A DNA stretch of 31,386 bases, taken from positions 1 to 31,386 of the forward strand of contig JAUUZA010000004.1 in NCBI GenBank assembly GCA_030590165.1. Direction: 5' to 3'. Positions 1 to 31,386 of the stretch are shown one piece after another. Within the stretch, counting starts at the first letter, position 1, and the number at the start of each line of letters is the position of its first letter. This stretch comes from Candidatus Altarchaeota archaeon. GTDB taxonomy: Archaea; SpSt-1190. The notes beneath the pieces were generated by a model. It worked only from the letters and a program-made list of their open reading frames with translations, was not told where the DNA came from and did no database searches. The position numbers and the translations under genes are program-made.

Positions 1-357
1 ACCACTAAAAAAACACATATCCCCATAACAAACATAAGGGTCATTAATCGTATATGAAAGTGAAAGTATTGCTTCATTAATAAATTCACCTTCACACCGC
101 ACTTCATATTTTCCATCATAAGAAATAAATGCATCACCATTACAATTTACTGAAGTTATTTCTATGTTTTCAAAAGGAAGTTTTCTGAAAATATCTTCGT
201 TTCCAAAAACTGGGATAATCCAAGTTTCAGTAACATTGACATAATCTCGCCCAAAATAGGCATCAATGAAAACTGAATTACTCGGTGAGTTACCACCAAT
301 AAAAGTCATCATAACAAAAACGAACAAAATAAGAAAAGGAATTGTAAATAATTTCAT
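1..357 (-). CDS. Partial secreted or membrane-anchored protein, C-terminus beyond window
   Basis: An open frame of 119 codons runs from an ATG at 357 off the left edge of the window with no stop. The first about 20 residues (MKLFTIPFLILFVFVMMTFI) form a hydrophobic signal peptide or anchor, followed by GGNSPSNS and a beta-rich, extracellular-looking segment with sequon NVTET and several cysteines (NCNGD, VRCEG, YVCYGDMC). I do not recognise the family. An AT-rich stretch at 381-389 lies roughly where a TATA box for a leaderless transcript would be. The gene follows the DUF167/amidotransferase pair on the same strand after a 42-nt gap. The cysteines and signal peptide suggest an envelope protein; function unknown. 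Confidence 0.7.
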   Translation of the reverse strand, partial: MKLFTIPFLILFVFVMMTFIGGNSPSNSVFIDAYFGRDYVNVTETWIIPVFGNEDIFRKLPFENIEITSVNCNGDAFISYDGKYEVRCEGEFINEAILSLSYTINDPYVCYGDMCFFSG

Positions 358-399
358 TATTTGTTTGGAAACATCCACAAGTTTATTTTGTTCTGAAAT

Positions 400-612
400 T
401 TAAAAATCAATCTCAATTAATTTCTTGCTAGATGTATGACCTGTAAGTATTCTTATTCTTGACTTAGGTACTACAAAATGCTTTGATAGAAGGTCTAAAA
501 CCTTCTGATTTGCCTTTCCCTTATCTGGTTTTGCCATCACCCAAACTTCATATGGCGGACCCATAATCTTTTCTTGTTTTGAACTTGGATGAACCTTTAT
601 CTGTAATTTCAT
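400..612 (-). CDS. DUF167 / UPF0235 (YggU-like) protein
   Basis: This 70-residue protein matches the DUF167 pattern: PDKGKANQKVLDLLSKHF, then VPKSRIRILTGHTSSKKLIEI. The family is small, widespread in bacteria, archaea and eukaryotes, and has no settled biochemical function. It is slightly shorter than many members (80-100 residues) but the conserved core is complete. Its ATG (612-610) overlaps the TGA of the upstream amidotransferase gene in an ATGA arrangement, so the two are probably translationally coupled. Family assignment is confident; any role is unknown. Confidence 0.85.
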   Translation of the reverse strand: MKLQIKVHPSSKQEKIMGPPYEVWVMAKPDKGKANQKVLDLLSKHFVVPKSRIRILTGHTSSKKLIEIDF

Positions 613-1310
613 AATATCTTCGTCCTAATGACTGATAAATCCAAAGAATCCACAACCATAAGTTCACCATTTTCCAATTCTTCCCATCCGTGTTCAATAG
701 GTTTTGAACTAAACATAACATACTTATTGAAACCGCCCTTTTTTTTGAAATATAAATTATTCTTCCCCTTATAATTTCGTTTATAGGCATAAAGATAACG
801 ACCATCAGTCATAAGAAAATTAATTGAAGTAACCTTCCTTTCTTTTGCTACCTTACTTATTTCTTTTGTAGCCTTTCTCAAACCCATGAAGTGTCCCCAC
901 TTTTCCATATTTTGAACTATGAAATGAAATAATACTTCGGAATCTGTTGTTCCTTTAATTCGTTTGTAAGTCCCTTTAAGATACTCAACTAAGGGCCTTA
1001 CATCAACCGAACCATTGTGAGCAAAAACATATTTGTCGAGAGTAAAAGGGTGCGTATTAACTTCCCTAATATTCCCAACTGTCATTTTTCTAAGGTGCGC
1101 AATTATTAATTTTGATTTAACCTCCCTAAGAGTTGCTAAATATTTAACATCCCACCAAGCACTCTTAATACTCTTTACTAAATGAAGTTTTCTTTTTGTA
1201 TACCAAGCAATACCCCATCCATCAGGATTCTGAAGTGCTTGATATCTAAATTTTTCCAAAGTATTAGGACACCCTTCTTGACTCAAGACTGCACCAAATA
1301 ATTTACACAC
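609..1310 (-). CDS. Class II glutamine amidotransferase domain protein (YafJ-like)
   Basis: This 233-residue protein starts GTG TGT, so Cys2 becomes the N-terminal nucleophile after methionine removal, as in Ntn-type glutaminases. Supporting motifs are CKLFGA, NPDGWGIAWY, a histidine/arginine segment (AHLRKMTVG), NTHPF, FAHNGSVD and TTDSEVLFHFI, in the order seen in YafJ/EgtC-like stand-alone glutaminase domains. It should hydrolyse an amide (glutamine or a gamma-glutamyl compound), but no synthase domain is present, so the acceptor is unknown. An AT-rich box near 1334 sits about 24 nt upstream of the GTG, fitting leaderless transcription. It is the first gene of a two-gene unit with the DUF167 gene. 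Confidence 0.85.
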   Translation of the reverse strand: MCKLFGAVLSQEGCPNTLEKFRYQALQNPDGWGIAWYTKRKLHLVKSIKSAWWDVKYLATLREVKSKLIIAHLRKMTVGNIREVNTHPFTLDKYVFAHNGSVDVRPLVEYLKGTYKRIKGTTDSEVLFHFIVQNMEKWGHFMGLRKATKEISKVAKERKVTSINFLMTDGRYLYAYKRNYKGKNNLYFKKKGGFNKYVMFSSKPIEHGWEELENGELMVVDSLDLSVIRTKIL

Positions 1311-1391
1311 AAACTTTAGGGACGTATTAATTATTAATTCATTACGGCAAGTTTATCAAAAGCTGTTTTAAATTATACCTTATATTTTTCT

Positions 1392-2000
1392 GTGGGTACC
1401 TTTCTTTCTAAAAAAATAAAAACAGAGGGGAAATATTGTTTAATCAACTTTGGGCTTAGTGTTATAAGTTTTTTTTATCTCAAAACATTAACTTCTGAAA
1501 TTTGGAAAATTCTTCCAATACCTATTTTATTCCTTGTAAATGGACTAAAACACTTAGGTCAATTTAGACGCACTTTTAGGGGAGCAATGGGTGAAGAAGA
1601 AGCATATTACTTACTGAAAAAAAAATTTAAAAAACACATTATACTTAGGAATATTCATTCAGGTAGAGGAGATATTGATTTCTTACTTATTGGTTCGACA
1701 GGAATAATAATTATTGAAGTAAAAAATCTAAAATATCCCCTGCATATATCCAAGAAAAAAATTAGATATGGAAAATCAGATTTTTTATTTCAACTTGAGT
1801 ATAATGAAAACTTTGTAAAACGAAAATTAAAACACAACAGAATAAAAGTCCCAGTAAAAAGTTTCATTTGGGTTTTAGGAAAAGTGAGAGGAACAAATCC
1901 TAAAGTTGTAACTAATATTAGTGAATTAAAACGAAAAACTTTTGGGCTCCTAAGGATTAAAAGAAAAAAAATCTCATCCATTGAAACTCTTTTTAATTAA
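1392..2000 (+). CDS. Membrane-anchored NERD (nuclease-related) domain protein
   Basis: This 202-residue protein has one or two hydrophobic segments (about residues 18-31 and 39-52), then a NERD-type core: AMGEEEAYYLL, a basic loop, GDID at 93-96 and IIIIEVKNLK with EVK at 109-111. The D...ExK arrangement is that of the restriction-endonuclease-like fold, so nuclease activity is plausible but unproven for this family. The C-terminus is very basic. The start is GTG; a TTTAAATTATA box centred near 1369.5 lies 22.5 nt upstream. The stop overlaps that of the convergent gene within a shared TTAA at 1997-2000. The substrate is unknown; DNA turnover at the membrane is a guess. Confidence 0.75.
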   Translation: MGTFLSKKIKTEGKYCLINFGLSVISFFYLKTLTSEIWKILPIPILFLVNGLKHLGQFRRTFRGAMGEEEAYYLLKKKFKKHIILRNIHSGRGDIDFLLIGSTGIIIIEVKNLKYPLHISKKKIRYGKSDFLFQLEYNENFVKRKLKHNRIKVPVKSFIWVLGKVRGTNPKVVTNISELKRKTFGLLRIKRKKISSIETLFN

Positions 2001-2596
2001 ACAGTAACTTGACGAGCCGAGTTATTTGATTCTACTTTAACTTTCAAATCAAAATAACATCCTGAAGAAACATCTCTTAAAATTTTACCTTTTAAATCAA
2101 TAAAAAGTGAAGCATTCATTGATTTAAAAACAGGAAAATCAGGAACTGAAAAAATAAATGCTTCTTTTAAATTAAAATAATCATCTTTAATTATGCTAGC
2201 AAAATACCCCCCTTTAAAAGAATATAACTTATCCTTCACATAAACAGGGTTCTTTACTTTTTCACTTAATTTATGTGCCAAATGATTCCGTGAATAAACA
2301 AATTGATTTAATACTACATTTTCAACATCAAGAAGATAAGACTTTGTGTTTTTATCATTTAAACATTTAACATCAAAGATTCCATCGTGAATCTTTACTT
2401 TCACTTTATTTTTATTTCTTTTTGGAAAGAATAAATAAGTTTTATTAAAAAATTCATTTGAAGGCGTACTCACACTTGTTTTTTTAAAGTTATCTCCTTT
2501 TTTTAAAGTTTCCAAAAAATTAGAAAACCCAAAAAAATTATTATTTACTTCAACTTCATTAGTTCCAGGTGCTCCATCGACCCGCTTATATTTCAT
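1997..2596 (-). CDS. Hypothetical protein, 199 residues
   Basis: I do not recognise this protein. It is rich in Asn, Lys, Phe and Val, has no obvious signal peptide or transmembrane segment, and alternates short beta-like stretches (KVKVKIHDGIFDVK, YLLDVENVVLNQFVY, DLKVKVE). A FFPKRNKNK segment is basic. Its promoter-like TTTTAATTATA (about 2612-2625) lies about 23 nt before the ATG and runs into the end of the upstream ABCE1 gene, so it may be transcribed on its own as well as by read-through. It ends in a palindromic TTAA shared with the convergent NERD gene. It could be lineage-specific. Confidence 0.55.
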   Translation of the reverse strand: MKYKRVDGAPGTNEVEVNNNFFGFSNFLETLKKGDNFKKTSVSTPSNEFFNKTYLFFPKRNKNKVKVKIHDGIFDVKCLNDKNTKSYLLDVENVVLNQFVYSRNHLAHKLSEKVKNPVYVKDKLYSFKGGYFASIIKDDYFNLKEAFIFSVPDFPVFKSMNASLFIDLKGKILRDVSSGCYFDLKVKVESNNSARQVTV

Positions 2597-2626
2597 ATAA
2601 GGATTACAACTCTATAATTAAAAAAG

Positions 2627-4360
2627 TTATAGTTTTTCATACCATTGTCCCTTACTCTTTTGTTCCTTGTCCTTTTGGGATTCTGACTTATTAACTCTAG
2701 GTCTTTTACTATGAGGGTCTCGCCTTAATGTAATATCGACAGATTTTAAGAAATGATTCATTCCTTCTTTTACATCCATAGGCCCAAGTGTTTCTCCATG
2801 TTTTCCAGGTTCACCAATAAAAACAATTAAGCGGTCACTCAAATAATCAAGAAACATCAAATCGTGTTCTACAACAATTGCAGACTTTCCAGAATTTTGC
2901 ATTAGTCTCTTAATTAATTTGGCAACATTGAGTCTTTGTTCACTATCTAAAAATGCAGAGGGTTCATCTAACAAATATAAATCTGCATCTTGAGCAAGAC
3001 AAAGTCCTATTGCAACCCTTTGAAGTTCACCACCACTTAAACTAGTGGCCTCATGATCAAGCAGATAAATTAGGTCAAGTGGAGTGTATATATCTCGATT
3101 AAGACTGATGTCTTTTCCTAAAGGAATAGAATGAAATAATTCACTAACTTCTTTTTTTGGTGCTTCAAAATATTGAGGTTTATAACTTACTCGAATTTCC
3201 TTTGAAACTTTTCCTGATTTTGTTTTTATTTGTCCTGCTAAAACTTTTATGAAGGTTGTTTTACCTAAAGCATTTTTTCCAACAATCCCAATAATTTCTT
3301 GACTAGAAATATCACCTGCATTTACCTTCATTTTGAAATCACCCAAATCAACTTCCAAATCTGTAAATGATACAAGTTTTTGAGGACTGACCCCTGAAAG
3401 TGATGAGCGTGAAAACCTAAGTGGTTCTGAACGCATTCTAATATTTTCTGCTTTTAGAAATCCATCTAAGAACTCATTTATCCCAACTCTAACTCCCTTT
3501 CTCATGGAAACTGCACCATAAGACCCAGGTTTCCCATAAGTAACATGAACACTATCAACAAGATAATCAAGCATAACAAGGTCATGCTCAACAACGAAAA
3601 CTTGTTTTGTATATTCTTTAATCACTCTTGAAACTCTGAGGCGTTCAAAAATATCAATGAAGCTCCCAGGTTCATCAAAAAAGTAGAGGTCTGCTTTTTT
3701 TAATAAGGTCGCAGCAATTGCAACCCTCTGAAGTTCACCACCACTCAACTGCTTTAATTTTCTTTCAAGCATATGATTCAACCCTAATTTAATTACGAGT
3801 TCAGCTAAAATTCCCCTTTCATCAACTTTATTGAGAAGTGTTTTCACTTTTTTATTATGTATTTTTGATAGCCCAGTAATATTTTGAGGTTTATAACTGA
3901 CTTTCATTTCTCCCCTTGCAATTTTCTGTAAATATCCACCAATTTCTGAACCTGAAAATTTTTTTATTACAGTTTCCCAATCATTCACTCCTTCAGCTAA
4001 ATTTGGAAGAAGTTTTCCTGCAAAAATATTAAGTATAGTTGTTTTTCCAGTTCCATTTGGACCAAGAATTCCAACAGAGTCTCCCGGAATTGGAAGGCCA
4101 AATAAAGCAAACCTATTTTCACCATATCGATGAACAGGAGTTCCAACTGCCTCAGGTAAATTTATTACTGCAATTGCCTTGAATGGACAAACTTTTGAAC
4201 AAATTCCACATCCAATACACATTTCCTCATCAATTCTCGATTTCTCACCAATTTCAATAATCTCCGGTTTTCCAGATTTCACAATAGGACAATACTTGAA
4301 ACATTCGTGACCACATTTTTCTGGTCGACACTTTTTTGGGTCAACAGTAACTATCCTCAT
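2627..4360 (-). CDS. abce1: ABCE1 / Rli1 ribosome-recycling ATPase
   Basis: This 577-residue protein has the full ABCE1 layout. Two 4Fe-4S clusters are formed by C11/C16/C20/C24 and C48/C51/C54/C58 (CIGCGICSKVCP). Two ABC domains follow: Walker A GPNGTGKTT near 100-108 and GKNALGKTT near 360, signatures LSGGELQRVAIA and LSGGELQRVAIG, and Walker B/H-loop segments DLYFFDEP...VVEHD and DLYLLDEP...VVEHD. The enzyme splits post-termination ribosomes into subunits in the cytosol with aRF1 or Pelota. The second Walker A has Ala where Gly is usual, which should be tolerated. TTTTAA at 4383-4388 is centred 25.5 nt upstream of the ATG, consistent with a leaderless message. Length and domain order are typical. 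Confidence 0.97.
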   Translation of the reverse strand: MRIVTVDPKKCRPEKCGHECFKYCPIVKSGKPEIIEIGEKSRIDEEMCIGCGICSKVCPFKAIAVINLPEAVGTPVHRYGENRFALFGLPIPGDSVGILGPNGTGKTTILNIFAGKLLPNLAEGVNDWETVIKKFSGSEIGGYLQKIARGEMKVSYKPQNITGLSKIHNKKVKTLLNKVDERGILAELVIKLGLNHMLERKLKQLSGGELQRVAIAATLLKKADLYFFDEPGSFIDIFERLRVSRVIKEYTKQVFVVEHDLVMLDYLVDSVHVTYGKPGSYGAVSMRKGVRVGINEFLDGFLKAENIRMRSEPLRFSRSSLSGVSPQKLVSFTDLEVDLGDFKMKVNAGDISSQEIIGIVGKNALGKTTFIKVLAGQIKTKSGKVSKEIRVSYKPQYFEAPKKEVSELFHSIPLGKDISLNRDIYTPLDLIYLLDHEATSLSGGELQRVAIGLCLAQDADLYLLDEPSAFLDSEQRLNVAKLIKRLMQNSGKSAIVVEHDLMFLDYLSDRLIVFIGEPGKHGETLGPMDVKEGMNHFLKSVDITLRRDPHSKRPRVNKSESQKDKEQKSKGQWYEKL

Positions 4361-4424
4361 ACCTAAGTCACTAAGTTTAGGATTTTAAGGGTTTTGAATA
4401 AATAAGCATAAAACAAATTAATCT

Positions 4425-4994
4425 ATGAAAAAAATAGTTGAATATCTCTTTGAATTAAATCATCTAAAAAACATAAAACATGAAGGATGGAGACTTGCTG
4501 GTGTTTCTAATCCAGATTCTGTTGCAGAACATTGTCTTGGTGCAACTCAAATTGCGTTTATTCTAGCTAAACTTGAAAACCACCCAAATCCACACTTTGT
4601 GGCAACTATGTGTGCGTTTCATGATATTGCTGAGACTCGAATTGGGGACGTTCATAAATTAGGAATTAAATATATTTCACGAGATGAAAGCGCTGTAACT
4701 AATGACCAACTTAAACCACTCAATGAAATTGGAAGTGAAATAAAAGTAATGTGGGAAGAATTTGAAAGCAGAAAAACACCAGCAGCTCAAATTGTAAAAG
4801 ATGCAGACAGACTTGAACAAGCAGTCCAAGCAAGAATTTACATACTTCAAGGTCACAAAGAAGCTCAAGACTGGATTAATAATATTAGAAAATCTCTTTT
4901 GACAAAGAGCGGAAAAAAACTTCTTGAAGTCATCAATAAATCCGACCCATATAAGTGGTGGAAAGGAAAAAAACTAATTGGGAAAGACTATTGA
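4425..4994 (+). CDS. HD-domain protein, HDDC2/YfbR-like 5'-deoxynucleotidase
   Basis: This 189-residue protein belongs to the COG1896-type HD family. Visible metal ligands are H36 (SVAEHC), H66-D67 (FHDIAETRIGDV) and a downstream Asp in VKDADRLEQAVQA. The segment EGWRLAGVSNPDSVAEH is the usual N-terminal signature of HDDC2/YfbR proteins, which dephosphorylate deoxynucleoside monophosphates. A role in dNMP turnover is therefore likely, but exact substrates cannot be read from sequence. It is divergent from ABCE1 and has its own AT-rich box around 4396-4405, about 24 nt before the ATG. Confidence 0.88.
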   Translation: MKKIVEYLFELNHLKNIKHEGWRLAGVSNPDSVAEHCLGATQIAFILAKLENHPNPHFVATMCAFHDIAETRIGDVHKLGIKYISRDESAVTNDQLKPLNEIGSEIKVMWEEFESRKTPAAQIVKDADRLEQAVQARIYILQGHKEAQDWINNIRKSLLTKSGKKLLEVINKSDPYKWWKGKKLIGKDY

Positions 4995-5015
4995 GTATTC
5001 CCTTTTTTTCAGTTT

Positions 5016-5468
5016 CTAATCTTTTTCCCGACCTTTAAGTCTATTGTAAGACTTATTATAAAAAAGATTTAAGTATTCTAAACTTTCAGGACTTAACTCG
5101 TCAAAGTTAACAAGATTCATTTTGTTGCTGAAATCTTTTATTTCAATTGAACTTTTTTTGTAAACAAGGTGTGTCCCATCTTTCTTAATTAAAATTAACA
5201 AATCTTTTCCAAAATATGCTCCAAAATTACGTACAAGTTGAGAGAAAGTTTCAAGTTTACCATTACCCCTCTGTTGATATTCTTTCCAAAATTCATCTGG
5301 TTTTTCTAAAATACTTTCAAAAGAACTTCCTTTTCTTCCCTCAAACATTTCATCAAAATATAATTTATCTTTAGAATAATTTCCCTTTGCTCTTGCCAAA
5401 AAATAACTCTCATCCTTTCGCACTGCTTTTGGAGTTTTTTCTTGTTTTCGCTTATTAAAACGTTTCAT
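5016..5468 (-). CDS. Hypothetical protein, 150 residues, basic N-terminus
   Basis: I recognise no family. The first 20 residues are strongly basic (KRFNKRKQEKTPKAVRK), which might bind nucleic acid. The middle contains FWKEYQQRGNGKLETFSQLVRNFGAYFGKDLLILIKKDGTHLVYKK, a mixed helix/strand segment. There is no signal peptide or membrane segment. TTAAAA at 5489-5494 (TTTTAA on the coding strand) is centred 23.5 nt from the ATG, supporting this start and an independent leaderless transcript. It lies downstream of uS10 with a 61-nt gap, so it could also be reached by read-through. Confidence 0.55.
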   Translation of the reverse strand: MKRFNKRKQEKTPKAVRKDESYFLARAKGNYSKDKLYFDEMFEGRKGSSFESILEKPDEFWKEYQQRGNGKLETFSQLVRNFGAYFGKDLLILIKKDGTHLVYKKSSIEIKDFSNKMNLVNFDELSPESLEYLNLFYNKSYNRLKGREKD

Positions 5469-5529
5469 ACTGTTGTTGGAACCATAACTTAAAATAACTA
5501 GTTATTCTTCAATAAAGGTAATAAAATGC

Positions 5530-5838
5530 TTACTCCATAATTTGGATTTCGATATGAACACTGTCAGGCACTCTTAATCTCATAATTTGACGCATTACTC
5601 TTTCATCTAATGTTACGTCCACAAGTCTCTTGTGTATACGTTTTTCCCACTTTTCCCATCTTTGGGTTCCTTCTCCATCTGGGGAAGTAAGAGTTGTTAT
5701 TTTCAATTTTTTGGTTGGCAAAGGTACTGGTCCGCTGACTTTAACGCCGGCTTTTTCACCCATTTTACGGATATCCCAAGCGAGATTATCAACTACTTCC
5801 GAGTTTATCCCACTTAATTTTACCCTTGCTTTCCTCAT
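5530..5838 (-). CDS. rps10: Small ribosomal subunit protein uS10
   Basis: This 102-residue protein matches archaeal uS10: RKARVKLSGINSEVVDNLAWDIRKMGEKAGVKVSGPVPLPTKK is cut here into its known parts, namely the RVKLSG start, the GPVPLPTK loop reaching towards 16S rRNA, the basic WEKWEKRIHKRLVD segment, and the IEIQIME end. It sits in the head of the 30S subunit. As in most archaea it lies just downstream of EF1A. Here, however, a hairpin and T-tract separate the two, and TTTAAA at 5860-5865 is centred 24.5 nt before the ATG, so it appears to have its own leaderless promoter. Confidence 0.96.
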   Translation of the reverse strand: MRKARVKLSGINSEVVDNLAWDIRKMGEKAGVKVSGPVPLPTKKLKITTLTSPDGEGTQRWEKWEKRIHKRLVDVTLDERVMRQIMRLRVPDSVHIEIQIME

Positions 5839-5859
5839 AAATAGTTCTCGATTTTATGG

Positions 5860-5865
5860 TTTAAA
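5860..5865 (-). promoter_or_regulatory. TATA-like box of uS10 gene
   Basis: TTTAAA is centred 24.5 nt upstream of the uS10 ATG at 5838 and lies downstream of the EF1A terminator-like hairpin. The spacing matches the other isolated genes here, implying a transcript that begins at or next to the start codon. Confidence 0.6.
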
Positions 5866-5904
5866 AAGCTATCCCGCTATTCAAAATAAAATTAACATTA
5901 ATAT

Positions 5905-5960
5905 TAAATAAAAAATATTAAAAATAAAAAATAAAAAGTAACGCCCCGTTTTACCGGGGC
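5905..5960 (-). terminator. Hairpin plus T-tract terminator after EF1A
   Basis: On the minus strand, 10 bases after the EF1A stop, GCCCCG and CGGGGC (5955-5960 and 5943-5948) form a 6-bp GC stem with a 6-base loop. A long T-rich run follows, down to about 5905. The form is that of a bacterial-style intrinsic terminator; archaeal RNA polymerase is known to stop mainly on U-tracts, so the hairpin could instead protect the 3' end of this abundant mRNA. Confidence 0.7.
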
Positions 5961-5969
5961 ATATTGTGA

Positions 5970-7247
5970 TTATCTCTTTTCGAGGATATCCATAACCATT
6001 CCAACAGCAACAGTCATACCCATATCTCTAATTGCAAATCTTCCCATTGGTGGAATTTCTTTGAAACTCTCAATTACCATTGGTTTTGAAGGTTCACATT
6101 CAACGAGAGCAGCATCTCCAGCCTTAATGAAATCTGGATTTTCTGCAACTACCTGTCCTGTCTTAGGGTCAATCTTTTTCAAGATTTTTGTAATTCTACA
6201 AGCAACCTGAGTTGTATGTGCATGGAATACTGGTGCATATCCAGGAGCAATTACTGAAGGATGATTCATTACAATAATTTGTGCAACAAATTTCTTAGCA
6301 ACTGTTGGTGCCTTACCTACATGACCAACAACATCTCCTCTCCTTACTGCGCCCTTATCCAAACCACGAACATTGAAACCAACATTGTCTCCAGGTTTTG
6401 CTTCCTTAAGATTTTCGTGATGCATTTCAATAGTCTTAACTTCACCAGTAACTCCTGCAGGTTCAAAAATAACTTTGTCTCCAGGTTTCATGGAACCAGT
6501 TTCAACACGTCCAACAGGAACAGTTCCTATACCAGTTATAGTATAAGAATCTTGTAGAGGCAACCTTAGAGGCAACTTCATTAATTTTTCCAAACTTGGA
6601 GGTGTAAAGTATTTATCAAATGCTTCAACAATGGTAGGTCCTTTATACCAAGGCATATTTTCACTTTTCTTCGCTAAGTTGTCACCTTTGTAACCACTTG
6701 TTGGAATGAAAGGAATATCTGCAGGTTTGTAACCAACCATCTGAAGGAACTTACTAACTTGAGCCTTAGTTTCTTCAAATCTTTTTTGATCGTAATTAAC
6801 TTCATCCATTTTATTGATTGAAATAATCATCTGACTAATACCTAAAGTCTTAGACAAAGTGATATGCTCTTTTGTCTGTTCCTGAACACCGTCTTTACAA
6901 GATACAACTAAAACTGCACCATCAGACTGGCTTGCACCAGTAATCATATTTTTGATGAAGTCTTTATGCCCAGGGGCATCAATAATTGTAATATTATATT
7001 TTGGAGTACTGAACTTATTATGAGCCAAGTCAATAGTCAATCCACGTTCTCTTTCTTCTTTTAATCTGTCCATAACGAAGGCAAATTCCCAAGTAGCCTT
7101 ACCAGCCTTCTTAGCTTCTTCTTCGTATTTCCGCATAACATTCTCAGGAACATAACCTGTATCATAGAGTAACCTACCAATAGAGGTACTCTTTCCATGG
7201 TCTACATGTCCTATGAACACTATATTCAAATGAGGTTTTTCCGCCAT
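5970..7247 (-). CDS. tuf: Translation elongation factor EF-1 alpha (aEF1A)
   Basis: The protein delivers aminoacyl-tRNA to the ribosomal A site as a GTPase. G-motifs are complete: GHVDHGKST (G1), DAPGHKDF (G3), NKMD (G4) and TSGYKGDN nearby; domains 2 and 3 follow ([30 protein letters not shown], ending [16 protein letters not shown]). Start choice: a GTG at 7256 is in frame, but ATG at 7247 gives the canonical start [19 protein letters not shown], and AGGTGA, a good archaeal Shine-Dalgarno, lies just upstream and overlaps that GTG. This gives 425 residues, the usual archaeal length. TTTAAA at 7287-7292 would place the RNA start near 7265 with an 18-nt leader. Confidence 0.97.
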
Positions 7248-7292
7248 ATTTTTCACCTATATACTTAATTGCTTCGATTAGGTTTTTTTAAA
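7248..7292 (-). promoter_or_regulatory. EF1A promoter and Shine-Dalgarno leader
   Basis: TTTAAA at 7287-7292 precedes a short leader that contains TATATAGGTGA (7263-7253), whose GGTGA complements the archaeal 16S 3' end and lies 5 nt before the ATG at 7247. This is one of only two clear Shine-Dalgarno leaders in front of a transcription unit here; the DnaG gene has nearly the same leader. Confidence 0.65.
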
Positions 7293-7368
7293 CATTTGCT
7301 TAATTAAAATGCGAAAAACGCCACTTAGAAAAGAAAAATAAATTTAAACTCATAAAGTTCAACTTTTC

Positions 7369-7776
7369 ATGGATAATTATGAAAAAATGCTTACTAATGC
7401 TTATGACAAGATGCCACCAATAGTCTTTGAAACTCAAAGATTTGAAGTTCCAAAACTCAAGGTAACAATAGAAGGCAATAAGAGTGTTATGACTAATTTT
7501 AAAGAGGTTGTGGCTTATCTTAGATGTGATTCAGACCATCTCCTTAAATTCATAGGAAAAGATATGGGGGCTGCATGGAGAAAGGAAGGAACTCGTACAA
7601 TCTTTGTTGGAAAATTCGGCTCAATTATAATTAATAAAAAATTGGAAAAATATGTCAAGCGTTTCATTATTTGCCCAGTTTGTAAAAAACCAGATACCAA
7701 ACTCAAAAAAGTTGATAGAATTTCAATTATGAAATGTTCCGCGTGTGGAGCTACGAGTCCGGTGCCTCAACAATGA
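7369..7776 (+). CDS. eif2b: Translation initiation factor aIF2 beta subunit
   Basis: This 135-residue protein is full length for archaeal aIF2-beta: an N-terminal helix (YEKMLTNAYDKMP), the alpha/beta core (FKEVVAYLRCDSDHLLKFIGKDMGAAW, FVGKFGSIIINKKLEKYVKRFI) and a C-terminal zinc ribbon with C102/C105 and C123/C126. It is part of the aIF2 heterotrimer carrying initiator tRNA. TTTAAA at 7343-7348 is centred 23.5 nt before the ATG, indicating a leaderless message. The TGA overlaps the ATG of the ThiI-like gene (ATGA at 7773-7776), so the two form an operon. Confidence 0.96.
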   Translation: MDNYEKMLTNAYDKMPPIVFETQRFEVPKLKVTIEGNKSVMTNFKEVVAYLRCDSDHLLKFIGKDMGAAWRKEGTRTIFVGKFGSIIINKKLEKYVKRFIICPVCKKPDTKLKKVDRISIMKCSACGATSPVPQQ

Positions 7777-8753
7777 TTGCCGCTAAATTTAGTGAAGTTT
7801 TTTCAGGAAAGGGCACTAAAAGAAGAGAAGCAATAAATATATTAAAAACAAAATTTCCGGATGCAAAATGGTTTGGCTCAACTGCTCTTCTTAATATAAG
7901 TGAAGACGAAGCAAAAATTATGCCAGGAATTTGTGAATTTGGGGAAGTAACTGTAACAAAAGTGAATCTTAATGAAATCAAAACATCTTCACTAAAATAC
8001 GCCGACAAATTATTTTGGATAAATGTTAGTCGTAAAGGCCAACACGATTTTACAAGTTTAGATATTGCAAAAGATGTTGGAACTTTTCTTGAAAAAAAAG
8101 GATTTAAAGCCAGTAGTAAAGGGACAATAATCAATATTTTAATTTATAATGATACTGCCTTAATTTATAAAAAAAATGAAGGTCCCGGTGGTTTACCAAG
8201 TGGCTTGCTTGGAAAAGTCTTAGTAATATGGGAAAATAATTATCAAAGTCAAATGAGTTTACTAAAGGTTGCATCGCGTGGTTTCACACCAATAGTTCTT
8301 TGCCCAAAGGGAACAAATCCATGTTGTGGGGAAAAAATAGAATATGATTTTAAAACAGTATTCAACACAGCTGGATTCGCTTTGAAAGATATGCGTGGGC
8401 CTCTTTTGAAACTTTTTGTATACAAATTAGCAAAAAAAATAAAAGCAAATTTAGGTGTTTGGTTTGTTGTTAGTTCAGAAATTTTTGGTTCCGGATTAAG
8501 TGGAGACATAAAATTACTGAAAAAAATTGAAGACCTTTCAGACCTGAAACCACTAAGACCAATTGCATTTGAGAATAAAGTAAATGTTTTACGCCTCGCA
8601 AATAAATTTGGATTTAATACTTCGACTTCAATAAGTGAATGGCGTCGCTTTAGAAGTAGTGAATTAAATCAAGAATGGATAACTCTAGAACTAGATAAAC
8701 CACTAAAAGACTTCTCTAAAAAGATTAAAGAATTTCTCACAGCAGGAAAATAA
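7773..8753 (+). CDS. ThiI-like THUMP protein lacking the PP-loop motif
   Basis: I start the gene at ATG 7773, which overlaps the aIF2-beta stop; an in-frame ATG at 7734 would need a 43-base overlap. The 326-residue product follows tRNA 4-thiouridine synthetase ThiI. The N-terminal part has KGQHDFTSLDIAKDVG (about 88-103), then GPGGLPSGLLGKVLVI (138-152), which in ThiI leads into the ATP-binding SGGxDSP loop. Here that loop reads WENNYQSQM, so the pyrophosphatase signature is gone, and the usual TGDSLGQVASQT-like segment is altered to SSEIFGSGLSG. The RP-containing stretch LRPIAFENKVNVLRLANKFG is kept. I infer a catalytically altered paralogue, perhaps a tRNA-binding factor. Confidence 0.75.
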   Translation: MIAAKFSEVFSGKGTKRREAINILKTKFPDAKWFGSTALLNISEDEAKIMPGICEFGEVTVTKVNLNEIKTSSLKYADKLFWINVSRKGQHDFTSLDIAKDVGTFLEKKGFKASSKGTIINILIYNDTALIYKKNEGPGGLPSGLLGKVLVIWENNYQSQMSLLKVASRGFTPIVLCPKGTNPCCGEKIEYDFKTVFNTAGFALKDMRGPLLKLFVYKLAKKIKANLGVWFVVSSEIFGSGLSGDIKLLKKIEDLSDLKPLRPIAFENKVNVLRLANKFGFNTSTSISEWRRFRSSELNQEWITLELDKPLKDFSKKIKEFLTAGK

Positions 8754-8796
8754 ATTTCCATTCAAGGAAACTCTCCCTCTGGAGAAAACTAAAGCC

Positions 8797-9198
8797 TTAT
8801 TTCTTCTTTGCTGGTTCAGCTTCAACCTTAACTTCGGGCATCTTTACAGGAAGAGGTAATCTCAATTCTTTTGCTAAACCAATTGCAGTTACCATAGGTT
8901 CAAGGAAGATTCTTTGATATGCTTGTCTAATCAATTCAACATCTTTTAATTTTCCTTTTTCCATTACTTTTTTTGGATCAACATTTATGAAATAAATTGA
9001 CCCTCCAATTTCAATCTTCCCAACATCAGGAGAATACTTAGCAACTAATTTATAATCAGTTCTCACTAATTTTGTTTTTCCTGCGTCTTCTATTTCTGCT
9101 TTAATAAGTGAAGGTTTCACTTCCACAGTTATTCCTTTTAGAACTTTTGGTGCTCTTTCTCCTTTAATACTATCAATTGTTACTCTCCAAATCGGCAT
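8797..9198 (-). CDS. Hypothetical protein, 133 residues, charged C-terminal tail
   Basis: I do not recognise the family. It begins MPIWRVTIDSIKGERAPKVLKG, is predicted mainly beta with a helix around DVELIRQAYQRIFLEP, and ends in an Ala/Glu/Pro/Lys tail (EVKVEAEPAKKK) like those on several archaeal ribosomal proteins. There is no signal peptide or membrane segment. Its regular, unbiased composition and highly ordered N-terminus look like a conserved housekeeping protein rather than an orphan. A TATAAA-like box (about 9218-9227) is centred about 24 nt before the ATG. It lies between aIF2-beta/ThiI-like and glmS on the opposite strand. Confidence 0.65.
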   Translation of the reverse strand: MPIWRVTIDSIKGERAPKVLKGITVEVKPSLIKAEIEDAGKTKLVRTDYKLVAKYSPDVGKIEIGGSIYFINVDPKKVMEKGKLKDVELIRQAYQRIFLEPMVTAIGLAKELRLPLPVKMPEVKVEAEPAKKK

Positions 9199-9340
9199 AC
9201 TTTGAGTAAAAACACATAGTATAAATTGTTTTGTACCAAAAAAAATAATTCAATATAATTCAAAAAAAAATTATAATTCATCTCTAGACCCAAAAAATAC
9301 TCTCAAAAATGGTTTTAAGTATCCTCGACACAGAAGTAAT

Positions 9341-11047
9341 GTGTGTGGTATATTTGGATACGCTGGTAATGGCGATGTTTGTAAAATTTTATATCAAGGA
9401 CTAAAAAGTCTTGAATATAGGGGATATGATTCTGCTGGGATGGCAGTAGTCGGGGATAAATTAAATTTTATTAAAGATTCCGGAACTGTTGACGATGTTT
9501 TAACTAATATTACTTTTCCTGTTAATTCAGTTGGAATTGCTCATACTCGTTGGGCAACTCACGGTAAACCAAATAAAATAAATGCACATCCTCATCTTGA
9601 TGAAAAAAATAAAGTTGCAGTTGTTCATAATGGAATAATTGAAAATTATAAACAATTAAAAAATCAACTCATAAAAAAAGGTCATATTTTCAAAAGCAAA
9701 ACTGACACTGAAGTAATTCCACATTTAATTGAAGAAAATCTTAGTCTCGGAAATTTTGAAGCATTCAAAAAAGCAGTGGCTCAATTAAAAGGAAGTTATG
9801 CAATTGCTTGTGTCATTGAAGGTTCAAATAAAATTTATTTTGCAAAAAGATTTAGTCCCCTTGTTCTCGGAGTGAATGGCGATTATTTTCTGGCCTCTGA
9901 CATAGTCTCTTTTCTTCGTTGGACAAAACAAGTAATATTCATTGAAGAAAATGACATTGGATATTTGGAAAAAGGTAATTTGTATATCGAAAACAATGGA
10001 AAACAAGTGAACCGACGTCCAAATGAAATTAGATGGAATTTTGAAGAAGCTGCAAAAGAAGGATACGAACACTTTATGCTAAAAGAAATATTTGAACAAC
10101 CTCAAGCCATTGCACAAACCTTGGCAGATAAAAGATTAATTTCATTCTCAAAACATATGTCTGAACTTGACAAACTAGTAATTACTTCGGCAGGCACATC
10201 TTTCCATGCCGGTCTTGCACTAAAATATGTGTCTAGCCTCCCTCTAGAAGTAATTATAGCTTCAGAATTCAGCGAATTATATCGGGGCGGGGAAGTGCTT
10301 TCAATTAGCCAAAGTGGTGAGACTGCTGACACCTTACGTGCAGTACGTCTAGCCAAATCCCTTGACCACAAAATAAATGCTCTTGTAAATGTAGTTGGCT
10401 CAACACTAACTCGACTTGCAGATAAGGTAATTTACACTCACGCAGGACCTGAAATAGGAGTTGCATCAACTAAAACATTCACTTCCCAACTGGCAGCACT
10501 ATTCCAACTTAATGCTTTAATGGAAGGAAAAACTCTACCAGAAATAAATGTAAATCCCATATTAAAAAAAGCAGATGAAATTCACTCCATTTCAAAAACA
10601 TTATCAAAATCAAACGACATTTTTTATTTAGGACGCGGAGTAAATACTGTTACTGCAATGGAAGGTGCCCTCAAAATGAAGGAACTTGCATATCTTCATG
10701 CTGAAGCATATCCGGGTGGTGAATTAAAACATGGTCCACTTGCTTTAATTGAAGAAAGCCTTCCAGTTGTTGCAATTTGTCCAAGTGACCAAAATAGAGA
10801 TAAAATGCTTGGAAATATTGAAGAAGTGAAGAGTCGTGGTGCATTCATAATTGGGCTTGGATACGAAAAAGATGAGGAACTTATAGAACTTTCAGATAAA
10901 TTTGTTGCAATGCCTGCAGTTGATTCATCTTTAACTCCTTTATATTACAGCATTCCCCTCCAAATGCTATCCTACTATACTGCAATTGAATTGAAACGAA
11001 ATCCAGATAAACCAAGAAATTTAGCTAAAAGCGTGACTGTTGAATAG
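9341..11047 (+). CDS. glmS: Glutamine-fructose-6-phosphate aminotransferase (GlmS)
   Basis: This 568-residue enzyme makes glucosamine-6-phosphate from fructose-6-phosphate and glutamine, the entry to UDP-GlcNAc and surface glycans. The N-terminal glutaminase has the catalytic Cys2 (MCGIFGYAGN), LEYRGYDSAG, HTRWATHGKP, NAHPH, HNGIIENYKQL and SKTDTEVIPHL. Two SIS domains follow (TSAGTSFHAG, SISQSGETADTLRA, GVASTKTFTSQL, KELAYLHAEAYPGGELKHGPLALI), and the C-terminus is PRNLAKSVTVE. It is a little shorter than the usual 590-610 residues. The start is GTG; an ATG two bases earlier is out of frame. TTTTAA at 9313-9318 is centred 25.5 nt upstream. The 3' end overlaps trm10 by 23 bases. Confidence 0.96.
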   Translation: MCGIFGYAGNGDVCKILYQGLKSLEYRGYDSAGMAVVGDKLNFIKDSGTVDDVLTNITFPVNSVGIAHTRWATHGKPNKINAHPHLDEKNKVAVVHNGIIENYKQLKNQLIKKGHIFKSKTDTEVIPHLIEENLSLGNFEAFKKAVAQLKGSYAIACVIEGSNKIYFAKRFSPLVLGVNGDYFLASDIVSFLRWTKQVIFIEENDIGYLEKGNLYIENNGKQVNRRPNEIRWNFEEAAKEGYEHFMLKEIFEQPQAIAQTLADKRLISFSKHMSELDKLVITSAGTSFHAGLALKYVSSLPLEVIIASEFSELYRGGEVLSISQSGETADTLRAVRLAKSLDHKINALVNVVGSTLTRLADKVIYTHAGPEIGVASTKTFTSQLAALFQLNALMEGKTLPEINVNPILKKADEIHSISKTLSKSNDIFYLGRGVNTVTAMEGALKMKELAYLHAEAYPGGELKHGPLALIEESLPVVAICPSDQNRDKMLGNIEEVKSRGAFIIGLGYEKDEELIELSDKFVAMPAVDSSLTPLYYSIPLQMLSYYTAIELKRNPDKPRNLAKSVTVE

Positions 11048-11756
11048 CCTCGACTAGGGGCAGACCTTCAAGAGAAAGACACATTATTTTAGTTATGATG
11101 TTAAGTCTATCTGGAACAGTACTAACTTTATTATTTAATTCCAATCTAACGCCCTCTAAATTATAAGCAAGTTCTTTTGTTCTCATCCTATTACTCTTAT
11201 CAACTATCCCACCTAAAATATAAACTTTATTTTGTTCAAACTTCTTTAAAATTGTTTCACCATGCGGGTCAAGAACAACGGCATCTCCAATAAATTTATC
11301 AGTTAATATGTCTCCAAAAAAATCCCATTCTCTAATGTATTCACTAATTTCCTTAGGACAACTTGCCAACACTAAATTTCTGTCCCATAAATGTTCACGA
11401 ATAGTTTGAAGTGTAAGAAGTGTTTGTTTCTTTAATAACCATTTTTCATGGTCAGTGTGATAATCCCATAAACCATAATCAATAATAAGTTTTGGGTATT
11501 CTAATTTTATTTTGAGGTCAATTTTCTTTCCTTCTTTTCCTACATAAAAAGATGTTTTTTCACGCCCTTCACTTCCAATAAGTTTTACTCCTTTGTATTC
11601 TTCAACAAGTTTACCTTCAAAATCATCTTCCTTAAGTTTTAATTTTCCCATCTGAAGTTTGATTGCTAATTTATTGAGATTTTTTTCTCTTGATTTAATA
11701 GTATCTATCCCATTAGATTTAAGAAACTCAACCAAAAAATCTTTCGGAACTTTCAC
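11025..11756 (-). CDS. trm10: tRNA (purine-9-N1)-methyltransferase, Trm10 family
   Basis: This 243-residue SPOUT-class protein matches archaeal Trm10. The C-terminal knot region reads GDAVVLDPHGE, YILGGIVDKSNRMRTKELA, VRLELNNKVSTVPDRLNIITKIMCL and EAIQQSR, close to the family pattern in which a GGIVD-type Asp aids catalysis. Archaeal Trm10 enzymes methylate N1 of A9 and/or G9 in tRNA using S-adenosylmethionine; which base is used here cannot be told. It starts with GTG at 11756, 23.5 nt from the centre of a TTTAAA shared with hisS. The 3' end overlaps glmS convergently by 23 bases. Confidence 0.88.
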   Translation of the reverse strand: MKVPKDFLVEFLKSNGIDTIKSREKNLNKLAIKLQMGKLKLKEDDFEGKLVEEYKGVKLIGSEGREKTSFYVGKEGKKIDLKIKLEYPKLIIDYGLWDYHTDHEKWLLKKQTLLTLQTIREHLWDRNLVLASCPKEISEYIREWDFFGDILTDKFIGDAVVLDPHGETILKKFEQNKVYILGGIVDKSNRMRTKELAYNLEGVRLELNNKVSTVPDRLNIITKIMCLSLEGLPLVEAIQQSRF

Positions 11757-11776
11757 AAAAAACCTACCAATTGACC

Positions 11777-11782
11777 TTTAAA
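11777..11782. promoter_or_regulatory. Shared palindromic TATA-like box, trm10 / hisS
   Basis: TTTAAA is its own reverse complement. Its centre is 23.5 nt from the trm10 GTG (11756) and 24.5 nt from the hisS ATG (11804), the spacing found for other leaderless genes here, so one box seems to serve both directions. No second AT-rich box lies in the 47-bp divergent gap. Confidence 0.6.
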
Positions 11783-11803
11783 GTATAAGTGTCTAAAGAC
11801 ATT

Positions 11804-13087
11804 ATGGCAATCCCAAAAGGTATGCGTGATTTCCCTCCTGAAATTGCAATAATACGAAAACAAGTTTTTTCTAAACTTGAAAAAGTTTTTATGCGCTTTG
11901 GGTTTGACCCCTTAGAAACACCAATCCTTGAACTTTGGGATACATTGAAGGGAAAATATGGACCTGAAGCTGAAAATAAAATGATTTACAAATTTAAAGA
12001 TGAATGGAGTGGAAAAGAACTAGCTCTTCGATATGACTTAACGGTTCCACTTGCTAGATTTGTATCTGAAAATCCAACAACTCCCCTCCCATTTAAGAGA
12101 TATGCAATTGGAAAAGTGTATCGTCACGAACAACCACAAAGAGGAAGATATCGTGAATTTTATCAATGTGATGCAGATATTATTGGAAGTGAACGTCCAG
12201 AAGCTGATGCAGAAATTTTGAATTTAATTGGGTCAGTTATGCGAGAATTTAATCTCCCAGGTTACACAGTTAAAATTAATGACCGTAGATTACTCAAAGG
12301 GATATTCGAAAAGGGTCTTGGAATTACTACTAATATTTTAGAAGTATATCGTCAAATTGATAAACTCGACAAAATCGGATGGGTAAAGGTAAGTGAATCA
12401 TTAAAACAAATTCTTCCAATTAACATAATTAAAAAAATAAAAGATGTAATTGACATACGAGGAAGTGCAAGTGAAACTCTTAATGAGATTGAAAATATGT
12501 TTGGAAAAATTCCTGAAGTAACAAAAGCATCAGAACACCTTCAGCAAATGTTGTCATTAGCAAAAAAGACTTCATTCAAATTAGATTTAAGTATGGTTCG
12601 TGGTCTTGATTATTACACCGGACCAATCTTTGAAACCATAGTAAAAGAACCAAAAATTGGGAGTATAACTGGTGGAGGCCGATACGACCAATTATTAGGA
12701 GTTTATGGTAAATCATTTCCAGCCACAGGAACCACCATAGGTGTTGAAAGATTAATTGATGTAGGAATTGAATTAGGATTATTCAAAGGAATTAAAAAAA
12801 CTGTTGCAGATGTATATGTTGTGAATCTACAAGTACAAGAATATGCATGGAGAGTTGCAAATGTTTTAAGAAATGAAGACATCAATACGCGCGTTGACAT
12901 TATGGGGAGAACATATAAGAAACAATTAGAAAAAGCAAATAAACTTGAAACTCGTTTCATTGTACTTGTTGGAATAAAAGAAAAGAGTAAGGGAACAGTA
13001 ACTTTAATTGATAAAAAAACCGGAAAGAAAACAATTGAAAAAATTTTAGATGCAAAAAAGAAAATTAAAACCCTCTTAACAATTTAA
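11804..13087 (+). CDS. hisS: Histidyl-tRNA synthetase
   Basis: This class II synthetase charges tRNA-His. Visible landmarks: IPKGMRDFPP start, motif 1 region, LRYDLTVPLARF, motif 2 KVYRHEQPQRGRYREFYQCDADIIG split over two strands, the histidine-specific MVRGLDYYTGPIFE, GGGRYDQLLGVYG, and motif 3 TTIGVERL, followed by the anticodon-binding domain (VYVVNLQ...INTRVDIMGRTYKKQLEKAN). Start choice: an in-frame GTG at 11789 exists, but it lies only 9 nt from the TTTAAA centre and so upstream of the likely RNA start; ATG 11804 at 24.5 nt fits leaderless initiation and gives 427 residues. The end overlaps the convergent orphan by 23 bases. Confidence 0.96.
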   Translation: MAIPKGMRDFPPEIAIIRKQVFSKLEKVFMRFGFDPLETPILELWDTLKGKYGPEAENKMIYKFKDEWSGKELALRYDLTVPLARFVSENPTTPLPFKRYAIGKVYRHEQPQRGRYREFYQCDADIIGSERPEADAEILNLIGSVMREFNLPGYTVKINDRRLLKGIFEKGLGITTNILEVYRQIDKLDKIGWVKVSESLKQILPINIIKKIKDVIDIRGSASETLNEIENMFGKIPEVTKASEHLQQMLSLAKKTSFKLDLSMVRGLDYYTGPIFETIVKEPKIGSITGGGRYDQLLGVYGKSFPATGTTIGVERLIDVGIELGLFKGIKKTVADVYVVNLQVQEYAWRVANVLRNEDINTRVDIMGRTYKKQLEKANKLETRFIVLVGIKEKSKGTVTLIDKKTGKKTIEKILDAKKKIKTLLTI

Positions 13088-13448
13088 TAACTTCATAAAT
13101 TATTATTGGAGCTGCGGTATCTGATTTCACACTTCGTTTTAGTGATATTGGTTCACCAAGTTTTTTTCCAAAGAAAAGCATAATCACAAAATCTTGTTTC
13201 AATTTTACTGCCAACTCTTCAGGAGTTTTTCCTGTTGAGGCATAATGAAATGCAAATTCTGGTGCAAAAAATAATTTAGCTTCATCAGCTCCCATAAAGA
13301 GAACACTCCTATTCCTTTCATCTGCTAATTGCCTAATCTCATCAGTCCGTTTAGACAAAACAGGTAATACTTGAGGAAATTCAAAAACACCTTTTAAAAA
13401 ATGAATCGGGTCAGGCCCATCATAAAATACAATTAGTTGACCTGACAT
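13065..13448 (-). CDS. Hypothetical protein, about 127 residues
   Basis: I do not recognise this family. The protein starts SGQLIVFYDGPDP and has a Rossmann-like feel (LIVFYDG, SVLFMGADEAKLFFAPEF, DFVIMLFFGKKL), with no signal peptide or membrane helix. An ATG at 13466 is in frame, but TATATA at 13470-13475 is centred 24.5 nt upstream of ATG 13448, so I use 13448. The 3' end overlaps hisS by 23 bases. It lies 31 nt downstream of another orphan on the same strand; the two may work together, but nothing here shows how. Confidence 0.6.
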   Translation of the reverse strand: MSGQLIVFYDGPDPIHFLKGVFEFPQVLPVLSKRTDEIRQLADERNRSVLFMGADEAKLFFAPEFAFHYASTGKTPEELAVKLKQDFVIMLFFGKKLGEPISLKRSVKSDTAAPIIIYEVIKLLRGF

Positions 13449-13479
13449 AATTTTAAATGGACTCATAGGTATATAATGA

Positions 13480-13938
13480 TTACACCTTCACAAAATCTCC
13501 AATAGTTTTCGGAGTTTCACCAATCTCAATATCTAAGTCATCAAACATTGCCTTAATCCATTTTAAAAATCTTTTAAGTTTTTCCTTATCTAGTGATGAC
13601 CATTTTGCTGTAACCCTCGCAATTATTATATTTTCATCATCATAAATTTCAGCCATTCGTTTCCAATCAACCTCTCTTAATTTTGTAGCTAAATATGGTT
13701 CATAAGGTAAAATTCCTTGGAGCATCAAAAAAGCAACTACTGGAAATCCTGCCCTTCCACTCTTAGTTAATTTATCATTACATGCCACTTTATTATTTGC
13801 CCAATCCCAATAAACACTATAACTTTCGTGGGCATCACTGACCGTGCCTCTATTTGAATCTTCTATTTTTACACTGCTATTAGAAATAATAGTAATCGCC
13901 CGTAAAACCTCCAAATTTGGAGGAGAGCGCAACTTCAT
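13480..13938 (-). CDS. Hypothetical protein, about 152 residues
   Basis: Unrecognised soluble protein. It carries a hydrophobic helix (GFPVVAFLMLQGILPY), a W-rich segment (YSVYWDWANN) and a C-terminal helix (KLKRFLKWIKAMFDDLDI). An in-frame ATG at 13959 lies only 4.5 nt from the TTTAAA centre, whereas ATG 13938 is 25.5 nt away, so 13938 is preferred. The box at 13961-13966 is shared with the divergent DUF63 gene. Composition is like its neighbours, with no sign of recent transfer. Confidence 0.6.
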   Translation of the reverse strand: MKLRSPPNLEVLRAITIISNSSVKIEDSNRGTVSDAHESYSVYWDWANNKVACNDKLTKSGRAGFPVVAFLMLQGILPYEPYLATKLREVDWKRMAEIYDDENIIIARVTAKWSSLDKEKLKRFLKWIKAMFDDLDIEIGETPKTIGDFVKV

Positions 13939-13960
13939 AAATATATATGTTCTATACATT

Positions 13961-13966
13961 TTTAAA
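13961..13966. promoter_or_regulatory. Shared palindromic TATA-like box, orphan / DUF63 gene
   Basis: TTTAAA is centred 25.5 nt from the minus-strand ATG at 13938 and 23.5 nt from the plus-strand GTG at 13987. The entire divergent gap is 48 bp and holds no other strong box. Confidence 0.6.
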
Positions 13967-13986
13967 TATGTCTTTGTACCAAGAAT

Positions 13987-14712
13987 GTGTTCGAATTTCT
14001 TATAGATAAGCTTTGGACCCCAATGTTCACGCGAGAAGGTTACAATCCCTTTAGTACTATATTACTGGCTTTTTTACTAATAAGTTTTGTTGAATTCTAT
14101 TGGAAATTCTTTGCAAAAAAACACAATCAAAAAGAACTGCGGTTTGCAGTAATTCCTTTTATTTTATTTGGAGGCATACTCCGTTTTCTTGATTCACGTG
14201 CACTATCACCTAATCTTTTAACAATTACTCCTGGAATTTATTTTTTACTTGCCGCAATATTCACTTTATGTATTCACTTTTTTAGTTATAGTAAAACTAG
14301 AAAGATTGGAATAACGCTCAGCATAATTGCCCTTTTATTTAGTTTTTCTTATCTTAATTTCTCAAAAACTTTTTTTGCTTTGGCAGTTTTTCCCTTCTAC
14401 TATTTATTTACAAAAATATATAATAAATTTCCACTCATGAAAGACTCATTTGCATGGAAACCTCATATCTTTGAGGCATGGGTAACAAGTTTTGGAGTCA
14501 TGGCAGGACTAATGGAAGAACATGTTTTAGCAGGTGCTTTAATGAATATTCATCCACTTCTATTCGGACTATTAAAATCATTATTAATTCCTTTAATCAT
14601 ATATTTAGTAAAAGACACAAAGGGTGAACAAAAAATTTATATTGGAACTATAATCGGATTAATTGGTTTGGGCCCAGGACTACGTGATCTTTTGGAGTTG
14701 TTTAGTTTATGA
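13987..14712 (+). CDS. DUF63 family integral membrane protein
   Basis: This 241-residue protein has about six to seven hydrophobic segments and the features of archaeal DUF63: GYNPFSTILLAFLL near residue 18, FILFGGILRFLDSRAL (about 57-73) with charged RxxDS inside the membrane, TPGIYFLLA, and later HIFEAWVTSFGVMAG. The family is confined to archaea and has no known function; the buried Arg/Asp pair hints at transport or catalysis. The start is GTG with a shared TTTAAA 23.5 nt upstream. Its TGA overlaps the ATG of the PIN gene (ATGA at 14709), so the two form an operon. Confidence 0.8.
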   Translation: MFEFLIDKLWTPMFTREGYNPFSTILLAFLLISFVEFYWKFFAKKHNQKELRFAVIPFILFGGILRFLDSRALSPNLLTITPGIYFLLAAIFTLCIHFFSYSKTRKIGITLSIIALLFSFSYLNFSKTFFALAVFPFYYLFTKIYNKFPLMKDSFAWKPHIFEAWVTSFGVMAGLMEEHVLAGALMNIHPLLFGLLKSLLIPLIIYLVKDTKGEQKIYIGTIIGLIGLGPGLRDLLELFSL

Positions 14713-15068
14713 CATCTATTGTTTTTGATACGAGTTTTTTAGTGAATGCAATAAAATCAAAAGTTGATTTCTTTAAAGACATAAAAATGAAAATAGGTAA
14801 CTTTCAAACAATAATACCTTCTCCTGTAATGAGTGAATTAAAATTCCTTGCACAAAAAAATTCAAATGCTAATGTAGCAATACAACTCATAGAAAAACAA
14901 GGATATACATTAGTAGAAAGTGATTTACCTGCCGACCTTTCTATAACAAAAATTGCAGAGGAAACTCAATCATATGTAGCAAGTACTGATTGGGCCGTTC
15001 GTCGCAGGTCATTAAAAAAGGGCTTAAAATTGATTACTTTGCGTGGTGGAAACCACATTGAGTTGTAA
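14709..15068 (+). CDS. PIN-domain ribonuclease, Fcf1/VapC9-like
   Basis: This 119-residue PIN protein has acidic residues in the expected places: D7 (FDTSFLVNA), E43 (SPVMSELKFL) and D94 (VASTDWAVRRR). The C-terminal pattern VASTDWAVRRRSLKKGLKLITLRGG is like the archaeal Fcf1/Nob1-related group, where an arginine-rich helix precedes a VxxLR strand. PIN domains cleave RNA with divalent metals. No antitoxin-sized gene precedes it; its upstream partner is a DUF63 membrane protein with ATGA overlap. I therefore favour an rRNA or mRNA processing role over a VapBC toxin. Confidence 0.82.
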   Translation: MTSIVFDTSFLVNAIKSKVDFFKDIKMKIGNFQTIIPSPVMSELKFLAQKNSNANVAIQLIEKQGYTLVESDLPADLSITKIAEETQSYVASTDWAVRRRSLKKGLKLITLRGGNHIEL

Positions 15069-15120
15069 CTACTTTTTTAGACATCAAAATATTTAATTAA
15101 CCAGTAAGTAAACCAATTGA

Positions 15121-15549
15121 ATGCAGGATTGGAGAGATGGATTCAGAGTATTACTCACTCTTTCAAAGGCATTTTTTCCTGCATTCTTAACTAAAACTCC
15201 AATAATTATTGTAGCACTACTACCAATTGCAATAGTAAGCATACTCATGGACATAAAATCAATGCGTGAATTTGCCATTTTAAAACTTGATGATGAGGGC
15301 GACATACTCATTCCAGTCAAACCGAGAATTGAAAGAATTATAGGATATTCACTTATGTTTGATTTCTTAATGCTCGCTGTTCTTGCTCAATTTCTTTCGG
15401 GATACGATTCTGTCGTTCTTACAAATAATACAATAATTTATGGACTTTATCTCATGGAAACAAGTGGAGCAAAGGGAGCAGTAGAAGCATTTAGACCTGA
15501 ACTGGAAAAACCTCAAGAAATTTTTATAGATAAACGACATTCACTTTAG
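15121..15549 (+). CDS. Small integral membrane protein, 142 residues
   Basis: Unrecognised. The protein has a hydrophobic segment at about 27-43 (PIIIVALLPIAIVSILM), a second at about 74-92 (YSLMFDFLMLAVLAQFL) and soluble connecting and C-terminal parts with a KLDDEGDILIPVKPRIER linker. Both segments look long enough to cross the membrane. TTTAATTAA at 15092-15100 is centred about 25 nt upstream of the ATG. It converges on, and overlaps by 9 bases, the HerA-like gene. Function unknown. Confidence 0.65.
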   Translation: MQDWRDGFRVLLTLSKAFFPAFLTKTPIIIVALLPIAIVSILMDIKSMREFAILKLDDEGDILIPVKPRIERIIGYSLMFDFLMLAVLAQFLSGYDSVVLTNNTIIYGLYLMETSGAKGAVEAFRPELEKPQEIFIDKRHSL

Positions 15550-16797
15550 AAGCGTAGCACTTTCTCCACCGTGCCAACTGACACGCGGTCTAATTCTTAT
15601 TTGATACACTTTTTCTGCATTATCATCAAGAATAACTGCTGCACCTTTGAATCTTGGTAAACTACTAATATATTTTTCTAATGGAAATTGCATATAATTT
15701 CCCATAATACTATTCAATGCTGAAATATCTAATTCTGATGTTACTCTATGACTCAAAACTATATCAGCTTGCGTCATAACATCACTATGAATTTTACCAG
15801 GTTGTTGAGTTGCAAGAACTAAGGTTATCCCAGGCTGTCTTCCCTCCCTAATTACTTGGATTAGAGCCCTTGCAGAGGGTGTTTCTAACTTTGGCGGTAA
15901 ATATTCATGAGCCTCATCAATCAGAATCCAAGGCATTGGGAGTCGTGAAGTTAAACTTCTACCGATATCAATATGCTTAGTTATCTCTGCTTTTTCTTCG
16001 GCCTTTCTTGCAACAACTCTGGCTTCAAAAATTTTTATACTAATTAATCCAATGAGTAAACTTTTCACTCTTGCACCCAACAGACTCAAATCAAGAACAT
16101 TCACTACACCCGGAGCAAGTAATTCTTGTATGCGCGTTCCCTTTTCACTAAATATTCCCCAAGAATCTGCAGCATTAAGTCTATTCACTAATGCATCCTT
16201 AGTATGCATTTCAACACGTTCATCTTTTTGAGCAAGAGCCACCATTTCTTTCATACTCTTCGGTTTTTTTCTCAAAATTCTTTCGAGTAAAATTCCAATT
16301 GGACTGAAGAGTTCAATATCAAAAGTATTTACCCAATCTTCAACTGAAAGGTCTTGTGGATTAATTGCAAGAACACCATCGACTGAAATACCTGATTCTT
16401 CATATTGTTTTATCCATCCTTTTGGTACAAGTACTCTTGTCGGGATTGGTTTAGGTTCCAACTCCCAACTTTTCAAATCTTTTTCTTGTCTTGCGTTTGG
16501 AAATTTCATAGTCCAATAAATTCCCATAGTATCAAAAATTACCACAGTTAATTTTTCTCTGAGCCTGCGTGGTAAAAATATAATTTCTTCAGCAATTACA
16601 CCAAGAGTATAACTTTTTCCTTGACCTCTTTTTCCAGAAACCAAAATTACATGTGGTCTAGCTAAGTCCAATAAAACTTCATTCGCAAGATTCACTTTAT
16701 CTCCAGTTCGCACATAATGCTTACCAAGAGCGGCAAGACCATCTTCTCCAAACTTCTTTAGGTCTTCCTCATCACGACCAATAATTATTGAACGCAC
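15541..16797 (-). CDS. HerA-like / DUF87-type ATPase
   Basis: The protein has a HerA/FtsK-type ATPase core: Walker A GKRGQGKSYT (about 55-64), a strand VVIFDTMGIYW, Walker B WILIDEAHEYLP, an arginine-bearing IREGRQPGITLVLATQQP segment, and ADIVLSHRVTS downstream. These motifs are typical of archaeal HerA-family DNA translocases. No nurA or mre11/rad50 gene is visible nearby, so a role in end resection is only inferred. Start: the longest frame uses TTG at 16812, but GTG at 16797 is 25.5 nt from TTTAAA (16820-16825), so I use it (418 residues). It follows eS26 and dnaG, hinting at a replication/translation operon. Confidence 0.82.
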   Translation of the reverse strand: MRSIIIGRDEEDLKKFGEDGLAALGKHYVRTGDKVNLANEVLLDLARPHVILVSGKRGQGKSYTLGVIAEEIIFLPRRLREKLTVVIFDTMGIYWTMKFPNARQEKDLKSWELEPKPIPTRVLVPKGWIKQYEESGISVDGVLAINPQDLSVEDWVNTFDIELFSPIGILLERILRKKPKSMKEMVALAQKDERVEMHTKDALVNRLNAADSWGIFSEKGTRIQELLAPGVVNVLDLSLLGARVKSLLIGLISIKIFEARVVARKAEEKAEITKHIDIGRSLTSRLPMPWILIDEAHEYLPPKLETPSARALIQVIREGRQPGITLVLATQQPGKIHSDVMTQADIVLSHRVTSELDISALNSIMGNYMQFPLEKYISSLPRFKGAAVILDDNAEKVYQIRIRPRVSWHGGESATLLK

Positions 16798-16820
16798 ATG
16801 AGCATCAAGCAAGGAAACAT

Positions 16821-17051
16821 TTAAAGCTTGGGCTTAGGTGCCCTCTCAGACCTAACAGGTCCGCGTTTCGGCCTAAAACCTTGTTTTATTCTTCGTTTTG
16901 CCTCATGAACCCCAATTCCTCTATGTTTAGCACAAGCAATGCAGTAGTAAAATTTTCTACTCTCACCAAATACTCGCTTAAACACTGGTGCAGCCTTATA
17001 ACGTGGAACAGTTCTTCCACAACTTTCACACCTAACCTTAGTTTCTCTCAT
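16821..17051 (-). CDS. rps26e: Small ribosomal subunit protein eS26
   Basis: This 76-residue protein resembles eS26: a zinc site of C8/C11 and C37/C40, with the signature RCESCGRTVPRYKA and YYCIACAKHRGI, and a basic C-terminal tail rich in Arg, Lys and Pro (RPKRGPVRSERAPKPKL). In eukaryotes eS26 lies near the mRNA exit site of the 40S subunit. It is shorter than crenarchaeal forms of about 100 residues. Its ATG overlaps the dnaG TGA (ATGA at 17048-17051), giving translational coupling. Among archaea this protein is known chiefly from TACK lineages, so its presence here is notable. Confidence 0.82.
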   Translation of the reverse strand: MRETKVRCESCGRTVPRYKAAPVFKRVFGESRKFYYCIACAKHRGIGVHEAKRRIKQGFRPKRGPVRSERAPKPKL

Positions 17052-18283
17052 TTCTTTCCACCTAAATCTTTGAGTGTAAATACAGTAACTCCTGAAACCC
17101 CACTTTCCAAGGCTTTTCCAATTATCATATTTATTCCGTGGTTTCTACAAATTCCAGCAATTCTTCTGTCTACTTTTCCATCCATAACAACAGTATCTGC
17201 CTTAAGAATTTCTAAATATCTTCCCAATTCAACTATTGGAACCTTACCAAGAATTTCAGCTTCTCTTAACAAATACGCTCCTCTCGTTCCAACTAAATCA
17301 TCTAGAAGTTTTAGGAAAAGCTCTTTTTTTTCTTTTGAAAGTTTTTCAACCTTAGTTGGTTTTTTTTGAAATTCAGCTACTGGTTTTCCAATTCGTTTAG
17401 TGACTTTCTTTTTGGGATTTTCAAAACTAAGATTTACATCTTTTTCCTTAACAACCCCTAACTCAGCTCTCACTCTTACTGCGTCATGCTTTCCTCTCAA
17501 AGCCTTATGAATTTCTTTCTTTGTAAGCTCTTCAACTTCCTTTCCATCCGGAGCATGAGCAACCGCATCAAGGTCGGACAACATTAAAAATTCTTTAATA
17601 ATTAAATCCCCACCCCTATCTCCATCAACAAAAAGAAGAGCATCCTTTGTCTTAGTTAAATCAATAAGAGTTCTAGTTATTTTATTTCCACCAATGGCAA
17701 TGACATTTTTGAATCCACACTTCAGAAGATTTAAAACATCTGCACGTCCTTCAACAATAATTATTTCATCACTTATATCAATAGCAGGTCCCGCGGGGAG
17801 TTTATCTCGACCGTATTTAATAATCTCTGCTTGTCTTACAGCTTCAGTTACTTCACCTAAAATTTCTTGACTATCCGGTCCCTTCATTAAAATTTCAGAT
17901 AAGAGTTTCTTTGCCCTATCAATTATGAATTTTCTTTTTCGTTCTCTGACATCTTCAACTGACAAAGTTTTAACCTTAGCTTCGCAAGGCCCTATTCTGT
18001 CAATGGTTTCCAACGCAGCTGCTACTATTGCAGTTTCAGCCTTATCCATACTAGAAGGTAATTCAATTATTCCCTTTGTTTTACCTCCTCTTGTTTCCAT
18101 TCTAACTTCAATTCGACCTATTCTTCCACTCTTTTGAAGTTCTCTTAATTCTAAATCGGCGCCTAAAAGGCCTTCGGTCTGACCAAAGACAGCTCCAATT
18201 ATGTCGGGTTTTTCCACGACTCCTGTGGCGAATATTTCCGCCTTAACTATGTATTTTGCCACTACTGGACTAATTTTACCCAT
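17048..18283 (-). CDS. dnaG: Archaeal DnaG-type primase
   Basis: This 411-residue archaeal DnaG has a central Toprim domain with EIIIVEGRADVLNLLKCGFKNVIAIGG and the acidic LLFVDGDRGGDLIIKEF motif. The N-terminus GKISPVVAKYIVKAEIFATGVVEKPDIIGAVFGQTEGLLG is typical. In archaea the protein has been linked to the exosome as well as to priming. Start: the longest frame reaches 18382, but ATG 18283 gives the family start and has GGTGAT 4 nt upstream. It heads a dnaG - eS26 - HerA-like unit. Its promoter TTTAAA (18321-18326) is shared with the divergent gene. Confidence 0.95.
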   Translation of the reverse strand: MGKISPVVAKYIVKAEIFATGVVEKPDIIGAVFGQTEGLLGADLELRELQKSGRIGRIEVRMETRGGKTKGIIELPSSMDKAETAIVAAALETIDRIGPCEAKVKTLSVEDVRERKRKFIIDRAKKLLSEILMKGPDSQEILGEVTEAVRQAEIIKYGRDKLPAGPAIDISDEIIIVEGRADVLNLLKCGFKNVIAIGGNKITRTLIDLTKTKDALLFVDGDRGGDLIIKEFLMLSDLDAVAHAPDGKEVEELTKKEIHKALRGKHDAVRVRAELGVVKEKDVNLSFENPKKKVTKRIGKPVAEFQKKPTKVEKLSKEKKELFLKLLDDLVGTRGAYLLREAEILGKVPIVELGRYLEILKADTVVMDGKVDRRIAGICRNHGINMIIGKALESGVSGVTVFTLKDLGGKK

Positions 18284-18326
18284 GATATCACCTATATAGT
18301 ATTGAAAAATGATGTAAGCGTTTAAA
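18284..18326. promoter_or_regulatory. Bidirectional TTTAAA with DnaG Shine-Dalgarno leader
   Basis: TTTAAA (18321-18326) is centred 25.5 nt from the plus-strand ATG at 18349, fitting a leaderless RNA. On the minus strand it would start RNA near 18299, giving a leader of about 16 nt containing TATATAGGTGA (18298-18288) before the DnaG ATG. The same 11-mer leads EF1A. Confidence 0.6.
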
Positions 18327-18348
18327 AGGTTGTGGAGTTCATTGAAAC

Positions 18349-18630
18349 ATGGCAAAACTCCCTTCAAAAGAAAAACCAACATTCGCGGACGAAGTTATGG
18401 TTAGCTTTGTTATCAAAAGAACTAAAGATAATTCAGAAAGAGACGCAGTTGTGCGACTAAGTTTTGTTGATTCAATGCGCAAGGAAATAGTTTCAGACAT
18501 AGTTGTTAGTCCGATTACAGCAAAATCAATGATAGTCATTTTACAAAAAACTGCTGAAAAACTTGAATCTGTCCTAGCCGGAAAAATTGAAAAACGACAA
18601 AGAAATGATGAAACAACTTATATTGGTTAA
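18349..18630 (+). CDS. Small protein resembling DUF3467
   Basis: This 93-residue protein has the pattern VVRLSFVDSMRKEIVSDIVVSPITAKSMIVILQKTAEKLE, similar to DUF3467, in which a beta-rich N-terminal half is followed by a V-x-SP-x-x-AK motif and a helix. DUF3467 is widespread and uncharacterised; the match is by eye and moderate. No membrane segment or signal is present. It is divergent from dnaG over a shared palindromic box, and its TAA overlaps that of the CYTH gene within a TTAA at 18627-18630. Confidence 0.6.
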   Translation: MAKLPSKEKPTFADEVMVSFVIKRTKDNSERDAVVRLSFVDSMRKEIVSDIVVSPITAKSMIVILQKTAEKLESVLAGKIEKRQRNDETTYIG

Positions 18631-19100
18631 ACGTCTTTAGGATGAAAAGGGACTAATTTATTGAAGTCTATCATAAGAGTGCTGCAGGTTTCCTTAATGT
18701 CTTTAACAGCTCCCTCAATTTCCAAATATGGTTCTAAACTTTCCCTAAATACTAAATCACACTTAGTTTTACCTACTTTAAATTTTTTAACTCGTTTTTC
18801 ACGAATTTTTGGATTTGAAACATTAACCCCTAAAATTAAAAGTATTTTTTGAGCCTTCCAAGGGTCACTAATTTCAAATTCAATTTCTTCCCTACTTTTT
18901 AATCCACCTAAAAATTTAACGGGTCCCTTATATGTCAAAAAATATCTACCGTCCTCATCTCTAAGCCTAAAAAGAGAGGCACCAAACACAAAAATTTTGT
19001 CTTTCTGTTCTACTTGATGATGATTGATTTTCAAAACATCTAATTTCTTAAGAAACGAAGACGCATTAATATTCAATAATTTGCCCTCAATTTCATCCAC
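18627..19100 (-). CDS. CYTH-domain protein (CyaB / thiamine-triphosphatase-like)
   Basis: This 157-residue protein has the CYTH tunnel motifs: ExExK as E3, E5 and K7 (DEIEGKLLNI), LFRLRDEDGRYFLTYKGP, an EEIEFEI strand, EKRVKKFKVGKTKCDLVF and EPYLEIEG. CYTH enzymes bind triphosphate-containing substrates with Mg or Mn inside a beta tunnel; activities range from class IV adenylyl cyclase to triphosphatase. The archaeal form here could be either, and I would favour a triphosphatase. The start is GTG with a T-rich box about 24 nt upstream. It converges with the DUF3467-like gene. Confidence 0.85.
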   Translation of the reverse strand: MDEIEGKLLNINASSFLKKLDVLKINHHQVEQKDKIFVFGASLFRLRDEDGRYFLTYKGPVKFLGGLKSREEIEFEISDPWKAQKILLILGVNVSNPKIREKRVKKFKVGKTKCDLVFRESLEPYLEIEGAVKDIKETCSTLMIDFNKLVPFHPKDV

Positions 19101-19200
19101 ATTATACTATAATCACCAGCCTAAAAAAGATAACGAACTGATTCAAAAATGCAATTTCATATAGTAGCCTTAATAAAAAGAAAAACCAAAGTATAATGAC

Positions 19201-19274
19201 GGGCTTATAGTCTAGCTTGGACAGGACAGGAGGTTGCGGACCTTCTAGCTCGGGTTCAAATCCCGATAGGCCCA
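19201..19274 (+). tRNA. tRNA-Arg (GCG)
   Basis: A full cloverleaf folds here: acceptor GGGCTTA with TAGGCCC (one G-U pair), D arm GTCT/GGAC, anticodon stem GGAGG/CCTTC with loop TTGCGGA (anticodon GCG, reading CGC/CGU), and T arm TCGGG-TTCAAAT-CCCGA. The discriminator is A; CCA is not encoded. No intron is visible. A T-rich run a few bases downstream, inside the convergent ThyX-like gene end, may end the transcript. Confidence 0.93.
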
Positions 19275-19275
19275 C

Positions 19276-20592
19276 TCACTCTTTTTTGTATTTTTCAACA
19301 ATCCCACATGAATTTCTTTCAGGACAAACTCCTGTTTTACATTTAGGCCCCATTAATCCATCACTTAATTCAGGTATTTTTTCTTCAACTTCTTGTCTTA
19401 ATTTTGTTGCAAGCTCTCTTACTTCATAATCTGCAGTAGAACATTCCCTAACTCCAAAGAATCCAAAGGGGTCAACTAAATGAAAACCATTTAGTGTTAC
19501 ATTAAAATTCAAGTTTACACAATGTGGAACAACATAAATTGCATCTCGAGGTTTCACTCCTCTATCTTTAAGATTTTCATATTCTTGTAAAGCTCCGTGA
19601 ACGGCGTCAATGTATTCTTGTCCAGCTCCTGAAGTAATATGAATCCCTTCTGGTTTTTCACCAGTTTTTAATGAATTAAGTTCGTCATATGCTCTATCTG
19701 TTGCCGAATAAACTGACTCTGCTGTTTGAAGTATTGTTCTATGTCGTTTCACTTCATTCCAAACTGCTATTGAACCTTTCAAAGTCTTTTGAACAAAAAG
19801 TGAATCTTTAAGCTCAAATGCAAAATTTTTCCAATCAATTTTTGTATCCGAAGTGAATTCATCTACTATTTCATCAAAGTTTTGACCTTTCCAATAATCC
19901 ATGTTTTTTATTGGTCTAAATTTTTTATTATTAAAGATATTTGGATGCCCATACGATAAAGAAATATTCCTTTCTTTTGCGGCATTAAAAAGTAAGGGCG
20001 CTTTTTTCTCAAAATAATTTGCCATTTCATTCGCAATTAAACCAATTTCATAAGGAGAAGCCTCATTTTCGGCATCATTTAGTATATCTAAAATGTCTTC
20101 GGCACAAAACTTCATTATTCCCCTAGAATAAAATCCCAAAGGTAGGATTTTTCTGGCTTTATCCTTTACGCCATCGTCCCACATTTCTTTATAAATTTTC
20201 AACAAGGGTTTATAACTTTCCCAAGAACTTTCAGGAAGATTTTTTGGTCGAATTAAACGATCAGGGGTAACCTCAATTCTTCTCGAACTAAACATTATAA
20301 AACTCCCAAAAGGAAAAGTTGAACCATATAAATCTAAAACTCTACTTCCCTCACACTCAAAGAAAAATTGAGGTGTTGTAGTTAATGAAGCGTGTCCCCT
20401 TTTTGTTGACTCACTGTGAATAACTTTCACTCGTTTTTCATCCATTGGATTATCAATAAAATAATCTAAATTCTCATTCTTAAACGTTAATAATCCACCA
20501 GCTGCAATAACATTATCAATCTTAATAATTTTTTTATATTCTGGCCCACTACTCATGGGAGTTATTTTAACAACTTCACTCACTTCTTTCAT
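19276..20592 (-). CDS. Long ThyX-like (FAD-dependent thymidylate synthase family) protein
   Basis: The protein carries an exact ThyX signature RHR-x7-S (RHRTILQTAES, about residues 283-293). The N-terminal half has a second ThyX-like stretch (ESTKRGHASLTTTPQFFFECEGSRVLDLYGSTFPFGSF split over 63-98), so it looks like a duplicated or extended ThyX of 438 residues, twice the usual 220-250. ThyX makes dTMP from dUMP with methylene-folate and FAD. The C-terminus has three Cys in C-x4-C-x5-C spacing (CKTGVCPERNSC). Start: ATG 20592 overlaps the glyA TGA; an in-frame GTG lies at 20607. Its partner glyA makes the methylene-folate donor, strongly supporting a thymidylate pathway. Confidence 0.78.
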   Translation of the reverse strand: MKEVSEVVKITPMSSGPEYKKIIKIDNVIAAGGLLTFKNENLDYFIDNPMDEKRVKVIHSESTKRGHASLTTTPQFFFECEGSRVLDLYGSTFPFGSFIMFSSRRIEVTPDRLIRPKNLPESSWESYKPLLKIYKEMWDDGVKDKARKILPLGFYSRGIMKFCAEDILDILNDAENEASPYEIGLIANEMANYFEKKAPLLFNAAKERNISLSYGHPNIFNNKKFRPIKNMDYWKGQNFDEIVDEFTSDTKIDWKNFAFELKDSLFVQKTLKGSIAVWNEVKRHRTILQTAESVYSATDRAYDELNSLKTGEKPEGIHITSGAGQEYIDAVHGALQEYENLKDRGVKPRDAIYVVPHCVNLNFNVTLNGFHLVDPFGFFGVRECSTADYEVRELATKLRQEVEEKIPELSDGLMGPKCKTGVCPERNSCGIVEKYKKE

Positions 20593-21848
20593 TTTTTCAT
20601 CTCCCACGTAAAGTGAATCTTTTGAAATTCCTTTCTGAAATTATTCACATCTTTCTTCACTTTTGTTGGTTCTTCTTTACTAATTAAAACTCGTTTGAAA
20701 AATACTGCGATGTCTTTCATCTCACCTTCTTTCATCCCATATCTTGTCATTTCAGGAACTCCAATTCTGATTCCACTTGGATTTGTAAGATTTGCTAAAT
20801 TAAGTTTATCCCAAGGTAAAAGATTTTTGTTTATTATTATATCTGCCTTTTCCATGGCTTCTGCGGCTGGTTTTCCTCCACCCAACTTTCTAACATCAAC
20901 TGCTACTTGGTGACTCTCAGTGTAACCCCGACTTTCAGCACAAACACCGAAGCCCTCTTCAGCCATTGCTTCAGCCAAAGCCTTAGCATTCTTTAAAATT
21001 TGAAGTGAATAAACTTTACCAAACTCTTCCATTTCATAACCTGCAAGGAGAAGAGCAGGAATTCTATGAAGATGATGATTACTTAAAATTTTAGGGAATA
21101 TTCCTCTCTGAACTTGTGGCCATTCACTTTCTTCATTCACATTTCCAGCAATGAGTCCACCTTGTGGACCGGGAAAAGTTTTGTGAGTTGACGTACTAAG
21201 TAAATCCGCACCTTCCTTAAATGGGTCTTGAAATTTTCCTGAAAAAATTAAACCAAAAACATGAGCAGCATCATAAATGATTTTACACTTAACATCATCA
21301 CAAGCATCTCTAAGTCCTTTAATGTCCAATGGGAATAAAATTAAGGAAGCACCAACTATTGCCAATTTTGGTCTAGCATGTCTAATTATTTTTGATGATA
21401 AGTCTGTGTCAATTTCAAAAGTTTCATTATTGAAAGCTAATTTAACCTGATTTAACCCTAAAAGACCAGCAACGCCCCCCTTTGAATGACTTGAGTGTGC
21501 ACCAGCAGGAACTGAAAGACTTGTAATAATATCCCCAGGTTGAGTGAATGCACGCATTACTGCCATATTAGCAATTGCACCCGCAATAGGTCTAACATCT
21601 GCAAAAGTTGATCCTAATTTTTTTGCAAAAAACTTATTTGCTTTTTCTTCTAATTCATCAATAATTTTTGTTCCTCTGTAATATCGATGATAAGGAGTGC
21701 CTTCAGCATATCTATGCATAAAATCTGTTAAGTATGCCTTTTCAACCCAATTTGATGTGGCATTTTCACTTGCTATCATATTTATACAGCTTTTTCTCCA
21801 CTTTTCTTGCTCATTAATTTTATTGAAAACAAAATCTCGATTACTCAT
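20589..21848 (-). CDS. glyA: Serine hydroxymethyltransferase (GlyA)
   Basis: This 419-residue PLP enzyme interconverts serine and glycine and loads a one-carbon unit on a folate or pterin. Motifs: MIASENATSNWVEKA, MHRYAEGTPYHRYYRGT, IIYDAAHVFGLI, and the PLP lysine K223 in STSTHKTFPGPQGG. The length is normal. Its TGA overlaps the ATG of the ThyX-like gene (ATGA), so the two are translated together: GlyA supplies methylene-carrier for dTMP formation. A TTTTTAA box near 21872 is centred about 24 nt before the ATG. Confidence 0.95.
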   Translation of the reverse strand: MSNRDFVFNKINEQEKWRKSCINMIASENATSNWVEKAYLTDFMHRYAEGTPYHRYYRGTKIIDELEEKANKFFAKKLGSTFADVRPIAGAIANMAVMRAFTQPGDIITSLSVPAGAHSSHSKGGVAGLLGLNQVKLAFNNETFEIDTDLSSKIIRHARPKLAIVGASLILFPLDIKGLRDACDDVKCKIIYDAAHVFGLIFSGKFQDPFKEGADLLSTSTHKTFPGPQGGLIAGNVNEESEWPQVQRGIFPKILSNHHLHRIPALLLAGYEMEEFGKVYSLQILKNAKALAEAMAEEGFGVCAESRGYTESHQVAVDVRKLGGGKPAAEAMEKADIIINKNLLPWDKLNLANLTNPSGIRIGVPEMTRYGMKEGEMKDIAVFFKRVLISKEEPTKVKKDVNNFRKEFQKIHFTWEMKK

Positions 21849-21928
21849 AATATTTCATTTCTTCCTAATTTTTAAGGCTACTCTGCCAGAAACTTTTAAA
21901 AATAAAGTTTAGAAGTATATCTATTGAA

Positions 21929-22001
21929 GGGTTCATAGCTCAGCTGGTAGAGCGCTTGGCTCTTAACCAAGTGGTCGGGGGTTCGATTCCCCCTGGACCC
22001 A
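21929..22001 (+). tRNA. tRNA-Lys (CTT)
   Basis: Acceptor GGGTTCA pairs with TGGACCC (one G-U); D arm GCTC/GAGC; anticodon stem CTTGG/CCAAG with loop CTCTTAA, giving anticodon CTT for AAG codons; T arm GGGGG-TTCGATT-CCCCC. The discriminator is A and no CCA is encoded. A TTTTAAAA tract at 21894-21901 is the likely promoter box. It is the first tRNA of a group of three on this strand. Confidence 0.95.
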
Positions 22002-22056
22002 AACTTTTTCAAAAATATTTATTCTTATAAATAGATAAATCGCTAAGCTTAGTATT

Positions 22057-22128
22057 GGGCTGGTGGTCTAGTGGTATGACTCCGGCTTTGCATGCCGGCA
22101 GTCGGGGGTTCGAATCCCTCCCAGTCCA
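22057..22128 (+). tRNA. tRNA-Ala (TGC)
   Basis: Acceptor GGGCTGG pairs with CCAGTCC and contains a G-U as the third pair, the classic alanine identity element. Anticodon stem CCGGC/GCCGG closes loop TTTGCAT, anticodon TGC. T arm GGGGG-TTCGAAT-CCCTC. Discriminator A; CCA not encoded. TTATAAATA near 22026-22034 lies about 26 nt upstream and is probably its own promoter. Confidence 0.95.
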
Positions 22129-22152
22129 TCCCACTTTGCATAATAAAAATTT

Positions 22153-22226
22153 GCCCCGATAGCCTAGCTCGGGAGGGCGGCGGACTTGTAATCCGCAGGT
22201 CGCGAGTTCAAATCTCGCTCGGGGCT
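22153..22226 (+). tRNA. tRNA-Thr (TGT)
   Basis: Acceptor GCCCCGA pairs with TCGGGGC. The anticodon stem GCGGA/TCCGC encloses loop CTTGTAA, anticodon TGT. T arm GCGAG-TTCAAAT-CTCGC. The discriminator is T, as is common for archaeal tRNA-Thr. Only 24 nt separate it from tRNA-Ala, so they are probably co-transcribed. Confidence 0.95.
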
Positions 22227-22257
22227 AATATTATATTCATGCCCTTGTTTTGTTCTT

Positions 22258-22773
22258 GTGAATGTGCTAAAAATAATTTATGAGAAAGACTTATTTCCAA
22301 ACAGGGAGGTTACGGGTCAAGAAACAGCAGTAAGACGCACAGCACGAGCAGTTCTCTTCAATTCCGAAAGAAATCTTGCACTTCAATGGCTCCCTGACTT
22401 CAAAGTTCATATTTTACCTGGGGGAGGCGTAAAATTCAAAGAAAATATAGCAATGGCTTTGGATAGGGAAATAAATGAAGAAACAGGATGGAATTTGCAA
22501 GTTTATGATGAATTAGGTGAGGTAATTGAACATCGCACAAAAGAAGGTAAAATGGAGCATTCTTTCTGTTTTCTTGCAAACACCATTGGAATTCAAAAGA
22601 AGAAACGTCTTACAAAGAAAGAAAAAAAATTGAAAGTTGAAATAAAATGGATGAGTATAACTGATGCTCTTAAACTCATAAACAGTGAAAAACCGAGAAA
22701 TTACAAAGGAAAATTTTTACATGAAAGAACCCTTGTATTTCTAAATGAAGCAAAAAAGAAAGTTTTACTCTAA
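22258..22773 (+). CDS. Nudix hydrolase
   Basis: This 171-residue protein holds a complete Nudix box, G-x5-E-x7-REINEETGW, from G56 to W78. Acid residues E71, E74 and E75 would bind the metal. Nudix enzymes cleave nucleoside diphosphates linked to another moiety; nothing narrows the substrate, and the RTARAVLFNSERNLALQWLPD segment is generic. The start is GTG at 22258, with TAATATTATATTC at 22227-22239 centred about 25 nt upstream; a GTG two codons later is possible. It directly follows the tRNA-Thr gene. Confidence 0.88.
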   Translation: MNVLKIIYEKDLFPNREVTGQETAVRRTARAVLFNSERNLALQWLPDFKVHILPGGGVKFKENIAMALDREINEETGWNLQVYDELGEVIEHRTKEGKMEHSFCFLANTIGIQKKKRLTKKEKKLKVEIKWMSITDALKLINSEKPRNYKGKFLHERTLVFLNEAKKKVLL

Positions 22774-22810
22774 ATTTTGATATTTATAAACTTCGCAAAC
22801 TCTTATTTCT

Positions 22811-23113
22811 ATGATTAAACGACTTAACTTTGAAGTTCCCTGTGAATATGTATCGGACAGTTTATGCTTATTGGAAGACCACAATCAAAATCTTCCAGAA
22901 GATGCTGAAATAAGATATTATAATAAAAAAGGAGACAGTTTTGATGAATATCTCATGATAGATGGAAGACTTGATGTTAATCACGAAGTCAACGGCGACT
23001 TCATGTATGATTCTTTTTTTAGAATAACAGGTTATCAAATTGATTTTAAACAACTTGAAAAAATTGCAGAAAAAGTCAAAGAGGAAATTGAAATATTGAC
23101 TGAATACAAATGA
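22811..23113 (+). CDS. Hypothetical protein, 100 residues
   Basis: Unrecognised, acidic, soluble. The sequence runs from a short N-terminal strand (MIKRLNFEVPCEYVSDSL) through an aromatic, Asp-rich middle (YLMIDGRLDVNHEVNGDFMYDSFFRITGY) to an amphipathic C-terminal helix (DFKQLEKIAEKVKEEIEILTEYK). TATTTATAAA just after 22777 is centred about 25 nt before the ATG, consistent with a real leaderless gene. It sits between the Nudix and parvulin genes. Confidence 0.55.
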   Translation: MIKRLNFEVPCEYVSDSLCLLEDHNQNLPEDAEIRYYNKKGDSFDEYLMIDGRLDVNHEVNGDFMYDSFFRITGYQIDFKQLEKIAEKVKEEIEILTEYK

Positions 23114-23141
23114 TTTTTATTAGAGTGCTTTGAAGAAAAGT

Positions 23142-23417
23142 ATGAAAGTTAAAGCACGCCATATTTTAGTTGGAAGCAAGGAAAAAGCAGAAGAAATTGC
23201 ACAAAAAATTGAATCTGGAGACAAGTTTGAAACTCTAGCTCAAAAATTTTCTAAATGTCCTTCAAAGGGAAAAGGTGGAGATTTAGGCTGGTTTACTCGC
23301 GGAAAAATGGTTCCTGAATTTGATAGATTTTGTTTTTCTCATAAAAGAGGAGAAAGTGGCGTAATTAAAACCCAATTTGGGTGGCATGTTATTGAAGTTA
23401 CAGATGTGAAGAAGTGA
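23142..23417 (+). CDS. Parvulin-type peptidyl-prolyl isomerase
   Basis: This stand-alone parvulin (91 residues from ATG 23142) has the core KARHILVGSKEKAEEIAQKI, FETLAQKFSKCPSKGKGGDLGWFTRGKMVPEFDRFCFS and FGWHVIEVTD. The family catalyses cis-trans isomerisation before proline in folding proteins. No signal peptide is visible, so it acts in the cytosol. A TTG at 23130 would extend it by four residues, but an AT-rich box near 23111-23122 is centred about 25 nt before the ATG, so ATG is preferred. Its TGA overlaps the GTG of the next gene (GTGA at 23414). Confidence 0.93.
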   Translation: MKVKARHILVGSKEKAEEIAQKIESGDKFETLAQKFSKCPSKGKGGDLGWFTRGKMVPEFDRFCFSHKRGESGVIKTQFGWHVIEVTDVKK

Positions 23418-23752
23418 AAATTCTTTGTCAATCAAAGGCTAAAGAACCATATGCATCAGTTATTAATGAATTATCCAAGAGGACGAGAGTGAATGTTGAA
23501 TTTGTTAAAATTATTCCTGAAGGTGAATATATTGTTCTTGATGAACACGGCGAATTAATAAATCTTGAGATGTTAAAAAAAATCATAAAACCAAATTCTG
23601 TTTTTGTTGTTGGAGGTCCTGATGGTACAAGTACTAAGGGAAATAAAATATCGCTGGGACCTTATACTTTGAATCATCAAATTGCAATTATTGTTTTACT
23701 TGAACTCTTATTTCGGATAATGAATCCAACTCATCCTTATAATAAACATTAA
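23414..23752 (+). CDS. Short RlmH-like SPOUT methyltransferase
   Basis: The 112-residue protein matches the C-terminal and core parts of RlmH (COG1576), the SPOUT enzyme that methylates a pseudouridine in helix 69 of 23S rRNA: YIVLDEHGELI, VFVVGGPDG, ISLGPYTLNHQIAIIVLLELLFRIM and a final HPYNKH in place of the usual YH-basic end. Bacterial RlmH is about 155-159 residues, so about 40 are missing, mainly before the LDEHG strand. The start is GTG overlapping the parvulin TGA. Methyltransferase activity is likely but the target in an archaeon is uncertain. Confidence 0.72.
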   Translation: MKILCQSKAKEPYASVINELSKRTRVNVEFVKIIPEGEYIVLDEHGELINLEMLKKIIKPNSVFVVGGPDGTSTKGNKISLGPYTLNHQIAIIVLLELLFRIMNPTHPYNKH

Positions 23753-24150
23753 TTAAACTCATCCTCTTCTTCTAAGTCTTTAGGTAAACCAAAAGTTTTT
23801 TCAGAATCTTGTTGTTTTAAAGTTTCTAATTCTTTTATCTTCCCTGAATCTTGTTGATTTGAAGTTTCTAAAGCCTTTATTTTCTCAAACTCTTGTTTAT
23901 TTAAAAGTTCTAACTTCTTTATCTTTTCTAAATCTTGTTGGCTTAGAATTTCTTCATCAGTTTTAGGTTTCATTATCTTTACCCCAAGTATTTCTTCCAT
24001 AATTATCCTATGCCCCGATTTTTCACTTTCTTTTTTAATTAAATGTGGTTTGTTTTTTATAAATAAAATAGTGAATGTTGTTGCTAAACTAAAAATACCA
24101 ATCCAACCAAACAACATAGACAAATCTCTGTCTCTTTTATTAGCAATCAC
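23749..24150 (-). CDS. Membrane-anchored repeat coiled-coil protein
   Basis: A hydrophobic segment (about 12-31, MLFGWIGIFSLATTFTILFI) is followed by a charged region and three and a half tandem 14-residue repeats of the type NQQDxxKIKxLETL, then an acidic end (DLEEEDEFN). The heptad-multiple period and Leu/Ile spacing suggest a coiled coil. The repeats are encoded by a 42-bp tandem repeat. The start may be GTG 24150 (6 nt after the surface-protein stop, with GGAG close by) or ATG 24117. Its stop shares TTAA with the RlmH-like gene. Function unknown; structural or tethering role inferred. Confidence 0.6.
   Translation of the reverse strand: MIANKRDRDLSMLFGWIGIFSLATTFTILFIKNKPHLIKKESEKSGHRIIMEEILGVKIMKPKTDEEILSQQDLEKIKKLELLNKQEFEKIKALETSNQQDSGKIKELETLKQQDSEKTFGLPKDLEEEDEFN
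23804..23953 (-). repeat. 42-bp in-frame tandem repeat, about 3.5 copies
   Basis: Units begin at 23804, 23846, 23888 and 23930, exactly 42 bp apart, each starting with a variant of GAATCTTGTT on the plus strand. Each unit encodes 14 residues of the coiled-coil protein. Copies have diverged by substitutions but not by indels, so the frame has been kept. Confidence 0.85.
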
Positions 24151-24156
24151 TACTCC

Positions 24157-25812
24157 TCATAATTTTTCAACAGATAAACTTGAATATCTTTTCACAAATT
24201 CAAGTTCTAATTTAACAGATTCAAGATCATCAATACTAAAATATTGTTTAGCATCACCTAATTTTTGAGTAGCTTGACCTAATAAAGAAAAAATTTCACT
24301 TACATTTTTACCTTCATTTTCAGAACGCTGTGTTTCATTGAGTAAAATTTTTATTAAATTTTCCATTTCGCTAATAGTTTGATTAAGACTTATTCTCAAT
24401 AAATCAGTATCAATAGGAAGAAAAATCAAACTAAAAGTTGTTGAATCGGAAATTCCTTCACCACTTGCAGTTACCATATAATTATATTTTTTATCCTCAG
24501 CGTTTTCAGGAACTTTTATACTAACTATAAATGCTTTAGTCGTATTAAATGGAAGTTCTGTACTTTTTGGAGATACACTTATTTCAAAATCACCTGAAAC
24601 ACTTAAAGAAACCTCTTCGAGACCAACATTTCCGTCATTTTCTACTCCAATAAAAATTAGTTCAGTTTCACCCCTTACTATTTCTACTTCTTCAGGACAG
24701 ATAGATATTTTAAAACTCTTAACAACCGGAATTGGTATCGGTGCAAATCCCCTTCCCCCTGAAGGACTTGAAGGTGTTGTTGGTTGTTCACTTACATCTA
24801 AAAAAGTTGTAATATTTTTATTTCCACCATTAACACTTTCAACAATAATCTTTCCTGAATAAGAACCTACACTAGACCTTGGACCAATATATGCATAAAC
24901 AAATTTATTATCACTTGGGATTATACTACTAAAAAAAGTTTCACTAAAACTTATCCAACTCACATCAGAACGAAGAGTTACATTCACTAAGGAAAGGTCA
25001 CCTATATTACTAATTACTAAGGTTCTCGTTGAAATTGCACCAACATAGACAGACTCTGATATTGAACTTGGAGAAACATCTAAAATAGGGGCACCAGTTG
25101 GCTCCAATATTATTGAAATATTTGACATATTTAAATTCCCAAATACTGTAACTGGTTCAGATCCCATATCAAACAAGGCTTTAGATGCTTCAACAAAATA
25201 CTCACCCGGAACTAACCATTCAGAAATGTAGGTACCATTTTCATCAGTATTTCCAGTGTCTTTTAAAATAACACCAGCGGTCCAAATTAAAACACTTGCT
25301 CCCGATAAACGGCCGCCTAAACTATCAAAAACCGTCGTATTAATTCTCCCAACATTATCCGTAACATTAACAGTTATATTAATTTTTTCAAACTGACCAT
25401 CACTTGTATTTACTGAAATATTTGCATAATAAAGTTCACTGCTTGTGAAAGGCGGTACAGAAACAGTAAAATTAATTTTATTTGTTTCACCAGGAGCAAT
25501 GAAAACTTCCAAATAAGAACTTCCATTAAAACTTATCCAATCCGAAACATTACCACCCTTGAAAACAGTAGTATTCAAACCCATATTCCCGGGATACTCA
25601 GCTTCAATATCAAAATTTTCAATAACTTCCCCATTAGGTGGAACAAAAACTGTTATGTTTGTGTGTGATAAACTTAAAGTATTATTAAATTCCGTTATAG
25701 TTGTATTACTAATAGGTGAAATAATATTTGTTGAATCTCCAAATGAAGTTAAACTAAATAATAAAATTAAAATCCCAAAACAAAGGAAAAATTTCCTAAT
25801 CATTATCATCAT
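24157..25812 (-). CDS. Sequon-rich secreted surface protein with Ig-like domains
   Basis: This 551-residue protein has an N-terminal signal peptide (IRKFFLCFGILILLFSLTSFG), many N-x-S/T sequons (e.g. NTTI, NITVF, NISVN, NMSNIS), beta-rich repeats of NEW3/Ig type (INFTVSVPP, TRTLVISNIGDLSLVNVTL, AFIVSIKVPENAEDKKYNYMV), a carboxypeptidase-regulatory-like segment (GASVLIWTAG...DENGTYISEWLVPGEYFVEA), a Pro/Ser hinge (TPSSPSGGRGFAPIPIP) and a helical C-terminus. No C-terminal membrane anchor is visible. It probably lies in or on the cell envelope. Several ATGs (25812, 25809, 25803) could be the start. The coiled-coil gene follows after 6 nt. Confidence 0.75.
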   Translation of the reverse strand: MMIMIRKFFLCFGILILLFSLTSFGDSTNIISPISNTTITEFNNTLSLSHTNITVFVPPNGEVIENFDIEAEYPGNMGLNTTVFKGGNVSDWISFNGSSYLEVFIAPGETNKINFTVSVPPFTSSELYYANISVNTSDGQFEKINITVNVTDNVGRINTTVFDSLGGRLSGASVLIWTAGVILKDTGNTDENGTYISEWLVPGEYFVEASKALFDMGSEPVTVFGNLNMSNISIILEPTGAPILDVSPSSISESVYVGAISTRTLVISNIGDLSLVNVTLRSDVSWISFSETFFSSIIPSDNKFVYAYIGPRSSVGSYSGKIIVESVNGGNKNITTFLDVSEQPTTPSSPSGGRGFAPIPIPVVKSFKISICPEEVEIVRGETELIFIGVENDGNVGLEEVSLSVSGDFEISVSPKSTELPFNTTKAFIVSIKVPENAEDKKYNYMVTASGEGISDSTTFSLIFLPIDTDLLRISLNQTISEMENLIKILLNETQRSENEGKNVSEIFSLLGQATQKLGDAKQYFSIDDLESVKLELEFVKRYSSLSVEKL

Positions 25813-25845
25813 TCACTTTTTCATTAGTTTTTTTACATTACTAGC

Positions 25846-26106
25846 CTAATATTGTTTACTCATATATTTCCCAATAATTTTAATGAGTTCAAAATTCTCT
25901 TCAGAAAAATCAACCACCTTCCCAAAAACAAGTTCGTGAAAAAGATATTGAGCATTATCATTGTGATAAAAACTTTTTTTAAACATATTTTTTACATAGT
26001 TTATGCGCTCATTAATATTTGAATATTCAGAAATATGACAGGAAATCCCTTTAATTTTTGCAAAATCATTAGCTAGAGTGACTAAATATTTGTCAAGCTT
26101 ATCCAC
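25846..26106 (-). CDS. Small hypothetical protein, paralogue of upstream gene
   Basis: This 86-residue protein is unrecognised but resembles its upstream neighbour (26127-26447). Both have an LDK start, an S-x-H/I-S-(E/D) stretch, (N)ERINYVKNMF against QERLDFVGRIY, and YLFHELVFGKVVD against DMYEIVLGRAID. It is predicted helical. The start is GTG at 26106 with a TTTTTAAG box about 23 nt upstream, overlapping the end of the neighbour. Probably a tandem gene duplication in a lineage-specific family. Confidence 0.55.
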   Translation of the reverse strand: MDKLDKYLVTLANDFAKIKGISCHISEYSNINERINYVKNMFKKSFYHNDNAQYLFHELVFGKVVDFSEENFELIKIIGKYMSKQY

Positions 26107-26126
26107 TCCTAATCAACAAGCAAAAC

Positions 26127-26447
26127 TTAAAAAGAATTTTTAACAATCAATTCTTTTGCTTTTTTCAGAAATTCAGTAAATTGATATTTATTAATAATAT
26201 TTAGGCAAGTTTCATAATTTTCAAACTGTGTTTCAGCAAGCTTAATTAATTCAGGTTCATCTATTGCGCGTCCAAGAACTATTTCATACATGTCAATTCT
26301 TTGATAAATATCATCCTTATTAAAATTTCGATATATACGCCCAACAAAATCTAATCTCTCTTGCTCATCCTCCCAGTCAGAAATGGGAGAAACCTCAAAT
26401 TTATGGGCATATTCTTCCATTTTTTGAACAATTACTTTATCAAGCAC
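26127..26447 (-). CDS. Small hypothetical protein, paralogue of downstream gene
   Basis: A 106-residue helical, acidic protein of unknown family, similar by eye to the gene at 25846-26106 over its first about 75 residues, with an added C-terminal helix (FTEFLKKAKELIVKNSF). The start is GTG at 26447; a TTTTAATTTTATAA box lies about 21-24 nt upstream. It abuts the hairpin-element region on its upstream side. No membrane or signal segment. Confidence 0.55.
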   Translation of the reverse strand: MLDKVIVQKMEEYAHKFEVSPISDWEDEQERLDFVGRIYRNFNKDDIYQRIDMYEIVLGRAIDEPELIKLAETQFENYETCLNIINKYQFTEFLKKAKELIVKNSF

Positions 26448-26493
26448 TCCAAATTAAAAATTATAAAATTAAAAGGGTGTTCCTTTTTCTTTA

Positions 26494-26545
26494 CTCAAGC
26501 TTTTTGAGCGAATCCCGCCTCAGCGGGAGTAGCGAGAAAAGCTTG
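26494..26545. repeat. Hairpin element A (CAAGCTTTT...AAAAGCTTG)
   Basis: Arms CAAGCTTTT (26496-26504) and AAAAGCTTG (26537-26545) pair perfectly. A nested stem TCCCGC/GCGGGA (26513-26518, 26523-26528) with loop CTCA lies inside. The left flank TTTACT is the same as in element C. It does not adjoin a tRNA. Confidence 0.85.
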
Positions 26546-26580
26546 TCTTGCATAAGAGGGATTTGCAGAAGGAAATTTTG

Positions 26581-26644
26581 CTCAAGCTTTTCGAGCGAGA
26601 GGACAAGCGACTGAAAGGAGCGAGTCCGAAGCGAAAAAAGCTTG
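26581..26644. repeat. Hairpin element B abutting tRNA-Leu 3' end
   Basis: Arms CAAGCTTTT (26583-26591) and AAAAGCTTG (26636-26644) flank a 44-nt interior with four AGCGA motifs at 26594, 26606, 26619 and 26630, and several alternative short pairings such as GGAC/GTCC. The last two bases of the arm are the discriminator position and the first acceptor base of tRNA-Leu. Confidence 0.85.
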
Positions 26645-26727
26645 CGGGGGATGAGATTTGAACTCACGAACCAACTTTGGACAGGAACCTCAATCCTGCG
26701 CATTTGACCATACTCTGCCACCCCCGC
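26643..26727 (-). tRNA. tRNA-Leu (GAG)
   Basis: On the minus strand: acceptor GCGGGGG with CCCCCGC, D arm with GG, anticodon stem CAGGA/TCCTG and loop TTGAGGT (anticodon GAG), a long class II variable arm with CCAA/TTGG stem, and T arm GTGAG-TTCAAAT-CTCAT. Discriminator A; CCA is not encoded. Its 3' end runs directly into hairpin element B. It lies downstream of tRNA-Phe. Confidence 0.94.
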
Positions 26728-26744
26728 ATCTCAATCGTACTTTA

Positions 26745-26792
26745 CTCAAGCTTTTCGAACGGAGCCCGAAGGGCGTAGTTGAGAAAAGCTTG
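26745..26792. repeat. Hairpin element C abutting tRNA-Phe 3' end
   Basis: Arms CAAGCTTTT (26747-26755) and AAAAGCTTG (26784-26792) enclose a stable GCCC-GAA-GGGC hairpin (26764-26774). The right arm overlaps the 3' end of tRNA-Phe by two bases, exactly as element B does with tRNA-Leu. Confidence 0.85.
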
Positions 26793-26864
26793 GGGCCAGC
26801 GAGATTTGAACTCGCGACAACTCGGTCTTCAGCCGAGCGCTCTCCCAAGCTGAGCTATGGCCCC
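26791..26864 (-). tRNA. tRNA-Phe (GAA)
   Basis: On the minus strand: acceptor GGGGCCA with TGGCCCC, D arm GCTC/GAGC, anticodon stem CTCGG/CCGAG with loop CTGAAGA (anticodon GAA), T arm GCGAG-TTCAAAT-CTCGC. Discriminator A; no CCA encoded. An ATATTATAAATATT box near 26885-26900, inside the end of the upstream gene, is about 26 nt from the 5' end. Confidence 0.95.
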
Positions 26865-26879
26865 AGTAAGAAACAATCA

Positions 26880-27926
26880 TCAATTAATATTTATAATATT
26901 ACTGAGAGAATTTAAACTGTCTTGAACCCTTTCATGAAAATTTGAAAAACATTTCCACTCCCCTTCTACATCCATACAAAGGTCTTCTGAGGACATAAAA
27001 AGCATCCAATAATTAAAATATCCCCTAAAATTAGTACTGCCAATTGAATTTCCATCAACATAAATTACCTCTGCATAATTCTGAGGTTCAACTAAAATAC
27101 ATTGACTCATAATTGTGTCAATATTTTCTCCTTGTTTTATTTCTTCTACTAAATCATTATCACAAAATGCGTTGATACAATGTCCTGTTGGACCCGCCGA
27201 ATAACATACAACATAAACTTTCGTTTTAGGAATTTCTACATACCTTGCTTCCTGCAAATACAAATCACCTACAACATGATATTTTCCATCTGAGGCTTGT
27301 TTCCATCCTTCAAAAAAACGACCATACTTTTGATAAAGATAATTTGCTTCAGCCATAAAAAGAGTTGCAAGGTCTTCACAATCACCACCCTCCCTATCTA
27401 TAGTAAATGAAATGTTTTGTATGAAATCCGCCTTTCCAAGCTCAATATCATTTAAATATTCAATATCAAAAACGCGCTCATTACGAAACCAAAGACAAGG
27501 AAGCCTAATACGTCCATCAACACAATCTTCAATTGTTGCTAATTCTTTATCTAAAGGAGGAGAAAGTATGGAATTATCTTCAAACCAATCAAAATAAGAT
27601 TCAAGTTGGGTTTCTAATCCAGAAAATTCTTCAGTTAAAACTTCAAGTTCTTCCTTTTGTTGTTTTATTGTTGAACTAAATTCAGTTTCAAGAAGAGAGG
27701 TCCTATTTTCAATATCAAATGCAAAATCGGTAAGTAAATTTATTATTTCTTCAACCTCTAAATCTTTACTTGTCAAATTATTAACATTAATTAAAAGTTC
27801 ATTCAATACAAACTTATGTTCATTCACTTTTTTATTTAAAAAATATAATGAAAAACTTGTAAAAATTAAAAAAATCATAAAACTTGCCACAAATAATTTA
27901 CTGAAGTTTTTTGACTTTTTAACCAT
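26880..27926 (-). CDS. Membrane-anchored transglutaminase-like protein
   Basis: From ATG 27926 the 348-residue protein has one N-terminal membrane helix (LFVASFMIFLIFTSFSLYFL), a coiled-coil stretch (about 75-110, rich in Leu/Glu), and a domain with REGGDCEDLATLFMAEANYLYQKYG, the Cys-nucleophile pattern of transglutaminase-like/BTLCP cysteine enzymes (C183), then GPTGHCINAF with a candidate catalytic His (H249). Such domains act as proteases or cross-linkers; here it would face outward. The longest frame starts at 28022 but crosses the divergent hydrolase; the TTATAA at 27949-27954 is 25.5 nt from ATG 27926. Several Cys suggest disulfides. Activity is inferred. Confidence 0.68.
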   Translation of the reverse strand: MVKKSKNFSKLFVASFMIFLIFTSFSLYFLNKKVNEHKFVLNELLINVNNLTSKDLEVEEIINLLTDFAFDIENRTSLLETEFSSTIKQQKEELEVLTEEFSGLETQLESYFDWFEDNSILSPPLDKELATIEDCVDGRIRLPCLWFRNERVFDIEYLNDIELGKADFIQNISFTIDREGGDCEDLATLFMAEANYLYQKYGRFFEGWKQASDGKYHVVGDLYLQEARYVEIPKTKVYVVCYSAGPTGHCINAFCDNDLVEEIKQGENIDTIMSQCILVEPQNYAEVIYVDGNSIGSTNFRGYFNYWMLFMSSEDLCMDVEGEWKCFSNFHERVQDSLNSLSNIININ

Positions 27927-27948
27927 CAATAAAAATAAATCGTGAGGA

Positions 27949-27954
27949 TTATAA
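27949..27954. promoter_or_regulatory. Shared palindromic TTATAA box
   Basis: TTATAA is centred 25.5 nt from the minus-strand ATG at 27926 (transglutaminase-like) and 24.5 nt from the plus-strand ATG at 27976 (lipoprotein hydrolase). The divergent gap is only 49 bp. Confidence 0.6.
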
Positions 27955-27975
27955 AACTTGAAGAGTAAGAAAAAG

Positions 27976-28635
27976 ATGAAGCATGTCATGCTTATCCTTT
28001 TAGTTTTATTAGCGGGTTGCACAACAAGATATTCTTTAACGACTGATGACGGTGAAAAAATTACTTATGAATATATTGAAGGAGGGTCCAAAGGTATTAT
28101 TTTCTTACATGGATTGGGTGGAAGTATAAATGATTGGAAACCACTAAAAGAAGCCTTAAAAGAAGATAAATTTTCAATGATTTTAATTGATTTTAGAGGT
28201 CACGGTCAAAATAAAGGAAAATGGGAAGACTTCGAAACTGAAGATTTTCAAGACATGATTTATGACGCAAGAATCGCCGAAAAAATGTTAAGGAGTGAAG
28301 GAGTTATTCCAACTATTATAATTGGTGCAGACCTTGGAGCTAACCTTGGTCTAAAATTAGCTATTGAAAAAGATATTGGAAAGGTAATTCTTCTATCACC
28401 AGGATCTAATTATAAAGGAATTACCATTTCTAAAGAAATTTCAAATTATACTGGTCAATCCCTTATTTTTTCAGGAAAAGCGGATTCAGCATCATACACT
28501 ACGAGTCAAGTCATGAAAAGAAACATAAATACAACTGCCATTGTTGTAAGCGGCGACAAGCGAGGAACTGAAATGTTACCAGATATCAATCCACATATTC
28601 TTCAATTCTTAAGGCCAACTTTAACTTCTACTTAA
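27976..28635 (+). CDS. Lipoprotein with degenerate alpha/beta-hydrolase domain
   Basis: ATG 27976 gives a lipoprotein signal: a hydrophobic run ending LLAGC (Cys15, lipobox). The 219-residue protein has an alpha/beta-hydrolase fold pattern: GIIFLHGLGGS (oxyanion loop), ILIDFRGHGQNKG, a nucleophile elbow and SLIFSGKAD. The elbow reads GADLG, with Asp119 where Ser is usual, and the late His of the family pattern (HGTDML-like) is replaced by Arg196 in DKRGTEML. The protein may therefore not be a conventional esterase. A TTG at 27958 would add six residues; the shared box favours ATG. Divergent from the transglutaminase-like gene, so possibly co-regulated. Confidence 0.75.
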   Translation: MKHVMLILLVLLAGCTTRYSLTTDDGEKITYEYIEGGSKGIIFLHGLGGSINDWKPLKEALKEDKFSMILIDFRGHGQNKGKWEDFETEDFQDMIYDARIAEKMLRSEGVIPTIIIGADLGANLGLKLAIEKDIGKVILLSPGSNYKGITISKEISNYTGQSLIFSGKADSASYTTSQVMKRNINTTAIVVSGDKRGTEMLPDINPHILQFLRPTLTST

Positions 28636-28676
28636 AAGTGAAATAAACATAAATAACAGAAGTACATTCTTAAGTT

Positions 28677-29171
28677 ATGGCAATAAAATTCGATTCACGA
28701 ATAATAATGGGGATTTGTATAATCCTCGCGTTTTTTGGTGGAATTGCATTGGCGGCACCTAAGACTGGTGGCGGTAGAGGCTTTGACGACTACGGATACA
28801 ACGATGATGGTACCGTTTTTATGAACTGTAAGGCAAATTATGTTAATTGGAAAAATGGAGCTCCAGCAACAATTTGTTCTGAAACTGATATGGAAGTTCA
28901 TATTAAATGGAAATTTGATAAGGACGGAAACTTAGATTGGTTTCTAAACTTATTATACAGTCCAGTAAGTGAGTCCCACGTTATGAAGAAATTTGTAACA
29001 ATAAGCCAAGAAGAATGTTCCGCAGTTGGGGGTGCTTTTATGACTCCAGGACTAGTAGTGAAACAAACAGGAGAAATAGTTCCAGTTTGTCAAATAATGC
29101 AAGCTACTTCAGGAGAGGGCGCAACTTTAATTGCAACACCAGTCGGCTTTGGAGTATACCAAGGTAACTAA
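28677..29171 (+). CDS. Secreted protein with four cysteines, 164 residues
   Basis: The N-terminus is a signal peptide with a likely cleavage after ALA (residues about 1-26). The mature part is glycine-rich at first (TGGGRGFDDYGYNDDG) and has four Cys (C51, C67, C114, C138) able to form two disulfides. I do not recognise the family. CATAAATAAC near 28648-28657 is centred about 24 nt before the ATG. A strong hairpin terminator follows the stop by 2 nt, suggesting a short, well-expressed message. A secreted structural or binding protein is my best guess. Confidence 0.6.
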   Translation: MAIKFDSRIIMGICIILAFFGGIALAAPKTGGGRGFDDYGYNDDGTVFMNCKANYVNWKNGAPATICSETDMEVHIKWKFDKDGNLDWFLNLLYSPVSESHVMKKFVTISQEECSAVGGAFMTPGLVVKQTGEIVPVCQIMQATSGEGATLIATPVGFGVYQGN

Positions 29172-29173
29172 AT

Positions 29174-29207
29174 ATCTCGCTTTGCGAGATTCTTTTTTTA
29201 TTTTTTT
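29174..29207 (+). terminator. Hairpin plus T-run terminator
   Basis: ATCTCGC (29174-29180) pairs with GCGAGAT (29184-29190) across a 3-base loop, followed by a T-rich run to 29207. It begins two bases after the stop of the secreted Cys protein. Form as in an intrinsic terminator. Confidence 0.8.
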
Positions 29208-29257
29208 AATAAACTTAAAGTAAGTTTCTTCAACTACATAAAAATATAACTTCCTAA

Positions 29258-30322
29258 TTACCCGAAGAAACAATCTGGGTCTCCAGGGTCTTCAGGTGGA
29301 CAATATCCATCCTCAACAATCCATTCCCCATCATAAGCATTCCCTTGAACATCTTGAAGATTCTCACAAAAAACTGGAATTTCCGTATCATCAAGAGCCC
29401 GAACAAATAAATAAACTTCATCAATAGCCCCATGGAAATAATCCCCAGAACTATTTCCAATAAACAAATCACCCATACTCGGTGAATAAGAGGAATCAAC
29501 CGAACTTAATAGTGAACAATTTCTATAAACTTTCAAAGAAGTCCCATCATATTTCATAACAAAGTGAGTCCATACATCATTAGTAAGTGATTCACTAATT
29601 GACTCTCCACCATCAAGACTAAATGAAACAGTTCCATCAGATTGACTCGCGACATGGAAGGAATCGCCATCAATAATTCCTTCACTATTATTAACATTAG
29701 TTTCTCTTAAAGTCCAAAAAGCAAGAGTAAATTGTTCAGAATTAAAACCTGTATTTGCATTAACTTTAGCATATCCCCACCCACCATTAAACCTAAGTGC
29801 ATAATCAGAAGTCCCATTTATCCAAGTGGCATTTGTAACAGCATCATTCCCATTCAAACTCACATCACTTGAAGTAGTTCCACTACCTTCCCTAAATGGT
29901 AAATACATTAAAAGTCCGTAATCTTGACGCGCTCTGCACTTTTCAATTATAGTCCAATATTTAGATTTAATTGTTACAGTATAATCACTATTCTCAACCA
30001 TTGAAGCATTAAAATAAATATTTCCTGTTTTATCAATTTCAATTTTAGTAAAACCAGATCCAATTTTATCCAATCCGTCTTTTACTTCATAATAAAGAGA
30101 CCCAGACAAAAGTTCATTAGAACTAAGAGTCATATATCCATAATTTTCAAAACATACAGTTGCCAAGTGTTTTGGAGACATTCTATTAGAAACCATCAGT
30201 TCCCCTGTTTTTGATTCTGACTCTGTTGCAAATCTATTGACAAATAAATATGATGAAGAAACCATCACAATAGTAATTAAAATCATTGCTGCAGAAACTA
30301 TTGAAGCTGAAACTCCTTTCAC
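29258..30322 (-). CDS. Pilin-like signal plus LamG-type surface protein
   Basis: This 354-residue protein starts MKGVSASIVSAAMILITIVMVSSSYLF split as K-G and a hydrophobic helix, like archaeal class III (type IV pilin) signal peptides. An N-terminal domain with two Cys (ATVCFENYGYMTL, KYWTIIEKCR) is followed by a LamG/concanavalin-like domain (LMYLPFREGSGTTSSD, FTLAFWTLRE, DVWTHFVMKYDGTSLKVYRN, GAIDEVYLFVRALDDTEI) and a Cys/Pro-rich tail. LamG domains commonly bind sugars. The GTG start has a CATAAAAG box about 24 nt upstream, overlapping the stop of its paralogue. Probable adhesin on pili or the envelope. Confidence 0.75.
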   Translation of the reverse strand: MKGVSASIVSAAMILITIVMVSSSYLFVNRFATESESKTGELMVSNRMSPKHLATVCFENYGYMTLSSNELLSGSLYYEVKDGLDKIGSGFTKIEIDKTGNIYFNASMVENSDYTVTIKSKYWTIIEKCRARQDYGLLMYLPFREGSGTTSSDVSLNGNDAVTNATWINGTSDYALRFNGGWGYAKVNANTGFNSEQFTLAFWTLRETNVNNSEGIIDGDSFHVASQSDGTVSFSLDGGESISESLTNDVWTHFVMKYDGTSLKVYRNCSLLSSVDSSYSPSMGDLFIGNSSGDYFHGAIDEVYLFVRALDDTEIPVFCENLQDVQGNAYDGEWIVEDGYCPPEDPGDPDCFFG

Positions 30323-30345
30323 ATTAATTTGTATAGTCTTCTCTT

Positions 30346-31386
30346 TTATGAGTTTTGGTATGATTGATAAAGAGTACTGATTTCGTCCGAATCAAGAGCC
30401 CGAGTATAAATTCTTACCTCGTCAATAGTCCCATTAAAATTCCCTGAAGCAGACAAGCCACCAATATCTGCGGAAGTAAATGGCTCAAGTGTACCCTTAA
30501 ATGTATCACTTTGAGCATAAAGTGACCCATCAAGATAAACATTCATTGTTGTTGAATTCAAAACCCCAGTATAATAATACCAAACATCTTTTTGAAAGGG
30601 ATAATTTACATTGAAAGTAAATCCATGCCCAGTCGTATTAAATGGTTTAAAAATTGGACCACTAGCATCATAAAATCCTGTTTCCAAAGAGCTGGCAGCT
30701 CCATATAACCTTACAAAATAATGCCACCAAGAAACATTTTCTTGATTAGTATCAATGAATGGTTTTACCCAAAAAGCCACAGTAAAATCAGAAAGAGAAC
30801 TAACTGACATATCATCCACCCTTACTCTTCTATAATTACCATTATATGTAAAATTCAAGGCATTTCCAACCTTTCCAGAAACAAAACCTGCAGAATAAAT
30901 TATTCCATTAGTTTTACTATTACTCCTATCATAAGTCGTTGTTCCTGAACTCTCATCAAAAGGTAAATATAAAATCATATGTGGGTCATTGAATGGCCTA
31001 CAATATTCACTTATTCTCCAATTCTTTGCCGAGAGAGTTACAAGATATCGTTCACTCGGGTCAAATAAAAATGGAAAATAAACTCTTCCAGAATTGGTAA
31101 AAGACACATTCACAAATCCTTCTGACATCATTTCACCTGTGTCTTTTTCAACAGAATAATATGCCTGACTATTTACCCTTTCCTGACCTTGACTTAAACT
31201 AAGTCCCATATATCCATACCCATCATAACAAATTAGAGTTAAAAATTTTGGAGCAATATCCAATTCAATCATTTGTTCTTCACCCTTTGAAACAAGAGTA
31301 GTTTCAGTTCGTTTCAAATAAGTAAATAAAACACCAGCTGACGACACAGTTATTAAAACTAAAACAATAATTGTAATTGCAGCCGT
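30346..31386 (-). CDS. Pilin-like plus LamG surface protein, N-terminus beyond window
   Basis: A paralogue of the downstream gene. The frame stays open to the window edge: the residues before 31347 read TAAITIIVLVLITV, a pilin-type hydrophobic helix, so only a few N-terminal residues are missing. The Cys-bearing domain (LTLICYDGYGYMGL, KNWRISEYCR) and LamG domain (MILYLPFDESSGTTTYD, FTVAFWVKPF, KDVWYYYTGVLNSTTMNVYLDGSLYA, NGTIDEVRIYTRALDSDEI) align in order with the neighbour. It lacks the neighbour's Cys/Pro tail. Likely a surface adhesin. Confidence 0.78.
   Translation of the reverse strand, partial: TAAITIIVLVLITVSSAGVLFTYLKRTETTLVSKGEEQMIELDIAPKFLTLICYDGYGYMGLSLSQGQERVNSQAYYSVEKDTGEMMSEGFVNVSFTNSGRVYFPFLFDPSERYLVTLSAKNWRISEYCRPFNDPHMILYLPFDESSGTTTYDRSNSKTNGIIYSAGFVSGKVGNALNFTYNGNYRRVRVDDMSVSSLSDFTVAFWVKPFIDTNQENVSWWHYFVRLYGAASSLETGFYDASGPIFKPFNTTGHGFTFNVNYPFQKDVWYYYTGVLNSTTMNVYLDGSLYAQSDTFKGTLEPFTSADIGGLSASGNFNGTIDEVRIYTRALDSDEISTLYQSYQNS

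Follow-up and report, generated by a model that had tools for sequence, protein, structure and literature searches.

A probable REP/MITE-like mobile palindrome with archaeal tRNA genes as its hot spot

Why should a long hairpin begin exactly where a tRNA gene ends? The question is raised by a window of 31386 bases (33% G+C), the window being the whole stretch of DNA that was analysed, on a contig of a 724-kb draft archaeal genome. A first-pass annotation of this DNA had described three hairpins there and had offered three guesses as to their nature: a non-autonomous palindromic mobile element that targets tRNA 3' ends, a small RNA linked to tRNAs, or a processing or termination signal. The first of these guesses, the mobile element, is the best supported; the evidence for it consists of many copies, identical ones at unrelated loci, duplicated flanks and flushness with tRNA ends across the family. 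In our judgement, the element is probably a REP/MITE-like non-autonomous mobile palindrome for which tRNA genes are a hot spot.

The three hairpins and their relatives in one genome

In a correction to the first description, the elements are placed on the minus strand, where they read away from the tRNAs. On that strand, tRNA-Phe(gaa) (26790..26865; ARAGORN and Rfam RF00005) is followed by hairpin C (26747..26792; CAAGCTTTTCTC...GAAAAGCTTG), whose own CA is the last CA of the tRNA, and by its 3' tail AGTAAAG (26740..26746). Then come tRNA-Leu(gag) (26642..26728; ARAGORN and Rfam) and hairpin B (26583..26644), which has a long interior. A 37-nt stretch, made up of the 7-nt tail of B (AGCAAAA, 26576..26582) and a spacer (26546..26575), leads to hairpin A (26496..26545) and its tail AGTAAAG (26489..26495). 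The overlap with the 3' ends of tRNA-Phe(gaa) and tRNA-Leu(gag), by elements C and B respectively, is borne out by ARAGORN and Rfam and amounts to 2-3 nt. A left flank TTT(A/G)CT, also pointed out earlier, is present but is actually the reverse complement of the conserved 3' tail AG(T/C)AAA.

All three hairpins have the arms CAAGCTTTT/AAAAGCTTG, with fold energies of -19.5 to -27.9 kcal/mol. They are real and far from chance: a fixed-arm pattern allowing a gap of up to 40 nt matched two of the three elements in the window, the third being missed for its longer interior, and nothing in 100 shuffles. An Rfam scan of the window and related loci gave gathering-score matches to tRNA and rRNA only, and the element corresponds to no known Rfam family. 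Two pairs of adjacent genes lie on the minus strand of the window. The small open reading frames at 25846-26106 and 26127-26447 encode proteins that resemble paralogues of one another; the proteins encoded at 29258-30322 and 30346-31347 are similar in layout and probably paralogous, with an N-terminal hydrophobic segment and common motifs such as SGTT and IDEVY/IDEVR.

Element A, which had been taken to stand alone, really belongs, as its second unit, to an [element-spacer]-element array after tRNA-Leu(gag), and the arrangement recurs at the paralogous tRNA-Leu(cag) locus (contig C35), where three elements stand in a row. The window's B-A spacer with its tail is identical to the first spacer of the tRNA-Leu(cag) array at 29 of 33 positions. 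The spacer was also considered as a decayed tRNA-Leu end, and this was rejected; its match to the tRNA end is no better than that of shuffles, 57 to 191 of 500 of which score as high.

No further copy occurs within the window, as had been claimed, and several more tRNAs elsewhere in the genome carry the element. A fixed-arm genome search (AAGCTTTT...AAAAGCTT) returned the window copies only, because the arms vary; relaxed searches then found the family. Identical 9-bp arms are not its hallmark. In the window's genome, the hairpin after tRNA-Arg(tct) has the arms CAAACTTTTC/GAAAAGTTTG, that after tRNA-Glu(ttc) CAACCTTTTTC/GAAAAAGGTTG and that after tRNA-Val(cac) GAAACTTTTC/GAAAAGTTTC, and more such hairpins occur at other tRNAs. 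An ANNAAA tail stands behind every tRNA 3'-flank hairpin inspected in this genome. Interiors are shared between different tRNAs: that of element B, at tRNA-Leu(gag), recurs at tRNA-Arg(tct), and that at tRNA-Val(cac) recurs at tRNA-Arg(tcg) and tRNA-Gly(ccc). One interior module, CTCGAAAANNTT, has 11 exact matches genome-wide; six belong to elements, each of them in a tRNA 3' array, and the other five lack a hairpin.

Read on the tRNA strand, the unit has the form CAAn-stem-loop-stem-nTTG, followed by an unpaired tail that is AG(T/C)AAA in the window and ANNAAA in the family, usually A(T/C)CAAAA (AYCAAAA). Six other genomes from the window's family show a minimal form of 21 nt, CAAACTTTT-NNN-AAAAGTTTG, and then AYCAAAA. 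The 5' flank of the element shows no conservation outside tRNAs. The stem letters change with compensation. A total of 46 cells were changed on both sides as against 10 in shuffles, and the outermost pair and pair 4 changed on both sides in 9 and 14, respectively, of 35 sequences that had been selected as hairpins, a choice that favours pairing. In addition, the identity of the tail base Y in AAAAG[X]TTGA[Y]CAAA goes closely with that of the stem base X, in archaea and bacteria alike: C-C occurs about 55 times and C-T 5, T-T 94 times and T-C 11, and G-T 23 times and G-C 4, in counts that leave kin sequences unweighted and in part pool different 5' arms.

Association with tRNA genes and wider distribution

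Seven genomes of the window's family have 160 tRNAs between them, and 40 of these carry a unit whose start lies between -3 and +3 nt of the tRNA 3' end; the same rule picks out 8 of 760 shifted positions and 5 of 3120 shuffled flanks. The rule applied here (at least 8 of 10 pairs plus the tail) was framed after examples had been seen, and a genome-wide pattern search that makes no reference to tRNAs is therefore the fairer test. Of the 39 copies that it gave, 14 have their CAA side at a tRNA 3' end; each of these is no more than 3 nt away from it, and the range from +4 to +12 is empty. Three further copies, on the opposite strand, are found at tRNA 5' ends, a tRNA intron holds one more, and about five others, by inspection, belong to tRNA arrays or fragments. 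About a third are away from tRNAs; in our reading, some of these directly precede a start codon, their CAA side facing the gene.

Beyond this family, 48 of 297 archaeal genomes contain matches, with up to 31 copies in one genome, whereas a reversed control gave almost none and never more than one per genome. A scan of named genomes returned at least 119 stretches; among the matches listed, about 70 are archaeal and 41 bacterial, the latter mostly from Clostridia and including some gut bacteria. The archaeal hosts include methanogens, Thermococcus, Altiarchaeota, Woesearchaeota, Diapherotrites and others, and at least 15 of the archaeal stretches among the matches listed are, by inspection, in or at tRNA genes. 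The bacterial copies among the matches listed are intergenic or in reading frames, and none was seen at a tRNA. At four Ruminococcus loci (L194, L208, L249 and L250) the element lies within a longer repeat, and GC-rich hairpins such as CAGGGGCGTTGCCCCTG stand just before its CAA side. A search of 2.9 million viral contigs gave eight matches and no mobiliser. A literature search, conducted largely without subscription papers, found neither the motif nor the family described and gave one unrelated match.

These distributions bear on whether the hairpin is a functional tRNA trailer, that is, a terminator or 3'-processing signal under selection. Some isoacceptors carry the element in several genera, and the compensatory stem changes agree with such a role; the stem conservation at tRNAs, a point against the mobile reading, could reflect a selected function. 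The first T-run also lies closer to the gene in tRNAs with the element (median 5 nt) than in those without (24.5 nt), a closeness that is trivial in that the T-run is part of the element. At tRNA 3' ends this T-run is the CTTTT of the 5' arm, and, to judge from the sequence, it could end transcription there; a terminator or processing role of the element at tRNAs is possible. On the other side, three quarters of the tRNAs have no element, the set of carriers differs between genera, and the compensation was measured on sequences picked as hairpins. Introns, tRNA 5' ends and the regions upstream of protein genes hold the unit too, as do tandem arrays and bacterial genomes. A scatter of copies unrelated to tRNAs, named at the outset as evidence against a tRNA-linked family, is not found in the window's archaeal family but is found in Clostridia and partly in methanogens, most copies there lying between genes; in its general nature, the element is therefore not a signal for processing or termination that is specific to tRNAs. 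We consider the trailer explanation unlikely. A general terminator function was rejected, as copies elsewhere have no fixed orientation relative to genes.

Copies inside tRNA genes

Several copies interrupt tRNA genes. In the tRNA-Thr(cgt) gene of genome G001 (L107:11981-12093), a 41-nt insertion at position 37/38 consists mostly of the element: the element with its tail, CAAGCTTTTTGGAAAAAAGCTTGACCAAAA, is followed by AGCTACGAGAA, in which TACGAGA complements the anticodon loop. Without the insertion the gene gives a 72-nt cloverleaf close to the intron-free orthologues of G005 and G000, as is expected of a predicted archaeal tRNA intron, an insertion at 37/38 whose removal leaves a normal tRNA. 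Intron gain in G001 is the simplest reading of this comparison, the alternative being loss in G000 and G005. A cmscan search found tRNAs with the element inside at L107, L213, L229 and L251, and, with the position read from the anticodon, the element starts directly after position 37 in tRNA-Asp (L207), tRNA-His (L252) and tRNA-Thr (L213 and L107). In two Woesearchaeota loci (L236:2492-2544 and L193:4592-4640) the element stands one base after the GTTCAAA of an apparent tRNA T-loop, as if it were a T-loop intron. To our knowledge, no tRNA intron built from a dispersed palindromic repeat has been described. The origin of archaeal tRNA introns, and their abundance in some lineages, call for an explanation, and a palindrome that makes up nearly a whole tRNA intron in one species and is absent from the orthologues would make intron gain directly testable.

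An introner-like version of mobility would have the hairpin land at tRNA processing sites (the 3' end, 37/38 and the T-loop) and create introns and trailers, perhaps via RNA ends left by RNase Z or the splicing endonuclease, with a DNA copy made afterwards. We regard this route as distinctly unlikely.

Flank duplications and the candidate mobiliser

Duplicated host DNA accompanies many copies. In 19 of 149 loci, the 14 nt that precede the CAA side are found again, with up to two mismatches, no more than 170 nt beyond the tail; the number expected from other windows of the same loci is 0.5. The duplicated DNA measures 24 to about 150 bp, and the copies often lie at the duplication junction. Examples are a 39-bp duplication in an Altiarchaeota tRNA (L225), one of 37 bp at L204, and a five-element array of 54-bp units in Methanosarcina (L222). 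Where the site lies inside a tRNA, the second duplicate restores the gene. Most copies at tRNA 3' ends showed no flank duplication. Zero-spacer tandem units occur at three loci (L069, L107 and L123), and an identical 40-nt string, the element minus its first four bases, is present at tRNA-Ala(cgc) and on another contig of the same genome (G006).

Y1 (HUH) transposases (PF01797) were found in none of ten genomes of the phylum (G000-G009), while the control search found them in 5 of 14 known genomes. The 116 neighbouring proteins contain no recurring mobile-element family and are products of ordinary genes, no Y1 transposase being among the 25 families listed for them. A parent transposon with the same ends was likewise absent from the neighbourhoods scanned. 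With no Y1 transposase in the ten genomes and ordinary neighbours, a non-autonomous repeat inserted by a host or foreign activity that duplicates flank is therefore proposed. The short palindrome, the conserved one-sided unpaired tag, the intergenic bias and the tandem copies do recall a REP moved by a RAYT, or a PATE-like remnant of IS200/IS605 (PMC3733652; PMC3119063). Against this stand the lack of a Y1 transposase in those genomes and a tag that is neither GTAG nor CGTC but ANNAAA, mostly AYCAAAA. IS605-type elements and PATEs also leave no target duplication (PMC3119063), whereas flanks are duplicated here, and there is little probability that the element arose in this way.

The position of copies at junctions of tandem duplications of variable length would also suit palindromes that are not mobile but born locally, by replication slippage or by repair with tandem duplication. 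Local birth would not, however, yield the same CAA...TTGAYCAAAA frame in many phyla or identical copies at unrelated places, and is very improbable. That the copies are remnants of the att sites of tRNA-specific integrases is highly improbable: integration into tRNAs classically occurs at the anticodon loop, the T-loop or the 3' end, and some loci hold duplicated tRNA fragments, but the duplications take in unique upstream DNA and occur at non-tRNA sites too, and the conserved part is the palindrome beside the repeat and not the repeat itself.

In the preferred reading of a mobile, non-autonomous palindrome, a host or foreign activity would insert the unit and duplicate a stretch of flank. tRNA genes would be hot spots in part because they tolerate the insertion, as 3' processing or splicing can remove the damage and duplication can undo it; at tRNA 3' ends, the early T-run of the 5' arm may, more tentatively, act as a terminator. 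Such tolerance, with trailers and introns removed and genes restored by duplication, accounts for survival in tRNA genes but not for exact flushness, which suggests a targeting step. A repeat common to archaea and Clostridia, exact at tRNA ends, with duplicated flanks and no known transposase, points to an undescribed insertion activity.

Comparison with known palindromic elements

The REPs of the GTAG and CGTC super-families are tagged short palindromes (PMC3733652). The element resembles them as a short palindrome with a one-sided unpaired tag, dispersed and mostly non-coding but sometimes inside genes, and its size (21 bp plus the tail in the minimal form) agrees with the 20-40 bp of a dispersed REP palindrome. 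It differs in its ANNAAA (AYCAAAA) tag, lower copy number and lack of a RAYT, and in its archaeal tRNA hot spot and duplicated flanks. PATEs, the terminal-only IS605 remnants of Haloquadratum, are IS605-derived and without target duplication (PMC3119063); they too are archaeal, palindromic and too short to code, and can shrink to about 50 bp, whereas the present element has flank duplications and no Y1 gene. Intrastrand triplex motifs (PMC4666352) were set aside, as in our reading these need purine/pyrimidine tracts.

MITEs and the Rickettsia palindromic elements have been reviewed together (PMC10969869). Like these, the element is non-coding, multicopy and palindromic, with some copies inside genes, and the terminal inverted repeats of a MITE are present in the form of the palindrome, though the tail makes it asymmetric. 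MITEs have a parent transposon and fixed short target duplications. The duplications here, in contrast, range over the lengths given above and have no fixed short size. Finally, disrupted tRNA genes with bulge-helix-bulge introns have been reviewed (PMC4033280), and the likeness to archaeal tRNA introns is that some copies of the element make up most of a 37/38 intron.
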